Assembly: GCA_001797465.1 (NCBI GenBank)
Contig: MGPQ01000004.1
Span: 1-64,000 of the forward strand
Origin: Deltaproteobacteria bacterium GWB2_55_19
GTDB taxonomy: Bacteria > Desulfobacterota > GWC2-55-46
DNA length: 64,000 bases
Direction of reading: 5' to 3'
Part shown: one piece after another, positions 1 through 64,000 of the stretch
How positions within the stretch are numbered: position 1 is the first letter of the stretch
Layout of the letters: every line of letters begins with the position of its first letter
The notes under the pieces: model-generated
What the model saw: only the letters and a program-made list of their open reading frames with translations
The model's database searches: none
Told to the model about the DNA's origin: nothing
Position numbers and translations under genes: made by a program

Positions 1-1
1 A

Positions 2-214
2 CGCGACTCAAACGGCCAGAGAAGGGGAGTAAAGAGGTTCGCTGGACAGGTCGTCTCGGCCGGATCCATTATAGTAAGGCAGGTAGGCTCCAGGTTTAAC
101 CCCGGCGCGAACGTCGGCCAGGGCAGGGACTTCACCCTTTTCGCCAAGGTAAGCGGAGTTGTAAAGTTCGAGGACAGGGGCGATAAGAAGTTCGTCACCA
201 TCCTCCCCCAGTAA
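2..214 (+). CDS. rpmA: 50S ribosomal protein L27, 5'-truncated by window edge
   Basis: The frame opens at the window edge and ends with TAA at 212-214. The visible 70 residues begin [18 protein letters not shown] and continue through the L27 signatures [26 protein letters not shown] and KFVTILPQ, so this is the C-terminal four fifths of L27, a large-subunit protein near the peptidyl transferase centre. Roughly the first 15-20 residues lie outside the window. Its position upstream of obgE is the order found in many bacteria (rplU-rpmA-obgE), so rplU is expected just to the left. A hairpin terminator follows, so obgE may be transcribed separately. Confidence 0.93.
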
Positions 215-292
215 CCTTCGGGGCGGCATTGATACCCCGTTGATTACCTTAAATAGAGGTAGTCTAGAAAAAGACCCTGAGTAATCCCTGAA

Positions 293-339
293 GGGCGGGA
301 AGGAGAGGCTCTCTAAGCCTTTCCGGACCGCCCTTTTTT
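293..339 (+). terminator. Rho-independent terminator after rpmA
   Basis: GGGCGG at 293-298 pairs with CCGCCC at 328-333, with additional pairing inside (GGAAGG-type purines against CCTTTCC), and a run of six T follows at 334-339. It lies about 80 bases after the L27 stop and 105 bases before obgE, so it should end the ribosomal protein transcript. Confidence 0.75.
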
Positions 340-429
340 ATTACCCTCAACATGAGGATGGGTCCGTTGCTCTCCCAATCCATGATTTAAATTTTTTAAA
401 TATTTCAAAAAGTTAGGCCTAAAGGCTAA

Positions 430-2606
<2,177 letters not shown>

Positions 2607-2608
2607 TG

Positions 2609-2794
2609 TTACCCCTCTTTATTAAAGAGGGGTAAGGGGAGATTATATAATCCCCCTCAGGCCCCCTTTAAAAAAGGGGGAAGTTATCTGTGTTTCTTCT
2701 CCCCTTTTTCCAAGGGGAGGTTGGGTGGGGTGAGTTAAGAAAAAAGGCAACCTCCCCCGGCCCCTCCTTGTAAAAAGGAGGGGAGTAAACTTAA
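2609..2794. repeat. Cluster of four short palindromes between proB and proA
   Basis: Four consecutive inverted repeats built of C-runs and G-runs fill the spacer. The first is a 13-bp perfect arm pair, TTACCCCTCTTTA (2609-2621) against its complement (2623-2635). The others are a CCCCC/GGGGG hairpin with an A-rich centre around 2660-2683, CTCCCC/GGGGAG around 2700-2720, and CCCCTCC/GGAGGGG around 2760-2786. None has the T-run of a clean terminator. They resemble the palindromic C-rich/G-rich intergenic repeats scattered in many Gram-negative genomes. Possible effects on proA expression are unknown. Confidence 0.7.
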
Positions 2795-2829
2795 CAGGCC
2801 TTTCCTCATATTCCTTCAAGGAGTCCCTC

Positions 2830-4086
2830 ATGTCTGTAAAGGACGACATCCTCTCCATAGCAAAAGACGCCCGGGACGCTTCCCTTGGCCTGTCCAGGCT
2901 CGATACCCCGACCAAGAACAAGGCTCTTATGCTTATGGCCGATGGGCTCGTCGCCGAGGCGGCGTATCTCAAGGAGGCCAACCAGAAAGACCTTGATGCC
3001 GGTGAGAAGAAGGGGCTCTCCAAGGCCATGCTTGAGAGGCTTACCCTATCAGACAAGGTCATCTCACAGATGGCCGCTGGGCTGAAGGAAGTCGCGGCCC
3101 TTCCGGACCCCGTGGGAGAGGTCACGAAGATGTGGAAGAGGCCGAACGGGCTTATGGTGGGGAGGATGCGCATCCCGATCGGCGTTATCGGCATAATATA
3201 TGAGTCACGCCCGAACGTCACGGCTGACGCGGCAGGGCTCTGTCTTAAATCAGGGAACGCCGTGATATTAAGAGGCGGGAGCGAAGCCATATTTTCCAAC
3301 ACTGCCATAGCAAAGGTATTGAGCTCTGCTTTGAAGAAGGCAGGTGCGCCGGAAAAGGCGGTTCAGGTCGTGCCTACGACAGAGCGCGACGCTGTATTAG
3401 AGATGTTGAAGCTCGAGGACTACATAGACCTCATCATTCCGCGCGGCGGGGAGGGGCTCATAAGGTTCGTCGTCGAGAACTCGAAGATACCGGTCATCAA
3501 GCACTACAAGGGTGTCTGCCATGTATTCATAGATGAATCGGCCGATATCGACATGGCTACAAGGATCGCTTTAAACGCCAAGGTCCATAGGCCCGGCGTA
3601 TGCAATGCGATGGAGACGCTCCTTGTGCATAAAAATATCGCGGACAAGTTCCTGCCGACCGTCAAAAAGGAGTATGACAGGGCAGGCGTGGAACTCAGGG
3701 GTTGCCCTAAGACTTTAAAAATACTTAAAGAAATCAAGCAGGCCGCCGATGAGGACTGGGGGGCAGAGTACCTCGACCTCATCCTCGCTGTCCGTATTGT
3801 CGACGATATCGACGAGGCGATATCCCATATCGCGCGATACGGCTCCCTCCATACCGAAGCAATCGTCACGCGGGATTATCACAACTCGCAGAGGTTTTTG
3901 AGGGAGGTAAATTCATCGACGGTCCTTGTGAACGCTTCCACCCGTTTTTCGGACGGGTTCCAGCTCGGCCTCGGGGCCGAGATAGGGATATCCACGACCA
4001 AGATACACGCCTTTGGTCCGATGGGGCTCGAGGAACTCACGACCCAGAAGTTCATCGTCTACGGGGACGGTCAGGTCAGGGAGTAG
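2830..4086 (+). CDS. proA: Gamma-glutamyl phosphate reductase
   Basis: The 418-residue product matches ProA in length and motifs: an N-terminal helix with [43 protein letters not shown], the substrate region [12 protein letters not shown], and the catalytic-cysteine segment [13 protein letters not shown]. It reduces gamma-glutamyl phosphate with NADPH to glutamate semialdehyde, the second step of proline synthesis after ProB. An AAGGAG ribosome binding site lies a few bases before the ATG. The separate proline dehydrogenase at 8.6-9.4 kb would work in the opposite direction. Confidence 0.97.
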
Positions 4087-4285
4087 TTTCGCCGGAACCG
4101 CCGTTTTTTAAAGAGAATTCGCGCCAGACCTGGCCGCCACAGCCGGGCTGGCCTCTGCCTTTCTGAGACCCGGTTTCTGGTCTTACAATACGTGTTCCAT
4201 GCAATTCAGTAGCAAGATTCGCCATTTTGTTGTAAACTATCGATGATTCTCGTACCTGGCTACTGGTCTCTAATGGAGGCTTTTG

Positions 4286-4690
4286 ATGGGCGGCGTAAAA
4301 GGGAGGCTCAAGGACATGAGCCTCGTCGACATAATCCAGATATTCAACGCCGAGAGGAAGACCGCGGCCATCCATCTCGGCTCCGAGATGGGGTATGGCA
4401 GGATATACATGAAGAACGGCTCGGTCGTCCACGCCGTATACAGGGAGTTTGCGGGCGTTGAGGCGTTCTATCAGCTCCTCGCCTGGAAGGACGGCGAGTT
4501 CGAGGTAGAGCCTGACGCCGCCTCGCCCGACAAGACTATCACCGGCTCTCCGGAGGGGCTTATCCTCGAGGGGCTCCGGAGGCTTGACGAATCCCGCGGC
4601 AAGGAAGAGCAGGGAGGGCACGTCGGCGACATGGAGTCGATAAGGCTCATAAACAGGCTCCTTGAGCTCGGTATCCTTGAGAAGGTCTGA
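4286..4690 (+). CDS. DUF4388 (PATAN-type) domain protein
   Basis: This 134-residue protein starts GGVKGRLKDMSLVDIIQ and continues with IFNAERKTAAIHLG, GRIYMKNGSVVHAVY and WKDGEFEVEP, the pattern of the DUF4388 domain found in many response-regulator and gliding or type IV pilus associated proteins. The ATG at 4286 is chosen because GGAGG at 4275-4279 sits six bases upstream; a TTG directly before it is less likely. Residues 110-134 form a short helix. Only four bases separate its stop from the GAF protein, so the pair is probably one operon. The domain is thought to mediate protein contacts; its partner here is inferred to be the GAF protein. Confidence 0.8.
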   Translation: MGGVKGRLKDMSLVDIIQIFNAERKTAAIHLGSEMGYGRIYMKNGSVVHAVYREFAGVEAFYQLLAWKDGEFEVEPDAASPDKTITGSPEGLILEGLRRLDESRGKEEQGGHVGDMESIRLINRLLELGILEKV

Positions 4691-4694
4691 AACC

Positions 4695-7019
4695 ATGCCG
4701 GACTCCATCAAGAACATAGCCATAATCGGCGCGAACAAGGAGGGCTTGAAACTCCTGCCGTTCCTAACCGCCGACAAGGCGAGCAGGGTCGTCCTCATAG
4801 TCGATGAGAACAAAGACGCCATGCTCTTCAAGATGAGCGAACTCGGATACAGGCTCTCTGAGAAGCTCAACATCCGCATTACGAACGACCTTGAAGACCT
4901 CAAAAAGATCCCCGGCCTCGACATCATTGTAAACGCCCTCCAGGACGCCGCGACTGAGAAATTCCTCGAATCGCCTGAGTTCAGGGACGTAGAGAAGCTC
5001 GGACCTTTGTCTGCGCGTCTCATCTGGGGCATCAAGGTCTCGAGCCCTGAGAAGGGGACCGGCGACAGGATAAACGACCAGACGACCCTCCTGATGTCAT
5101 TAAGGGAGATAGTCGACGCCGTGCGCCTTACAATCGACAGGAAAGAGCTCCTGACCGTCGTCCTCAAGCTCGCCACCGAATCCACCCGCGCCGAGCGCGG
5201 ATCCATCATGCTCATCTCGCCTGATGAGCGGATGCTCCGCGTCGAGATAGCCAAGGGCATGGACGAGGAGGTGGTGAGAAAGATACGCGTCCCCCTCGGC
5301 GAGGGCATCTCCGGCAGGGTCGCGAAAGACGGCAAGCCGCTCCTTATATCCGGAAAGGCCAGGGGAGGCGAGTTCGCGCGCCCTATGGAGAGGAGCGATG
5401 TAAAGAGCGCGATGTGCGTCCCGCTCGTCGTGAACGGTGAGGTCATCGGCGTCATAAACGTAAGTTCCAGCGAATCATCCCATGTCTTCACGAACGAGGA
5501 CCTGACCTTTTTGACTTCACTCGCCGCCCTTGCCGCCGAGGTCATACAGAGGTCTAACGAGTACGAGATGCTCCGCGTCAGCGCCGCGAAGTTCAACTTC
5601 TGGAAAGAGGTCGATTCCGTAATGTCCTCCTCGGTCCCGCTGGACAAGAGGCTGAGTACCGTCGCCAGAAGGCTCGTCGAGATAATCCCGGGGCTGACAT
5701 GCTTCCTCTATGTTTTTGACGAGGACCGGAACAGGCTCTTTTTGAGCGCGTCATCCATCAGGGACACCGTCGGGCTCGGATTGCTGAGCCTTAGGGCAGG
5801 CGAGGGGATGGAAGGGGCGTCGATTGAGTCGATGAAAGACGTCTTCCTCGTCGACAGGACAGAGGAGGGGACGACCAAGAGGGTCTACATGACCCTCCCG
5901 ATGGTCTCCCACGGCACGCTCGTAGGCACGGTAAACGGGCAGGTCGTCTCTGGCCAGGGGTTGTCGAAGTACCACGAGGCGTTCCTGAAGGACATAAGGA
6001 CGCTCATAGCCGAGAGCGTCTACAAACACAAACAAGCCGAGAAGGAGAAGCTCAAGTCCAGGAAGATGTTCGCTGTCGACGAAGCCGGGCTTGAGCTCAT
6101 CTCCATGAAGGACCCCAAAAAGGTCGTGACCATCATAACGACGACGCCCGCCGCCATACTGGGCGCCGAGGGGGCGCTCCTGCGCGTCCAGCAGAACGAT
6201 GGCAAGCGTTTCCAGACGGCCGCGACGTTCGGGCTCGACGACAAGAGCGTGCGCGAGTACTTCCTGCCCATAGAAAAAGAGACGGTGATGGAGGTCCTGA
6301 GGAAACGGGAGACGGTATCAAGGGAGTTTTCAGAGGCCGCGAGCCCTTACATAAGGTCCGTCCTTGCCCGGCCCCTCTTCGTAGACGGCAAGACAGCCGC
6401 TGTTATAACGCTATTCAACAAGACGAGCGAGGCTACCGTCTATCCGTGCGGGTTCTCGAAGCCGGATGCCGACACCCTTGCGAGGTTCTCCGTATACGCC
6501 GAGAAGGCCCTTGCCAATGTGCTCGCAGTGACTCTGAAAGAGCCGCCTAAAGAGGCGCTCATGGAGCACAGGGAGACCCCGCTTATGCAGTTCGAACAGA
6601 GGGTGGAGCAGGAGCTGAACCGCTCGCGGAGGTTTGACAAGGCCCTCGTGCTGGCCACAGTCAGGGTGGCCGGCCTCAAGGACGCCTTCGGGGCCGGCAA
6701 GGCCGACTTCGAGACAAGGCTCATAGGGTTCATAAGGAAGCGGACCCGGTCCTTCGACATAGTCGTCCGATTAAACGAAGAGACCTTCGGTTTCCTCTTC
6801 CTCGATACCGGCGAGAAGGTCTTAAGGCTCATAGGCACGATAACCGAGGTCATCGCGAACGACGAGGCCTTCCATAAGGCGTTCCTCGAGGGCAGGGCGG
6901 ACCTCCTCTACGGGTACTCCATATTCCCCAAGGAGGGTGACTCCTTTGCGGAACTCTTCGCAAAGGCGTCGAGACGGACGAGGCTCGACCTTAATAAGAC
7001 CTACAATCAGGAAGTTTAG
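4695..7019 (+). CDS. Multi-GAF signalling protein with degenerate GGDEF-like end
   Basis: The 774-residue soluble protein has no transmembrane segment. Residues 5-115 look like a Rossmann-type unit (IAIIGANKEG, then VVLIVDEN). Residues 135-285 form a clear GAF domain (GSIMLIS, VPLGEGISGRVA, MCVPLVVNGEVIGVINV). Residues 305-445 and 460-610 look like two weaker GAF domains. Residues 630-774 have the size and pattern of a diguanylate-cyclase fold, but the signature loop is RLNEETFGF (692-700) instead of a GGDEF motif, so cyclase activity is not expected. ATG 4695 follows GAAGG at 4681. I infer an intracellular sensor or scaffold acting with the DUF4388 protein; the ligand is unknown. Confidence 0.7.
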   Translation: MPDSIKNIAIIGANKEGLKLLPFLTADKASRVVLIVDENKDAMLFKMSELGYRLSEKLNIRITNDLEDLKKIPGLDIIVNALQDAATEKFLESPEFRDVEKLGPLSARLIWGIKVSSPEKGTGDRINDQTTLLMSLREIVDAVRLTIDRKELLTVVLKLATESTRAERGSIMLISPDERMLRVEIAKGMDEEVVRKIRVPLGEGISGRVAKDGKPLLISGKARGGEFARPMERSDVKSAMCVPLVVNGEVIGVINVSSSESSHVFTNEDLTFLTSLAALAAEVIQRSNEYEMLRVSAAKFNFWKEVDSVMSSSVPLDKRLSTVARRLVEIIPGLTCFLYVFDEDRNRLFLSASSIRDTVGLGLLSLRAGEGMEGASIESMKDVFLVDRTEEGTTKRVYMTLPMVSHGTLVGTVNGQVVSGQGLSKYHEAFLKDIRTLIAESVYKHKQAEKEKLKSRKMFAVDEAGLELISMKDPKKVVTIITTTPAAILGAEGALLRVQQNDGKRFQTAATFGLDDKSVREYFLPIEKETVMEVLRKRETVSREFSEAASPYIRSVLARPLFVDGKTAAVITLFNKTSEATVYPCGFSKPDADTLARFSVYAEKALANVLAVTLKEPPKEALMEHRETPLMQFEQRVEQELNRSRRFDKALVLATVRVAGLKDAFGAGKADFETRLIGFIRKRTRSFDIVVRLNEETFGFLFLDTGEKVLRLIGTITEVIANDEAFHKAFLEGRADLLYGYSIFPKEGDSFAELFAKASRRTRLDLNKTYNQEV

Positions 7020-7048
7020 AAAATTTTTCCTTCCGGAATAAAACAAAA

Positions 7049-7297
7049 ATGATAACAGTCAGGTTCTTCGCAATGCTCAAGGGGCTCGCAAAGGTCGAGT
7101 CCCGCGAGTACAAGATAGACGCGCCCATAACGGTCGCGGAGTTGAAGTCCATTTTAAAAAAGGACTTCCCGGCGCTCGGCGGCATACTCGAAGGGAGATC
7201 GATACTCATCTCGGTCAACCAGGAGTTCGCTGATAAAAACACCGTCATAAAGGACGGGGACGAGGTCGGATTTCTCCCGCCGTTCTCCGGCGGATAA
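7049..7297 (+). CDS. moaD: Molybdopterin synthase sulfur-carrier subunit
   Basis: The 82-residue ubiquitin-like protein starts MITVRFFAMLKGLAKVE and ends PPFSGG. The C-terminal Gly-Gly is the site adenylated and thiocarboxylated in MoaD. It delivers sulfur to precursor Z in the MoaD-MoaE complex. moaE begins 12 bases after its stop, which confirms the pairing. The activating enzyme MoeB and the MoaA/MoaC genes are not in the window. Confidence 0.93.
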   Translation: MITVRFFAMLKGLAKVESREYKIDAPITVAELKSILKKDFPALGGILEGRSILISVNQEFADKNTVIKDGDEVGFLPPFSGG

Positions 7298-7309
7298 GGA
7301 CAGGTGGCA

Positions 7310-7732
7310 ATGGAGCTTGTAAGGATACAGAGGGAGAATTTTTCGATAAACGAGGAGGTCGAGCGCGTTAAGGCCGCCTCCAAGGGCATCGGAGGCGTCG
7401 TCGTGTTCCTTGGCGCGGCGCGGGACTTCTCGAAAGGCGAAACCATAACCGGGCTCGACTTCGAGCACTACCCGGGCATGGCTGAGGCCAAACTCAAGGA
7501 CATACGCGAGCGGGCGCTAAGGAACTTCGACATAATCGAGCTTGGCATCGTCCACAGGGTGGGCAAAATAGATATCGGCGAGGACATCGTCCTCATAACC
7601 GCGGCCTCCGCCCACCGGAACGACGCCTTCATGGCCTGCGAGTGGGCGATAACTGAACTTAAGAGGACGACACCCATCTGGAAGAGGGAGACGACAAAGG
7701 GGGGGGACGTTTGGGTATCGGAGACGCCTTAG
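7310..7732 (+). CDS. moaE: Molybdopterin synthase catalytic subunit
   Basis: The 140-residue protein carries MoaE features: GGVVVFLGAARDFSKG, GLDFEHYPGMAE, IVHRVGKIDIGE, SAHRNDAFMACEWAI and the catalytic-lysine region TPIWKRE. It inserts two sulfurs into cyclic pyranopterin with MoaD. ATG 7310 is preferred over GTG 7304 because AAGGA at 7296-7300 is nine bases from the ATG and only three from the GTG. The TAG stop at 7730-7732 overlaps the outer edge of an inverted-repeat element starting at 7731, so the element appears to supply part of the stop codon. Confidence 0.93.
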   Translation: MELVRIQRENFSINEEVERVKAASKGIGGVVVFLGAARDFSKGETITGLDFEHYPGMAEAKLKDIRERALRNFDIIELGIVHRVGKIDIGEDIVLITAASAHRNDAFMACEWAITELKRTTPIWKRETTKGGDVWVSETP

Positions 7733-7858
7733 CAGGCCGCTCAAACAGTCCATCTGCTTTGTTGTCATCGTCGCTCGTCACTGCGGCGTACATACAAAAG
7801 TACGCCTCATGCCTCGCTCCTCGACGCCTCGCATCTGGAGCTTTTTGAGCAGCCTGCT
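7731..7858. repeat. Dispersed inverted-repeat element, copy A
   Basis: The ends AGCAGGCCGCTCAAACAG (7731-7748) and CTTTTTGAGCAGCCTGCT (7841-7858) are inverted repeats with two mismatches over 18 bp. Inside, GGCGTAC (7785-7791) and GTACGCC (7800-7806) form a second stem. Segment 7811-7855 matches 62116-62160 of copy C at 41 of 45 positions. The left end overlaps the moaE stop codon. It has no coding capacity. It belongs to the same family as the copies at 24760, 62088 and 63732. Confidence 0.85.
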
Positions 7859-7926
7859 ACGATGGGATTGAGGGGAGGGTGATGTCAGTCAAGGCCCACA
7901 TACCCCCAAATGACAGAAAGGTTTTT

Positions 7927-8418
7927 ATGATAACAGTCGGAATACTTACGATGAGCGACAAGGGGTCGAAGGGCGAGCGGGAGGACTTGAGCGGCAAGGA
8001 GATCGAGCGGATGATAAAGGAGCTCCCCTCCGAGGTCAAGGCCTATGAGGTCATCCCCGACGAGGTCTCTGTCATAAAGGCGAAGCTTATCGAGTACGCG
8101 GATGTAAAAAAGCTCGACCTCATTTTGACGACAGGGGGCACCGGCGTGACCCCGCGGGACGTGACTCCGGAGGCTACTAAGGCGGTAATCGAGAGGGAGC
8201 TCCCCGGCATGTCTGAGGCGATGAGGGCGGAGAGCCTGAAAAAAACGCCGAACGCGATGATATCGAGGGCTGTCTGCGGGATAAGAAAAGAGTCCCTCAT
8301 AATAAACCTGCCCGGGAGCCCGAGGGCGGTCCGCGAAAATCTCGCCGTCGTCATGCCCGCGCTCGTTCATGCGGTAGAGAAGATAAAGGGGAGCCCGTCG
8401 GAGTGCGCGGCGCCGTGA
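7927..8418 (+). CDS. mog: Molybdopterin adenylyltransferase (MogA/MoaB family)
   Basis: The 163-residue product has the MoCF-binding fold: ITVGILTMSDKGSKGEREDLSG, LILTTGGTGVTPRDVTPEAT and INLPGSPRAVRENL. Such enzymes adenylylate molybdopterin before molybdate insertion, completing the moaD-moaE-mog set. ATG 7927 is chosen because family members begin at this point and GAAAGG lies six bases upstream. An in-frame ATG at 7882 with a G-rich upstream would add 15 residues and cannot be excluded. MogA and MoaB cannot be separated by eye. Confidence 0.9.
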   Translation: MITVGILTMSDKGSKGEREDLSGKEIERMIKELPSEVKAYEVIPDEVSVIKAKLIEYADVKKLDLILTTGGTGVTPRDVTPEATKAVIERELPGMSEAMRAESLKKTPNAMISRAVCGIRKESLIINLPGSPRAVRENLAVVMPALVHAVEKIKGSPSECAAP

Positions 8419-8467
8419 GACGGTCTTAGCAATAAATCTTTTTGATGGATTGTGTGAGTGGGTCTTT

Positions 8468-8510
8468 AGGGGCGCGGCTGTTCAAGCCGCGCCCCTTGTG
8501 TTTTGTTTTG
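8468..8510 (+). terminator. Strong hairpin terminator after mog
   Basis: A perfect 12-bp stem, AGGGGCGCGGCT (8468-8479) against AGCCGCGCCCCT (8485-8496), encloses a five-base loop and is followed by the T-rich TGTGTTTTGTTTTG. It ends the molybdenum-cofactor operon and lies in the convergent space before the minus-strand proline dehydrogenase. Confidence 0.85.
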
Positions 8511-8577
8511 CAGAAGCACATGAAGCGCTCACGAGGCGAGCGAATGGAGGGAGGAGGGTGACCCCCTAACAGCCTTG

Positions 8578-9426
8578 CTAATCAAACAAATTCCTCACCA
8601 CAAAGTATATGTTCTCCTTCCTCTCTCTTAGCCTCCTTATCGTATACGGCAACCAGTCCCTCCCGTAAGGTATGTAGGTCCTGACCTGAAAGCCTTCTTC
8701 GGCAAGACTCCTTTGTAGAGACCGTTTAATCCCCAAAAGCATCTCGAACTCGAAGGAGCTTCGCGATATCTTCTTTTCATCGGCGAACCTTTTCGCCTCG
8801 TTTATAATTTTTTCGTCGTGCGTGGCTATGGCCGTCATGTTCCCTGAGAGGAGAAGCTGTTTCATGAGACGCTCGAAATTATCGTCCACATCCTTCTTGT
8901 TTTTGAACGCTATATCAGGCGGTTCCTTGTACGCGCCCTTGACGAGACGGACGCTACCGCCTTTCGAGATGAGGAGCTTAACGTCTGCCTCGCTCCGTTT
9001 TAAATAGCTCTGAATCGCTATTCCGATATTCGGGAAACGGCGCTTAAGGCTTATGTAAGCATCTATCGTCCTCTGCGTGCAGGCCGAGGACTCCATGTCG
9101 AACCAGACTGTGTTGTTATATTGAAGGGCGCGCTCGATTACAACAACGGCGTTTGTCTCTGCGAGTGCCTCTGATATATCGAGGCCCAGGTGGGTTAGCT
9201 TCAGGGATACAACGGCGCTTACGCCTGCGCACCTGATTTCATCGAGGAGCGAGAGATATTCTGCTACGGTCTCATCCGCTTCCTCCTTCGTCTTTATGTT
9301 CTCCCCGAGGTGATCTATCGCCGCGAGTATTCGCAGGGAGTTGAGCCTCTTTGCCGTCTCTATCGCATCAGACCTTTCAGTCCCAGCGATATAGCGTTTG
9401 GCGAAGAGGGAGAGGAGCCCCTTCAT
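8578..9426 (-). CDS. Proline dehydrogenase (PRODH domain, monofunctional)
   Basis: The 282-residue protein (from MKGLLSLFAKRYIAG) has the FAD-dependent PRODH barrel pattern: SLKLTHLGLDI, VWFDMESS, GIAIQSYLKRSE, GSVRLVKGAYKEP, TAIATHDEKI, FEFEMLLGI and the substrate-binding YIPYGRDWLPYTIRRLRER. It oxidises proline to pyrroline-5-carboxylate and passes electrons to quinone. It is the short monofunctional type without a P5C dehydrogenase domain. Its start overlaps the end of the upstream GTPase-like gene by four bases. A longer frame exists upstream, but it lies within that gene. The aldehyde dehydrogenase at 15.1 kb could provide the next step; that is inference. Confidence 0.88.
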   Translation of the reverse strand: MKGLLSLFAKRYIAGTERSDAIETAKRLNSLRILAAIDHLGENIKTKEEADETVAEYLSLLDEIRCAGVSAVVSLKLTHLGLDISEALAETNAVVVIERALQYNNTVWFDMESSACTQRTIDAYISLKRRFPNIGIAIQSYLKRSEADVKLLISKGGSVRLVKGAYKEPPDIAFKNKKDVDDNFERLMKQLLLSGNMTAIATHDEKIINEAKRFADEKKISRSSFEFEMLLGIKRSLQRSLAEEGFQVRTYIPYGRDWLPYTIRRLRERKENIYFVVRNLFD

Positions 9427-10733
9427 AGGCCCTTGACGAAGCCTTTTATCAGGTCTTCGAGCCCGTCCTTTTCCATGTCCGCGATTTTGTATTCTACCCT
9501 TGAGTAAGGTCTTCTGATATCGATTATTTTGGAGAGGTCGACTGGCGTAGCGATAAGCACGAGGTCGCAAGGGGTGTTGTTGACGGTCTCTTCGAGGTCT
9601 CGGACCTGCTCCTTAGAGTATCCGATCGCGGGGAGGAGTGTCAAAAGCCGTGGGTATTTTTTGAGGGTCTCCTTGATCGACCCGACGGCATACGGGCGCA
9701 CATCCACCGGGTGCGCACCAAATGTGCGCGCGGCGAGGACGCCTGCGCCAAAGTCCATGCCGCCGTGCGTAAGCGTAGGCCCGTCCTCGATAACGAGTAC
9801 GCTCTTTCCGGCGATGGACGGGTCGGCCTTCACAACGGAGGCGGTCTTTATTATCCTCGCGCCTGAGTTGAGCGAGCGGAGGTTCGCCTCCACCATTCGT
9901 ATCGCCTCTATACCGGCCGAGTTGGCCTTGTTTATGATAAGGCAGTCGGCTCTCCTCGCGTTCGCCTCCCCTGGAAAGTACGCGACCTCGTGCCCAGGTC
10001 TTAAGGGGTCGGCTACTACTATTTCGAGGTCCGGCCTTATGAACGGCAGGTCGTTGTTGCCGCCGTCCCAAATTATTATATCCGCCTCTTTCTCAGCGTT
10101 TGATAATATCTCGGCGTAGTCGACACCGGCAAAGACGGTCACGTTGTCGGAGATAAGCGGCTCGTACTCCTCCATTTCCTCGATCGTGCAATTCGCCATT
10201 TTCATGTCATCGCGGGAGGAGAACCTCTGCGCCTTCTGTCTCGCGAGGTCGCCGTAGGGCATGGGGTGGCGGATTACCGCCGGGCGCCGGCCCAGCCCTT
10301 TTAAAACGCTTGCTATGAACCTCGTGACCCCGCTCTTGCCTGAGCCTGTCCTTACGGCGCAGACCGATATGACGGGCCTTGTGGAGGAGAGCATCGTCGG
10401 CTCAGCCCCGAGCAGGCGGAAGTCCGCGCCGAGGGAGACGACGAGGGAGGCCCTGTGCATGACGTCTTCGTGCGAGAGGTCACTGTACGAGAAAACTACC
10501 TCATCGGCCTTAAGATCGGTTATGAGGCGCGCCAGCTCGTTTTCGAGATAAATCGGGATGCCTTGAGGATACATCGGCCCTGAGAGGGCAGGGGGGTAGA
10601 TTCTGTCCCCGATGAACGGTATCTGCGCGGCTGTGAAGGCGACGACGTCGCTCGACGGGTCGTTCCTGAAGCGCATGTTGAAGTTGTGAAAGTCCCTCCC
10701 TGCCGCGCCCATTATGATGACCTTTTTTCCCAC
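9423..10733 (-). CDS. CpgS-like P-loop protein (cyclic 2,3-diphosphoglycerate synthetase family)
   Basis: The 436-residue protein begins GKKVIIMGAAGRDFHNFN, a Rossmann-like start typical of the CpgS-related family, and has a P-loop in VCAVRTGSGKSGVTRF (P-loop at 127-135). RHPMPYGDL, IIWDGGNNDLPFIRPDLEI, DPLRPGHE and DCLIINKAN resemble a SIMIBI-class nucleotide-binding core. The name comes from archaeal enzymes that make cyclic 2,3-diphosphoglycerate; bacterial homologues are mostly of unproven function and often annotated simply as GTPases. The start is GTG 10733 with GAGG just upstream; an internal ATG at 10712 would remove the first strand. It overlaps proline dehydrogenase by four bases, suggesting a functional tie to amino-acid catabolism. 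Confidence 0.72.
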   Translation of the reverse strand: MGKKVIIMGAAGRDFHNFNMRFRNDPSSDVVAFTAAQIPFIGDRIYPPALSGPMYPQGIPIYLENELARLITDLKADEVVFSYSDLSHEDVMHRASLVVSLGADFRLLGAEPTMLSSTRPVISVCAVRTGSGKSGVTRFIASVLKGLGRRPAVIRHPMPYGDLARQKAQRFSSRDDMKMANCTIEEMEEYEPLISDNVTVFAGVDYAEILSNAEKEADIIIWDGGNNDLPFIRPDLEIVVADPLRPGHEVAYFPGEANARRADCLIINKANSAGIEAIRMVEANLRSLNSGARIIKTASVVKADPSIAGKSVLVIEDGPTLTHGGMDFGAGVLAARTFGAHPVDVRPYAVGSIKETLKKYPRLLTLLPAIGYSKEQVRDLEETVNNTPCDLVLIATPVDLSKIIDIRRPYSRVEYKIADMEKDGLEDLIKGFVKGL

Positions 10734-10762
10734 AGGACCTCGCTATTGTTGGGGTGAGGCGA

Positions 10763-12937
10763 TTACTCGAACCGGGGGAGCCCGGGAGAGACCCTGCCGA
10801 TGAGCATGTAGTCCGGCCTTGCATCAAGCACGTCGAGGGACTTGAACTCATCGACCCCTTCGTACGCCCTGGGCGTGGTAATTACAAGTATATCCCCTTT
10901 TTTTACGTGCTCTTTTATGTTGCAGACGGTTTCCTTTTCAAGTTTCACCACCTTTCTCCTCGCGTAGAAGGCGAGAGACGGCTTGTTTATGCCGTAGGCC
11001 GCGACCGTCGCTTCCTTATCGAGCGCGCGCGAGTACCTCGCGTAGTCATATAAGGTCTTCTGGAGGTGCGAGTTCAGGGGCGGCATGGCGTAGATGCGTA
11101 AGAATATTATTAGCGCTACGGATGCGCCTGCTATGGCGATGAACGCCCGCATGGGTTTAACGAGCGAGAGGGCCCCTAACGCCGCGACAGCGAGGAAGAG
11201 CATGCCGAGGAAGTAGAAGTGCCAATCAGGTAGCTGAACATCCATCTTAAGCCCCATCGAAGGCACGGCCAGCAGGGCCGTTGAGAAGAGCGCGGAGATG
11301 ATGATAAGCAGGTAGGCGCCTATCTTCATCCCCTTGCCCTCCACGAGGTCCGCAACTTTCAGCCCCGCGAGTATCCCCGCCGCCGGGAAGAGCGGGAATA
11401 TGTAGTTGGGGAGTTTTGTCCTGGCTATCGAAAAAAAGACAAGGACGAAGACGAACCATACCGAGAGGAAGAGGTTGAGTGATTTTTCAGACTTAAGCCT
11501 CTCCTTGAAGCCCCAGTAGATGGAAGTCGGCAACATCGCCACCCACGGGAAAAAGGCCGCCAGAAGGACCCCGAAGTAATAATAGAACGGACCGCCGTGG
11601 CTCGATATCACGTCAGAGTACCTTTTTATGTGGTGCTTAACGATGAAGGCGTTGAAGAAGTCCCAGCCGTTTACCGCGAATTCGACTATGAACCAGGGGC
11701 CGGCGATTAAGAGGAAGACGCCGATGTGAGATGGCCTTACGAACTCCTTCGCTTTCTTCAGTTCCCCGCGCAGCAGGAGGTAAATGATGGCGATGGCGCA
11801 TGGGAAGAGCAGGCCTACGGCGCCCTTCGTCAATACAGCGAGGGCCGAGGCTATCCAGAAAAAGACGCGGAAACGCCCGTCCCCCTCGTTTGCGGCGAGG
11901 TAGAAGGAGAAGAGCGCGGCAGTAATGAAAAACGCGAGCGTCATGTCCGTCACAGCCGAGTGGCTGTATATGAAGAACTCGATATTGAGTACGAGCGCGA
12001 GTGTGGCGAAAGACGCCGCGAGAGCGCCCTTCAGGCGCCGCACGAAGAGGAATGTCATGAAAGAGAGGAATACGCCGAATATCGATGAAGTGAATCTCGC
12101 CGCGAATTCCGTCACGCCGAAGAGCTTGAAGGCAACGGTCATGAACCAGTAGATGAGTATGGGTTTATCAAACCTCGGTTGGTAGTTGTACGTGGGCGTT
12201 ATAAAGTCTATTGTTTCGAGCATCTCTCTGGACGCCTCCGAAAACACCGCCTCGTCGACATCGAACAACAGGAAGCCGCCGGTCTTAAAGAAGGAGATGA
12301 ATATGACGAGGAGCCCTAAGCCCGCGATGAGCCACTTCTCACGCGCCCTTGTCCTTGTCATTACGAGGTATCCGGCCGAGATGCCGAGGAACGCCCCGGC
12401 AAGTACGTCCGTCGGGTAATGGGAGCCGAGCCATACCCGGGAGCCTGATACCAGCATCGCAGTCACATAGAGGGGGACTGCAAGGCGCGGGTAACTCTTC
12501 GAAAGGACATAGGCGACTGCGAAGGCGGCTGTGGCGTGTCCCGAGGGGAACGAGTTGTATTTGCCGGTAAGGTCGAAGAGAGAGGGGGCCTCAAGCAGGC
12601 GCGCGACAGAGTCCGCCCCGCCGTGCGCTATGCGCGGCCGCTCGAAGGCCGCCTTGAGTATGTGGACGGCAACGCCGCCTAAGGCAACGGCAAAGGCGCT
12701 GTCCCTGCCGCTATCCCTGAGCCCGGTTTTTTTGGAAAAATAGCCTGATAAAAAAAGAAGGGCGGCGACGCTCAAGAGGAATGCGCCGTCACCGACGAAG
12801 CTGAAGAATTGAGCCATCGCCTCTATCGACGGTATCCTCGGGACCCTTCCAGTGACGAGCCAGTCGAGCTGGAGGAAAAACACTACAAGGGCGGCTATGG
12901 AGACGATTACGACAAAGGGCTTCTGCGTGCCTTTCAA
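10763..12937 (-). CDS. PAP2 phosphatase fused to ArnT/PMT-like glycosyltransferase
   Basis: The 724-residue membrane protein joins two enzymes. Residues 1-195 are a PAP2 lipid phosphatase with KAAFERPR (95-102), SFPSGHATA (PSGH 131-134) and SRVWLGSHYPTD (SR 166-167, H173, D177), the three phosphatase motifs. Residues about 200-700 are a GT-C transferase with the first-loop motif FDVDEAVFSEASREM (acidic residues 226-229), RFDKPILIYW, many transmembrane helices and a soluble tail, as in ArnT, which uses undecaprenyl-phosphate sugars. The fusion suggests handling of polyprenyl phosphates on the periplasmic side, perhaps lipid A or glycan modification. Its ATG overlaps the aminotransferase stop by four bases. 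The sugar donor is unknown. Confidence 0.85.
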   Translation of the reverse strand: MKGTQKPFVVIVSIAALVVFFLQLDWLVTGRVPRIPSIEAMAQFFSFVGDGAFLLSVAALLFLSGYFSKKTGLRDSGRDSAFAVALGGVAVHILKAAFERPRIAHGGADSVARLLEAPSLFDLTGKYNSFPSGHATAAFAVAYVLSKSYPRLAVPLYVTAMLVSGSRVWLGSHYPTDVLAGAFLGISAGYLVMTRTRAREKWLIAGLGLLVIFISFFKTGGFLLFDVDEAVFSEASREMLETIDFITPTYNYQPRFDKPILIYWFMTVAFKLFGVTEFAARFTSSIFGVFLSFMTFLFVRRLKGALAASFATLALVLNIEFFIYSHSAVTDMTLAFFITAALFSFYLAANEGDGRFRVFFWIASALAVLTKGAVGLLFPCAIAIIYLLLRGELKKAKEFVRPSHIGVFLLIAGPWFIVEFAVNGWDFFNAFIVKHHIKRYSDVISSHGGPFYYYFGVLLAAFFPWVAMLPTSIYWGFKERLKSEKSLNLFLSVWFVFVLVFFSIARTKLPNYIFPLFPAAGILAGLKVADLVEGKGMKIGAYLLIIISALFSTALLAVPSMGLKMDVQLPDWHFYFLGMLFLAVAALGALSLVKPMRAFIAIAGASVALIIFLRIYAMPPLNSHLQKTLYDYARYSRALDKEATVAAYGINKPSLAFYARRKVVKLEKETVCNIKEHVKKGDILVITTPRAYEGVDEFKSLDVLDARPDYMLIGRVSPGLPRFE

Positions 12938-14205
12938 ACAACGGCCTCCTCAAATACGTCGAGGGCCTTTTTCATCTCCCGGACGGTGACTGTAAGCGGG
13001 GGCATGATGCGTATCACGTTCCTGTCCACCCCGCACTCAACGAGGACGAGCCCGGCCTTAAGGCACTTCTTTATGACGCGCGCGGTCTCCTCCTTGTCAG
13101 GCGAGCCGTCTTTTTTTATAAACTCAACTCCTATCATGAGGCCGAGGCCGCGGACGTCGCCTATGGAGCGGCGTCTTTCTTTAAGGGCGCGGAGGCGAGT
13201 GAGCGCGTACGTTCCCATCTCTTGCGCGTTTAGAAGGACTTTGTCCCCTTCTATCTTGTCTATCGTCGCGCACGCGGCGGCGCATGAGACCGGGTTGCCG
13301 CCGAAGGTCGTGCCGTGCGCGCCGGGGGTCCATTTTGACATTATCGACCTCCTCGCCCCTAACGCGCTCAAGGGGAACCCGGAGGCTATGCCCTTGCCGA
13401 GCGTGATTATGTCCGGGTCGAGATCAAAGTAGTCTGAGGCGAACCATCTGCCGGTCCTGCCGAAGCCGGTCTGTACCTCGTCCGCCACGATGAGTATGCC
13501 TTCCCTCCGGCAGATGTCTTTCAGCCTCTTCATGAACTTCATGGGGGGCGCGATGTAGCCGCCTTCTCCGAGGACCGGTTCGATTATGGCGCAGGCGACT
13601 TCGTCGGGTGAAATCTGGTACTTGAATACGCGCTCAAGATACTCTGCGCAGTCGATTGAGCAGGTCTCGACCCTCTGCCCCATCGGGCACCTGTAACAGT
13701 AGGGGTACGGGGAGTGGTAGACTGAGGGGAGGAGCGGGTGATACTTTTTTCTGTATTTTACGGCCGAAGTGGTGAGCGTCAGCGCACCGTATGTCCTGCC
13801 GTGGAAGCCGCCCATGAAGGCGAGGATCCCTTGTCTCCCCGTATAAAATCTCGCGAGTTTTATCGCGCCCTCGACCGCCTCTGCCCCGCTGTTCGAGAAG
13901 AAGAACATGTCTATCCCGCGCGGCGTTATCTTTTTAAGCCTCTTTGCGAGCTCGACCTCGCTCTCGTAATAGAATATGCACCCGGAGTGGACGAGCCTGT
14001 CCATCTGAGCGCGCGCGGCCTTGATGACCTCGGTCGGCGAGTGGCCGAGGTTAGCGGTGGCGAGCCCGGAGGTGAAGTCCATGAATACCCTCCCGTCCTC
14101 GCCTTCGACGTATATGCCCTTCGCCTTCCTTACGGCTATGTCCGAGTGGAAGACGAGGGCGGGGGAGATGTATTTTTTGGCGTCCCTTATTACCCGTTTT
14201 GACAT
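12934..14205 (-). CDS. Class III PLP aminotransferase (4-aminobutyrate/ornithine/lysine type)
   Basis: The 423-residue protein has the fold-type I pattern: FTSGLATANLGH, FFSNSGAEAVEGAIKLAR, FMGGFHGRTYGALT, IIEPVLGEGGY, ADEVQTGFGRTG (D242) and the PLP lysine in LGKGIASGFPLSA (K271). The segment YPYCYRCPMG with TCSIDC gives four cysteines (C170, C173, C182, C186), a feature I associate with the archaeal-like broad-specificity branch. It transfers the omega-amino group of GABA, ornithine or lysine to 2-oxoglutarate; the exact substrate cannot be fixed. Neighbours (proline dehydrogenase, aldehyde dehydrogenase) suggest amino-acid catabolism through a semialdehyde. Confidence 0.85.
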   Translation of the reverse strand: MSKRVIRDAKKYISPALVFHSDIAVRKAKGIYVEGEDGRVFMDFTSGLATANLGHSPTEVIKAARAQMDRLVHSGCIFYYESEVELAKRLKKITPRGIDMFFFSNSGAEAVEGAIKLARFYTGRQGILAFMGGFHGRTYGALTLTTSAVKYRKKYHPLLPSVYHSPYPYCYRCPMGQRVETCSIDCAEYLERVFKYQISPDEVACAIIEPVLGEGGYIAPPMKFMKRLKDICRREGILIVADEVQTGFGRTGRWFASDYFDLDPDIITLGKGIASGFPLSALGARRSIMSKWTPGAHGTTFGGNPVSCAAACATIDKIEGDKVLLNAQEMGTYALTRLRALKERRRSIGDVRGLGLMIGVEFIKKDGSPDKEETARVIKKCLKAGLVLVECGVDRNVIRIMPPLTVTVREMKKALDVFEEAVV

Positions 14206-14221
14206 TCTTGTAAATATCCCG

Positions 14222-14476
14222 TCATTCGCCGTCTATCTGGACCGGGTCGCAGAGGAGCGAATCGTAGATGGCGAGCCTGCCGCACTTCCTGCAGGTGTAT
14301 TCGATCTTGTCAAGCATCGGGGTGCAGACGTGCCTCGGGTCCTCCACCGTTTTTCCGCAGAACTCGCAGGTGAACGGCAGATTTTCCCTGCGCGGGTGGC
14401 ACAGGTGCCCCCTCCCGCTCGCTGTCGCGTTGCAGGTCGGGCATGAGTAGGTCTTTACATACTGGGTATCGTTCAC
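14222..14476 (-). CDS. Small cysteine-rich zinc-ribbon-like protein
   Basis: The 84-residue protein holds three CxxC pairs (CPTC, CEFC, CRKC), each followed by a further Cys about 12-16 residues on, in GHLCHP, RHVCTP and LLCDP. This gives three similar repeats of about 25 residues. Zinc or iron binding is likely; no function is assignable. The start is GTG 14476, supported by AAGGAG six bases upstream. It sits 16 bases upstream of the aminotransferase and follows the ferritin-like gene, so it is probably co-transcribed with both. Confidence 0.7.
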   Translation of the reverse strand: MNDTQYVKTYSCPTCNATASGRGHLCHPRRENLPFTCEFCGKTVEDPRHVCTPMLDKIEYTCRKCGRLAIYDSLLCDPVQIDGE

Positions 14477-14500
14477 AAGCGACTCCTTATGAGAGGGTGT

Positions 14501-14980
14501 TTAGAGCCCGGTCCTGAGTGCGGTAAGCCTTTTCAGGTGGTCTTTTTCCTGGTCGATAAGACTCTCGACCACCGCCTTGTCCTTCTCCCTTATCATCTTC
14601 AGTATCTCGTAGTAGAAGAGGATGGAGTCCTTCTCCATGCCTATGGCGAAGTCGATGGCCTCGGCCTCGCCGGAGACCTCTTTGCCGAGTTTTTTTCCGC
14701 CTTCGAGCGAGGTGAATACCTCGGTATCGGCAAAGGCCCTGAGATAGGATTCCGTCTCCTCGTCAAAGGGCTCGGCGTTCTCCGTCTCTCCAAGGAGTTT
14801 TTTCAGGTCCTGGAATACCCGTATATGGCGGCCTTCATCCTCGGCGAGGGCCTTGAAGAGCGCCTTCACATCCTTGTCTTTGGCTGTCTTTCCCGCGTCG
14901 GTGTAGAACTTCAACCCGTTTTCCTCGATCTTTACGGCCATGTCGAGGACCTCTTTGCCAGTGAAATGAACCGGATCCAT
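14501..14980 (-). CDS. Ferritin-like (rubrerythrin-type) diiron protein
   Basis: The 159-residue all-helical protein has paired iron-ligand motifs: EENGLKFY in helix 1, EDEGRHIRVF in helix 2, EKDSILFYYE in helix 3 and DQEKDHLKRL in helix 4, matching E...ExxH...E...ExxH of the rubrerythrin/ferritin-like superfamily. There is no rubredoxin domain. Such proteins reduce peroxide or hold iron in anaerobes and microaerophiles. The ATG has AAGGAGG nine bases upstream. The neighbouring Cys-rich protein could be an electron or metal partner, but that is speculation. Confidence 0.85.
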   Translation of the reverse strand: MDPVHFTGKEVLDMAVKIEENGLKFYTDAGKTAKDKDVKALFKALAEDEGRHIRVFQDLKKLLGETENAEPFDEETESYLRAFADTEVFTSLEGGKKLGKEVSGEAEAIDFAIGMEKDSILFYYEILKMIREKDKAVVESLIDQEKDHLKRLTALRTGL

Positions 14981-15085
14981 ATTGTCAAATCCTCCTTGAA
15001 CGGAATGTACTAACAGACTTCGGGGGAAAGGATTATATCAGAAAGGTTAGCGGATTTACAGCGGAAGTTTCAGTCCAGCTGGTGT

Positions 15086-16573
15086 TCAGTCCTTGTCGAT
15101 CTGCGCCCGCTGGAGCCGACCGCTAAAGTCCCTGTATACGACCTTCCACTTCGTGAACATGTCGAGGGCGCCGCCCCTTCCGCCGGCCTCTTTCCTCCCG
15201 AGCCCGCTCTTTTTCGTGCCGCCGAACGGGAGCTGTATCTCGGCCCCTATCGTCGGCGCGTTTATGTAGACGAGCCCGGCCTCCAGATCTCTTTCCGCTA
15301 TCGCCGTGTTGTTCACATCCTGCGTGTAAATGGAAGCAGAGAGCCCGTAATCGACGTCATTGGCGATATCTATGGCGTCTTCAAGCCCATCGGCCTTGAG
15401 GAGCGAGACAACCGGGCCGAATATCTCCTCCCTCGCTATGCGCATCTCCGGCTTTGCTTCGAATATCGTCGGCTCGATGAAGAAGCCCTTTGAGAGAGGG
15501 CCCTCAATGAGCCTCTTGCCGCCTGTTGCGAGCCGCGCCCCCTCCTTTTTGCCTGTCTCTATATAGTCGAGGACCTTATTCATCTGGGATTCGTTTATGA
15601 GAGGGCCCATGTGGGTCGCGGGGTCGAGGCCGTCGCCAGACTTGAGTTTTTTCGCGGCATTTGTGAACCTTTGAACGAACTCGTCGTATACTTTTTTGTG
15701 GATTATGACCCTGCTCGCGGCGGTACACCTCTGCCCAGAGGTCCCGAACCCGCCCCAGAGCGCGCCTTCGATAGCGAGGTCGAGCCTGGCGTCATCCATG
15801 ACTATTATCGGGTTCTTGCCGCCCATCTCGCAGGATATTTCCTTATCCAGGCCGCTACATAGCCGGGCGAGCCTTGCGCCTACGGCCGTAGAGCCGGTAA
15901 ACGATACGCCGTCCACTCCTGGGTGGGTCGAGAGGCGCCCGCCTATCCTGTCCCCTGTGCCGTGGACGAGGTTTACTACCCCTTCAGGTATGCCCGCCTC
16001 GACTATCAGCTCGACGAGCCTCCCGGCTGAGAGGGGCGTATAGCTCGAAGGCTTGAATACCACCGTGTTGCCGGATATGAGAGCCGGGAGTATTTTCCAC
16101 GCCGGAATGGCAGTCGGGAAGTTCCATGGCGTGATGAGGGCAAAGACGCCTATCGGGACCCGGATACTCTTGCAGTCCTTGTACGGGAGCTCAGAGTATA
16201 TCGTCTCGCCCGAGAGCCTCCTGCCCTCGCCGGCCATGTAAAAGGCCATGTCTATCGCCTCCTGCACGTCGCCGAGTCCTTCGGTGAGGACCTTACCCAT
16301 CTCGCGGGTTACAAGCCTGCCGAGCTCTTCCTTGTGCTTAACGAGAAGCTCGGCGGCCCTGAAGAGTATTTCTCCCCGCTTCGGGGCCGGCGTGAGCCGC
16401 CATTTTTTGAAGGCCCTTGTCGCGGCCTCCACTGCCTTATCCACATCTATCGTTCCGGAGGAGGGCGCCGTCCCTATGACCTCCCCGTTCGCCGGGTTTA
16501 TGGAATCAAGTTTATCACCTGATTCGGCGTCCTGCCATCTGCCGCCTATGAGGTTTTTGAGGTCAAGGACCAT
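15086..16573 (-). CDS. NAD(P)-dependent aldehyde dehydrogenase
   Basis: The 495-residue protein is a standard-length ALDH. It shows ITPWNFPTAIPAWK (cofactor site), VSFTGSTAVG, the general base in CEMGGKNP (E249), the catalytic cysteine in SGQRCTAASRVI (C283) and EEIFGPVVSLL. The N-terminal NLIGGRWQDAESGD and WRLTPAPKRGEIL resemble the ketoglutarate-semialdehyde and ALDH7-like branch. It is the first gene of the minus-strand run and has GGAGGG five bases before the ATG. Succinate, glutamate or aminoadipate semialdehyde are all reasonable substrates given the aminotransferase and proline dehydrogenase downstream. The precise one cannot be decided. Confidence 0.9.
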   Translation of the reverse strand: MVLDLKNLIGGRWQDAESGDKLDSINPANGEVIGTAPSSGTIDVDKAVEAATRAFKKWRLTPAPKRGEILFRAAELLVKHKEELGRLVTREMGKVLTEGLGDVQEAIDMAFYMAGEGRRLSGETIYSELPYKDCKSIRVPIGVFALITPWNFPTAIPAWKILPALISGNTVVFKPSSYTPLSAGRLVELIVEAGIPEGVVNLVHGTGDRIGGRLSTHPGVDGVSFTGSTAVGARLARLCSGLDKEISCEMGGKNPIIVMDDARLDLAIEGALWGGFGTSGQRCTAASRVIIHKKVYDEFVQRFTNAAKKLKSGDGLDPATHMGPLINESQMNKVLDYIETGKKEGARLATGGKRLIEGPLSKGFFIEPTIFEAKPEMRIAREEIFGPVVSLLKADGLEDAIDIANDVDYGLSASIYTQDVNNTAIAERDLEAGLVYINAPTIGAEIQLPFGGTKKSGLGRKEAGGRGGALDMFTKWKVVYRDFSGRLQRAQIDKD

Positions 16574-16822
16574 GCAACCCTCCGAAAGGCTGTTTTTACA
16601 AGCCTTATGAGTATATCAGAGCGCGCCCCTGCCCGCAAGGCAGGGGCGTTGCTGGCGCGGCGAATGCGTTGATGTAACTATTTGAATATAGGCGCCTTTT
16701 CAGCCACTATGTGGCGTAAACCCTTTGAATAAAGGGGTGTCTGAAAATCCATACTTGAAAAGCTTTTGAAAAACAACCATTTCCCCTTAAAGTTTCATTG
16801 AGAAACTGACGAGATAATAACT

Positions 16823-17161
16823 ATGCAAATGATAGCGCTGGTTTTATTCCTCATCTTCTCCAGTGAGGCATTAGCGGAGGATTGCAAGGAGCACGCCATC
16901 CTCCATGACCTCGACCACTTCAAGAGCGAGTACCGCTGGTCACAGGGGAGGGTCGAGATAAAGGTATGGGAATCCCCGGCGACGATAACGGTCGTAGGCA
17001 AGGTAATGCCTAACGCGCAGGTGCAGATACTGGAGAAGTCGGAGGACTATTACAGGATAAAGGCCCCTGACGAGCAGGGCGGGGCCATAGGCTGGATACA
17101 CAAGGCGCAGATCGATACTATTGTAAAAAAAGACCCGGAGAACCAGACGATATGCTACTGA
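16823..17161 (+). CDS. Secreted SH3-like domain protein
   Basis: The 112-residue protein starts with a short signal peptide (MIALVLFLIFSSEALAE, probable cleavage after ALA). Residues 45-100 read as a bacterial SH3 domain: TVVGKVMPNAQVQILEKSED, YYRIKAPD, GGAIGWIHKAQID. Such domains often bind peptidoglycan or act in envelope proteins. Two cysteines (in EDCKEH and TICY) could pair in the periplasm. It is flanked by ALDH (opposite strand) and a terminator hairpin, so it appears to be a single-gene unit. No specific role can be given. Confidence 0.65.
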   Translation: MQMIALVLFLIFSSEALAEDCKEHAILHDLDHFKSEYRWSQGRVEIKVWESPATITVVGKVMPNAQVQILEKSEDYYRIKAPDEQGGAIGWIHKAQIDTIVKKDPENQTICY

Positions 17162-17265
17162 ACTGCTCGGCGCAGGGCCAAGGTCTCGAACGGGGCCTTT
17201 AGGGCAAATCAATTCTCAGCCGTTAGATACGGGTTTGCCAGTCCGGCCAGAACCCTCAAAATAAA

Positions 17266-17294
17266 AACCCCGCCTTTTTGTGGCGGGGTTTTTT
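17266..17294. terminator. Bidirectional terminator between SH3 protein and tRNA-Gly
   Basis: The stem AACCCCGCC (17266-17274) pairs with GGCGGGGTT (17282-17290). T-runs follow on the plus strand (17289-17294) and A-runs precede it (17263-17267), which become T on the minus strand. It can end the SH3 gene from the left and the tRNA transcript from the right. Confidence 0.8.
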
Positions 17295-17301
17295 ATATTT
17301 C

Positions 17302-17375
17302 TGGAGCGGGCGGAGGGAATCGAACCCTCGTATGAAGCTTGGGAAGCTTCCATTCTACCACTGAATTACGCCCGC
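17302..17375 (-). tRNA. tRNA-Gly (anticodon CCC)
   Basis: On the minus strand the acceptor stem GCGGGCG (17375-17369) pairs with CGCCCGC, followed by discriminator U and an encoded CCA end (17304-17302). The D-arm has AGTGGTAGAAT, the anticodon arm is GAAGC-TTCCCAA-GCTTC giving CCC, and the T-loop is TTCGATT. Length is 74 bases with CCA. It decodes GGG glycine codons. A sigma-70 promoter lies about 50 bases upstream and a hairpin terminator directly downstream, so it is a solitary tRNA gene. Confidence 0.96.
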
Positions 17376-17428
17376 CTAACTATCTGAATAATAAAGAAAA
17401 AACAGCTTTTCCGGAGCGCGGAATTAAA

Positions 17429-17457
17429 ATAATACATCATTGAAACCAAAGAGTCAA
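17429..17457 (-). promoter_or_regulatory. Sigma-70-type promoter of tRNA-Gly
   Basis: Read on the minus strand, TTGACT (17457-17452) is followed after exactly 17 bases by TATTAT (17434-17429). Transcription would begin near 17422, leaving a leader of about 47 bases before the mature 5' end at 17375. Confidence 0.8.
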
Positions 17458-17600
17458 GCCCTAATGAGATAATTACAGAGGCCCATCCCCACGTACCCTC
17501 GTCCTAAAGATAAGCCCCGATTTTCAACACCCGCTGACCTGTTCTTACACCTGCGATATTTTTACCCGTATACCTGCAACCGGCCGTTCTCATAATTTTC

Positions 17601-17629
17601 TTGTCTGAATGTAGGTATGTTGCTATCAT
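17601..17629 (+). promoter_or_regulatory. Sigma-70-type promoter of orphan gene
   Basis: TTGTCT (17601-17606) and TATCAT (17624-17629) are spaced by 17 bases, matching four and five of six consensus positions. The downstream gene starts at 17668 with an AAGGGGAG ribosome binding site. The rest of 17376-17600 holds only the tRNA promoter. Confidence 0.6.
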
Positions 17630-17667
17630 AAAAGATTATTACAGAAAAGTAAGAAGGGGAGTAAAGC

Positions 17668-18090
17668 ATGAAGCTCAAGTTAGTTGTCGGTCAGCCTAGG
17701 AACTTTGACGCAGGGGACAAGACCAACGTCATCATAGGGACAGTGGTAGAGGGGCTCGAAGGGTCCCGCTCCTTTGACTTCGACCCTTTGGTAAGGGCCC
17801 TCAAGGAAGACAAGAGGAATGAACAGATAACCGAGCACTGGTTCGTGGTAAAGAGCGCAAGCCCGGTCCCGTTCGAGGGGGCCACGGCCTTCACGAGCAT
17901 CCTCCTCATGCCAAGGTACAGGACAAAAAAGCCGCCTCTTGAGATCATTAAGGCTGGGGAGACCATCGTCTGCAACGGCATGTGGCGGCAGGACGGCGGG
18001 GAGTGGGACACGGCTTCCATACAGGCGGCACAGGAAGGCACGCTCGACGTCCAGGGCGTAATAGTAACGAATGTGACGTTCATGGAGTAG
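17668..18090 (+). CDS. Conserved-looking protein of unknown function
   Basis: The 140-residue acidic-to-neutral protein (MKLKLVVGQPRNFDAG...) has no signal peptide, membrane segment or motif that I recognise. It looks mixed alpha/beta, with a beta-rich C-terminal half (ETIVCNGMWRQDGGEWDT, TLDVQGVIVTNVTF). The start has a good ribosome binding site and an upstream sigma-70-like promoter, codon use resembles its neighbours, and a weak hairpin follows. It appears to be an expressed single gene. No function is proposed. Confidence 0.6.
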   Translation: MKLKLVVGQPRNFDAGDKTNVIIGTVVEGLEGSRSFDFDPLVRALKEDKRNEQITEHWFVVKSASPVPFEGATAFTSILLMPRYRTKKPPLEIIKAGETIVCNGMWRQDGGEWDTASIQAAQEGTLDVQGVIVTNVTFME

Positions 18091-18093
18091 GCG

Positions 18094-18127
18094 TTGCGCC
18101 GCAAAATGCGGTGCGCAGACTTGTTTT
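18094..18127 (+). terminator. Weak hairpin terminator after orphan gene
   Basis: TTGCGCCGCA pairs with TGCGGTGCGCA (about 18094-18116) with one bulge. A short T-rich stretch (TTGTTTTGTG) follows at 18121-18130. It starts just after the stop at 18090. Confidence 0.4.
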
Positions 18128-18207
18128 GTGTTGCCAGGGCCATTTGAAGGCCGAGGCATTATCACCGTATGTGAAAAAAGTTACAGACCTCCGTTTCCGT
18201 TAAATGC

Positions 18208-18213
18208 TATAAT
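18208..18213 (+). promoter_or_regulatory. Possible -10 element upstream of exopolysaccharide cluster
   Basis: A perfect TATAAT lies 167 bases before the ATP-grasp gene. No -35 hexamer at the proper distance is convincing (TTACAG at 18181 is 21 bases away), so the call is tentative. It is the only promoter-like element I see before the four-gene cluster. Confidence 0.35.
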
Positions 18214-18237
18214 ATTATCGGCGATGGAGGTTTTTTT

Positions 18238-18333
18238 ATGCCCTGCCCCCTCCCAAAATGCCGTAGTTCTCTTGATTTCCAAAGGATGTCTCCAACTTTT
18301 CTGAAAAGCCGATATGTTTTAATCTCAGTTTAA
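18238..18333 (+). CDS. Possible 31-codon leader peptide
   Basis: A short frame starts at ATG 18238, eight bases after GGAGG (18226-18230), and ends with TAA at 18331-18333. It would encode MPCPLPKCRSSLDFQRM... with two cysteines and a basic character. It lies between the TATAAT at 18208 and the ATP-grasp gene. Without conservation data it could be chance; the strong ribosome binding site is the only real support. Confidence 0.22.
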   Translation: MPCPLPKCRSSLDFQRMSPTFLKSRYVLISV

Positions 18334-18374
18334 TCTGCGCCGGTTAGTATATTATGGCGGGGGAGGGCGTTAAA

Positions 18375-19253
18375 ATGGGGTACAGGGTTCTTGTTACAGG
18401 CATAGGCGGCCCTGCCGGGAGGTCCGCTACAAGGTACTTCCGCGGCAGAGGGGCCTTTGTAATAGGCGCCGACGTAAGGGAGGTAGAAGAGAAGGCGGAT
18501 GAGTTCCTGACCCTCACGCTCGCCACAAGCCCGTCTTTTCCGGAGGCGCTTCTCAGCCTTATAAGGCAGAGGCGTCCGGCCCTCTTCGTCCCGACCGTCA
18601 CCGAGGAGCTTTTGACTGTCGCAAGGCTGAAACCCGAAATAGAAGCGCTCGGGTGCGCCGTATTCATCTCTTCCCATGCGGCCGTAGCGATAGCCAACGA
18701 CAAGTTCAAGACGGCCGTATGCATGAGAGAGGGCGGGGTGCCAGTGCCAAAGACCCTCGACGGCTCTTGCCCGAGGGAGGTAGTTATCCAGGAGCTCGGG
18801 CTCCCGCTACTCGCAAAGCCTGTCTTCGGGCGGGGCGGCAGGGGGGTAAAGGTCTATAATACGGACGAAGAGGTGATGAAAGAGGACCGCTCTGGTATAA
18901 TATTCCAGGAGTTCATACCTGGCGTTGAGTTCGACGTAAACCTCTTCGTGGACAAGGGCGGAAAAGAGCAGGCGGCCGTAGCGCTTAAAAAAACGGCGCT
19001 CAAGGAAGGGATCGTCGGCAACGCAACGGGTGTCGAGCGGGTCTCGAAAAACGACGTTGTCGAGGTCGCGAGGCTCGCCTCCCGGCTCCTTACCCTCGAA
19101 GGGCCTCTCGACTTCGATGTGAGGTTAAGGGGAGACGGCAGTCCCGCGCTCCTTGAGATAAATGCGAGGCTCGGCGGCAATTCGCTCTCAGCCGTCGAGG
19201 TCCTCGACGCGCTGGCAGAGGCGTTCGAGAAAGGTTGCATGGGAAGGGATTAA
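18375..19253 (+). CDS. ATP-grasp ligase-like protein (CarB-like)
   Basis: The 292-residue protein begins with a Rossmann-type pre-ATP-grasp unit (GYRVLVTGIGGPAGRSATRY, VIGADVRE) and continues with NDKFKTAVCMREGGVPVPKT, a nucleotide-binding loop LAKPVFGRGGRGVKV, FQEFIPGVEFDVNLFVD and the metal-binding end LLEINARLGGNS. This is the carbamoyl-phosphate-synthase-like ATP-grasp pattern. ATG 18375 is preferred over 18354 because GGAGGG lies eight bases before it. Such enzymes join a carboxylate to an amine or similar nucleophile; the substrate is unknown. It ends 30 bases before the outer-membrane gene of the exopolysaccharide-like cluster and may modify a precursor for it (inference). Confidence 0.8.
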   Translation: MGYRVLVTGIGGPAGRSATRYFRGRGAFVIGADVREVEEKADEFLTLTLATSPSFPEALLSLIRQRRPALFVPTVTEELLTVARLKPEIEALGCAVFISSHAAVAIANDKFKTAVCMREGGVPVPKTLDGSCPREVVIQELGLPLLAKPVFGRGGRGVKVYNTDEEVMKEDRSGIIFQEFIPGVEFDVNLFVDKGGKEQAAVALKKTALKEGIVGNATGVERVSKNDVVEVARLASRLLTLEGPLDFDVRLRGDGSPALLEINARLGGNSLSAVEVLDALAEAFEKGCMGRD

Positions 19254-19283
19254 AAACGGACAGACGATAAGGAGGACTCGAAA

Positions 19284-20615
19284 GTGAAGCGCAAATGGAA
19301 CGCACTACTGATCGCAGGGTTGCTGGCGGTCTCATCGGCGGCATACGCGCAGGCGCCTGGCTACAATGACGCGCAGAGGCTTATTGACTCGGGCGCGTAC
19401 TCGGCGGCTGAAGACATGGCTGAAAAGCTCGTCTCCGCGGAGCCGGGAAACGCGAGGTACAGAGAGCTCCTCGGCGACGTTTACAGGAAAGAGGGGCGTT
19501 ATGACGAGGCCATGGCCGAATATTCGAAGGCGAAAGAGCTCGGCGGCGAGAACGCAGGGCTTATGAAATCCATCGGCTCCATTCAAAAGAGGCAGAGGAT
19601 CAACAAGGCCTCTGCGGAATCCTACAAGAGGGCCTTGAGGCTCGACCCGAAGGACCGGGAGGCGGCTGGCGATCTCGCCTCCCTTGAGAGGTCCAGGGGT
19701 CTTACGCTACGCGCTTCAATCGGCGGGGCGGAGGCCGACTACACGACCGACAGCTATGAGGCGGCGCTCTCCTACGGCGGGGTCGACAGGCTTGAGCTTA
19801 ACGCCGGCTACGGCTACACGGAAAATATTTACTACACGAGGGACAAGTTCTTCGGCTCGGCCTATTACTTTTACAGGCCGGACTCCTACTTCAAGGTTTA
19901 TGCGGCCCAAAAGGACTACGACTACCCGGTGGACTCAGCCGTACAGAAGCCGAACCCGGACACGAACTCATACGATACTGTCCCGGTATTCGAAGCCGAG
20001 ATATCCCACTGGCTCACCAAAAACTTCCGGGGATCCTTCATATACGAGTACTTCCGCCCAACGTTCTTTTACGACCAGGATTCGACCGCTTCCAACCATA
20101 AGTTCACGACAGAGGCATATTATATAACCCCGAACCCGGCGATAAGGCTGAAAGCCATGTTCGCGGTGCTCCGCGACCCGGACTCCCAGTCTACCGAGAT
20201 AAAGGGGAGGGACAACCTGAACACCGCGCCCGGCGAGGCGGCCGAGACAGACGTCCATTACAAGACGACCTCGCTCCTTGGCGCGGGCATAGAGTACTCG
20301 AAGGACCGGTGGAACGCGGAGATCAAGTACCTCCCGAACAGAGACCTTGACGACAGCTACGATTACTCCATACTCGCGGGGCTTGCCTACGACTTTACCG
20401 AAAGGCTCACCGGCAGGTTCGACTATGTATATGACAAGTACTCTACGGACTCCAACTACTCGGGCGAGACGGCTAACGTCTATCTTCTGTCCGCCTTATA
20501 CGGGATAACCCCGTCGACGGACATCGGCGTGGGCTATAAGAGATTGTCGCTCCCGACAAGCGACGACAACGCCGCGTTCCTGACGTTTTCCTACAAGACC
20601 GGCTTAGGGTTCTGA
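19284..20615 (+). CDS. TPR plus outer-membrane beta-barrel protein (YaiO/PgaA-like architecture)
   Basis: The 443-residue protein starts at GTG 19284 with GGAGG eight bases upstream. Residues 1-22 are a signal peptide ending AYA. Residues 27-135 contain TPR units (RELLGDVYRKEGRYDEAMAEY, AESYKRALRLDPKD). Residues 140-443 alternate aromatic and polar residues as in an outer-membrane barrel (ELNAGYGYTENIYY, FSYKTGLGF) and end with the C-terminal Phe typical of such proteins. TPR-barrel proteins (PgaA, BcsC, PelB types) export polysaccharides made by inner-membrane synthases; YaiO of E. coli is a smaller relative of this type. Its TGA overlaps the next ATG as TGATG, so the genes are coupled. Confidence 0.75.
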   Translation: MKRKWNALLIAGLLAVSSAAYAQAPGYNDAQRLIDSGAYSAAEDMAEKLVSAEPGNARYRELLGDVYRKEGRYDEAMAEYSKAKELGGENAGLMKSIGSIQKRQRINKASAESYKRALRLDPKDREAAGDLASLERSRGLTLRASIGGAEADYTTDSYEAALSYGGVDRLELNAGYGYTENIYYTRDKFFGSAYYFYRPDSYFKVYAAQKDYDYPVDSAVQKPNPDTNSYDTVPVFEAEISHWLTKNFRGSFIYEYFRPTFFYDQDSTASNHKFTTEAYYITPNPAIRLKAMFAVLRDPDSQSTEIKGRDNLNTAPGEAAETDVHYKTTSLLGAGIEYSKDRWNAEIKYLPNRDLDDSYDYSILAGLAYDFTERLTGRFDYVYDKYSTDSNYSGETANVYLLSALYGITPSTDIGVGYKRLSLPTSDDNAAFLTFSYKTGLGF

Positions 20616-22438
20616 TGTTATCGATACTGCTCGCGGGGTTTCTCCTGCAGGCTACCTATATAGACCTCTTCAACGAGGGGCACAGGCTCCTTGACCAGGG
20701 CAATCCCAGGGAGGCGGAAGCGGTTCTTAAGGAATCCGCCTCCATGAACCCAGGCTACGCGCCCGCTTACAAGGAGCTCGCCGAGGCCTATGTGGGACTG
20801 AAAAGGCTTCCGGAGGCGATAGAGCAGTACCAGAAGGCCGTGCAATTGAGCCCCAAGGACATGCGCGCGAGGGCGCGCCTCGCCGAGCTCTTCTCATGGT
20901 CCGGCAACCACGACAAGGCGATAGTCATATACAGGGACGCGCTCGAAGCGGACCCTGAAAACCCTGTTTTATTGAACGGGCTTGCGACGGTCTTAAGGTG
21001 GTCGCACAGGTATGACGAGGCCGAGAGGCTCTATCGGGAGGTGTTGACAACTGAACCCGAGAACCACGAGGCCTTGAAAGGCCTCGGCAAGACATTTTCG
21101 ATGACCGGGGACTTCACCTCAGCAGTCTCGGTCTTCCAGAAGGCTATCTCCATTTACCCCGAGGACTCGGAGCTTAGAAAAGAGCTCGGGACGGTCCTTG
21201 CCTGGCAGAAGGACTTCAAGAGCGCGGTCGTCGAGGTCAAAAAGTCGATAGAGCTTGCCCCGAACTATACCGAGGCGCACAGGACCTTAGGCGACATATA
21301 CCTCTGGATGAGGTCGTACAACGAGTCCCTTAGCGCCTACAAGAAGGCGACGGACCTGGAGCCTGACAATATCGAGAACCACCTGCTGCTCTCCAGGCTC
21401 CACAGGGAGATGGGCGACAAGCACGCCGCCGAGGAGTCGATAAAGGCGGCGCTCAGGATCGACCCTGCCTCGGCCAACGCGCTTGAGCTCCTCCGGGAGC
21501 TTAGAGGCGGCGACAGCCGGATCATCGTAAACAGGATAGGGGATATAGTCGAGCTCGCCGCGTTCGCATTCGTCTTCATACTCCTCTTTTTCACATACAG
21601 GACGAGGAGGCGGATGTTGCTCCGCCGCCACAAGGTCTACAAGTATTTCATCACCATAGCCCTCCCCGCGCTCGTCACAATGACGCTCCTCGCATTTGCC
21701 GGGAAGTTCACCTTTCTCGAATGGGTAGACGCCAACCTCATTGAGGACGTGACGGAGGCCGTGCTCTTCGTCACGCTCGGCTCGTCCCTCATGGCGCTCC
21801 TCTGGACCGAGAGGCGCGTCCATGATTTTACGAACATGACCATACTCGCGGTCGGCGCCCACCCCGACGACATCGAGCTCGGTTGCGGAGGCTTCATCAT
21901 GAAGGCCAAGGACAGCGGGGCGAAGGTCTACGGCCTCACCATGACGCGCGGGGAGAAGGGGGCCGAAAAGAGCGGCGTGAGGGAAGGGGAGCTTCGAAAA
22001 GCCGCGCTCTTCATGGAGCTCGACGGCGTCTCTGTAATGGAGTTTCCCGACACGGGCCTTAAGGACGCAGTCCCGCAGATGAAGGAAGAGATGGAAAAGA
22101 TGATAAGGGAGACGGGCGCCACACTCGTACTCACCCATTCGCAGATAGACATACACACCGACCACCAGGCGGTATTCGAGGCTACGAAGGTGGCGGCGAG
22201 GAACATCTCCGTCCTTTGCTACGAGGACGTCTCCACCCCGAGGGAGTTCGTCCCTAACTACTTCGTCGACATCGGCTCGTACATTGAAGACAAGATGAAG
22301 CTCGTTTCCCTCCACAGGACCCAGAACGAGAAGAACTACATGGACCCGGAGGTCATAAAGGGCCGGGCCGCCCACAGGGGCATCCAGGGCGGGGTCCAGT
22401 TCGCCGAGGCGTACAGGATTTACAAGCTCTTGCAATGA
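20615..22438 (+). CDS. Membrane-anchored TPR protein with C-terminal PIG-L deacetylase
   Basis: The 607-residue protein has a hydrophobic N-terminus, about eight TPR units (residues 15-295), three transmembrane segments (about 311-328, 344-362, 380-397) and a PIG-L/LmbE domain (408-607). The zinc motif is AHPDD (415-419) with a second motif HTDH (514-517), both intact. The loop RTRRRMLLRRHK after the first helix suggests it is cytoplasmic. That places the TPRs in the periplasm and the deacetylase in the cytoplasm. PIG-L enzymes de-N-acetylate GlcNAc-type sugars. It sits between the barrel and the synthase with overlapping stops and starts, so it probably modifies the exported polymer or its precursor. 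Confidence 0.85.
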   Translation: MLSILLAGFLLQATYIDLFNEGHRLLDQGNPREAEAVLKESASMNPGYAPAYKELAEAYVGLKRLPEAIEQYQKAVQLSPKDMRARARLAELFSWSGNHDKAIVIYRDALEADPENPVLLNGLATVLRWSHRYDEAERLYREVLTTEPENHEALKGLGKTFSMTGDFTSAVSVFQKAISIYPEDSELRKELGTVLAWQKDFKSAVVEVKKSIELAPNYTEAHRTLGDIYLWMRSYNESLSAYKKATDLEPDNIENHLLLSRLHREMGDKHAAEESIKAALRIDPASANALELLRELRGGDSRIIVNRIGDIVELAAFAFVFILLFFTYRTRRRMLLRRHKVYKYFITIALPALVTMTLLAFAGKFTFLEWVDANLIEDVTEAVLFVTLGSSLMALLWTERRVHDFTNMTILAVGAHPDDIELGCGGFIMKAKDSGAKVYGLTMTRGEKGAEKSGVREGELRKAALFMELDGVSVMEFPDTGLKDAVPQMKEEMEKMIRETGATLVLTHSQIDIHTDHQAVFEATKVAARNISVLCYEDVSTPREFVPNYFVDIGSYIEDKMKLVSLHRTQNEKNYMDPEVIKGRAAHRGIQGGVQFAEAYRIYKLLQ

Positions 22439-24759
22439 CGCTCCCATTACTCGCCATATTCCATTCCTTCGGGGCCGTTATATTCTTTCTCGGACTCCAG
22501 GGGATGCTATTCCTCCCCCTTACCCTCGTATACGAGCTCTGGAAGTCCCGTTTCCTCAAAAGAACGGACCGTTTTATCGGCAGGGTCACTGTCCTTATCC
22601 CGGCGTACAACGAGGAGAAGACGATAAGGGCGACGATAACGTCGGTACTCGCCTCCGTCTATCCGTCTTTCGAGGTCATCGTCGTAAACGACGGCTCAAC
22701 AGACGCTACCGAAGACGCGATAGCCGACTTCATCCGTGAAAAAACCATCCGCTACATAAAGAAACCGAACAACGGAAAGGCGTCCGCGCTGAACGCCGGC
22801 ATTGAGGCCGCCGAAGGCGAGGTCGTCATATTCACGGACGCGGATTCGATATTCCTCCCGGATACGATTGCGAAGATGGCCCGCTGGTTCGCCGACAGCT
22901 CCATCGACGCGGTCTGCGGCAACGACGCGCCTCTGCACCCGTCGACCGCGATACAGAAGTTCCTGACCATCACTACGCACATCGGCACCGGTTTCGTAAG
23001 ACGCGCCTTGTCTGTCATGAGGTGCCTGCCCATCATCACCGGGAACCTCGGGGCGATAAGGACGAAGGTACTGCGCGATATTGGGGGCTTCAGGGAGATA
23101 TGGGGGGAGGACCTTGAGATTACGTTCAGGCTGTACAGGCACGGCAAGAGGATAATCTTCGACCCCGAACCACGGGTAATAGCCGAGTGCCCCGGGACCA
23201 TTGGCGGCCTCTGGAAGCAGAGAGTAAGGTGGATAAGGAGCTACATAAAGATATCGCTTATCCACAGGGGGCTCTTTTTCAACCCCCGATACATGCCGTT
23301 CTCCCTGTATCTACCCATAAACTTCCTCAATATGGCCGTTCTGCCTCTACTGCAAATACTCATGCTCTTCCTCATACCGTGGGCGTACATCGGAGGGCAC
23401 CTCTACTTCATCGATACGATGGAGATATTGAGTTTTCTGGGCGTCGTCTTCTTCTTCGGCATCGCGGTTTATTCCATCGCCCTCGACCGAGAGTTCCTCG
23501 ATTACAGGTATATTTTTTACGGCCTTCTTATACTTCCGCTATCGTACTTCTACAACCTTGTGGCGGCGTACTCCTGGATAAAGGAGCTCGAGGGAGCCCC
23601 TGAGAAGTGGGAGAAGACAGAGAGGAGGCGCGTATTCGCGCTTGCGCGCCCGAAGTGGGAGTACGCGGTGGCGGCGGTATTCCTTATAGTCTCGTCCTCC
23701 GTTGCCACTTACTATGCCATTAACTACCTTAAGGCCCCCTCTATTTACAACGCGAGGTTCGCCCTCGGCCTTTCCACCCACTTCGACGCCTGGGGCGACT
23801 GGCGGAAGGCCGTCTCCAGCGTCCTCAACAGGCCGGACGTCGGCGGCGGCAGGATAATAGGCGTAAGCGCCGGAAGGCCGGAGTGGGCGTACTTCAAATG
23901 GAAGGGGCATGAGGGCAGTTGGTCGAACCACCAGAGGGGCGCGAAGGAAGACCTCGTCGAGAGGGCGGCAACGACATTCAAGAGGGCCGGGTTCAAGGTG
24001 GCGGCCTTCATAGACATCTACGGCCCGGCCTACATCGAGAAGCACCCGGGAGCCGCGGCCGTGGGGTTCGACGGCAAGGCCAATACAGAACAGCTCGGCT
24101 TCATGGAGCTTACGGAGGGAGAGTGGGGCCGCCTCGTGCTTGACATGGTCGAGTACCTCGCGAAGAACTACCCGATAGACGTGATTGACTTAACCGAGAT
24201 GCCGTATTACAGCTACTCGTACAATACCGCGGATCTCAAGTCCTACGCCGCCCTGACCAATAGGGCCGACTGGCCGAGGACCGCCGAGGGCCTCGTGGAC
24301 AGGGACGACCCGTCTATCTGGGAGTGGCGCTCGACCCTCATGGAGGAGTTCATCAGGAAGGCCGCCGAAAGGGCGCACAGGCACGGCAAGGAGTTATATG
24401 TAGACGTGCCTGTCAGCTGGAAGGACTTCGCCAACAACGGCAGGGAATCGGGGCTCGATTACAGGCGGGTCTTGAGGCACGCGGATAATATCGTCGTATG
24501 GAACTATTTCTACCTCGAGGGGCTCCCGTCTTCTTCCTCAGAGGGGCTTTCCAGATACATGTCGGCCAACTTCGCCCCTGACGACTACTACATATCATTG
24601 GGGCTCTGGGGCAAGACCTCCGCGATGGACCCGAAGACATTTTCCGAGGGGCTTAAATACACGATGGACGGCGGCTCCAGGAGGATATGGGTCACGCCGG
24701 ACTCCATGGTCACGGACGACCACTGGAGGGAGTTGGTGAAGCAGTTGAAGGGCGATTAA
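22435..24759 (+). CDS. GT2 polysaccharide synthase fused to large periplasmic domain
   Basis: The 774-residue protein has an N-terminal helix (about 12-33) and a GT2 domain with VTVLIPAYNEE (51-61), TDADS (D135, D137), GED (224-226) and QRVRW (262-266), the full processive-synthase set seen in PgaC and cellulose synthases. Several membrane helices (about 292-325, 331-349, 358-380, 410-430) follow. Residues 435-774 form a soluble domain placed in the periplasm by the basic segment before the last helix. This domain has alpha/beta barrel-like segments (VIDLTEMPYYSYSY, ELYVDVPVSW, NIVVWNYFYLEG, RIWVTPDS) suggestive of a glycoside-hydrolase-like fold, not firmly assignable. ATGA overlap couples it to the PIG-L gene. 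Confidence 0.85.
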   Translation: MTLPLLAIFHSFGAVIFFLGLQGMLFLPLTLVYELWKSRFLKRTDRFIGRVTVLIPAYNEEKTIRATITSVLASVYPSFEVIVVNDGSTDATEDAIADFIREKTIRYIKKPNNGKASALNAGIEAAEGEVVIFTDADSIFLPDTIAKMARWFADSSIDAVCGNDAPLHPSTAIQKFLTITTHIGTGFVRRALSVMRCLPIITGNLGAIRTKVLRDIGGFREIWGEDLEITFRLYRHGKRIIFDPEPRVIAECPGTIGGLWKQRVRWIRSYIKISLIHRGLFFNPRYMPFSLYLPINFLNMAVLPLLQILMLFLIPWAYIGGHLYFIDTMEILSFLGVVFFFGIAVYSIALDREFLDYRYIFYGLLILPLSYFYNLVAAYSWIKELEGAPEKWEKTERRRVFALARPKWEYAVAAVFLIVSSSVATYYAINYLKAPSIYNARFALGLSTHFDAWGDWRKAVSSVLNRPDVGGGRIIGVSAGRPEWAYFKWKGHEGSWSNHQRGAKEDLVERAATTFKRAGFKVAAFIDIYGPAYIEKHPGAAAVGFDGKANTEQLGFMELTEGEWGRLVLDMVEYLAKNYPIDVIDLTEMPYYSYSYNTADLKSYAALTNRADWPRTAEGLVDRDDPSIWEWRSTLMEEFIRKAAERAHRHGKELYVDVPVSWKDFANNGRESGLDYRRVLRHADNIVVWNYFYLEGLPSSSSEGLSRYMSANFAPDDYYISLGLWGKTSAMDPKTFSEGLKYTMDGGSRRIWVTPDSMVTDDHWRELVKQLKGD

Positions 24760-24840
24760 GCCCTGAAAAAGTCCATCTGCGTCGTTCAATGTTAGGCTCC
24801 GCGTAGCGAAGCCCAACGATCTAAAAAGATTTCAGCGGGT
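24760..24840. repeat. Dispersed inverted-repeat element, copy B
   Basis: The element starts immediately after the synthase TAA with GCCCTGAAAAAGTCCATCTG, sharing AAAAAGTCCATC with copies C and D and the AGTCCATCTGC core with copy A. It ends with a partial complement, TTTCAGCGGG (24830-24839). The interior differs from the other copies and contains GTTAGGCTCCGCGTAGCGAA, itself a small inverted repeat. It is non-coding. Confidence 0.6.
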
Positions 24841-25244
24841 TCGGGTTTGTAACCTGAGCCCATTAATTCGTAACTCGATATACGCTTGTATGCGCTCGTC
24901 GAACCTTCTGCCAATGGCCTTTTTGCACGCTCAGCGCGCTTATGCGAAGGGGCTCCTAACGCTTTCACCCCCGTCCTTCCGCTTGCGCGCCCCTTGAGCG
25001 CTTCGCCTCTTCCTCCCTTATGCGTTCTCCGCCCTGCGCCTGTGTATTGGTAAAACGGAACAAATTTTTTTATTTTTCAAAAATACCCAGGCATGGGGTG
25101 AGGGATCTGGCTGAACGAAGTGAAGCCCAACCATTCTGTTGTAGCATCCCGCGTCAAGCCCAAAAACTTTTCTCCTCGCAAGTCCCGTGGAAAAAGCACT
25201 CCTCTTCTGCTATGCTGAAATCAACGAACCATCAAGGAGCATTG
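24841..25244. other. Non-coding spacer between synthase and export operon
   Basis: I see no convincing gene in these 404 bases. An open frame from 25020 runs into the HlyD gene, but it lacks a ribosome binding site at its far start and has atypical composition. GAACGAAGTGAAGCCCAACC near 25113 resembles the CGTAGCGAAGCCCAACG stretch of copy B (24801-24817), so the spacer may hold degraded repeats. AAGGAG at 25234-25239 belongs to the HlyD gene. Confidence 0.5.
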
Positions 25245-26306
25245 ATGCCAAAGCGCAAAAAGCTTTTTCTCGCCCTCGCACTCCTCGCAATCGCCGTTGC
25301 AACAGGCGTGTTTTTAAGGACAAGGCACAGGTCGCCTGAAAATCTCGTAGCAACGACCGGCGTCATGGAGGCGACTGAAGTTGAGCTCTCCTCCAAGACA
25401 GCAGGGAAGATCGAATGGCTCTGCTGTAAGGAAGGGGACGCGATAAACGCCGGGGATACCGCGATAAGGCTTGATTCAGCCGAGATAAAGGCGAGGGTAG
25501 AGGAGAAGGGGGCGGCTTTGACTGGCGCGGAGAGCGGTATAACGGAGGCGAAGGTCGCGCTCGAGAACGCATTCGCCCAGAATGAATCGGCGCTCTTCGA
25601 TTCCGAGGCAACGATGGCCGAGGTTGAACGCGCACTCGCCCTTCTGAATGAAGCGAAGAAGAACGTCGAGAGGGCGAGGGGGTTATTCAAGGACGGGTAC
25701 ATGGCGAAGAAGGACATGGACGCGGCAGAGGCGGCGAACGCATCCGCGTCCGCGGTGCTTTCTACCGCAAGGGCGCGCTCCCGTAGCTCCCAGGCAACAT
25801 TGAAGAACTCTGAGGTCAACATAAAGGCGGCGCGCGCGAGGATAAATTCCGCCGAATCCAGGAAGGCAGAGGCCGAGGCAGAGCTGAAGGCGCTGCTCGC
25901 CGGGCTCGATGATACCGTTATAACGTCGCCGATAAACGGTGTTATAGTTTACAAGGCGTTCGAGGCCGGGGAGTTCGCGGCCCCAGGGGCCCCAATTTAT
26001 ACCATAGACGATCTGTCGAACCTCTGGGCGAGGGTTGATATAGAGGAGAGCGGCATCCAGAGGATCACGCTCGGCGCGGCCGCGAAGGTCGCGCTTCCCG
26101 GAGGCGCGTCCTACGACGGGAAGGTCGTCGAGATCGGCGAGGTCGGGTCTTTCGCAACGCAAAGGGACGTTACAAGGGGCAGGCCCGACATCAAGACCTT
26201 CAGGGTAAAGGTGTCTGTTGCGGGCCACGTAGGGGCGCTTAAGCCCGGGATGACGGTAGACGTTAGTATATCGACCGAGCAGGCGAATGTACGCGATAGA
26301 GACTGA
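25245..26306 (+). CDS. HlyD-family periplasmic adaptor of ABC exporter
   Basis: The 353-residue protein has one N-terminal membrane helix (LFLALALLAIAVATGVFL), a split lipoyl-like region (MEATEVELSSKTAGKIEWL and TVITSPINGVIVYKAFEAGE), a long alanine/glutamate-rich coiled coil (about residues 75-200) and a beta-barrel end. ATG 25245 follows AAGGAG by five bases. It would join an inner-membrane ABC transporter to an outer-membrane channel, as YbhG does with YbhFSR in E. coli. It overlaps the ATPase gene by 20 bases. No outer-membrane factor is adjacent. Confidence 0.87.
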   Translation: MPKRKKLFLALALLAIAVATGVFLRTRHRSPENLVATTGVMEATEVELSSKTAGKIEWLCCKEGDAINAGDTAIRLDSAEIKARVEEKGAALTGAESGITEAKVALENAFAQNESALFDSEATMAEVERALALLNEAKKNVERARGLFKDGYMAKKDMDAAEAANASASAVLSTARARSRSSQATLKNSEVNIKAARARINSAESRKAEAEAELKALLAGLDDTVITSPINGVIVYKAFEAGEFAAPGAPIYTIDDLSNLWARVDIEESGIQRITLGAAAKVALPGGASYDGKVVEIGEVGSFATQRDVTRGRPDIKTFRVKVSVAGHVGALKPGMTVDVSISTEQANVRDRD

Positions 26307-27288
26307 AAACCTTGTAAAAAAATACGGCGGCCTCACTGCCCTTGACGGGGTAACGCTTAAGATCCCCGAGGGCGACTGCTTCGGGCTACTCGGGCCGAAC
26401 GGCGCGGGTAAGACGACGCTCATCAGGATACTGACGACTCTTATAAGGCCTACGAGCGGCATGGCAAAGGTGGCCGGGTTCGACGTCTTGAAGGAGAAGG
26501 CGGGCGTCCGTAGCGCGATAGGGGTCGTCCCGCAGGCGATGACGAGCGACCTTGACCTTACGGGCCTTGAGATAATGGATATCTACGCCCGCTTCTACGG
26601 CATGGGGAAAAAGGAGAGGCGGGAGAGGACGGACGAGCTCCTCTCGATGGTCGGGCTCCGAGAGCGCGCCGGCGACTTGATCGCCACATACTCCGGCGGC
26701 ATGAGGAGGAGGCTCGAGATAGCGCGCGGCCTCGTGCACAGGCCCTCGATACTCATACTGGACGAGCCTACCATAGGCCTCGACCCGCAGTCGAGGCGCG
26801 TCGTATGGGAGCTTTTGGAGAAGTTCAGGAAGGGCGACAATCTCACCATACTCCTTACGACCCACTACATGGAAGAGGCCGAGTATCTCTCAGACCACGT
26901 CGCCATTATCGACTACGGGCGGATAGTGGCGCTCGATACGGTAGAGGGGCTTAAAAAGGCCATCCCGCAGAAGGACACCATGGAGCTTACGGTCTCCAAC
27001 ATCGACATGGCAAAGGCGCGGGAGGCGGTCTCGGCCCACCCGTCGGTCGGCTCCGTCGCGGTTAACGAGGCAACGCTCATCATCTCGGTGGACAACGGCG
27101 CGAACGCCATACCCGAGCTCGTGGATAAGCTCCGTGCGCTGAACGCGAAGGTCACGAGGGTGACTTTAAAGGAGCAGACCCTCGAAGACGTATTCATACA
27201 CTTCACGGGCCGGCCCATAAGGGAGGAGGAGGCGCGCAAGGTCAGCTTCCTCCTTGGGGCGGGGGTCCCGAGGCAGTGGGGCAAATGA
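26287..27288 (+). CDS. ABC transporter ATP-binding protein (DrrA/YbhF-like)
   Basis: The 333-residue ATPase shows Walker A GPNGAGKTT, Q-loop in GVVPQAMTSD, signature YSGGMRRRLEIARGL, Walker B LILDEPTIGLD and the switch histidine in LTTHYMEEAE. The C-terminal 100 residues form the extra domain of the DrrA/NatA group. It powers the ABC-2 permease encoded next. The start lies inside the adaptor gene, showing tight coupling. Confidence 0.92.
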   Translation: MYAIETENLVKKYGGLTALDGVTLKIPEGDCFGLLGPNGAGKTTLIRILTTLIRPTSGMAKVAGFDVLKEKAGVRSAIGVVPQAMTSDLDLTGLEIMDIYARFYGMGKKERRERTDELLSMVGLRERAGDLIATYSGGMRRRLEIARGLVHRPSILILDEPTIGLDPQSRRVVWELLEKFRKGDNLTILLTTHYMEEAEYLSDHVAIIDYGRIVALDTVEGLKKAIPQKDTMELTVSNIDMAKAREAVSAHPSVGSVAVNEATLIISVDNGANAIPELVDKLRALNAKVTRVTLKEQTLEDVFIHFTGRPIREEEARKVSFLLGAGVPRQWGK

Positions 27289-27346
27289 CGCAGGCTATCT
27301 CCAAAAATTCCTAATTTTTAGAGGTAGCCGATAACGGAATGAAGCC

Positions 27347-28468
27347 ATGAACCGTTTCAAAGCCATATTAGAGAGAGATCTGAGAAAATTCATAAGGAAC
27401 CCGCTCGTCGTGGCGATGAGCGTCCTTATGCCGGTCATCTACCTCGTCATACTCGGGAACTCTTTTCAGGGCGAGCTTAAGCGCCTGCCTGTTGCCGTTG
27501 TCGACCAGGACAAAGGCCCCGGCGCTGAATGGGTGATGGAGCGCCTGAGCGCGTTGGAGGCAGGCCCGCGGACAGTGGAGGTGATAAGGGTCTCGTCCCA
27601 GGGCTTCGCGATGGAGGCTTTGAGGGAAGGCGTCTTCAAGGGGGTCGTCATCATCCCGCCGGGATTCAGCAGGGACCTCGCAAGGGGCTCGCTTGCGGAG
27701 ATAGGGCTCTTCCTCGACAACGCCGAGACGATAGCCGCCGCAACCGTGCAGTCGGCAATCGCGCGGGCCGTATCAGAACCCGGCATGGAGTTCGTAAGCG
27801 TCAGGGAGGAGAGGGCCGGAGCGCGCCTGAGGCCCATAGAAATCTATGGTAAAATAGACTACGATCAGACGCTCATCCCTGGGGTCGTCATCATGGCTAT
27901 TTTTTTAGGCGCCATGACGACCGGCGCCTTTAATATCGTGATGGACCGTTTTTTAGGCGTCGAGGAGAGCTACTTCCTGACCCCGCTTACCAAGAGCGAT
28001 ATCGTCGTTGGGCTTGTAGCGAGCGGCCTCCTCATAACGACGATAATAGCGGTCGTCGTCCTTTTTTTCAGCTCCCTCATATCCGGCATTTACCTGTGGA
28101 GGCTCCTGACCATCGATGGTTTTCTGCTTATGCTCGCTGTCATCGTGCTCTCCACGCTCGGGCTCCAGGGGCTCATGTTCGTCATAATGGGACGCTTGAA
28201 CCACCCGAGGATAGTCGGCATACTCGGCGGCTTCATGAACGTAATTTTCTTCTTCCCGAGCGGGGCGATATACCCGACCGAGTCTTTCCCTGCCTGGTTG
28301 AAGGCCTTTGCGATAGTCAACCCGGAGACATACTCGGTGCACGCGCTGCGCGCCCTCATGTTCAAGGGGGCCGGTTTTGGGGCGGTTAAGGGTGATATGG
28401 CCTTTCTCGCGGTATTTGCGGTCCTCGCCGTCATCGCCGGCACGGCGGCCTTCAAGAGGGAGCTCTGA
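27347..28468 (+). CDS. ABC-2 type permease
   Basis: The 373-residue membrane protein has an N-terminal helix after NRFKAILERDLRKFIRNP, a large periplasmic loop (about residues 45-175, VAVVDQDKGPGAEW, IYGKIDYDQTLIPG) and five C-terminal helices including a conserved-looking PSGAIYPTESFPAWLK, the ABC-2 layout of YbhS/YhiH. It completes an adaptor-ATPase-permease exporter. Only one permease is present, so it probably forms a homodimer. The substrate (drug, lipid or polysaccharide) is unknown. Proximity to the exopolysaccharide cluster may be coincidental, since a 485-base spacer separates them. Confidence 0.88.
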   Translation: MNRFKAILERDLRKFIRNPLVVAMSVLMPVIYLVILGNSFQGELKRLPVAVVDQDKGPGAEWVMERLSALEAGPRTVEVIRVSSQGFAMEALREGVFKGVVIIPPGFSRDLARGSLAEIGLFLDNAETIAAATVQSAIARAVSEPGMEFVSVREERAGARLRPIEIYGKIDYDQTLIPGVVIMAIFLGAMTTGAFNIVMDRFLGVEESYFLTPLTKSDIVVGLVASGLLITTIIAVVVLFFSSLISGIYLWRLLTIDGFLLMLAVIVLSTLGLQGLMFVIMGRLNHPRIVGILGGFMNVIFFFPSGAIYPTESFPAWLKAFAIVNPETYSVHALRALMFKGAGFGAVKGDMAFLAVFAVLAVIAGTAAFKREL

Positions 28469-28585
28469 GCCGCGTTGAAGCCCGGAAGTTGTGCGGTGAT
28501 AAAAAAACGATAGAATACAAGGATAGACAGTACGGTTTATTGACACATACGCGCCTCAACCTGCGCGTTTAGGAAGGACAGCGAT

Positions 28586-29764
28586 ATGGAACCCAAAAAG
28601 ATAAAGGAAGGCGTTTACTGGGCCGGGGCAGAGGACTGGGACAGGAGGCTCTTCGACTCCCTCATCCCTTTGCCGGACGGGACGAGCTATAACGCCTATA
28701 TCGTAAAGGGCAGGGACAAGACGGCGCTCATCGACACGGTCGACCCCACGAAGGCGAAGACGCTCCTTACTTTCCTCGACTCGCTTGAGCGTCTCGATTA
28801 CATTATCGCCCAGCACGCGGAGCAGGACCACTCCGGGACGATACCGTCGGTCCTGAAAAAATTCCCGGAGGCAAAGGTCCTCTCGACCCCGAAGGGCAAG
28901 GAGTTCCTGACGGACCTCCTGGAGCTTCCGTCGGACGCTATCGTCATTGTCGCTGACAACGAAACACTCGACCTCGGCGGAAAGACGCTTGAGTTCCTGC
29001 ATACCCCCTGGATACACTGGCCAGAGACGATGTCGACTTATCTTAGAGAGGACGCGATACTCTTCACCTGCGACCTCTTCGGCTCGCACCTTGCCTCGTC
29101 CAATATATACGTCGATGACTTCGCCAGGGTCTGCGAGGCGTCGAAGAGGTATTACGCGGAAGTGATGATGCCTTTCAGGGCGACGATAAAAAAGCATATG
29201 GAGAGGTTCGAAAAATTTAAGATAGAGATAATCGCCCCGAGCCACGGCCCGGTCCACAGGGACCCCGCGCGCATAATCGCTTCACACGGGGAGTGGGTCT
29301 CGGACAAGCTGTCCAACACGGTAGTCATTCCATACGCGACTATGCACGGGTCTACTGAAGCGCTCGTCGAGAGTCTTACGGACGCGCTCGTCGAAAGGGG
29401 CGTATTCGTCGACAGGTTCAATATAGCCGTTACAGACGCCGGAAAGCTCGCGATGGCGCTTGTGGACGCGCCGACGGTCGTCTTCGGCACCCCTACGATA
29501 CTCATAGGCGCGCACCCCTTTGCCATGCACGCGGCCTTCATGGTGAACGCCCTTCGGCCCAAGATGAAATATTCATCCGTCATCGGCTCATTCGGCTGGG
29601 GAGGCAAGGCCGCGGAGCAGATAGTCTCCGCGATATCAGGGACAAAGGCCGAGGTCCTCGAGCCGGTGATGGTCAAGGGCAGGCCGAAGGCAGGCGACTT
29701 CGAGCGTATAGGGCGGCTCGCAGGGGATATAGTAAAGAGGCACAGTGGACTGGGTCTCCTTTAA
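28586..29764 (+). CDS. Flavodiiron protein (FprA type, O2/NO reductase)
   Basis: The 392-residue protein has a metallo-beta-lactamase-like domain with the diiron ligands HAEQDH (H77, E79, D81, H82), HTPWIHWPETMSTY and CDLFGSH, followed by a flavodoxin domain from about residue 250 (PYATMHGSTEAL, FGTPTILIGAHPF, GSFGWGGKA). It lacks a rubredoxin extension, so it is the two-domain class A type. It reduces oxygen to water or nitric oxide to nitrous oxide in anaerobes. It is ten bases upstream of yjbQ. With the ferritin-like protein at 14.5 kb it points to an anaerobe or microaerophile. Confidence 0.94.
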   Translation: MEPKKIKEGVYWAGAEDWDRRLFDSLIPLPDGTSYNAYIVKGRDKTALIDTVDPTKAKTLLTFLDSLERLDYIIAQHAEQDHSGTIPSVLKKFPEAKVLSTPKGKEFLTDLLELPSDAIVIVADNETLDLGGKTLEFLHTPWIHWPETMSTYLREDAILFTCDLFGSHLASSNIYVDDFARVCEASKRYYAEVMMPFRATIKKHMERFEKFKIEIIAPSHGPVHRDPARIIASHGEWVSDKLSNTVVIPYATMHGSTEALVESLTDALVERGVFVDRFNIAVTDAGKLAMALVDAPTVVFGTPTILIGAHPFAMHAAFMVNALRPKMKYSSVIGSFGWGGKAAEQIVSAISGTKAEVLEPVMVKGRPKAGDFERIGRLAGDIVKRHSGLGLL

Positions 29765-29773
29765 GGGATATTC

Positions 29774-30193
29774 ATGAAGTCATACAGAAAAGAGCTTTTC
29801 TTCAATATCCCGGCGAGGACGGGGTTTCTGAACATAACCCCTGAGGTCGAGAAGTGCCTCATCGAAAGCGGCGTTAAGGAGGGGCTCGTACTCGTCAACT
29901 CCATGCACATCACCGCCTCTGTCTTTATAAACGACGACGAGTCCGGCCTCCACCGCGACCTGGAGACGTGGCTTGAGAGGCTCGCCCCGCACGCCCCGAC
30001 CTCGCAGTACAGGCACAACGACACCGGAGAGGATAACGCGGACGCGCACTTGAAAAGGGAAATACTCGGCAGGTGCGCCGTCGTAGCGGTCACGGACGGC
30101 AGGCTCGACTTCGGCACATGGGAGCAGATATTCTACGGAGAGTTCGACGGGAGGAGGGGAAAGAGGGTCCTTGTCAAGATAATCGGGGAATGA
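29774..30193 (+). CDS. YjbQ family protein (UPF0047)
   Basis: The 139-residue protein matches YjbQ: an N-terminal strand-rich part, [36 protein letters not shown] (partial motif) and [18 protein letters not shown]. Family members have weak thiamine-phosphate synthase activity, but their real role is uncertain. It is probably co-transcribed with the flavodiiron gene. Confidence 0.88.
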
Positions 30194-30285
30194 CCGGATG
30201 GCATTTGCTGAGAACAGCCTGCTGAACCCGCAAGGGTTACCCCTGTGGCTACGTTCGAGATATTGGCCGCGCGCCGAGCGCCCCC

Positions 30286-31479
30286 TCAGAACCTCGGCTT
30301 CCCGTCTATGATAAGCTCTATCTTCCGCCCGTCTTTCAATACCTCAAGGTTCGGCCTGAAAAATATGAAGTCCTGGTGAAAGGGCACGGAGACCGTGCCG
30401 CCGAAAGACGAGTTGTCGCCGAGCGCCATGTGGACGGTCCCGAGTATCTTTTCCGTCTCAAGAATGTTATCTGGCCTCGACGCCTTGTCGTTCGTGCCTA
30501 CGCCCAATTCGGCGATATTTCCGATAAGCGGGTTCTCTTTTATCCTTTTGGTCAAGTCAGAGGCAAGTTCGCCTCGTCCGGCTACCTCGACGACGCGCCC
30601 GCCCTTTACGTATAAGCTGACCGGCTCCACGAGTTTGCCTGTCGGCGCCCATTCGAGGATAAGGATCCCCTCGGCGGTGCCTTCAAGTGGCGCGAGATAG
30701 GCCTCTCCGGCAGGGAGGTTCCCGAAGGCGCCCGGCTCCGTCAGTATCCCGGTGTCGGGCTTGACCTCGCGCCCCTTCATTGAGAAAGAGATCGAGGTGC
30801 CGTTGTGGGAGGTGACATATGCCATGTCGGCGCCGTTCATGAGCCCGGCAAGCCTTATGGTCTTCCTGGCCACCTGCTTCCAGTCCGCGGTCATGGCGCC
30901 TGTTATCATCCCCTCGTCGAACAAGGGCATGGAGGCGTACCTCGTCCTCATGCACCTCGTAAGGAAGTCTCTGAAACGGGTGTGAGAGGTCGAGTAGTTC
31001 GATAAGGCTACTACGGCGTCAGGCGGCTTCCCGAGCGCCTTTATGACCTCTTCAGCCTCTGCCAGTTCTTTTTTTGAGGCCTCCTTAAGGAGTATCCTGT
31101 CCAGTATGTCTTTTTCGACGAGTTCCGCGACGGCCTTTGGACCGAAGGCCGTCTCCCAGACCTCGGCAGGCGGCTCCTTGCCGTGGCCCATGACCGACGG
31201 GAACTCGATGTAGTCGGTTGTGCAGAGTTTTTTGCCTTCTTCGGCTACGGCTCTCGCAATCCCGTGGAGCGCGTCCCTTTGCCTCCGTTCATCCTTTGAG
31301 ACCTCTTCGCCCTCATGTATGAGGTCTGTAAATACTATGGCCCGCTCAGATTTCTTTATCCCGAGGTTTACGGTGAATATACTCTTGAAGACTTCCGCGG
31401 AGCTTGCCCCCTTGCCCGGACTCTTGTCCTTTGCCTGGGTGAGAGCGGCTTTTTCGGCGGCCAGGGCCTTTTTATTCAT
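30286..31479 (-). CDS. Leucyl aminopeptidase-like protein (M29-related)
   Basis: The 397-residue protein resembles the M29/AmpS-like metallopeptidase family. It has AYVTSHNGTSISFSMKGR, AGEAYLAPLEGTAEG, NIAELGVGTN, an ILETEKILGTVHMALGDNSS stretch and a C-terminal HQDFIFF, which contain the Glu, His and Asp metal ligands of the family. The first 30 residues are a lysine/alanine-rich extension. It is transcribed away from the sigma-54 activator gene and has AGGAGA upstream of the ATG. It may act in peptide use; some relatives are ring-cleaving dioxygenases, so the reaction is not certain. Confidence 0.75.
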   Translation of the reverse strand: MNKKALAAEKAALTQAKDKSPGKGASSAEVFKSIFTVNLGIKKSERAIVFTDLIHEGEEVSKDERRQRDALHGIARAVAEEGKKLCTTDYIEFPSVMGHGKEPPAEVWETAFGPKAVAELVEKDILDRILLKEASKKELAEAEEVIKALGKPPDAVVALSNYSTSHTRFRDFLTRCMRTRYASMPLFDEGMITGAMTADWKQVARKTIRLAGLMNGADMAYVTSHNGTSISFSMKGREVKPDTGILTEPGAFGNLPAGEAYLAPLEGTAEGILILEWAPTGKLVEPVSLYVKGGRVVEVAGRGELASDLTKRIKENPLIGNIAELGVGTNDKASRPDNILETEKILGTVHMALGDNSSFGGTVSVPFHQDFIFFRPNLEVLKDGRKIELIIDGKPRF

Positions 31480-31599
31480 TTGGTCCTCTTCTCCTGTAAG
31501 GTAATTAAAAGATTACCCTTGTCATTCAATATATCATCAGGTCAACGTTTGTCAAATATGCAGGTGCAGGGGAATTTCAGCGACCCCATGTTCAAAATA

Positions 31600-31629
31600 T
31601 TGACATGGGAACGGGGTCTGTTGTATAAT
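31600..31629 (+). promoter_or_regulatory. Sigma-70-type promoter of flagellar master activator
   Basis: TTGACA (31600-31605) and TATAAT (31624-31629) are both perfect consensus hexamers, spaced by 18 bases. Transcription should begin about 37 bases before the activator ATG at 31674. It contrasts with the -24/-12 promoters of the downstream flagellar operons. Confidence 0.85.
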
Positions 31630-31673
31630 GCGCGCACGCCACAAATAGTGCTGTCACATCAGGAGAACCCGAC

Positions 31674-33110
31674 ATGGGAGAGAGCACGATCCTTCTGGTT
31701 GAGGATGAAGAGTATATACGCGAGAACTTAAGCGAAATACTTGAGATGAACAGCTACAAGGTGCATACCGCGGCTACCGGCGAGGCAGGCATTGACGCCG
31801 CTAAAAAGACACCCTTCGACATAGTCCTTACCGACCTTAAGCTTCCCGGCGTGAGCGGCATAGACGTCATCAGGTCGATCAAGTCCCATTCACCGAACAT
31901 CCCATGCATAATACTCACAGGTTACGCGACAGTCGAGACCGCGGTTGAGGCGATGCGCGTCGGCGCCTTCACTTATCTCAAAAAACCCTTTGGCAAGGAC
32001 GAACTCCTCATTACGCTTGAGAAGGCGAATGAGGTGAGGGCCTTAAAAGAGGAGAACTCGAAGCTTAAAAACGAGATAAAGATGAACTGCACTGCCGCGA
32101 TACTCGGCACGTCCGCCGAAATTCAGGAAGTGCGCGACACCATTACCAAAATCGCCGACACTGACTCCACCGTGCTCATCCTCGGCGAATCAGGCACCGG
32201 AAAAGAGCTCGTCGCCCGCGCCCTCCATTACGGCTCCACGAGGTCGAATAAGCCCTTTGTCCCCATAAACTGCGGGGCCATCCCCGAAGACCTGCTGGAG
32301 AGCGAGCTCTTCGGGTACGAGAAGGGGGCGTTTACCGGGGCGATAGCCACGAAGATCGGCAGGTTCGAGGCCGCGCACGAGGGGACGGTTTTTTTGGACG
32401 AGATAGGGGACATGTCCCCGGGGTTGCAGGTCAAGATCCTCCGTGTCCTTCAGGAAAAGGAGTTCGAGAGGTTAGGGGGCAGGAATACGATAAAGGTGGA
32501 TGTGAGGGTTGTAGCGGCGACTAACCAGGAACTTGAGAAGGCTGTCGAGGAGAAGAGGTTCAGAAAGGACCTTTATTACAGGCTGAACGTAATCCCCATA
32601 CACCTGCCGCCCTTGAGGGATCGGAGGGAGGACATACCGTTGCTCCTCTCCCAATTCGTCGACAAGCTCTCAAAGAGGAAGAAGAAGTCGATAAAGGGGG
32701 TATCCCAGGACGCGGTCAGGCTCTTTGAGGCCTACGACTGGCCGGGTAATATCAGGGAGCTGGAGAACCTCGTTGAAAGGCTCGTGGTACTTAAGGAATC
32801 AGACTCGTCCATTACTCCTCGCGACCTGCCGGACAAGATCAGGCAATCAAAGGCGCTGGAGATGCTCTCATGCGCAGTAGAGTTTCCTGAAGAAGGCGTT
32901 GATTTCAACGCCGCGGTGGATAACTTCGAGCGCGACCTCATCATAGGCGCCCTCAGCAGGGTGAACGGCGTCAAGAAAAAGGCCGCCGAGTACCTGAACC
33001 TCAACAGGACGACCCTCATCGAAAAGATGAAAAGAAAGGGTCTCCTCGACGCGATCGAATCGACTGAGCCTGGAGAGCCATCAGAGCAGAGCGAGCTGAC
33101 CGGGTCATAA
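31674..33110 (+). CDS. Sigma-54-dependent response regulator, FleQ/FlrA-like flagellar activator
   Basis: The 478-residue protein has a receiver domain with intact acidic pocket and D54 (VLTDLKLPGVSG), an AAA+ domain with Walker A GESGTGKE (171-178) and the sigma-54 contact loop GAFTGA (218-223), then an HTH_8 helix-turn-helix with KKKAAEYLNLNRTTLIEKMKRK (motif in last 60 residues). The LNLNRTTLIEKM helix is close to that of FleQ-type flagellar regulators. It precedes the motility island, has its own sigma-70 promoter, and is therefore inferred to be the top of the hierarchy. An NtrC-like role elsewhere is possible. Confidence 0.83.
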   Translation: MGESTILLVEDEEYIRENLSEILEMNSYKVHTAATGEAGIDAAKKTPFDIVLTDLKLPGVSGIDVIRSIKSHSPNIPCIILTGYATVETAVEAMRVGAFTYLKKPFGKDELLITLEKANEVRALKEENSKLKNEIKMNCTAAILGTSAEIQEVRDTITKIADTDSTVLILGESGTGKELVARALHYGSTRSNKPFVPINCGAIPEDLLESELFGYEKGAFTGAIATKIGRFEAAHEGTVFLDEIGDMSPGLQVKILRVLQEKEFERLGGRNTIKVDVRVVAATNQELEKAVEEKRFRKDLYYRLNVIPIHLPPLRDRREDIPLLLSQFVDKLSKRKKKSIKGVSQDAVRLFEAYDWPGNIRELENLVERLVVLKESDSSITPRDLPDKIRQSKALEMLSCAVEFPEEGVDFNAAVDNFERDLIIGALSRVNGVKKKAAEYLNLNRTTLIEKMKRKGLLDAIESTEPGEPSEQSELTGS

Positions 33111-33121
33111 TATTGACGTGA

Positions 33122-33152
33122 AGGCCTTGTGGCTTACCGGCAAGGCCTGTTT
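33122..33152 (+). terminator. Hairpin after the activator gene, possible terminator
   Basis: AGGCCTTG (33122-33129) pairs with CAAGGCCT (33141-33148), followed by GTTTAAG. The T-run is short, so termination would be inefficient. It separates the activator from the next sigma-54 promoter. Confidence 0.45.
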
Positions 33153-33282
33153 AAGTTGCTAATCCCTAAAGCCAACCGCTCTAAAAGCATGTCATGTTTT
33201 TCGCAGAACACCCCGTTTTACCTCAATAAACTCAGCCCATGCCGTAGTCTGCCCATGTCTCGGCCATTGACCTTAAGGTAAA

Positions 33283-33298
33283 TGGCACGGTTGTTGCT
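33283..33298 (+). promoter_or_regulatory. Sigma-54 (-24/-12) promoter of TPR-kinase-activator operon
   Basis: TGGCACG (33283-33289), four bases, then TTGCT (33294-33298) fit the TGGCACG-N4-TTGCA consensus at 11 of 12 positions, with the essential GG and GC spaced by ten bases. The operon starts at 33335. The likely activator is the FleQ/FlrA-like protein immediately upstream. Confidence 0.85.
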
Positions 33299-33334
33299 AT
33301 ATATCCAGGCAACTTAAAAGCAAGGCGGGTCAGG

Positions 33335-35374
33335 ATGAGGTTTGCTGTCATTTCAGCCATGGTGTTTGTTCTCCTTTTGCCGGCGTACGCGTACGCCGCG
33401 AGGAGTTTTATCATCGAGGCCGGAAAACCCAAGACTGTCTTCAAGATAATCCGGAAAAATTCGGAGACAAAGACCGACTTGAGGCTCCCTTCCGACGGCT
33501 CCGGCCCGGCGGCCTTTAACGACGGCTGGAGGTGGGTCTACAGGAAGAAGGTCACGACAATGCTCAAGGACCGCGATGATACGCTCGTCGACAGGGTGGT
33601 TGCGAAGGGACTCGGCATCGATTCGGCACTGAAGGGCGAGATCGTCAGTCTGGCCCTCGACAGGGTAAACGGACTCAAGCTAAAGGGCGCGGCTCACGAC
33701 GCAGAGCTCCTCGGCGCTATCATTTATTTTTACGACACAGGAGAGGGCCCCGGAGCCCTCGAAGAGGCGTTAAGGTCTGTAAAGGGCAGGGAATACGCCG
33801 GCATTGGAGAGTTCCTGCTTGCCGACTATAACGAGAGGAAGGGTTTTCATCCCGAGGCGTCAGGCTATTATTCGAGGCTTTCAAAGGGCCCAAGCGATTC
33901 CTTCATCACAATTGCCGCCCGTTTCAGACGCGCCCGCCTCTACTTCTTTGAGGGGAAGTACGCCGAGGCCAGGGAGCTCTTCAAGTCCTTGATGGTTTCC
34001 GGCAACAAGGATTCAGCCCTCTGGCTCGCCAACACCTGCCTCGTAAAGGGCGAGTCAGACTACGCCATAAGGCTATATAAGGAGAACCGCGGCCTCGTCG
34101 AGGGCGCGGACCTCATAACGCAGATGAGTGTAGCCGACATGTACGCCCTTAACAACGAGTTCGAGAGCGCGAGGGCGGCGTACACGGCCCTTAAGGCCAA
34201 GTTCCCTAAAGATGAATTCATAGAGGCCTTCTTCGCGCTCAAAATTGGGGACACGTACCTCTTTGAGGAGAAGTTCGAGGAGGCTGAGTCCGTCTACATG
34301 AAGACAAAGGCGAGGTACAACGGCGAGCCCTGGGCCATGGCGAGCCTCGCAATAGCCGACCTTTATAACCTTAGCGGTGAAAGGGAGATGATCGATAAGG
34401 CGATCCGCCTCTACGGCATAGTCGCCGGAGGCGGTTATCTCGGCTCCGAGATAACATACTTCAGCCTCATATCGGCCGGCATAAAGGCCGGCAGGTTCAT
34501 TGATACAGTCGAACACCTCAAGAAATTTCCCCAGATGTATCCGACGAGCCCCTTAAGGATTGACCTCCCGAGGCTCTACGGCTCGCTCGTATACAGGTGG
34601 ATAGACGCCTTATACAAGGACAACGACTATCAGGGCGTGCTCAATAAACATTATGAGTACGGGGTCAATGTGCCTTTCGGAAAAAAGGGGGAGACGAACC
34701 TCAAATCGGGAAGGGCCGCCCTGGCGCTCGGGCTTTACTCTGAAGCCGCGGGTTTGCTTGACGCCGCCATAAAAGTCGGCGGGGAGACGGTCATACAGGA
34801 ATCGACTGTTTCGCTCGGCAGGGTCTATATCGCTCAGAACGACCCGGAGGCGGTCGAGAGGCTCATAAAATCCTTTTTAGCAAAGTACCCTAAGACGAGG
34901 CTCAAGGAAGACGCGGAGAGACTCCTTTTCGAGGCGGCCTTCATAAAAGGGGATTTTAACGCAGTCTTGGCGTCTAAGGCCGTCCTCGACGCCCCAGCGC
35001 TTCTCCTTAAAAAGGCCTCTGCCTTGAGACACATCGAGAGGCACAGGGAGGCGGTTGAATTTTATACAAAAGCGGTTTCTGATTTGAGGGCCGTTGGAAA
35101 CGCGAATCTTCTGCCTGAGGCGTACTCCGGGCTCGCGGATTCTTATTTCAGCCTCGCCCGGTATAAGGAGGCGATAGGGGCTTACAAGTCGGCGCTCGCG
35201 CTCGATGGTTTGAGCGACCAGGACAGGTCCTGGGCCCTTTACAGGATCGCCAGGGGGTACGGAAAGCTCAATGTGAACGGCGAGAAAGAGTCGGCATTGA
35301 AGGAACTCGGCGGCATCAATAACGACATAGGCGGCTGGTCGGGACCTGTTTTCAAGGAACCGGCGAGCCTCTAA
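33335..35374 (+). CDS. Exported TPR-repeat protein in flagellar regulatory operon
   Basis: The 679-residue protein has a clear signal peptide (MRFAVISAMVFVLLLPAYAYA). The mature part is helical and made of at least ten TPR-like repeats, for example RARLYFFEGKYAEARELFKS, ADMYALNNEFESARAAY and DSYFSLARYKEAIGAYKSA. There is no membrane anchor, so a periplasmic location is likely. It is the first gene after a sigma-54 promoter, and the histidine kinase follows 13 bases after its stop. I infer a role in flagellar assembly or in checkpoint sensing. Similar large TPR proteins occur near flagellar regulators in other deltaproteobacteria-like genomes, but no function is established to my knowledge. 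Confidence 0.75.
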   Translation: MRFAVISAMVFVLLLPAYAYAARSFIIEAGKPKTVFKIIRKNSETKTDLRLPSDGSGPAAFNDGWRWVYRKKVTTMLKDRDDTLVDRVVAKGLGIDSALKGEIVSLALDRVNGLKLKGAAHDAELLGAIIYFYDTGEGPGALEEALRSVKGREYAGIGEFLLADYNERKGFHPEASGYYSRLSKGPSDSFITIAARFRRARLYFFEGKYAEARELFKSLMVSGNKDSALWLANTCLVKGESDYAIRLYKENRGLVEGADLITQMSVADMYALNNEFESARAAYTALKAKFPKDEFIEAFFALKIGDTYLFEEKFEEAESVYMKTKARYNGEPWAMASLAIADLYNLSGEREMIDKAIRLYGIVAGGGYLGSEITYFSLISAGIKAGRFIDTVEHLKKFPQMYPTSPLRIDLPRLYGSLVYRWIDALYKDNDYQGVLNKHYEYGVNVPFGKKGETNLKSGRAALALGLYSEAAGLLDAAIKVGGETVIQESTVSLGRVYIAQNDPEAVERLIKSFLAKYPKTRLKEDAERLLFEAAFIKGDFNAVLASKAVLDAPALLLKKASALRHIERHREAVEFYTKAVSDLRAVGNANLLPEAYSGLADSYFSLARYKEAIGAYKSALALDGLSDQDRSWALYRIARGYGKLNVNGEKESALKELGGINNDIGGWSGPVFKEPASL

Positions 35375-35387
35375 AGGAGGTTTTACC

Positions 35388-36224
35388 ATGAGGGACCACT
35401 TAGAGATGGAGCTTCTAAACGACGCCTTCAATATATTCAGGGACGCCTCCTCAAAGCTCGAACAGCAGTACGCGCTGCTCGAGAGGAAGATCGAGGACAT
35501 GAACGAGGAGCTCGCCGAGAAGAACAGGGCGATGGAGAGGAACCGGAGGCTCGCGGCTATGGGCGAGATGGCGGCGAAGATCGCCCACGAGATAAGGAAC
35601 CCGCTCGGTTCGATGGCGATATTCGCGACCCTCCTTGAAAGGGAGCTCGCCCCGGAGCCTGACAAGAAAAAACTCGCCGAGCATATTACAAAGGGCGTCA
35701 AGACGCTCGACAACCTCCTCTCCAATATGCTCCTCTTTGCCTCGAACCCCGGGGTCAGGGTCAAGCAGGTCGACCTCAAGGACGCGATAGAGGACGCGCT
35801 TTCCATGACCATAGGGCATGAGAAGAAGGGCGTTAAGATAAAGACGTCGTTCGACGGCTCAACACTCGTGATGGGCGACCTCGCGCAGTTAAGGCAATTG
35901 TTCCTGAACCTCTTTTTTAACGCGCTCGACGCGCTCGACGAGGACGGGACGCTCGTCATAAGGATAAGGCCGTCTGAGGCCGAGCCCGGCATAACCGAGG
36001 TCGAGGTGAAGGACAACGGCAGGGGCATACCGGCTGAATCCCTCGACAGGATATTCGACCCGTTCTTCTCGACAAAGGAGCGGGGCACGGGGCTCGGGCT
36101 CGCGATAGTATCGACGGTAGTAGCGGCGCACGAGGGTTTCATTGACGTAAGCTCAGAGGAGGGCAGGGGCACGAGGTTCGTCATAAGCCTGCCGATGGCA
36201 GGGCCGGAAAAGGCGTTCTGTTAG
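35388..36224 (+). CDS. Soluble sensor histidine kinase (FlrB/FleS-like)
   Basis: The 278-residue kinase has an N-terminal coiled coil (residues 20-55), an H-box AAKIAHEIRNPLGS with H67, and HATPase boxes LFFNALDAL (N), VKDNGRGIP (G1), FDPFFSTKERGTGLGLAI (F and G2). It has no transmembrane segment, no PAS domain and no periplasmic sensor, like FlrB and FlgS, which respond to the state of the flagellar export apparatus. It lies between the TPR protein and the FlrC-like activator, its probable partner. AAAGGAGGT precedes the ATG. Confidence 0.88.
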   Translation: MRDHLEMELLNDAFNIFRDASSKLEQQYALLERKIEDMNEELAEKNRAMERNRRLAAMGEMAAKIAHEIRNPLGSMAIFATLLERELAPEPDKKKLAEHITKGVKTLDNLLSNMLLFASNPGVRVKQVDLKDAIEDALSMTIGHEKKGVKIKTSFDGSTLVMGDLAQLRQLFLNLFFNALDALDEDGTLVIRIRPSEAEPGITEVEVKDNGRGIPAESLDRIFDPFFSTKERGTGLGLAIVSTVVAAHEGFIDVSSEEGRGTRFVISLPMAGPEKAFC

Positions 36225-36249
36225 CAGAAGGATCAAAAGAGGAGACCCG

Positions 36250-37617
36250 ATGGGCAGTATACTCGTAGTCGACGACGAAGCGGGGATGAGGATAGCCATT
36301 AAGGAGGCCCTGTCCAGAAAGGGGCACTCCGTCGAGGTAGCCGTTGACGGCAACGAGGCGATAAGGAAGATAGCCTCGTCCGAGTACGAGATGGTCATAA
36401 GCGATATGAAGATGCCGGGCCCCGGCGGCATGGAGGTATTGCGCGAGGTTAAAAAGACCTCCCCCCATGTGCCGGTCCTGCTCATAACCGCCTTCGGCAC
36501 GATACAGAAGGCGGTGGAGGCGGTCAAGGAAGGCGCGATCGACTTTATCATAAAGCCCTTTGATCTCGAAGCACTCGAAGGGGCGGTCGAGAAGGCCCTT
36601 AAGGTGAATGGAGAGCTCGGCTCGTTCGAATCAAAAGGCAAGTCCATGCTCTCGAACGACCCTTCGATGAGAAAGCTCGTCTCAATGGCGCTTGTGGCGG
36701 CTTCGAGCGACGCTACTGTCCTCGTCTCCGGCGAGTCCGGGACAGGCAAGGAATTGCTATCGCGCTTCCTCCATGTGAATTCCCCGAGGGCGAATAAGCC
36801 GTTTGTCGCCGTAAACTGCGCGTCGATCCCGGAAGGTCTCCTGGAGAGCGAGCTCTTCGGCCACGAGAAGGGCTCATTTACCGGGGCGATACAGCAGAGG
36901 CATGGCAAGTTTGAGCAGGCGAATACCGGGACCATCCTGTTGGACGAGATAAGCGAGATGGACCTGAAGCTCCAGGCGAAACTGCTTCGCGTCATTCAGG
37001 AAAAAGAGGTCGAGAGGCTCGGGGGCAAGACCCCGATACCGCTCGACATACGTATCATAGCGACCACTAACAGGGACATGAAGAAAGAGGTCCGGGAGGG
37101 GAGGTTCAGGGAAGACCTCCTTTACAGGCTGAACATCTTCCCCTTGACTCTGCCGCCGCTCCGGGACCGAGGCGAGGACAGGCTCTTCCTCGCCTCGCAC
37201 TTCCTGAGGAAGTTCAACCAGAAGTACTCGAAGCGCCTCGAAGAGATATCAAAGGAAGCCGCCTCCTATATAGAAAGGCACGAGTGGAGGGGGAACATAC
37301 GGGAGCTTGAGAACACGATGGAGAGGGCGGTGCTTCTCTCCCAGGGCAGGACGCTCCTTAAGGAACACCTTGTAATGGAGGAGGACGTCGAAGAAGAGAC
37401 GGCCGTTGCGACGAAAGTATATGGACCCGTCGGAGAAACAATTGCCAGGGGCCGGAATGCCAATAATATGACGCTTTGGGAGATGGAGAAGGGGCTTATA
37501 TGTAAAACCCTTGACGACGTCGAGGGGAACAGGACGCAGGCCGCCAAGCGTCTCGGCATCTCCGTAAGGACCTTGAGGAATAAACTCAAGGAATACGGGC
37601 AAAATCTGCCCGGGTAG
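36250..37617 (+). CDS. Sigma-54-dependent response regulator, FlrC-like
   Basis: The 455-residue protein has a receiver domain (D52 in VISDMKMPGP), AAA+ domain with Walker A GESGTGKE (161-168) and a Fis-type helix-turn-helix (NRTQAAKRLGISVRTLRNKL). The sigma-54 loop reads GSFTGA (208-213) rather than GAFTGA, a tolerated variant in some activators. It follows the soluble kinase by 25 bases and lies directly upstream of the sigma-54 promoter of flgB, so it should activate the basal-body operons, as FlrC and FleR do. Confidence 0.88.
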   Translation: MGSILVVDDEAGMRIAIKEALSRKGHSVEVAVDGNEAIRKIASSEYEMVISDMKMPGPGGMEVLREVKKTSPHVPVLLITAFGTIQKAVEAVKEGAIDFIIKPFDLEALEGAVEKALKVNGELGSFESKGKSMLSNDPSMRKLVSMALVAASSDATVLVSGESGTGKELLSRFLHVNSPRANKPFVAVNCASIPEGLLESELFGHEKGSFTGAIQQRHGKFEQANTGTILLDEISEMDLKLQAKLLRVIQEKEVERLGGKTPIPLDIRIIATTNRDMKKEVREGRFREDLLYRLNIFPLTLPPLRDRGEDRLFLASHFLRKFNQKYSKRLEEISKEAASYIERHEWRGNIRELENTMERAVLLSQGRTLLKEHLVMEEDVEEETAVATKVYGPVGETIARGRNANNMTLWEMEKGLICKTLDDVEGNRTQAAKRLGISVRTLRNKLKEYGQNLPG

Positions 37618-37673
37618 GAAGGTATTTCCCATTTAGACCCTGCCTGGCTTGTTTCAGGTCAAGAATTGCCAGA

Positions 37674-37690
37674 TGGTACGGAATTTGCAC
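37674..37690 (+). promoter_or_regulatory. Sigma-54 (-24/-12) promoter of flgB operon
   Basis: TGGTACG (37674-37680), GAAT, then TTGCA (37685-37689) match the consensus at all but one position with correct spacing. The flgB ATG lies 39 bases downstream. Confidence 0.9.
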
Positions 37691-37727
37691 AATCCATACT
37701 CCAACGACGTCTTCAGGAGGCAGGACA

Positions 37728-38150
37728 ATGCCAGACGGTATCTTTGATTCAACGATATCCCTACTCGGAAACACCCTCGACCTCCGTGCCGCGAGGCACA
37801 AGCTCCTCTCATCAAACATAGCCAACCAGGAGACCCCCGGTTACAGGGCGGTTGATATAAACTTCGAGGAAGAGCTGGAGAAGAGGGCAGGGAAGGGCGT
37901 TCTCGCGGGGGATACTGAGGCGCTTGCCCGCACAAGCCCCCTCCACTTGAGCCCGACTTCCGGCATAGGCTCGGAGCCGAGGGTACTCGACAGGGCTACC
38001 GAGATAGAAGGCTACGACAGGAACTCGGTGGGGGTCGAGGGCGAGATGGCTAAGCTCTCCGAAAACTCTCTCATGTACACGATCTCATCGAAGATGATAA
38101 GGAGCAAGTTCAATCTCCTCATGACGGCTATAAAGGAAGGGGGCAGGTAA
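37728..38150 (+). CDS. flgB: Flagellar basal-body rod protein FlgB
   Basis: The 140-residue protein has the rod-protein layout: an N-terminal segment LRAARHKLLSSNIANQETPGYRAVDI with the ANxxTPGY motif, a variable middle, and a C-terminal helix (YTISSKMIRSKFNLLMTAI). It forms the proximal rod with FlgC in the periplasm. AGGAGG precedes the ATG. It is the first gene of the sigma-54-driven operon; flgC follows after three bases. Confidence 0.95.
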   Translation: MPDGIFDSTISLLGNTLDLRAARHKLLSSNIANQETPGYRAVDINFEEELEKRAGKGVLAGDTEALARTSPLHLSPTSGIGSEPRVLDRATEIEGYDRNSVGVEGEMAKLSENSLMYTISSKMIRSKFNLLMTAIKEGGR

Positions 38151-38153
38151 TTT

Positions 38154-38573
38154 ATGGACCTTTTTTCAGTAAGTTCCTCAGGCATGGAGGCGCAGAGGGT
38201 GCGGATGAGCATCATCGCCTCGAACCTCGCTAACGTCGAAACGACACGGACAGCCAGCGGCGGCGCGTACAGGAGGAAGGACATAGTGTTTTCCGCCGAG
38301 CAGGGCTTCGGCGGCGTCCTGCAAAACGCCGTCGACGCGCAGTCCCCCGGCGTAAAGGTCGCCGGCATAATAGAGGACAATAGGCCCTTGAAGTACGCCT
38401 ACGAGCCGTCGCACCCGGACGCGGATGAGAAGGGGTACGTCGCCTACCCGAACATAAACGTCGCCGAGGAGATGGTCAACATGATAACGGCGTCGCGGTC
38501 TTACGAGGCGAACGTCTCGGCCTTCAAGGCGACCCGCGACATGGCGATGAAGGCCCTAGAAATTGGCCAGTAA
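38154..38573 (+). CDS. flgC: Flagellar basal-body rod protein FlgC
   Basis: The 139-residue protein starts MDLFSVSSSGMEAQRVRMSI with the SNLANVET motif and contains KYAYEPSHPDADEKGYVAYPNI (characteristic Asp-Pro rich centre) and VNMITASRSYEANVSAFKA at the C-terminus, all typical of FlgC. It is a proximal rod component exported by the flagellar type III system. Confidence 0.96.
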   Translation: MDLFSVSSSGMEAQRVRMSIIASNLANVETTRTASGGAYRRKDIVFSAEQGFGGVLQNAVDAQSPGVKVAGIIEDNRPLKYAYEPSHPDADEKGYVAYPNINVAEEMVNMITASRSYEANVSAFKATRDMAMKALEIGQ

Positions 38574-38592
38574 CGGATAAAGGAGACCCCTT

Positions 38593-38892
38593 ATGATTGA
38601 TTCGATAAAAGGCCCTCTGGGCGCAATGAAAGGCGCGGGCGTCAACCTCGACGCCGGGGCGGAGGCCGCGGGCGACACCTTCAGCACGGTTTTGAAGGAT
38701 TCAATTGAGAAGGTCAACAAGCTCCAGACCGAGGCCGACCAGGCGATACAGGGCCTCGCCAAGGGGGATACCGGCAACATCCACGAGACGATGATAGCCA
38801 TAGAGAAGGCGAACCTCTCCTTCAACCTCATGGTGCAGGTGCGGAACAAGCTAGTCGCCGCGTACGAGGAGATAATGAGGACACAGGTATAA
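38593..38892 (+). CDS. fliE: Flagellar hook-basal body protein FliE
   Basis: The 99-residue protein has the FliE pattern: TFSTVLKDSIEKVNKLQTEA, IHETMIAIEKANLSFNLM and VRNKLVAAYEEIMRTQV. FliE joins the MS ring to the rod and is the first export substrate. AAGGAGA lies eight bases before the ATG. It precedes fliF by three bases. Confidence 0.95.
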   Translation: MIDSIKGPLGAMKGAGVNLDAGAEAAGDTFSTVLKDSIEKVNKLQTEADQAIQGLAKGDTGNIHETMIAIEKANLSFNLMVQVRNKLVAAYEEIMRTQV

Positions 38893-38895
38893 CGG

Positions 38896-40479
38896 ATGAT
38901 TAACAGGATAAACGATCTCGTAAAAAGCCTCGGAAAGACGACGGCGCTCCTGATAGGAGTAGGGGCCCTGGTCGTCTCCGCCATGATAATATTCCTCCTC
39001 TTCAACAAGGGGCCTGAGTACAACGTCCTTTACTCCCATCTCTCTCCGGAGGATTCCGGCGCGGTAATAGAGAAGCTTAAGGAGATGAAGGTGGCGTACG
39101 CCGTTAACGGCACGACGATAAGCGTGCCAACGGACAAGGTCCACGAGACGAGGATGGAGCTTGCCGGCGAGGGTCTGCCGCAGGGCGGCGGCGTGGGTTT
39201 CGAGATATTCGACAAGACCTCCTTCGGTGTGACTGATTTCGTGCAGAAGGTGAATTACAAGAGGGCGCTCCAGGGCGAGCTCGCCAGGACCATCTCACAG
39301 ATAAAAGAGGTCGAGGCGGCCAGGGTCCATCTCGCGCTCCCTGAAAAAGGCGTCTTCCTGGACGAGCAGAAGAAGGCGCGGGCGTCCATCATATTGAAGC
39401 TCAAGCCGGGTAAAACGCTCTCGCAGGGGCAGGTAAGCGCAATCGTCCACCTTGCCGCCAACAGCTTTGATAACTTAAGGCCCGAGGACGTCGCGGTAGT
39501 CGACACCACGGGCAAGATGTGGACAAAGGGCTCGGAGGAGGAAAGCGCCATGCATCTCTCCGCCTCCGAGCTCGAGTACAAGCGCTCTCTTGAAAGAGAT
39601 CTTGAGACGAGGGTCCAGACGATGATTGAGAAGGCAGTCGGGCCGAACAAGGTGGTGGCGCGCGTCTCCGCGGAGGTCGACAACAAGAGGATCGAGCGCA
39701 CCGAGGAGACGTATAACCCGGACGGGCAGGTCGTGAGGAGCGAGCACAGGAACAAGGAGAACTCGGTCGGAGGGGTCGCCGCGCTCGGGGTCCCCGGGGT
39801 CCTTTCCAACCTCCCGGAGGCGGCCCAGGGGCAGGCGCGCGCTGAGGGCTCGCCTGCCCAGTCCAACAGGTCGGACGAGGTCATAAACTACGAGATCAGC
39901 AAGGTCACAAGCCACGTCATAGAGCCCGTGGGGACGGTAAAGAGGCTGACCGTAGCCGTGCTCGTCGACGGTAATTACGAGGTCGCGAAGGACGCCGCGG
40001 GAAAAGAGACGAGGAAGTATAACGCGAGGACCGATGATGAGATAGCGAAGTTCACGGATATGATCAAGGGCGCGGTCGGGTTTTCGCAGGACAGGGGGGA
40101 TTCCATCTCGGTCGTTTCCACTCCGTTCGAGTCGGAGTTCACCGAGGTCGAGCCAGAGAAGCCGTCCGTAGCCCAGGTCTACATAATGCCGATGATGCCG
40201 CTTATAATAAAGTACGCCTCTGTCGCCGTCATCGCCGTCTTCCTGATACTCTTCATAATAAGGCCGCTTGTCAAGCGGGCTACCGTGGAAAAAGCGGCGC
40301 TAGAGGCGATACAGAGGTCGCTCCCTCAGGGGCTCGCCAAGGGGCTTGGCCCTGGAGGCGAACACGCGCTGGAGTCCGGCGAGGACATGGAGTCGATGGG
40401 CAGACTGAAGGACATCGTAAGGAACAACCCGCAACAGGTAGCGATGGTGTTGAAGGGCTGGATAAAGGAGAGACAGTAG
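38896..40479 (+). CDS. fliF: Flagellar MS-ring protein FliF
   Basis: The 527-residue protein has an N-terminal helix (LLIGVGALVVSAMIIFLLF), ring-building motifs (YNVLYSHLSPEDSG, GEGLPQGGGVGFEIFDK, RALQGELARTI, HLALPEKGVFLDEQKKARAS), a second helix near residue 435 (YASVAVIAVFLILFII) and a cytoplasmic tail (LKDIVRNNPQQVAMVLKGWIKE) that binds FliG. It forms the inner-membrane ring on which the motor is built. The stop adjoins the fliG ATG directly. Confidence 0.97.
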   Translation: MINRINDLVKSLGKTTALLIGVGALVVSAMIIFLLFNKGPEYNVLYSHLSPEDSGAVIEKLKEMKVAYAVNGTTISVPTDKVHETRMELAGEGLPQGGGVGFEIFDKTSFGVTDFVQKVNYKRALQGELARTISQIKEVEAARVHLALPEKGVFLDEQKKARASIILKLKPGKTLSQGQVSAIVHLAANSFDNLRPEDVAVVDTTGKMWTKGSEEESAMHLSASELEYKRSLERDLETRVQTMIEKAVGPNKVVARVSAEVDNKRIERTEETYNPDGQVVRSEHRNKENSVGGVAALGVPGVLSNLPEAAQGQARAEGSPAQSNRSDEVINYEISKVTSHVIEPVGTVKRLTVAVLVDGNYEVAKDAAGKETRKYNARTDDEIAKFTDMIKGAVGFSQDRGDSISVVSTPFESEFTEVEPEKPSVAQVYIMPMMPLIIKYASVAVIAVFLILFIIRPLVKRATVEKAALEAIQRSLPQGLAKGLGPGGEHALESGEDMESMGRLKDIVRNNPQQVAMVLKGWIKERQ

Positions 40480-41496
40480 ATGGCGGCGAAGGACCAGTCC
40501 AAGATTACCGGCCTCGAGAAGGCGGCGGTACTGCTCATGAACCTCGGCGACGAGCTCGCGAGCGAGGTGATGAGGCACATGACCCCGGCCGAGATGAAGC
40601 TGATCGGCGGGACGATCGTCAGGAAGGATTCGGTCTCCATCCAGACCGGCAAACAGGTGCTGAAGGAGTTCAGCGACATTATGGATAAGGGCGACGTCGC
40701 GGTCGAGGGGCTCGAGTTCGCCAAAAGCGTGCTCATGAAGTCGCTCGGGGCGGAGAAGGCCCAGTTCATCATCGACCAGATAACGAGGGACCTGGGCGGC
40801 GGCGGAGGCATAGAGTCGCTTAAGTGGATGGACCCGGCGATAATCGCCAATATCATAAAGTCCGAGCACCCGCAGATAGTAGCTCTGATACTTTCGCACC
40901 TCGACCCGGAAAAAGCGGCGCAGGTGCTCCTCCATATGCCGGAGGAGAGGGTAAGGGGAGAAGTGATGCTCCGCGTCGCCAACCTCAAGAGGATACCCCA
41001 GGCCGCTGTAAAGGACCTCGAGCTCCTCATAAGCGAGCAGATGCTGAACGCCGACTCCTCGCAGGGCAGCGCCATAGAGGGAATAAAGGTTGCGGCGGAG
41101 ATACTCAATCAGATAGAGTCCAAGGCCGAGGGCGACATAATGGACGTTATCGAGAAGGCGTCCCCGGACCTCGCGGTCAAGATTCAGCAGAAGATGTTCG
41201 TATTCACCGACCTCCTCGGCATCGACCCGAGGGGCATGCAGATGATAATAAAGGAGCTCTCTACGGACCTTTTGAGCGTCGCCTTGAAGGGCGCTGACGA
41301 AGCCATGAGGGAGCAGTTCTTCAAGAACATGAGCGAGCGCGGGGCCGAGATGCTCAAAGAGGACATAGAGTCCAAGGGCCCCGTGAAGCTCTCGGACGTG
41401 GAGAAGACGCAGCAGGAGATAATAAAGATAGCGAGAAGGCTCGAGCAGGAGGGTAAGATCGTAAGGGCCGGGAGGGGCGGGGATGTCATTGTCTAG
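40480..41496 (+). CDS. fliG: Flagellar motor switch protein FliG
   Basis: The 338-residue protein contains the N-terminal MS-ring binding region (LEKAAVLLMNLGDELASEV), the EHPQ motif in IIKSEHPQIVALILSHL, and the C-terminal charged ridge (VKIQQKMFVFTDLLGIDPRG, LKGADEAMREQFFKNMSER) that contacts MotA. It transmits torque in the C-ring with FliM and FliN. The gene overlaps fliH by 14 bases. Confidence 0.97.
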   Translation: MAAKDQSKITGLEKAAVLLMNLGDELASEVMRHMTPAEMKLIGGTIVRKDSVSIQTGKQVLKEFSDIMDKGDVAVEGLEFAKSVLMKSLGAEKAQFIIDQITRDLGGGGGIESLKWMDPAIIANIIKSEHPQIVALILSHLDPEKAAQVLLHMPEERVRGEVMLRVANLKRIPQAAVKDLELLISEQMLNADSSQGSAIEGIKVAAEILNQIESKAEGDIMDVIEKASPDLAVKIQQKMFVFTDLLGIDPRGMQMIIKELSTDLLSVALKGADEAMREQFFKNMSERGAEMLKEDIESKGPVKLSDVEKTQQEIIKIARRLEQEGKIVRAGRGGDVIV

Positions 41497-42115
41497 GATA
41501 TACAGGGAGACCGGGCACCCCTCAGAGCCTTTTATATTAGAGGACCTGGGGCTCTCTCCCTCGCCGTTCGAGACGGGCATTGAGGCGGCCGGGGATATGA
41601 GCGTCGGCAACAACATCGAGGCTATGGAGAGGGAGGCCTACGAGAGGGGTTTCACAGCCGGAGAGAAGGCCGGGTTCGAGTTCGGGAAACAGAAGGCGGA
41701 AGTCCTCTTTAACGGGATAGCGGGCCTTCTGGAGGCGCTCTCCACCTTCAAGGAGACGCTTCATAAGCCATGCGAGGACGAGATGGTCGAGCTCTGCATC
41801 GCCATATCGCGAAAGGTCCTGCAGAGGGAATTGGAACTAAAGAGGGACGGCATCGTCGAGTGCGTACGGACGGCGCTTAAGTCCGTCGTCGCGGGCGGCG
41901 AGATAACGATAAAGGTAAACCCCAAGGACCAGGACATACTCCTTCTGCACAAGGGGGAGCTCGCGAAGTACGGCGACGGGGTAAAGGGCGTAAAGGTCGA
42001 GGCAGACGAATCGGTATCCAGGGGAGGGTGTCTCGTAGACACCAACTTCGGAGAAATTGACGCGTCGATAGACTCGATAATGACGGAGATTGAGGAGAAG
42101 CTCAAGGGTGTGTGA
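41483..42115 (+). CDS. fliH: Flagellar export ATPase regulator FliH
   Basis: The 210-residue protein has the FliH pattern: an N-terminal variable region, a Gly/Ala helix (AYERGFTAGEKAGFEFGKQKAE) and a C-terminal half (ELCIAISRKVLQRELE, VKVEADESVSRGGCLVDTNFGEIDASIDS) shared with V-type ATPase subunit E. It binds FliI and keeps it at the export gate. It overlaps fliG at its start and fliI at its end. Confidence 0.92.
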   Translation: MSLSRIYRETGHPSEPFILEDLGLSPSPFETGIEAAGDMSVGNNIEAMEREAYERGFTAGEKAGFEFGKQKAEVLFNGIAGLLEALSTFKETLHKPCEDEMVELCIAISRKVLQRELELKRDGIVECVRTALKSVVAGGEITIKVNPKDQDILLLHKGELAKYGDGVKGVKVEADESVSRGGCLVDTNFGEIDASIDSIMTEIEEKLKGV

Positions 42116-43433
42116 ACCCGGCCGTATTTCGCTCAAACGTCATATAAAGGCGGTCGCTGAAGTCAACCCGATAAGGGTTAACGGCAGGATAACGAGGGTC
42201 GTGGGCCTCGTCATGGAAGGGCTCGGCCCCGGCGCGTCGGTAGGAGAGTTCTGCCACGTGTACCCCAAGGACAGCTCCGCGCCCATTCAGTGCGAGGTCG
42301 TCGGATTTTCGGACGATAAGATACTGCTTATGCCGCTCGGCGAGGTGAGGGGCATAGGCCCCGGAAGCAGGATAGTCTCCAAGAGGCACAGCGCCGCTGT
42401 CGGCGTGGGAATGAAGCTCCTCGGGCGAACGCTCGACGGGCTCGGCAACCCCATAGACGGGCTCGGCCACGTCGAGATTGAAAAAGAATACCCGCTTCAC
42501 GCGCAACCCCCGGCGCCGCTCCTTAGAAAAAGGATAGAGGAGCCGCTTAACGTAGGAATAAAAGCGATAAACGGGCTCCTTACCGTCGGCAAGGGGCAGA
42601 GGGTAGGCATATTCGCCGGCAGCGGCGTAGGTAAATCCGTACTCCTCGGCATGATGGCGAGGAACACGGAGGCCGACGTCAACGTCATAGGCCTTATAGG
42701 GGAGCGCGGACGCGAGGTAAAGGAGTTCATAGAGAAGGACCTGGGGACCGAGGGGCTAAAGAGATCGGTCCTCGTGGTCGCGACTTCGGACCAGCCGCCG
42801 CTCATAAGGATGAGGGCGTCTTTAATGGCTACGGCCATAGCCGAGTATTTCAGGGACCAGGGCAAGGACGTCCTCCTGATGATGGACTCCATATCGAGGT
42901 TCGCGATGGCGCAAAGGGAGGTCGGCTTAGCCGTGGGCGAGCCCCCGGCTACAAAGGGTTATCCGCCGTCCGTATTCGCCATGCTCCCGAGGTTGCTTGA
43001 GAGGGCCGGGACCTCGATGGGCGCAGGCTCCATTACCGGCTTCTACACGATACTCGCCGAGGGAGACGACGTGAACGACCCGGTCGCCGACGCGGCGCGC
43101 GCCATACTCGACGGGCATATCGTGCTTACGAGGGAGCTCGCGGCCCAGGGCCATTACCCGGCCATAGACATACTCACGTCCATAAGCAGGGTCATGATGG
43201 ACGTCGTCTCGCCCGAACACAGGAACTTCGCGCTCAAGGTCAAGGCGGTCGTCGCCACATACAAGAAGGCCTACGACCTCATAAGCATAGGCGCGTACAA
43301 GGACGGGAGCGACCCGAAGGTCGACCACGCCATAAAGGTCATAGACAGGGTCAACGCCTTCCTACGTCAGGACATAGGCGAGCGCGCAGGGTTTGACAAC
43401 TGCCTGCAAGCGCTCTTCGGGCTCGGCGTATAG
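42108..43433 (+). CDS. fliI: Flagellum-specific export ATPase FliI
   Basis: The 441-residue ATPase has Walker A AGSGVGKS (170-177), the Walker B region LLMMDSISRFAMAQRE, and FliI signatures VGEPPATKGYPPSVFAMLPRLLERAG (only parts cited) and VLTRELAAQGHYPAIDIL. GTG 42108 is chosen because AGGAG at 42093-42097 is ten bases upstream and the codon overlaps the fliH end; a TTG at 42090 is also in frame. FliI assists unloading of export substrates in the flagellar type III pathway. Confidence 0.96.
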   Translation: MCEPGRISLKRHIKAVAEVNPIRVNGRITRVVGLVMEGLGPGASVGEFCHVYPKDSSAPIQCEVVGFSDDKILLMPLGEVRGIGPGSRIVSKRHSAAVGVGMKLLGRTLDGLGNPIDGLGHVEIEKEYPLHAQPPAPLLRKRIEEPLNVGIKAINGLLTVGKGQRVGIFAGSGVGKSVLLGMMARNTEADVNVIGLIGERGREVKEFIEKDLGTEGLKRSVLVVATSDQPPLIRMRASLMATAIAEYFRDQGKDVLLMMDSISRFAMAQREVGLAVGEPPATKGYPPSVFAMLPRLLERAGTSMGAGSITGFYTILAEGDDVNDPVADAARAILDGHIVLTRELAAQGHYPAIDILTSISRVMMDVVSPEHRNFALKVKAVVATYKKAYDLISIGAYKDGSDPKVDHAIKVIDRVNAFLRQDIGERAGFDNCLQALFGLGV

Positions 43434-43435
43434 CG

Positions 43436-43891
43436 ATGAACAAGTTCGTATTCAAGCTCGAGCCGCTCTTCGAGTACAGGGAGAGGCTGAAGGAACTCTC
43501 GCAGAAGGAGTTCGGAGAGGCGCTTAAAAGGCTCGAAGACGAGGAGACGAAGCTTTCAGATCTGAAGGGGCTCTACAAGAAGTCGTCCTCGGATATAGAC
43601 GCGTTGAAGGAGAACGGCGCGCCGTTTGATGAGATAGAGCTCTACTATTCGTACGTCGTGGGGCTCAAAAGGCATATAGCGGGCCAGGAACAGTGCATCG
43701 CTGAGTGCAGGCGCTCCCTTGAGGCCAAGAGGGGCGAGCTCCTCGAGGCCTCTAAAAAAACAAAGGTCATGGAGATAATGAAAGAGAAGTCGAGGCTCTC
43801 CTACAACGAGAAGGCGAATAAGGACGAGCAGAAGGCCACGGACGACCTCACGACAAGCAGGTTCAAGAGGGGGGCGGGAGATGAGAAATAA
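43436..43891 (+). CDS. fliJ: Flagellar export chaperone FliJ
   Basis: The 151-residue protein begins NKFVFKLEPLFEYRERLKEL, the usual FliJ start, and is a nearly uninterrupted charged coiled coil. FliJ sits in the centre of the FliI hexamer and links it to FlhA. It follows fliI by two bases and overlaps the MotE-like gene by 11 bases. Confidence 0.9.
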   Translation: MNKFVFKLEPLFEYRERLKELSQKEFGEALKRLEDEETKLSDLKGLYKKSSSDIDALKENGAPFDEIELYYSYVVGLKRHIAGQEQCIAECRRSLEAKRGELLEASKKTKVMEIMKEKSRLSYNEKANKDEQKATDDLTTSRFKRGAGDEK

Positions 43892-44432
43892 GATAGCCGC
43901 GCTCGTAGCCATAAAGGCCGTTGTCATACTGATATTGCTGGCTTCAGGCATCGGCGGGCTCAAGGTAAGCGATGTCTTCGCCGAGCCCGCGAAAGACGCC
44001 CACGGCGTGAAACCGGCTGTTTCGGAGACCAAGCCCGGGAGCGGGAAGGAAAAGTCGCTCCTTGCCGCCATCAACTCGAGGCAGGGGGAGCTCGACCAGA
44101 GGGACGAGGAGCTTAAGACCCGCGAGGAGAGGCTTTCGGTCATAAAGGCCGACATAGACGCGAGGATAGCCGAGTTGAACAAGGTTCACAACAGGATCGA
44201 GGCCTTCGTCAAGAAGATAGATGAAATAAACGACGAGCGCGTAAAAAAACTCGTAAGGATATATGAATCGATGGGCCCGGAGGAAGCGGCCAGCCGTATC
44301 GAGAAGCTCGACGAGGCGATGGCGGTCATGATACTCGCTTCCGTCAGCGAGAAGAAGGCCGCGAAGATACTCGGGTTCGTTGACGTCGATAAATCGGTAC
44401 GTTTGAGCCGGTCGTTGAGGGTGAAGGATTGA
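43881..44432 (+). CDS. MotE-like periplasmic coiled-coil protein (MgtE-N type domain)
   Basis: The 183-residue protein has an N-terminal signal/anchor (IAALVAIKAVVILILLASGI), a coiled coil (about residues 50-115) and a C-terminal helical domain (LVRIYESMGPEEAASRIEKL, AVMILASVSEKKAAKILGFV) of the MgtE-N/MotE kind. MotE in alphaproteobacteria is a chaperone for MotC; in many other phyla a gene of this type follows fliJ, and its role is unproven. It is the last gene of the flgB operon and a terminator follows 30 bases later. Confidence 0.82.
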   Translation: MRNKIAALVAIKAVVILILLASGIGGLKVSDVFAEPAKDAHGVKPAVSETKPGSGKEKSLLAAINSRQGELDQRDEELKTREERLSVIKADIDARIAELNKVHNRIEAFVKKIDEINDERVKKLVRIYESMGPEEAASRIEKLDEAMAVMILASVSEKKAAKILGFVDVDKSVRLSRSLRVKD

Positions 44433-44462
44433 TGCCCCGCGTACCTGTTTTGAAAAAATGAG

Positions 44463-44494
44463 AGGCGGGGCCAGAAGCCCCGCCTTTTTCTTTT
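44463..44494 (+). terminator. Terminator of the flgB operon
   Basis: AGGCGGGGC (44463-44471) pairs perfectly with GCCCCGCCT (44477-44485) around a five-base loop, followed by TTTTCTTTT. It separates the flgB operon from the fliL operon. The rest of the 364-base gap (44495-44796) holds the fliL promoter and nothing coding that I can support. Confidence 0.9.
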
Positions 44495-44711
44495 AAACCT
44501 GCCTTTGGCCTCCTCCTGGGATATCGCCGTCATTTTCTCCATCCGACCCGTAGCGAAGTCATAATAATGACGCGCCTGGAACCCAATCCATTGACTCGCG
44601 ACTTGCCCAGCCATTATCAATAAAGTACCTCTGTACTAAAGAAATAGCTTTTCTCTGTAATTTCAACATGTTGGTCCGGCCGTTGCCTCTTGCATGGGCA
44701 CCTGAATCATC

Positions 44712-44727
44712 TGGCACGGGTATTGCA
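44712..44727 (+). promoter_or_regulatory. Sigma-54 (-24/-12) promoter of fliL operon
   Basis: TGGCACG (44712-44718), GGTA, TTGCA (44723-44727) is a perfect match to the consensus. The fliL ATG is at 44797. Activation by the FlrC-like protein encoded upstream is inferred. Confidence 0.93.
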
Positions 44728-44796
44728 AATACAATCGAACAACCAATACAGGTTTGTGTCTCGACTTAGGCCAACCGGTTTTTCAAGGAGGATGAG

Positions 44797-45354
44797 ATGG
44801 CTGACGCTGAAAGCAAAAAAGGGAAGGAAGGCGAGGAGCACGCGCCCCCGCCCAAGAAAAAGTCCAAGCTCCTTCTGATAGGCATCGTCGCGGTGGTCGT
44901 TCTGGGGATCGGGGCAGGCGGGTTCTTCTTCATGAAGTCCAAATCCTCTCCAGAGAAGGCGCATGGCGCTGAGGAAGCTACCGCGGCCGAGGGGGCGGGC
45001 CACGGCGAGGCGGAGGGGGGGCACGGAGGCGAGGCAAAGGCGGAGGGCGCTCAGTCGACCATATTCAACCTCGACCCGTTCATAGTGAACCTCCAGGACA
45101 ACTCCGGCACGAGGTACCTGAAGTTGACCGTCAACCTCGATCTCTCGTCCCCCACTGCGCAGGCTGAGATCACCTCGCAGACGACGCAGATAAGGGATTC
45201 CCTCATTATACTTCTGAGCTCCAAGAGCTACACGGACATAGGGACGGTCGAGGGCAAGTACCAGATGAGGGACGAGATAGTGGCGAGGGTCAACCAGTTC
45301 CTAACCAAGAGCAAGGTGAAGACGGCGTACTTCACCGAGTTCGTCATACAATAG
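44797..45354 (+). CDS. fliL: Flagellar basal-body associated protein FliL
   Basis: The 185-residue protein has a charged start, one transmembrane helix (LLLIGIVAVVVLGIGAGGFFF), a Gly/Ala/His/Glu-rich linker (residues 55-85) and a periplasmic domain (FNLDPFIVNLQDNSGTRYLK, LSSKSYTDIGTVEGKYQMRD) typical of FliL. FliL surrounds stator units and supports torque. AAGGAGG lies five bases before the ATG. Confidence 0.94.
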   Translation: MADAESKKGKEGEEHAPPPKKKSKLLLIGIVAVVVLGIGAGGFFFMKSKSSPEKAHGAEEATAAEGAGHGEAEGGHGGEAKAEGAQSTIFNLDPFIVNLQDNSGTRYLKLTVNLDLSSPTAQAEITSQTTQIRDSLIILLSSKSYTDIGTVEGKYQMRDEIVARVNQFLTKSKVKTAYFTEFVIQ

Positions 45355-45365
45355 GCGGGAATAAA

Positions 45366-46364
45366 ATGGCGGAACAGATACTTTCACAGGTCGAAGTAGA
45401 CGCCCTATTAAAGGGGCTGTCGAACGGAGACATAAAGACCGAGGCTGAGGCCCACGACGACGCCTCGGAATCATCCGTCAGGCCCTATGACTTCTCCAGC
45501 CAGGAGAGGACCGTAAGGGGCAAGATGCCGGCCCTCGACATGATAAACGAGAAGTTCTGCAGGTCGGTCCGCGGCCCGATATTCAACCTCCTCCGTAAAA
45601 GCGTAGACGTCGCCCCTGAGGGCGTAAAGACGATGAAGTACGAGGACTTCCTCAGGAACCTCCAGGTCCCGTCGTCGCTGAACGTTTTCCAGATGTCGTC
45701 GTTAAGGGGCCAGGGCGTGCTCGTAATAGACCCGAACCTCGTCTTCGTCATAGTAGACAGCTACTTCGGCGGCGACGGAAGGTTCCACACGAGGATAGAG
45801 GGCAGGGACTTCACAAACGTCGAGCAGTCGGTCATAAGGAAGGTAGCCGAGGTCATCTTCCACGAGATGGGCGAGATATGGAGGCCTGTCCACCATGTGG
45901 AGTTCAAGCCGGTCAGGTCCGAGATGAACCCCCAGTTCGTGAACATCGTCGGGAACATCGAGCAGGTGGTGGTATCTACCTTCAGGGTGGAGATAGAGTC
46001 CCAGCAGAACCGCTTCCTTTTCTGCATGCCGTTTTCTTCCATAGAGCCGATAAGGGAGAAGCTCTACGGGGGACAGAGGGTGGACGCGGTCGAGATCGAC
46101 AAAAGCTGGTCGCAGAACCTGATGAGGCGGTTCGGGTCGATAGAGCTGTCCATCTCCGGCGAGATGGGGAGGGCGAAGATAATGGTCTCCGAGCTCCTTA
46201 ACCTCAAGGTAGGCGACATAATCCAGCTTGACAGGAAGGCGAGGGACCCGCTCAGGGTGTACATAGAGGGGGCGCCCAAGCTCATTGCAAAGCCCGGCGT
46301 CATGGACAACAACTACGCTTTAAAGATAATGGAACCTATCCACGAAAGGGGGCAGGAGATATGA
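45366..46364 (+). CDS. fliM: Flagellar motor switch protein FliM
   Basis: The 332-residue protein has the N-terminal CheY-P binding motif region LSQVEVDALLKGL, the middle domain (FCRSVRGPIFNLLRKSVDV, GVLVIDPNLVFVIVDSYFGG) and a C-terminal SpoA domain. It forms the C-ring with FliG and FliN. It overlaps fliN by four bases. CheY and CheZ encoded at 58 kb act through this protein. Confidence 0.96.
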   Translation: MAEQILSQVEVDALLKGLSNGDIKTEAEAHDDASESSVRPYDFSSQERTVRGKMPALDMINEKFCRSVRGPIFNLLRKSVDVAPEGVKTMKYEDFLRNLQVPSSLNVFQMSSLRGQGVLVIDPNLVFVIVDSYFGGDGRFHTRIEGRDFTNVEQSVIRKVAEVIFHEMGEIWRPVHHVEFKPVRSEMNPQFVNIVGNIEQVVVSTFRVEIESQQNRFLFCMPFSSIEPIREKLYGGQRVDAVEIDKSWSQNLMRRFGSIELSISGEMGRAKIMVSELLNLKVGDIIQLDRKARDPLRVYIEGAPKLIAKPGVMDNNYALKIMEPIHERGQEI

Positions 46365-46786
46365 CGAACGAGCAGGAGACAGGCGCGACTTTGGACGACC
46401 AGTGGGGCGCGGCATTCGCGGAGCAGGCGCCGCCGCCGGAGCCTTCGAAGCAGAATGAGACCTCGAAGAAGGAAGACGCCAGGCCGGCTAACTTCGGCTC
46501 GCTTAAGCAGGAGTCGAACGGGACGGTCACGAACCTCGACATGATACTCGACATACCCGTCACACTCTCCGTGGAGATGGGCAGGACCAGGATAATGGTA
46601 AAGGACCTCCTCCAGCTCGGCCAGGGCGCAGTCGTGGAGCTTGAAAAGCTTGCCGGAGAGCCGATGGAGATACTCGTAAACGGCAGGCTCGTCGCTCGCG
46701 GCGAGGCCGTCGTGATAAACGAGAAGTTCGGGATAAAGCTCACCGACATCGCAAGCCCCTCTGAAAGGATAAGCAAGCTCAGATGA
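46361..46786 (+). CDS. fliN: Flagellar motor switch protein FliN
   Basis: The 141-residue protein has a disordered acidic N-terminal extension of about 55 residues and a C-terminal SpoA domain (MILDIPVTLSVEMGRTRIMV, VVELEKLAGEPMEILVNGRL, KFGIKLTDI). It lies in the C-ring and docks FliH. It overlaps fliM and fliO by four bases each. Confidence 0.95.
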   Translation: MTNEQETGATLDDQWGAAFAEQAPPPEPSKQNETSKKEDARPANFGSLKQESNGTVTNLDMILDIPVTLSVEMGRTRIMVKDLLQLGQGAVVELEKLAGEPMEILVNGRLVARGEAVVINEKFGIKLTDIASPSERISKLR

Positions 46787-47124
46787 CAGGCTCGTACGCA
46801 TACCTCCTCGTGAAGGCGGTCCTGACGCTCGTCTTCGTCCTCGGCCTCCTCGGGGTCTCGCTCTACGCCCTCAAGTGGTATATGGCGAAGGGCGGAAAGA
46901 CCTCCTCCAGGGGACCGTCCCCCGTGAAGGTACTCTTCACAGCGGTCCTCGGCCAGAAGAAGAACCTTGCGATAGTCGAGGTGGCGGGCGAGGTGATAGT
47001 CTTAGGCATTACGCCGAACGCGATAAGTTTTTTGACTAAAATAGAGAAGAACGAGACGATTGAGGAGCTCAAGAAAGGCAACGGCAGGCGCGGGCTCCTC
47101 GGTCTCTTTCAGGGCGGGTTTTAG
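46783..47124 (+). CDS. fliO: Flagellar biosynthetic protein FliO
   Basis: The 113-residue protein has one N-terminal transmembrane helix (LLVKAVLTLVFVLGLLGVSLYAL) and a small cytoplasmic part (KKNLAIVEVAGEVIVLGITP). FliO assists FliP ring assembly and is poorly conserved, so the call depends on its position between fliN and fliP as well as on this layout. Confidence 0.88.
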   Translation: MTGSYAYLLVKAVLTLVFVLGLLGVSLYALKWYMAKGGKTSSRGPSPVKVLFTAVLGQKKNLAIVEVAGEVIVLGITPNAISFLTKIEKNETIEELKKGNGRRGLLGLFQGGF

Positions 47125-47125
47125 C

Positions 47126-47896
47126 ATGAAGAGGAATATTATTGGAAGGGCATCGCTTATAACGGCCGTCGCGGCAACGGCGCTCGTCGCCCCGTCTCTC
47201 TCTTTCGGCGCGGACGCGCTCTCGCTCCCGAACGTAAGCCTCTCTCTCGGAGGAGCGTCGAGCCCCCAGGGGCTCGCCACGGCCATACAGATAATTCTCC
47301 TCATGACGGTCCTTACGCTCGCCCCGGCGATCCTCCTCCTTATGACCTCGTTTACGAGGATAGTCATAGTATTTTCAATACTCAGGCAGGCCATCGGGGT
47401 GCAGCAGGCGCCGCCGAACCAGGTCGTAATAGGGCTCTCGCTCTTCCTTACATTTTTCATAATGTCGCCGGCCTTCAATACGATAAACCAGAGGGCCCTG
47501 AAGCCTTACATGGAAGGCGCGATAAACCAGGAGCTGGCGCTCAATAACGCGCTCGCGCCGCTCCGCGAGTTCATGCTCCGGAACACGAGGGAAAAGGACC
47601 TCGACCTCTTCATAAAGCTCTCCAAGTCCCCGGCGCCGCATACAAAGGCCGACATCCCGACACTCGCCCTTATCCCGGCCTTTGTGACAAGCGAATTAAA
47701 GACCGCGTTCCAGATCGGGTTCCTCATATATCTGCCGTTCCTCGTGATAGACATGGTGGTAGCGAGCGTCCTCATGTCCATGGGCATGATGATGCTCCCG
47801 CCTGTAATGATCTCTCTGCCTTTTAAACTAATGCTTTTCGTGCTCGTGGACGGCTGGTACCTGCTCGTCGGGTCGCTTGTCCAGAGCTTCAGTTAG
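47126..47896 (+). CDS. fliP: Flagellar export gate protein FliP
   Basis: The 256-residue protein has a cleavable signal (KRNIIGRASLITAVAATAL), and FliP signatures LLMTSFTRIVIVFSILRQAI, QQAPPNQVVIGLSLFLTFF and FQIGFLIYLPFLVIDMVVAS. ATG 47126 directly follows the fliO stop; a longer frame upstream lies inside fliO. FliP with FliQ and FliR forms the export gate. Confidence 0.96.
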   Translation: MKRNIIGRASLITAVAATALVAPSLSFGADALSLPNVSLSLGGASSPQGLATAIQIILLMTVLTLAPAILLLMTSFTRIVIVFSILRQAIGVQQAPPNQVVIGLSLFLTFFIMSPAFNTINQRALKPYMEGAINQELALNNALAPLREFMLRNTREKDLDLFIKLSKSPAPHTKADIPTLALIPAFVTSELKTAFQIGFLIYLPFLVIDMVVASVLMSMGMMMLPPVMISLPFKLMLFVLVDGWYLLVGSLVQSFS

Positions 47897-47909
47897 AAAG
47901 GACGCGCCG

Positions 47910-48182
47910 ATGACGCCGGAGTTCGTGACAAGCATAGGCAAGGAAACGATAGAGGTGATCCTCATGGTCTCGGCCCCGGTCCTCATAGCGGGCATGGCCG
48001 TCGGGCTCGCGGTCTCGATATTCCAGGCCGTTACGCAGATACAGGAGATGACGCTTACGTTCGTCCCGAAGATAATAGTGGTCTTTGTCGTCCTCCTCGC
48101 GCTCTCACCGTGGATGATGGAGATAATGATCAATTTCACTCAGAAGATATTCACCGAAATCCCGCTCTACGCGAGAGGCTGA
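47910..48182 (+). CDS. fliQ: Flagellar export gate protein FliQ
   Basis: The 90-residue protein has two membrane helices and the FliQ pattern TPEFVTSIGKETIEVILMVS and FQAVTQIQEMTLTFVPKI. ATG 47910 follows AGAAAGGA by seven bases. The stop overlaps the fliR start as TGATG. Confidence 0.96.
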   Translation: MTPEFVTSIGKETIEVILMVSAPVLIAGMAVGLAVSIFQAVTQIQEMTLTFVPKIIVVFVVLLALSPWMMEIMINFTQKIFTEIPLYARG

Positions 48183-48952
48183 TGGAATTCACCCAGTACA
48201 TACTCCAGAACTCGCCGACATTCCTCTTCGTCCTTACGAGAACCACGGCGATAATATTCGGCGCCCCGATATTCGGCGCCTTCAACGTGCCGATGCAGGT
48301 AAAACTCGCGCTCTCCTTTCTCATAGCCCTCATCCTCGCGCCGATGACGCCGTTCGTCCCGATGCCGGAGACGATGACCGGGCTTGTCGTAAGCATGGGC
48401 GGCGAGATACTCATAGGCGCGTTCATAGGGCTCGCGATCAAGTTCGTCTTCACCGGTGTCGAGTTCGCGGGGCAGATCGCCTCCTTCCAGATGGGCATCG
48501 GCATGGCGAGCGCCTACGACCCAATAAACAGCGCGCAGATTACGGTCCTCGGCAAGATGATGTCGATACTTTCGCTACTCATATTCTTGAGCGTCAACGG
48601 CCACCTGATGGTGATAATGGCCCTTAAGAAGTCCTTTGACGCGATACCGCCATACGGGTTCCACCTCTCCGGCGAACTCATGGAGAGCTTCATCGTCTTC
48701 TCAAGGGAGGTCTTCATACTCGCCGTGAAGTTTTCGGCGCCGGTAGTCGCCATCCTCGTCTTCGTAAACGTCGCCTTAGGCATAATGGCGCGGACGGTCC
48801 CCCAGCTCAATATGTTCGCCATAGGGTTTGCGATAACCATCACGGTAGGCTTCATAATGCTCGCGCTTTCGCTTCCGGTCTTCGAGACGGCGCTCATTTC
48901 CGTCTACGACAGGATGTGGCAGGGCGTATTCAACCTCATAAGGGTGATGTAA
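48182..48952 (+). CDS. fliR: Flagellar export gate protein FliR
   Basis: The 256-residue membrane protein (MEFTQYILQNSPTFLFVLTR) shows FliR signatures RTTAIIFGAPIFGAFNVPMQ and FAGQIASFQMGIGMASAYDP. ATG 48182 shares bases with the fliQ stop. FlhB follows after one base. Confidence 0.95.
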   Translation: MEFTQYILQNSPTFLFVLTRTTAIIFGAPIFGAFNVPMQVKLALSFLIALILAPMTPFVPMPETMTGLVVSMGGEILIGAFIGLAIKFVFTGVEFAGQIASFQMGIGMASAYDPINSAQITVLGKMMSILSLLIFLSVNGHLMVIMALKKSFDAIPPYGFHLSGELMESFIVFSREVFILAVKFSAPVVAILVFVNVALGIMARTVPQLNMFAIGFAITITVGFIMLALSLPVFETALISVYDRMWQGVFNLIRVM

Positions 48953-48953
48953 C

Positions 48954-50027
48954 ATGGCCGAGGGCGATTCCCAGGAACGTACAGAACAAGCGTCATCGCG
49001 AAAGCGCGATCAGGCGCGCGAAGACGGGAGCTTCGCAACATCAAAAGAGCTCTCCACCTTTCTCATGATAGCCGGCTCGACGGCGGTGCTGTATTTCTCG
49101 GCGGTATGGATGTACACAGGGCTCGCTGACCTGATGAAGGGCTCCTTTAAGCTCCTTATGAAGGGCGAGCTTACGGTAAAAGAGGTCTCGGGGCTCTTCA
49201 GCATGGTCTCCTACAAGTTCTTCGTCATAATACTCCCGGCGCTCGCAATACCGATCTTCGGGGCGCTCTCTTACATTCTCCAGAACGGGTTCGCGCTGAC
49301 GACGAAGCCCATATCCCCGGACTTTTCAAAGCTCGACCCGCTCTCCGGCGCCAAGAAGATTTTTTCCACGCAGTCCCTTGTCGAGCTCGCCAAGTCGATA
49401 GTGAAGATAAGCGTCATCGGGTTCGTAGTATATAAGGCGGTGGCGCTCGAGTGGCAAACGATGCCGTTCCTCATAGATGCCGACGTGTTTTCGGTACTCT
49501 CGTTCGTAGGCTCCATGACCTTCAAGATAATGATGAAGACCCTCTGGGTGCTCGCCCTCATCGCGATAGTCGATTACGCCTTCCAGAGGTGGAGCTTCGA
49601 GAAGGGCCTCATGATGTCGAAAGAAGAGCTGAAGGAAGAGATGAAAGAGACCGAAGGCGACCCGATTGTGAAGGCGCGCATCAGGTCTATACAGAGGGAG
49701 CTCTCAAGGAAGCGCATGATGGCCGAGGTGCCGAAGGCCGACGTAGTGGTCACGAACCCGACCCACATCGCCGTAGCCATCAAATACGACAAAGAGAAGG
49801 CGAACGCCCCGATAGTCGTCGCAAAGGGCGCGGACCTGATAGCGGAAAAGATAAGGGAAGTGGCGAGGAAGCACGGGGTCCCGATAGTGGAGAACAAGCC
49901 GCTCGCAAGGACGCTCTTCAAGGCGGTTGATATCGGCAAGCAGATACCCGCCGACCTTTACAGGGCGGTAGCAGAGATACTCGCGTACGTATACAGGCTG
50001 AAAAACAGGGCGCGCAGAGGGCAGTAA
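48954..50027 (+). CDS. flhB: Flagellar export switch protein FlhB
   Basis: The 357-residue protein starts DSQERTEQASSRKRDQARED, has four membrane helices and a cytoplasmic domain with the autocleavage motif NPTH (268-271) followed by IAVAIKYD. FlhB switches export from rod/hook to filament substrates after self-cleavage. The ATG is two bases after the fliR stop region. Confidence 0.97.
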   Translation: MAEGDSQERTEQASSRKRDQAREDGSFATSKELSTFLMIAGSTAVLYFSAVWMYTGLADLMKGSFKLLMKGELTVKEVSGLFSMVSYKFFVIILPALAIPIFGALSYILQNGFALTTKPISPDFSKLDPLSGAKKIFSTQSLVELAKSIVKISVIGFVVYKAVALEWQTMPFLIDADVFSVLSFVGSMTFKIMMKTLWVLALIAIVDYAFQRWSFEKGLMMSKEELKEEMKETEGDPIVKARIRSIQRELSRKRMMAEVPKADVVVTNPTHIAVAIKYDKEKANAPIVVAKGADLIAEKIREVARKHGVPIVENKPLARTLFKAVDIGKQIPADLYRAVAEILAYVYRLKNRARRGQ

Positions 50028-50046
50028 TCAAGGGAGAGGTCTGTAA

Positions 50047-52122
50047 ATGGCAAGCGTACTGGAATCATTGTCTAAATACAAAAAAGGCACCGAGCTCATA
50101 GTGCCGCTCGGGATTGTGGGTATTCTCTTCGTCATGATACTCCCGCTCCCGTCGCTCGCGCTCGACCTCCTCCTTACGTTCAACATAACGGTTGCGATAA
50201 TCATCCTGCTTGTGGCGGTCTATATAGAGAAGCCGCTGGATTTCTCCACCTTCCCGATACTGCTCCTTATTACGACGCTCTTCAGGCTCTCGCTTAACGT
50301 CGCATCGACCCGGCTCATACTCCTCCACGGGGCCGAAGGGCCCTCAGCCGCCGGAGAGGTCATAAAGTCATTCGGAAACTTCGTCGTCGGCGGCAACTAC
50401 GCCGTAGGGTTCGTCGTCTTCGCCATACTCGTCATCATCAACTTCATGGTCATAACCAAGGGCGCCGGGCGCATAGCCGAGGTCGCGGCGAGGTTCACCC
50501 TCGACGCCATGCCCGGCAAGCAGATGGCCATAGACGCGGACCTTAACGCCGGCCTCATAGGCGACGAGGAGGCGAGGAAGAGGAGGAAGACGGTCGCGCT
50601 TGAGGCCGACTTCTACGGCGCCATGGACGGCGCCTCCAAGTTCGTCCGCGGGGACGCCGTGGCGGGCATACTCATAACTATCATAAACATAGTGGGAGGG
50701 CTCGTCATAGGGGTCCTCCAGCAGGGGCTCCCGGTAGGCGAGGCCGCCCGCGTCTATACGCTCCTGACCGTCGGCGACGGCCTCGTCGCGCAGATACCGG
50801 CGCTCATAATATCGACCGCCGCCGGCCTCGTCGTCTCGAACGTCAATACCGAGTCGGGCTTGAGCGAATCCATAGGCAAGCAGTTCATAATGCACCCGAA
50901 ACCGATATTCATAACCTCAGGGATACTCTTCATCTTCGGGCTCATCCCGGGCCTGCCCCACGTCGCGTTCTTCGTCATCGCCGCGGCGACCGCCGGCGTC
51001 GGCTACATCGTCACCAAGGGCGCGGCCGAGCGCAAGGAGACGGAGGCGAAGGCGAAGGAAGCCCCGAAGGCGGCGCCGAAGAAAGACGCGATCGAGGAGA
51101 TACCGCTCATCGACACCCTCGGCCTCGAAGTAGGTTACAGGCTCATCCCGCTCGTGGATTCCTCAGAAGGCGGCGAGCTCCTTGAGAGGATAAAGGCCAT
51201 AAGGAGACAGTTCGCCGAGGAGATGGGCGTGGGCGTCCAGGCCGTACATATAAAGGACAACCTCCAGCTCAAACCCTCCGAGTACGTCTTCATTGTAAAG
51301 GGCGTAGAGGTTGCGCGTGGAGAGCTCCTGATAGGGCATTCCCTCGCGATAGACCCGGGCAACGCGCAGGGCGGCCTCGACGGCGTACCGACGACAGACC
51401 CCGCCTTTGGCCTGCCGTCCCTCTGGGTACAGGACTCGCAACAGGAGAAGGCCCAGGTCCTCGGCTACACCGTCGTAAACCACTCGGCTATAATGGCGAC
51501 CCACATAACCGAGATAATAAAGGCCCACGCGCACGAGATACTCGGCAGGCAGGAGGCGCAGGTGCTACTCGACAAGGTTTCGAAGTCCCACCCCAAGGTC
51601 GTAGAAGAGCTCGTGCCGGGTCTGCTCTCCCTCGGAGCGGTGCAGAAGGTCCTCCAGAACCTCCTTAAGGAGAGGGTATCCATACGCGACCTCCAGACGA
51701 TACTGGAGACGCTCGCAGACTACGCGCCGATAACCAAGGACACGGACCTCTTGACCGAGTATGTGAGGATGAACCTCGCCAGGCAGATATCGAAGACGCA
51801 TCAGTCCCACGACCTCGTGATACAGGCGATAACGCTCAACCACGACATCGAGGAGACAATAGCAAAGGCGGTCCATGAGACCCCGCAGGGGTCGTTCCTT
51901 ACGATAGAGCCGTCCATCGCGCAGAGGATACTCACGAGGCTCCGGGAGTCGCTCGAGGAGGTCATGGCAAAGGGGCACCAGCCGGTTTTGCTCGCCTCCC
52001 ACCAGACGAGGCGGTTCGTAAGGAAGCTGACTGAGCGGTCCTTCCCGGCCATAGCGGTCCTTTCTCACAACGAGATATCAAATAATGTCAAGGTCCAGAC
52101 ACTAAAGGTAGTGAGGTTGTGA
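50047..52122 (+). CDS. flhA: Flagellar export gate protein FlhA
   Basis: The 691-residue protein has about eight N-terminal helices, the FHIPEP region (RFTLDAMPGKQMAIDADLNA), and a C-terminal cytoplasmic domain from about residue 330 that forms the nonameric ring. It is the main gate component that uses proton motive force. It adjoins flhF by one base. Confidence 0.97.
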   Translation: MASVLESLSKYKKGTELIVPLGIVGILFVMILPLPSLALDLLLTFNITVAIIILLVAVYIEKPLDFSTFPILLLITTLFRLSLNVASTRLILLHGAEGPSAAGEVIKSFGNFVVGGNYAVGFVVFAILVIINFMVITKGAGRIAEVAARFTLDAMPGKQMAIDADLNAGLIGDEEARKRRKTVALEADFYGAMDGASKFVRGDAVAGILITIINIVGGLVIGVLQQGLPVGEAARVYTLLTVGDGLVAQIPALIISTAAGLVVSNVNTESGLSESIGKQFIMHPKPIFITSGILFIFGLIPGLPHVAFFVIAAATAGVGYIVTKGAAERKETEAKAKEAPKAAPKKDAIEEIPLIDTLGLEVGYRLIPLVDSSEGGELLERIKAIRRQFAEEMGVGVQAVHIKDNLQLKPSEYVFIVKGVEVARGELLIGHSLAIDPGNAQGGLDGVPTTDPAFGLPSLWVQDSQQEKAQVLGYTVVNHSAIMATHITEIIKAHAHEILGRQEAQVLLDKVSKSHPKVVEELVPGLLSLGAVQKVLQNLLKERVSIRDLQTILETLADYAPITKDTDLLTEYVRMNLARQISKTHQSHDLVIQAITLNHDIEETIAKAVHETPQGSFLTIEPSIAQRILTRLRESLEEVMAKGHQPVLLASHQTRRFVRKLTERSFPAIAVLSHNEISNNVKVQTLKVVRL

Positions 52123-52123
52123 C

Positions 52124-53218
52124 ATGCATATAAAGAGGTTCACGGGACCAAGCGTAAAGGATGCGCTCCGGCAGATAAAGGCCGAGTTCGGCGGCAACGC
52201 CCTCATCCTCAGCACTAAAAAGTTGAGCCAGGTCCTCCATGAGGTCGTCGCGGCCATAGACCATGACCTTGTCGAGGAGGCGGTAATAAGCCTCGACGCC
52301 CCGGTCTCTGCGCCAGCCCAGGCAAGCCCGTCTGGCGGCAAGGGCGGCGACGGCGGCAAGGGGCGCGGCCTGGACGCGGTAAAGAGCGAGATAACGGAGC
52401 TGAAGGACCTCTGTCTCAAGATGCTCTCCGAGGCAGGGAACCCTGTCTCCAGCTTATATTCGAAGCTCTCTTCCGAATTCGCCGCGAACGGGGTGGACAA
52501 AAGGCTCGTTGACAGGCTACTCCTCAGCGCCTTTAATGGAGTGGGCAGGAAAGAGGCCGTAGACGCCTCCTTCATGAGGTCGGAGTTAAAGGCGAAGTTG
52601 TTGGGCAATATTACCGTAGTGGACCCGCTCTCCGGGAAGGGTGTCGTCGCCTTTGTCGGCCCTCCGGGCGTGGGAAAGACCACGACTATCGCGAAACTCG
52701 CGGCGATACACGCGCTTAAAAAGAAGAGGAGGCTCGCGCTCGTATCCTGCGACACATACAGGATAGCCGCGGCCGAACAGATGAAACTCTACGGCAAGCT
52801 CATCGGCGTGCCGACCGAGGTCGCAAAGGACGCCAAAGAGCTCGCCGCGTGCCTTAGGATGCACCGGGACAAGGACCTCGTCCTCATCGACACCGCCGGG
52901 CGGAGCGTCAAGAGCAGGGAGCACATGGGAGAGCTCGCGGGGATATCGAGGATATCGCCACACATAAGGTTCAACCTCGTGCTCGGGGCCGACACCAGGG
53001 ACGAGTCGCTCTACGACTGCGTAAAGGGATACGCCTCGATGCCGGTGGACGCGCTCACCTTTACGAAGGTGGACATGAGCCGCGTCTACGGGCCGATACT
53101 GAACACCATGGTGCTAGCTAAAAAGCCCGTCTCATACCTCGCCGGAGGCCAGAGGGTCCCCGAGGACATCGAGACCGCTACCAGGGAGAGGCTCGTAAAC
53201 TTTTTCATGCAGAATTAA
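52124..53218 (+). CDS. flhF: Polar flagellum placement GTPase FlhF
   Basis: The 364-residue SRP-type GTPase has an N-terminal B domain (HIKRFTGPSVKDALRQIKAE), a glycine-rich linker (residues 65-82), an N domain and a G domain with P-loop GPPGVGKTT (179-187), DTYRIAAAEQ, DTAGRS and TFTKVD. FlhF places flagella at the cell pole, so a polar flagellum is predicted. flhG follows. Confidence 0.95.
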   Translation: MHIKRFTGPSVKDALRQIKAEFGGNALILSTKKLSQVLHEVVAAIDHDLVEEAVISLDAPVSAPAQASPSGGKGGDGGKGRGLDAVKSEITELKDLCLKMLSEAGNPVSSLYSKLSSEFAANGVDKRLVDRLLLSAFNGVGRKEAVDASFMRSELKAKLLGNITVVDPLSGKGVVAFVGPPGVGKTTTIAKLAAIHALKKKRRLALVSCDTYRIAAAEQMKLYGKLIGVPTEVAKDAKELAACLRMHRDKDLVLIDTAGRSVKSREHMGELAGISRISPHIRFNLVLGADTRDESLYDCVKGYASMPVDALTFTKVDMSRVYGPILNTMVLAKKPVSYLAGGQRVPEDIETATRERLVNFFMQN

Positions 53219-53229
53219 GGAGACATGTA

Positions 53230-54096
53230 ATGGATCAGGCTGTGACATTGAGGGCGATGGCAGAGAAAGGGGCGTTGATGGAAGATGCGGTATCCACGCG
53301 TGTAATAGCCGTAAGCAGCGGCAAGGGAGGGGTCGGAAAGACCAACTCCGTCGTTAACCTGGCCGTTGCGTTCTCGAGGATGGGGAAAAGGGTCCTTCTC
53401 CTGGACGCCGACATGGGGCTCGGAAATCTCGACGTGCTCCTGGGGCTCGCGCCCAAATACAACATGGGGCACCTCCTCCGGGGTGAAAAGACCATGGACG
53501 AGGTGATAGTGCGCGGCCCGGCCGGGATAATGATACTCCCGGCGAGTTCGGGCGTGCAGGAGCTTACCAACCTGTCCCCCGAGGAGAGGCTTTCATTGTC
53601 GTGCCACTTGGAGAGCCTCCAGCACGAGATAGACATTATGATAATAGACACCGGCGCCGGTATTTCGAGCAACGTCCTCTTCTTCAACATGGCGGCGCAG
53701 GAGATAGTCGTAGTCGTCACCCCGGAGCCGACCTCCATCACCGACGCCTATGCCCTCATGAAGGTCCTCCTCCGGAAGCACGGCGAGAGGCGCTTTAAGC
53801 TCCTCGTGAACACGGTAAAATCAGAGAAAGAGGCGATAGAGGTCTACAAGAAGATAAGCCTCGCGGCTGAGAGGTTCCTGAACATCTCGGTAGATTACCT
53901 CGGCTTCGTCCTCCACGACGAGAACGTGCCCAGGTCCGTCGTCCAGCAGAAGGCGGTCATGGAGCTTTATCCGGAATCCAAGGCGTCGCTCTGCTACAAG
54001 GAAATAGCCGGGGCCATATGCGAGACCCCGGCAAAGCCGTCCATAAAAGGCGGGCTCCAGTTCTTCTGGAGACAGATGCTTAGCAGAAATATCTAA
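53230..54096 (+). CDS. flhG: Flagellar number regulator FlhG (FleN/YlxH, MinD-like)
   Basis: The 288-residue MinD-like ATPase has the deviant Walker A SSGKGGVGKTN (near residue 30), LLLDADMGLGNLDVLLGL and IIDTGAGISSNVLF. The N-terminal RAMAEKG stretch resembles the DQA-type activation helix of FleN. It limits flagellar number with FlhF and in some species inhibits the FleQ/FlrA-type activator, here at 31.7 kb (inference). Confidence 0.94.
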   Translation: MDQAVTLRAMAEKGALMEDAVSTRVIAVSSGKGGVGKTNSVVNLAVAFSRMGKRVLLLDADMGLGNLDVLLGLAPKYNMGHLLRGEKTMDEVIVRGPAGIMILPASSGVQELTNLSPEERLSLSCHLESLQHEIDIMIIDTGAGISSNVLFFNMAAQEIVVVVTPEPTSITDAYALMKVLLRKHGERRFKLLVNTVKSEKEAIEVYKKISLAAERFLNISVDYLGFVLHDENVPRSVVQQKAVMELYPESKASLCYKEIAGAICETPAKPSIKGGLQFFWRQMLSRNI

Positions 54097-54110
54097 TTGA
54101 GGATGGACAG

Positions 54111-54863
54111 ATGACTATCAAAGCCAAGTCGAACCCGAGCCCGTTCCGGGACAAGCTCCTCGAGGACAATATCCACCTGGTGAAGATAATCGCGTACCAG
54201 GTGGCGGTGAACCTGCCTCCGCACATAGACGTCAACGACCTCATAAGCGCGGGCACGATTGGGCTCCTTGAGTCCATCGACAGGTTCGACCCAGGGAAAG
54301 GGGTCCAGTTCAACACCTACGCCTCCATCAGGATAAGGGGCGCGATAATGGACGAGCTCCGGTCCATGGACTGGATGACGCGCTCCATGAGGGACAAGTC
54401 TAACCAACTCGAAAAGGCCTACGGCGAGATCGAGAGAAAGACCGGAAGGCCGGCCGAGGTGGAGGAGGTGGCGAAGTTCCTGGAGATATCGACCGATGAA
54501 CTGCACACGATACTCAGCCAGGTGAGCGCCTTAAGCGTCCTGAACCTCGAGGACATGGGCATAAACCATTACGACGAAGGCATGGACATCCTCGAGTGCA
54601 TAAAGGACCCCGAGGGCAAGGACCCCATGACCATCGTCAAGTTCAACGAGATCAAAAGGATCATAGCCGAGGCGGTAGAGACGCTGCCTGACAAGGAAAA
54701 ACTCATCATCTCGCTCTACTACTACGACGAGCTGACATTGAAGGAGATAGGCAAGGTCCTCGACATCACCGAGTCCAGGGTCTGCCAGCTCCACAGCCAG
54801 ACGATGCACAGGCTCAAGGGCAAGTTGAAAAAATGCATCGGCGTCGGGACGTTGTCGGACTGA
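54111..54863 (+). CDS. fliA: Flagellar sigma factor FliA (sigma-28)
   Basis: The 250-residue protein has sigma-70 family region 2 (VKIIAYQVAVNLPPHIDVND, SIDRFDPGKGVQFNTYASIR), region 3 (RKTGRPAEVEEVAKFLEI) and region 4 (LPDKEKLIISLYYYDELTLK, LDITESRVCQLHSQTMHRL). It directs late flagellar and chemotaxis genes. A matching promoter is seen at 63921-63947. Confidence 0.96.
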   Translation: MTIKAKSNPSPFRDKLLEDNIHLVKIIAYQVAVNLPPHIDVNDLISAGTIGLLESIDRFDPGKGVQFNTYASIRIRGAIMDELRSMDWMTRSMRDKSNQLEKAYGEIERKTGRPAEVEEVAKFLEISTDELHTILSQVSALSVLNLEDMGINHYDEGMDILECIKDPEGKDPMTIVKFNEIKRIIAEAVETLPDKEKLIISLYYYDELTLKEIGKVLDITESRVCQLHSQTMHRLKGKLKKCIGVGTLSD

Positions 54864-54944
54864 CGGATCATTTCATCACAAATAGCGTGGAAGATAAAAT
54901 TAAAGAATCCCGGTACATACCCGATAAAAGAAGTGAGGGTACGC

Positions 54945-56870
54945 ATGATCGACCAATCAAATATCCGACTTAAGCTCGGCGACGATGACCCGTATGTGAG
55001 GAGAGACGCCTGCGAGGCCATAGGAGAGGCGCACGCGCTCGACTTCATACAGGAGCTCGTCAGGCTCCTCAAGGACGAGCACCCGGGGGTAAGGGAGTCG
55101 GCCCTGAACGCGCTCACGTCCATCGGCGGCCGACATGTCGCCGAGGCGATAGCTCCGCTCCTTAAGCTCGAGGACGTCGCGCTCCGTAACATCGGTATAG
55201 AGATATTGCGGCAGTTGGGGCCGGAGGCGCTTGAGGCGCTCTCCGGTCTTTTGACTGACAAGGACGACGACGTAGTCAAGTTCGCAATCGACATACTCGC
55301 GTCCATCGGCGAGACCGGGGCCGCGGGGATGATCACAACGCTCTCGGACCATAAGAACCCCAACGTAAGGGCCTCAGTAGCCGTCTGTTTCGGCAGGCTC
55401 AAATCCACGGGCTCCGTGCCTGCGCTTTTGAAGATACTTAACGACAGTGAGGAATGGGTGCGTTTCTCGGCCATAGAAGGGCTCGGGCTCCTTCAGGACA
55501 AGAGCGCGCTCGCCCCGCTTTTAGGCGTCATAGCCGGCGGCTCAGGGCTCTTGAAGGAGGCCGCGCTTGAGTCTCTCGGCAAGATCGCCTCTCATGCCGA
55601 CGCGGCCGAGGTGCTCGTCAAGCTCGAGGAGTTCATAAGGTTCGGCGGCCTCATAAGCCCGAATTCGGTTGTAAGGCTCCTTGAAAAGGCGCTCTCTCCC
55701 GGCTCTACCTTCCGTCCGACGAGGGAGTTCAAGGAGGCGTACTTCTCGTTCCTCTCCCTCGCCATGGAAGACGGCGAGCTGGATTGCAGGCTTTCGGCGA
55801 TCAAGGGTTTTGGCCTCCTTAAGATGCCAGATGGCATCGGACGGGTATTAAAATTCATAAACTCCCAGAAGGAGCTCTCCGAGGATACCGAAGCGCTCCT
55901 CATAGACGCCATCGTCTCGATGACCGGGACAGGGCCTATCCCGGAAGCGTTCAAGGCCGAGGTGACGAAGGGCGGGAAGGCCCTGAAGGTCATCGTAGGG
56001 GCGTTCGGAGAGCTTAAGTCCGAGGAGGCTGTGCCGATACTCGCTTCCCTCATAGGCAACGTAGCCAAGCACGAGCTTAGAGAGGTGGTGACTGCCCTCG
56101 AAGCCATCGGATCGCCGGACTCCATCGACGTGCTCATGAAGGCGCTCAGAAATACGGACGGTCACACGAGGAAGATCTCGGCGCGCGCTCTCGGCACGCT
56201 CCTCGGCGAAGACGCTCAGGAGGCCCTTTTTGAAGCGCTTCAAAAGGAGACGTACAGGGACGTCCTCGAGGAGATGACGGACACGGTCGCGGCGATAGCC
56301 ACCGAGCGCGTGAAAAAGGGGCTGTGCGCCCTGCTCTCGAGCCAGCGGGAGGACCTGCGCGAGATGGGGGCGAGGGGGCTCGGCCTCGTCGGAGACGAGG
56401 AGGCGCTCCGGTTCCTCCGGGAGGCCGCCAGAGACAGGTCCCCAAACGTAAGGAAGATGTCGTATAAGTCGATGGCGAGGCTCGGGATACCTGAGGCCGC
56501 CGATTCGGTCGTAAGGGGCCTTAAGGATGAAAACGACGACGTCAAGCTCTCGGTGCTGAAGGCCCTCGGCGGCTGGACCGGGGACCTCATAAAGACAGCG
56601 CTCCTGGAGTCCCTGCGCGACAGGAATCTATGGGTCAGGTACCACGCCGTAGCCCTTCTCGGGGATATGGAAGACGCCGGGGTCGAGGACGCCGTCATAG
56701 AGGTCTTAAAGAAGGACGAGGCGCCTGTAAAGGCCGCGGCCGCCAAGGCGTTGGAGGCGATCGGATCGAGGAAGGCGCTTCCCGAGCTTAAGATGTTCGT
56801 GAACCACCCGGACGCCCAGGTGAGGGCGGCCGTCGAGAACGCAATTGAAAGAGTCGAATCTGGATGTTGA
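54945..56870 (+). CDS. HEAT-repeat protein in chemotaxis operon
   Basis: The 641-residue protein is made almost wholly of HEAT/PBS-lyase-type repeats of about 31 residues with spaced Leu/Ala and DxxxxVR-type turns (for example DPYVRRDACEAIGE, HPGVRESALNALTSIG, PNVRASVAVCFGRL, LWVRYHAVALLGDM, AQVRAAVENAIERV). No catalytic domain is visible. ATG 54945 follows GAGGG by five bases; a GTG at 54933 is also in frame. It overlaps the start of cheR by seven bases, so the two products may interact. I infer a scaffold for chemotaxis proteins. Confidence 0.8.
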   Translation: MIDQSNIRLKLGDDDPYVRRDACEAIGEAHALDFIQELVRLLKDEHPGVRESALNALTSIGGRHVAEAIAPLLKLEDVALRNIGIEILRQLGPEALEALSGLLTDKDDDVVKFAIDILASIGETGAAGMITTLSDHKNPNVRASVAVCFGRLKSTGSVPALLKILNDSEEWVRFSAIEGLGLLQDKSALAPLLGVIAGGSGLLKEAALESLGKIASHADAAEVLVKLEEFIRFGGLISPNSVVRLLEKALSPGSTFRPTREFKEAYFSFLSLAMEDGELDCRLSAIKGFGLLKMPDGIGRVLKFINSQKELSEDTEALLIDAIVSMTGTGPIPEAFKAEVTKGGKALKVIVGAFGELKSEEAVPILASLIGNVAKHELREVVTALEAIGSPDSIDVLMKALRNTDGHTRKISARALGTLLGEDAQEALFEALQKETYRDVLEEMTDTVAAIATERVKKGLCALLSSQREDLREMGARGLGLVGDEEALRFLREAARDRSPNVRKMSYKSMARLGIPEAADSVVRGLKDENDDVKLSVLKALGGWTGDLIKTALLESLRDRNLWVRYHAVALLGDMEDAGVEDAVIEVLKKDEAPVKAAAAKALEAIGSRKALPELKMFVNHPDAQVRAAVENAIERVESGC

Positions 56871-57721
56871 CTTTAGGGATAGACACCAAGCCGAAGCTTT
56901 CTTTAGAGACCTTCTGCCTCCTTCGCGACATCATATACGCGAAGAGCGGGATCCAGTTCGGGGACACGAAAAAATACCTCCTGGAGACGAGGCTTGCAAG
57001 GAGGATAGAGGAGAAGAACCTGAAATCCTTCGAGGACTATTATTATTATCTCATGTACGACCCGGACAAGGCCAGGGAGTTGAACTACTTGCTTAACTGC
57101 ATCGTCACGAACGAGACGAGTTTTTTCAGGGACCCGGCCCAGCTCGACGCCTTCAGGCGGGGGATCGTGCCGAGGGTCGTCGAGGAGAAGGCGAGGACCG
57201 GGTCGAAGACCGTAAAGGTCTGGAGCGCGGCATCATCTACCGGGGAGGAGCCTTACACGCTCGCGATGATGCTCATGGAGGACCTGGGCTCCAGGGGATA
57301 CGGCATAGAGGTGCTCGGCAGCGACATAAGCGACAGGGTCCTTAAATCCGCCGAGGCCGGCGTCTACGAGAAGTATTCGCTCCGCAATACGCCTGAGGTC
57401 TTCAAGAGCAAGTACTTCGTCACCAGCGGCCCCGAGTCGTACGCGGTCGCGAGGAAGGTGAGGGATCTCGTGAAGTACAGAAAGGTCAACCTCGTGGACT
57501 CGATAGAGACACGGATGATAAGGGGCATGGACATAATCTTCTGCAGGAACGTGCTCATTTACTTTGACGACGCCTCCAAGAAAAAGGCGGTAACGCACCT
57601 CTACGACAGCCTGAACAAGGGCGGGTACCTCTTCGTCGGTTTCTCGGAGACGCTCCACAGCATAACAAGGCTTTTCAGGCCGGTATCAATAGAACGCTCG
57701 GTCGTATACCAAAAAGTATAG
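56864..57721 (+). CDS. cheR: Chemotaxis protein methyltransferase CheR
   Basis: The 285-residue SAM-dependent enzyme has the N-terminal helical domain (LETFCLLRDIIYAKSGIQFG, TNETSFFRDPAQLDAFR) and the catalytic domain with WSAASSTGEEPYTLAMML, LGSDISDRVLKSA and FCRNVLIYFDD. It methylates glutamates of chemoreceptors, opposed by CheB at 61 kb. No receptor gene lies in the window. Confidence 0.96.
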   Translation: MLTLGIDTKPKLSLETFCLLRDIIYAKSGIQFGDTKKYLLETRLARRIEEKNLKSFEDYYYYLMYDPDKARELNYLLNCIVTNETSFFRDPAQLDAFRRGIVPRVVEEKARTGSKTVKVWSAASSTGEEPYTLAMMLMEDLGSRGYGIEVLGSDISDRVLKSAEAGVYEKYSLRNTPEVFKSKYFVTSGPESYAVARKVRDLVKYRKVNLVDSIETRMIRGMDIIFCRNVLIYFDDASKKKAVTHLYDSLNKGGYLFVGFSETLHSITRLFRPVSIERSVVYQKV

Positions 57722-57731
57722 GGGTCTGCCA

Positions 57732-58100
57732 ATGCCTATCGACAAAAAAATTCTGATAGTGGACGATTGCGGGACAACCCGAAAACTCCTTTCGTACATA
57801 ATCCGGGAGAGGGGGTACAAGATAATAGGCGCCTCGAACGGGATAGAGGCCCTGGAGGTGATGGCCTCGAACCCGGTGGACCTCGTGGTCACGGACCTTA
57901 ACATGCCGCAGATGGACGGGTTCGAACTGTCAAGGAGCCTGCGCGGCCAGCCTGAGTACAGGGAACTGCCGATAATAATGATTACTACGGAATCCGGCGA
58001 AAATGACAGGAGGATGGGGATGGAGGCGGGCGTAAACACATACCTCTCCAAACCCATTACGCCGCAGAGGCTCCTCTACGAGATAGAAAAGCTCATATAA
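57732..58100 (+). CDS. CheY-like single-domain response regulator
   Basis: The 122-residue receiver domain has the full set of phosphorylation residues: acidic pair in LIVDDCG, phosphoacceptor in VVTDLNMPQMDGFEL, Thr in MITTES and Lys in LSKPIT. No output domain is present. It precedes a second, more typical CheY by 42 bases. Which of the two binds FliM cannot be read from sequence; this one may be an adaptor or phosphate sink. Confidence 0.85.
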   Translation: MPIDKKILIVDDCGTTRKLLSYIIRERGYKIIGASNGIEALEVMASNPVDLVVTDLNMPQMDGFELSRSLRGQPEYRELPIIMITTESGENDRRMGMEAGVNTYLSKPITPQRLLYEIEKLI

Positions 58101-58142
58101 TGCCCGGCCATTACAAGCTAAAGTTCAGGAGGAGGATCCAAG

Positions 58143-58538
58143 ATGTACGACCAGAACATGAAGATACTTGTTGTGGATGACTTCTCGACGATGAGGAGGA
58201 TCATTAAGAACATCCTCAAGGAGATCGGGTACACTAACGTGGACGAGGCCGACGACGGCTCCACGGCCCTTGAGAAGCTCAAGTCGGCCAGGTTCGATTT
58301 TGTCGTGACGGACTGGAACATGCCTAACATGCCGGGGATAGACCTTTTGAAGGCCATAAGGCAGGACCCGGACCTGAAGGCCACGCCGGTCCTCATGGTC
58401 ACGGCGGAGGCGGCCAAGGAAAACGTTATGACGGCCGTCGCTGCCGGCGTGAACAATTACATAGTCAAGCCATTTACCGCCGCGGCTCTCAAGGAGAGGA
58501 TAGACTTGATCCTTGAAAAGCTAAAGGCCGCGTCGTAA
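58143..58538 (+). CDS. cheY: Chemotaxis response regulator CheY
   Basis: The 131-residue protein is a classical Che[21 protein letters not shown], phosphoacceptor Asp in [15 protein letters not shown], Thr in LMVTAEA and Lys in YIVKPFTAA. It should bind FliM when phosphorylated and be dephosphorylated by the CheZ encoded next. CAGGAGGAGG precedes the ATG. Confidence 0.95.
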
Positions 58539-58583
58539 GGGCCCCAAAAAAACATGATGGGACGCTGAAAGGAGCAAGCCATA

Positions 58584-59159
58584 ATGGACGCTAGGAACTG
58601 GAACGACGTCATGTCAAAGATAAAAGAGGAACTCTCCAGCCTCGCCCAGTTCGTCGATAAGACGAGAAGGGGGATAGACACGTTGGAGACGACGGTAAAG
58701 GCCGGGACCGAGCGCTTCCCGGAGGCCTCGAACCAGATAGCCGCCGTGACAGGCGACCTCGAGAACGCCGCCAACAATATAATGTCGATACTCGAAGGGC
58801 TTATGACCGAGCAGGAAAGGATGCACATGGTACTCGCGTCCGTCACAGAGTGGGCGCGGAGCCTCCCGGAGGGAGCATCGGAAAAAGGCCGCGGCTTCAT
58901 AAAGGAGCTCACCGCCGTGCACGAGAAGACGAAGACCGATCTCATGGACATTTTCACCAACATGTCCTTCCACGACCTTTCCGGACAGAAGCTCAAAAAG
59001 GTCATAAGCTCTCTCGCCGTAGTAGAGTCGAAGCTCCTTGAGATGGCCTTGAGTTTCGGGTTTGATGACGCTGGAAAGGGGCACACTGACGCGGCAAAGC
59101 CTGAAAAACCGATGAACCAGGATGTCGTCGACAGACTGCTTAAAGAGCTCGGGGCATAG
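58584..59159 (+). CDS. cheZ: CheY-P phosphatase CheZ
   Basis: The 191-residue helical protein carries the CheZ catalytic motif in FHDLSGQKLKKV, with D131 and Q135 matching the essential Asp and Gln of E. coli CheZ (DLTGQ). It ends with VVDRLLKELGA, resembling the C-terminal CheY-binding peptide of CheZ (VDDLLDSLGF). The middle residues 55-125 are the long hairpin. It lies between cheY and cheA. Confidence 0.88.
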   Translation: MDARNWNDVMSKIKEELSSLAQFVDKTRRGIDTLETTVKAGTERFPEASNQIAAVTGDLENAANNIMSILEGLMTEQERMHMVLASVTEWARSLPEGASEKGRGFIKELTAVHEKTKTDLMDIFTNMSFHDLSGQKLKKVISSLAVVESKLLEMALSFGFDDAGKGHTDAAKPEKPMNQDVVDRLLKELGA

Positions 59160-59187
59160 AGCTGTAAGAGAACACACCGGAGGCCGT

Positions 59188-61005
59188 ATGTCTTTTCCGT
59201 CCGACGAGATGGACGATATAGTAAACGACTTTATCGCCGAGGCGTCCGAGGGGCTTGAGTCCCTCGACCAGAAGTTCATCGAGCTCGAGAAGAACCCAGG
59301 CGACACCGGGCTCCTTAACGACATCTTCAGGTCCATACACACGATAAAGGGAGCGGCGGGCTTCCTGGGCTTCCAGCAGATGGTCGAGGTCACCCACGTG
59401 ACCGAGGACGTGCTCAACAAGCTCAGGAAGGGCGAGATTGCCGTGGACGCCGGGATCATGGACGCCATACTCGAGTCCGTGGACCTCATAAAGGTCATCC
59501 TTAATAATATCAGGGAGAAGAACGGCAGGACCGAGGACGCATCCGGGACTATTTCGCTATTGACGCGGATATTGAGCTTTGTCAGGGCGGATACGGAGAC
59601 CCCGGCGGCCATAGAGACTGAGCAGGCCGCGCCTGCTCCGGTTGAGGCGCCGAAGGCCGAGGAGCCGGTCACGGAGAGCGCGCCAAACCCCGTTGATCTG
59701 CCGAAGACAGAGCCGGGCGCGGATAAGGTCGTTGATATACCAAGGCTTGAGGCGAAACCGCAGGCCGCGGAGGCGAAACAGCAGAAGGACGAGGGCGGGG
59801 GCAAAGAGAAGGAGCAGTCGATAAGGGTCGACATCGAAAGGCTTGACTCGGTGCTGAACCTGGCCGGAGAGCTGGTACTATCGAGGAACAGGCTCATGCG
59901 GCTCGGTTCCAGGCTCCCTGAGACGGACGCCGAGGAAGAACTCGTCTCCCACGTGAACGAGGCGATAGCCCAGCTCGATCTCGTCACAACCGACCTCCAG
60001 CTCGCCGTAATGAAGATGAGGATGCAACCCATAGCCAAGGTCTTCAATAAATTTCCGAGGATGGTCCGGGACCTCGCAAGGCAGAACAATAAGGAAGTGG
60101 AGCTCGTCATAAGAGGCGAGGAGACGGAGCTCGACAAGACCGTCATAGAGGAGCTCGGGGACCCGCTCGTCCACCTCATCAGGAACGCCCTCGACCACGG
60201 CATGGAGACCCCGGAGGAGAGGGTGGCCGCGGGCAAGCCGAGATGCGGCACCGTCTCCCTTTCCGCCTATCAGGAGGGGAGGCACATAATAGTGTCGATT
60301 GCTGAGGACGGACGCGGGATGAACCCGGTCCATATAAAGAATTCCGCCGTTGAGAAGGGCCTCCTGACCGAGGACGAGGCAGGGAGATTATCCAACAAGG
60401 ACGCGTTGAACCTGATATTCATACCCGGCTTTTCCACCGCCAAGAAGGTGAGCAACATCTCCGGGCGCGGCGTAGGGATGGATGTCGTGAAAACAAACAT
60501 CACCCGAATAAACGGGTCTATTGACATCGATTCCGAGGTCGGCAGAGGGACGACGATCACCTTCAGCCTCCCGCTTACGCTCGCAATCATTCAGGCGCTT
60601 ACGGTCGATGCCGGAGGAGAGGTCTACGGCATACCGCTTTCAACCGTCATCGAGAACATCAGGGTCGCCGACTGCGATATAAAGACCGTGGACAGCAGGG
60701 AGGTCATTCAGATAAGGGACAGGGTCTACCCTGTCGTCAGGCTCGGCGCGCTCGTCTCCGGCAACGTTACGACGGCGCAATCCGAGTGGAAGTACATAGT
60801 CCTTATAGGCATAGGCGAAAAGAGGTTCGGGATACTCGTAGACAGGCTCCACGGCCAGGAGGAGATAGTCATGAAGTCGATGGGCGAGTACCTGAAGGGC
60901 ACCGAAGGCATAGCCGGCGCGTGCATAACCGGCGACGGCAACGTCATATTGATACTCGACCTCGCCGGGCTCATGCAGGCGGCCCAGAGGTCGTACGCAT
61001 TCTGA
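59188..61005 (+). CDS. cheA: Chemotaxis histidine kinase CheA
   Basis: The 605-residue kinase has an Hpt domain with phosphorylated H51 (SIHTIKGAAGF), a Pro/Ala/Glu-rich linker (135-208), the P3 dimerisation helices (211-275), P4 ATPase (HLIRNALDHGMETPEER, EDGRGMNP, FSTAKKVSNISGRGVGMDVV) and P5 CheW-like domain (465-602). No CheY-binding P2 domain is visible. ATG 59188 has GGAGG four bases upstream; the frame extends further left, but only into cheZ. Confidence 0.95.
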   Translation: MSFPSDEMDDIVNDFIAEASEGLESLDQKFIELEKNPGDTGLLNDIFRSIHTIKGAAGFLGFQQMVEVTHVTEDVLNKLRKGEIAVDAGIMDAILESVDLIKVILNNIREKNGRTEDASGTISLLTRILSFVRADTETPAAIETEQAAPAPVEAPKAEEPVTESAPNPVDLPKTEPGADKVVDIPRLEAKPQAAEAKQQKDEGGGKEKEQSIRVDIERLDSVLNLAGELVLSRNRLMRLGSRLPETDAEEELVSHVNEAIAQLDLVTTDLQLAVMKMRMQPIAKVFNKFPRMVRDLARQNNKEVELVIRGEETELDKTVIEELGDPLVHLIRNALDHGMETPEERVAAGKPRCGTVSLSAYQEGRHIIVSIAEDGRGMNPVHIKNSAVEKGLLTEDEAGRLSNKDALNLIFIPGFSTAKKVSNISGRGVGMDVVKTNITRINGSIDIDSEVGRGTTITFSLPLTLAIIQALTVDAGGEVYGIPLSTVIENIRVADCDIKTVDSREVIQIRDRVYPVVRLGALVSGNVTTAQSEWKYIVLIGIGEKRFGILVDRLHGQEEIVMKSMGEYLKGTEGIAGACITGDGNVILILDLAGLMQAAQRSYAF

Positions 61006-61019
61006 AGTCAGGGGGGGAG

Positions 61020-62087
61020 ATGACAGGCAGTAAGATCAGGGTGCTCATAGTCGACGATTCGGCGTTCATGCGCAGAGTCATAAAGCAGATGCTCGAGACA
61101 GACCCCGGCATCGTGGTCGTAGGCGCGGCCAGAGACGGCGCCGAGGGCGTCGAGCTCGCGCTCTCCCTGAAACCCGACGTCATAACTATGGACATAGAGA
61201 TGCCGAGGATGACCGGGTTGGAGGCGACTGAAGCGATAATGGAGAAGGCGCCGACGCCGATAATCATGGTCAGCTCCCTTACGAAGGAGGGCGCCAAGGC
61301 AACCTTTGACGCGCTGGACAAGGGCGCGGCCGATTACATTTCGAAAAACCTCTCGACCTCGTCGTTTGACATGATGAAGATACAGGAGGAGCTTATCTCC
61401 AAGGTCAAGGCGGTCTCGCTGAAGAAGAACAGGCTCCTCGGCCTCTCCGGCTTCAAAAAGCCCGCGGCAGCGCCCGCGCCGGCAGTGACGCCTGCGAAGA
61501 GGAGCTTCGTAACGCAGAAGATTGCCTTCGTGGCCATAGGGGCGTCGACCGGCGGGCCGAGGGCCATCCAGGAGGTCCTCTCTCACCTTCCGCCCGGCCT
61601 TACGACGCCTTTTCTCGTAGCCATACACATGCCGAGGGCCTTTACCGGGGCGTTTGCCGAGAGGCTCAACGACCTCTGCGGCCTCGAGGTGAAGGAGGCG
61701 GAGAACGGGGAGATGATAAAGGCCGGGCGCGTGCTCCTGACCCCAGGCGGCTCGCAGACGAGGATCAGGAAGCGCGGGACCTTCGATTTCAGCGTTGAGA
61801 TAAACAACGAGCCCTTCGGCGCGCTCTACAAGCCTTCCGTGGACGTATCGATGACGTCGGTTGCCGAGTGCTATCCCGGCAGGTCGCTCGGCGTGATCCT
61901 TACCGGCATGGGGCACGACGGGAGAGAGGGGATGAGGCTTATAAAGGAGAAGGGCGGGAAGACCCTTGCGCAGAACGAGGAGACCTGCACGGTCTACGGC
62001 ATGCCGAAGGCGGTCGTCGACGCGGGGCTCGCCGACAAGGTAGTGCCCCTCGACAACATAGCGGGCGAGATAGTCAATATGATTTGA
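61020..62087 (+). CDS. cheB: Chemotaxis methylesterase CheB
   Basis: The 355-residue protein has a receiver domain with D58 (ITMDIEMPRMTG), a proline/alanine linker (about 148-160) and a methylesterase domain with catalytic Ser in GASTGGP (S176), H203 in IHMP and D300 in TGMGHDG. It removes methyl groups from chemoreceptors. Its ATG follows a G-rich sequence just after the cheA stop. A repeat element begins immediately after its TGA. Confidence 0.96.
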   Translation: MTGSKIRVLIVDDSAFMRRVIKQMLETDPGIVVVGAARDGAEGVELALSLKPDVITMDIEMPRMTGLEATEAIMEKAPTPIIMVSSLTKEGAKATFDALDKGAADYISKNLSTSSFDMMKIQEELISKVKAVSLKKNRLLGLSGFKKPAAAPAPAVTPAKRSFVTQKIAFVAIGASTGGPRAIQEVLSHLPPGLTTPFLVAIHMPRAFTGAFAERLNDLCGLEVKEAENGEMIKAGRVLLTPGGSQTRIRKRGTFDFSVEINNEPFGALYKPSVDVSMTSVAECYPGRSLGVILTGMGHDGREGMRLIKEKGGKTLAQNEETCTVYGMPKAVVDAGLADKVVPLDNIAGEIVNMI

Positions 62088-62160
62088 CAGGCCTCAAAAA
62101 AGTCCATCAAAGTTCGCCTCGCTCCTCGACGCCTCGCATCCGGGGCTTTTTCAGCGGCCT
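62088..62160. repeat. Dispersed inverted-repeat element, copy C
   Basis: The element starts directly after the cheB TGA with CAGGCCTCAAAAAAGTCCAT and ends with GCTTTTTCAGCGGCCT, a partial complement. Bases 62116-62160 match 7811-7855 of copy A at 41 of 45 positions. Copy C is shorter because it lacks the central GGCGTAC stem of copies A and D. Confidence 0.8.
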
Positions 62161-62217
62161 CGGCAAATTGGATTTTTTCGTCAACCTGTTGGACACCGGG
62201 GGTCAGGCTTTTTCCAT

Positions 62218-62976
62218 ATGGACATATTAACTATTGTAGGCATAATCCTCGGCTTCGGCGCCATCATCGGCGGCCAGGTCCTTGAGGGCGGCTCCCTCAC
62301 CTCTATAATGCAGGTGACGGCCGCGATAATCGTCCTCGGCGGGACGATCGGGGCGGTCTGCGTCAACTATTCCCTTAATACGTTCATCCTTGCGCTGAAG
62401 AACGCAAGGCTCGCCTTCTTCAACCATAAGTCCGACCCGAGGGAGTTCATAAGGCTGATCTCGGAGCTCGCCGGGGCGGCGAGGAAGGACGGGCTCCTCG
62501 CGCTCGAGTCGCGCCTTAAGAGGATTGACGACCCGTTCCTCAGAAAAGGCCTCCAGCTCGTCGTTGACGGCACCGAGCCGAAGCTCACGAGAGAGATACT
62601 CGAGATAGAGATACAGTACACCGAGGAGTACAACCTCTCCTCGGCGAAGGTATTCGAGTCCGCGGGCGGCTACGCCCCAACAATCGGCATACTCGGCGCC
62701 GTGCTCGGACTCATACACGTGATGGAGAACCTCGCCGAACCCTCGATGCTCGGCTCCGGCATAGCGGTGGCGTTCGTAGCGACCGTCTACGGCGTCGGCT
62801 CGGCGAACCTCCTATGGCTCCCGGTCGCCGGGAAGATGAAGCAGAAGATACGCGAGGACGTCATAGTGAAGGAGATGATCATCGAGGGCCTCATCTCGCT
62901 TTCGGAAGGTGAGAACCCGAGGCGCGTTGAAGAGAAGCTCTCCGGGTTCCTGAGGGCCTCGGAGAAGAAAAGATAG
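62218..62976 (+). CDS. motA: Flagellar stator protein MotA
   Basis: The 252-residue protein has four membrane helices and MotA signatures: DILTIVGIILGFGAIIGGQV, a cytoplasmic loop with charged residues (LKNARLAFFNHKSDP, LALESRLKRIDDP), SAGGYAPTIGILGAVLGLIH-type segments and VAFVATVYGVGSANL. It conducts ions with MotB and drives FliG. motB follows 40 bases later. Confidence 0.95.
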   Translation: MDILTIVGIILGFGAIIGGQVLEGGSLTSIMQVTAAIIVLGGTIGAVCVNYSLNTFILALKNARLAFFNHKSDPREFIRLISELAGAARKDGLLALESRLKRIDDPFLRKGLQLVVDGTEPKLTREILEIEIQYTEEYNLSSAKVFESAGGYAPTIGILGAVLGLIHVMENLAEPSMLGSGIAVAFVATVYGVGSANLLWLPVAGKMKQKIREDVIVKEMIIEGLISLSEGENPRRVEEKLSGFLRASEKKR

Positions 62977-63016
62977 CCGTTGTTTTAGAGAAGGCCATTA
63001 CAAGGGGTGCTTACCA

Positions 63017-63733
63017 GTGGCAAGGAAAAAGAGGCCCGAGGAGCACGAGAACCACGAGCGCTGGCTCGTCTCCTACGCCGACTTCATAACGCTCCTCTTC
63101 GCGTTCTTCACCTCCATGTACGCCATGTCGTCGGTGCACGAGGGCAAGTTCAGGATTCTGAGCGAATCGCTCGCGGTATCCTTCAACCCTTCTCTCTATA
63201 CTTCCACGAAGATGCAGGAGGGGCCGAGATTCGTCCGGGAGCAGAGGCCGTCCATCGCTACCGAGTTCAAGGATGTGAACGCCGGCAACTACAAAAAGAT
63301 ACAGACCGCTCTCGGCAACCTCGAGAAGGATAAGAAGCTCACCTTCATCGTCGACAACCAGAAGGTGGTCATAAGGATATCCGAGACGAGCCTCTTCAAA
63401 CCATCGAGCGACGAGATAGCCGAGGGCGGCTACGAGGTCCTCTCCGAGGTCGGCGCGGCGTTGAAGGACATGCCGAGCCAGTTGAGGATCGAGGGGCATA
63501 CCGATAACATTCCAGTAAACACGCAGAGGTTCCCGACCAACTGGGACTTGTCCAGCGCCAGAGCGCTTAAGGTCCTCAAGTACTTCATCGACGCCCATTC
63601 CTTCGACCCCGCGAGGCTCTCAGCCGTCGGGCACGGCGAGTACAGGCCCATCGACTCGAACGACACGCCGACCGGGCGCGGCAAGAACAGGAGGGTGGAC
63701 ATAATGGTGATGAACGGGGATGTCCCCATGTAG
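63017..63733 (+). CDS. motB: Flagellar stator protein MotB
   Basis: The 238-residue protein has one membrane helix with the ion-binding Asp (D22 in SYADFITLLFAFF) and an OmpA-like peptidoglycan-binding domain (LRIEGHTDNIPVNTQRFPTN, ARLSAVGHGEYRPI, GRGKNRRVDIMV). The start is GTG 63017 with AAGGGG nine bases upstream. The TAG stop (63731-63733) overlaps the left end of repeat copy D. Confidence 0.95.
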   Translation: MARKKRPEEHENHERWLVSYADFITLLFAFFTSMYAMSSVHEGKFRILSESLAVSFNPSLYTSTKMQEGPRFVREQRPSIATEFKDVNAGNYKKIQTALGNLEKDKKLTFIVDNQKVVIRISETSLFKPSSDEIAEGGYEVLSEVGAALKDMPSQLRIEGHTDNIPVNTQRFPTNWDLSSARALKVLKYFIDAHSFDPARLSAVGHGEYRPIDSNDTPTGRGKNRRVDIMVMNGDVPM

Positions 63734-63830
63734 CGGCCTCAAAAAAGTCCAACTGCCTCGTTGGCGTCAAAGCCCTGTCCAGCGGCGTACAAACGAGTAC
63801 GCCCCGGGCCCGATGCCTTTTGAGCAAACC
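63732..63830. repeat. Dispersed inverted-repeat element, copy D
   Basis: AGCGGCCTCAAAAAAGTCCA starts at 63732 within the motB stop codon. The internal stem GGCGTAC (63784-63790) and GTACGCC (63797-63803) is the same as in copy A. The right end CCTTTTGAGCAAACC is a degraded complement of the left end. It is non-coding. Confidence 0.75.
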
Positions 63831-63920
63831 GGACAAATTTCAGGTTTTCAGGGCCTCTTCAGGGCCTTTCCAGCCATTTATCCAGCGCCGTTGCCCGCCT
63901 CTCACGTCTTAAATATAATG

Positions 63921-63947
63921 TCAAGTTTTTTTTAAAAACGCCGAAGA
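63921..63947 (+). promoter_or_regulatory. Sigma-28 (FliA) type promoter for a gene right of the window
   Basis: TCAAGTTT (63921-63928), 11 bases, then GCCGAAGA (63940-63947) match TAAAGTTT-N11-GCCGATAA at 7 and 6 of 8 positions with exact spacing. It sits about 50 bases upstream of a ribosome binding site at the window end. Confidence 0.65.
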
Positions 63948-63993
63948 GCAAAGAAAGCATACATGGACAGGCGCTTTTATCCCCCGATATTAT

Positions 63994-64000
63994 GAGGAGG
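63994..64000 (+). promoter_or_regulatory. Ribosome binding site of next gene
   Basis: GAGGAGG ends exactly at the window edge, downstream of the sigma-28-like promoter. A start codon is expected within about ten bases outside the window. A late flagellar or chemotaxis gene is likely. Confidence 0.55.

Follow-up and report, generated by a model that had tools for sequence, protein, structure and literature searches.

A conserved four-gene cassette with a synthase–hydrolase fusion, probably for synthase-dependent exopolysaccharide export, in Deltaproteobacteria bacterium GWB2_55_19

Both PgaA and BcsC combine TPRs with a 16-strand outer-membrane barrel, and the TPR region of PgaA scaffolds PgaB and binds PNAG (PMC9384988). 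Variations on this theme have been described. Among the PgaB clades of Bundalovic-Torma et al. are glycosyltransferases (GTs) fused to a CE4 domain, without the hydrolase and without PgaA (PMC7112194), and in the MatAB system of Streptomyces a TM helix connects a GT2 with a glycan-processing domain outside the cytoplasm, which in MatB is a CE4 deacetylase (PMC5972031). Here we describe a cassette of four genes, all on the + strand at 18354/18375-24759 of the window, by which we mean the whole stretch of 64,000 nucleotides that was analysed. Its features are as follows.

18375..19253, + strand: ATP-grasp ligase-like enzyme of the CarB/PylC type, cytosolic; longest ORF from 18354
19284..20615, + strand: TPR and outer-membrane barrel exporter; GTG start
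about 19356-19691, + strand: TPR helices of the outer-membrane protein, after the signal peptide (TPR Pfam matches)
about 19701-20597, + strand: 16-stranded beta-barrel (AF2 model)
20615..22438, + strand: TPR–3TM–PIG-L protein (Pfam PIG-L, TPR)
about 21845-22435, + strand: PIG-L deacetylase domain, predicted to be cytosolic (Pfam PF02585)
22435-24759, + strand: GT2 fusion protein, whole gene
22435..23724, + strand: processive GT2 synthase module with TM helices, residues 1-430 (PgaC_IcaA best NCBIfam model)
23746..24756, + strand: fused C-terminal glycoside-hydrolase-like TIM barrel, residues 438-774 (AF2, VIA-align)

Like PgaABCD of E. coli and Bordetella, the cassette brings together a PgaC-like GT2, a PgaB-like hydrolase fold, TPRs with a 16-strand barrel, and a de-N-acetylation enzyme. 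The arrangement differs, however: the hydrolase is fused to the synthase, whereas that of PgaB is joined to the deacetylase; the PIG-L domain is predicted to be cytosolic, whereas the CE4 domain of PgaB is periplasmic; and an ATP-grasp enzyme and a second TPR array, on an inner-membrane protein, are added, while neither a PgaD-like partner nor a c-di-GMP receptor was seen within the cassette. With BcsC/BcsA/BcsZ it shares the TPR and 16-strand barrel, the processive GT2 and a hydrolase on the periplasmic side, predicted in our case, but no BcsB or PilZ was seen, and the hydrolase is synthase-fused and PgaB-like. Fusion of a GT to a polymer-modifying domain also occurs in the PNAG-like operons of the PgaB clades mentioned above, although in our cassette the fusion partner is a hydrolase and the barrel is present. 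Compared with MatAB, a hydrolase-like TIM barrel takes the place of the MatB CE4, and ATP-grasp and PIG-L proteins have not been reported for that system. The E. coli yaiO/yaiX/yaiP/yaiS set likewise holds a GT2, a PIG-L protein, a barrel and a putative acyltransferase, but its barrel is unrelated by sequence, and it lacks TPRs, hydrolase and ATP-grasp. Within the limited literature searched, we found no published example of a GT2 joined to a PgaB-like hydrolase, and no useful paper on PIG-L, ATP-grasp, TPR and PNAG in combination.

An initial, sequence-only reading of this DNA had described four same-strand genes, the last three joined by short overlaps, and the ORFs are exactly as described. 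Read from the ORF coordinates, TGATG forms the junction between the barrel and PIG-L genes, and ATGA that between the PIG-L and GT2 genes. For the ATP-grasp gene, the start at 18375 is better conserved among orthologues than that at 18354, and has GGAGGG upstream. Genes on either side were considered as parts of the system and rejected. The gene at 17668-18090, without a Pfam match, is retained only in close relatives; a terminator-like stem of 12 pairs (17263-17293) lies upstream of it. At 25020-29764 lies a gene for a membrane-fusion protein of the HlyD type, then one for an ABC ATPase and two more genes, and these too are found beside the cassette only in close relatives.

The fused GT2-hydrolase protein is encoded at ten loci in named MAGs (seven Deltaproteobacteria, two Nitrospirae and one Aminicenantes). 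Wherever the contig reaches, the order ATP-grasp, barrel, PIG-L, GT2 is constant, and at each locus of sufficient length the homologues lie side by side. Because this four-gene order is conserved across several phyla, a chance arrangement can be excluded. The cassette is nevertheless rare and patchy, being present in 6 out of 30 genomes of the window’s family, in a single one (the window’s own) of the 395 sampled genomes of its phylum, and in 1/297 and 2/296 genomes of two other phyla, all of which were genomes already found. This patchy distribution suggests that the cassette has spread horizontally. No relative of it was found in viral contigs.

The GT2 had been read as processive on the basis of its D, DxD, ED and QxxRW motifs, and these residues (D86, D135xD137, E225D226 and Q262xxR265W266) prove invariant in 5 orthologues. 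Its best NCBIfam model is PgaC_IcaA (154 bits, 6e-45), which falls short of the 422-bit cut-off for the PgaC equivalog (TIGR03937). Hydropathy alone leaves the membrane topology of the protein ambiguous. What the sequence-only reading overlooked is that the C-terminal ~337 aa, residues 438-774, form a glycoside-hydrolase-like TIM barrel, for which AF2 gives a confident model (pLDDT 87.7, pTM 0.89). The top five structural matches from VIA-align are all PgaB/BpsB hydrolase domains, led by 4p7o, 4p7n, 4p7l and 4p7q (Z 27.5-27.6, 3.0 Å over 304-312 residues) and followed by 6au1 (Z 26.4); next come Cwp19 (25.8) and GH42 enzymes (about 23). As the gap in Z between 6au1 and Cwp19 is below 1, the ranking favours PgaB over its neighbours without being decisive. 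The modelled domain has the C-terminal fold of PgaB (GH153; Z 27.6, 3.0 Å), and since its best structural matches are PgaB hydrolase domains, the protein appears to fuse a PNAG synthase-like with a PNAG hydrolase-like module.

At the level of sequence the kinship is far fainter. Residues 438-774 of the window’s protein have no Pfam match above threshold, GHL10 remaining below its gathering score, while 9 of 11 orthologues of the domain do match GHL10 (best 1.1e-5); GHL13 was not matched in the Pfam scan, and phmmer of the domain against the PDB returned nothing meaningful. Comparison with the PgaB/GHL13 profile by hhalign gave a weak link (score 38, probability 45%), where 30 shuffled or reversed decoys all scored 23 or less. 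In the sequence-profile alignment, the catalytic Asp of PgaB, which is D466 in E. coli and D474 in Bordetella (PMC5933820), falls on an invariant Glu, E588 (codon 24196-24198), that is also present in the Arthrobacter homologue discussed below. E588 is therefore a candidate catalytic acid, on the strength of that alignment. D451 is conserved too. With Glu in place of the PgaB Asp, and with some of the sugar-binding acids of PgaB apparently missing, the active site differs from that of PgaB. A second, stand-alone protein, matching GHL13 (the PgaB hydrolase family) at E 2.8e-24, is encoded on contig C20:73909-74832 of genome G000 (L059 about 7379-8938); it has an N-terminal hydrophobic, signal-like segment and lies outside any obvious polysaccharide cluster.

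The third protein had been described as a membrane PIG-L deacetylase with TPRs, and this description holds. It matches Pfam PF02585 (4.6e-26) as well as TPR families, and a predicted periplasmic TPR array is followed by TM helices at residues 308-326, 345-363 and 379-397. With its AHPDD (H416, D418, D419) and HxDH (H514/D516/H517) motifs, invariant in 9 orthologues, it belongs to the PIG-L deacetylase family, and no CE4 domain was detected by Pfam in any of the four cassette proteins. In 9/9 orthologues, the loop between TM1 and TM2 contains 7-9 K/R and 0 D/E. Because this loop is basic and free of acidic residues, the TPRs are placed outside and the PIG-L domain inside, so that the latter is predicted, from charge bias, to face the cytosol.

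The ATP-grasp protein matches ATP-grasp_3 in Pfam (6e-15), its nearest solved chains by sequence profile are 2pn1 and the L-amino acid ligase 3vot, and its Mg/ATP residues are conserved in 10 orthologues. By this fold and these residues it groups with the ATP-grasp carboxylate-amine ligases. It had been regarded as an extra enzyme, a view that we revise: it is core to the system, because it is retained in all complete cassettes, and also in an Arthrobacter that lacks the TPR and barrel parts.

This version came from a tblastn search of plasmids, in which Arthrobacter sp. StoSoilB13 gave one distant homologue of the hydrolase domain (28% identity, E 4e-30). Here the hydrolase is a separate protein with a signal sequence and the lipobox VAAC, and its adjacent neighbours are a PIG-L protein with three TM helices but without TPRs, an ATP-grasp enzyme and an unfused GT2, which are 40%, 39% and 39% identical to their counterparts in the window. 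When searched against the window’s own genome, the Arthrobacter ATP-grasp finds the cassette gene as its sole match, and the Arthrobacter GT2 matches that of the cassette at 5e-91 and nothing else better than 1e-26. Neither TPRs nor a barrel occur beside this set in the monoderm Arthrobacter, and this single locus suggests that the TPR and barrel parts are a diderm export add-on, dispensable where there is no outer membrane. The lipoprotein, likewise from one locus, supports an extracytoplasmic position for the hydrolase, and the fused domain is predicted to be periplasmic. The topology proposed here for the cassette proteins rests on this lipoprotein and the charge bias together. The Arthrobacter stretch (NZ_AP024649.1 809983-830870, our L063) belongs to a record filed as a 1.0-Mb plasmid, and PLSDB lists no genes for it. 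A phosphoenolpyruvate carboxylase-looking gene lies beside the cassette, so the record may be part of a chromosome.

In the AF2 model of the exporter, which is of modest confidence (pLDDT 78, pTM 0.62), a block of TPR helices precedes 16 strands. The barrel that had been proposed from sequence is thus predicted to form, and the model has the N-terminal TPRs and 16-strand outer-membrane barrel of TPR-barrel polysaccharide exporters. BcsC (9b8a) is the first Foldseek match, although TM-scores are low and other barrels follow close behind; VIA-align returned TPR matches, and therefore says little about the barrel part. The C-terminal 300 residues belong to no known family in curated profile scans. 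Against the PgaA export porin equivalog (TIGR03939), the protein scores 18.8 bits, from the TPR part only, with a cut-off of 366 and a score of 979 for E. coli PgaA, and hhalign to PgaA gave merely a 46-residue TPR match. The YaiO family (TIGR04390) gave no match at E 1, while E. coli YaiO scores 182 bits, and hhalign assigned a probability of 0.3%. By these curated models, the barrel is outside both families. A plasmid search with the barrel yielded no relative, and among the 395 sampled genomes of the phylum the barrel domain occurs in the window’s genome only.

From this gene set and order, their conservation, and the predicted folds and motifs, we infer that the cassette directs synthase-dependent exopolysaccharide export, with cytosolic de-N-acetylation of an amino-sugar polymer, its probable re-acylation and its extracytoplasmic trimming, a reading to which we assign a probability of roughly 0.7. 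On the cytosolic face, the GT2 would link amino-sugar units, probably of a HexNAc such as GlcNAc, into a chain that it threads across the inner membrane. Also anchored in this membrane, and facing the cytosol, the PIG-L domain would de-N-acetylate the precursor or the growing end, after which the ATP-grasp ligase would probably re-acylate the sugar by attaching a carboxylate, for instance that of an amino acid, to the amine so exposed. On the periplasmic side, the PgaB-like hydrolase domain tethered to the synthase may trim or grip the emerging chain, while the TPRs of the PIG-L protein and those of the outer-membrane protein would form a bridge to the 16-strand export barrel. By the curated PgaA and PgaC equivalog cut-offs the cassette is not a Pga member, even if it appears to work like one. 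Its recurrence in a few unrelated bacteria, and the Arthrobacter version with the enzymes but without the outer-membrane parts, point to a relative of the PNAG biofilm systems that has not been described before. Only tentatively do we suggest that its product is an undescribed class of exopolysaccharide, found in diderms and an actinobacterium, for which PIG-L de-N-acetylation in the cytosol and ATP-grasp re-amidation (e.g. with an amino acid) of the amino sugars would precede export via a hydrolase-bearing synthase.

Could this simply be a PNAG/dPNAG system, in which PIG-L replaces the CE4 of PgaB and the ATP-grasp enzyme helps to supply precursor, yielding partially deacetylated beta-1,6-GlcNAc? 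The PgaC-like GT2, the PgaB-like hydrolase fold and the TPR with 16-strand barrel would all fit. We nonetheless consider it rather unlikely, given the predicted cytosolic position of PIG-L and the divergent hydrolase active site; moreover, were its role one of supply, the ATP-grasp enzyme would not be expected to persist in all complete cassettes and in the Arthrobacter set, which has neither TPR nor barrel. The synthesis of bacillithiol and mycothiol follows another logic, that of a GT, a PIG-L deacetylase and a ligase, and the same trio in the cassette might make a glycolipid or small glycoside, which the TPR-barrel would move to the outer membrane. BshB1 is indeed among the PIG-L matches, and BshB and diacetylchitobiose deacetylases are among the closest proteins of solved structure. 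PIG-L enzymes of known substrate act mostly on small or lipid-linked glycosides, not on polymers, which speaks against a polymer-acting PIG-L. Conversely, the GT2 has processive-synthase motifs and a PgaC-like TM architecture, and a hydrolase-like domain, fused or as a lipoprotein, is together with a 16-strand barrel better suited to a polymer, making such a pathway quite improbable.

The sequence-only reading had related the locus in its logic both to PNAG and cellulose secretion, which is well supported, and to the E. coli yai set, which is not. The GT2 is 31% identical to YaiP and the PIG-L protein 32% to YaiS, resemblances at the general GT2 and PIG-L level, and a barrel is present in each; the putative acyltransferase yaiX would be analogous to the N-acylating step, and its pairing with PIG-L offers a loose parallel to deacetylation followed by re-acylation. 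The barrel, however, is not YaiO, the E. coli set is without TPRs or hydrolase, and its PIG-L protein is soluble-sized, so a YaiO/YaiP/YaiS-type system is a very improbable reading of the locus.

Read as an exopolysaccharide export cassette, these genes show PNAG modules in a novel combination: the synthase is fused to a hydrolase, the deacetylase is apparently cytosolic, an amide-forming enzyme is added, and a monoderm carries the set without the export parts. Such recombination offers a clean way to test which parts make the polymer and which merely export it. A further prediction is a matrix polymer of new chemistry, made by groundwater and subsurface lineages for which MAGs are the main source of knowledge, and one that may be approached through the Arthrobacter version.
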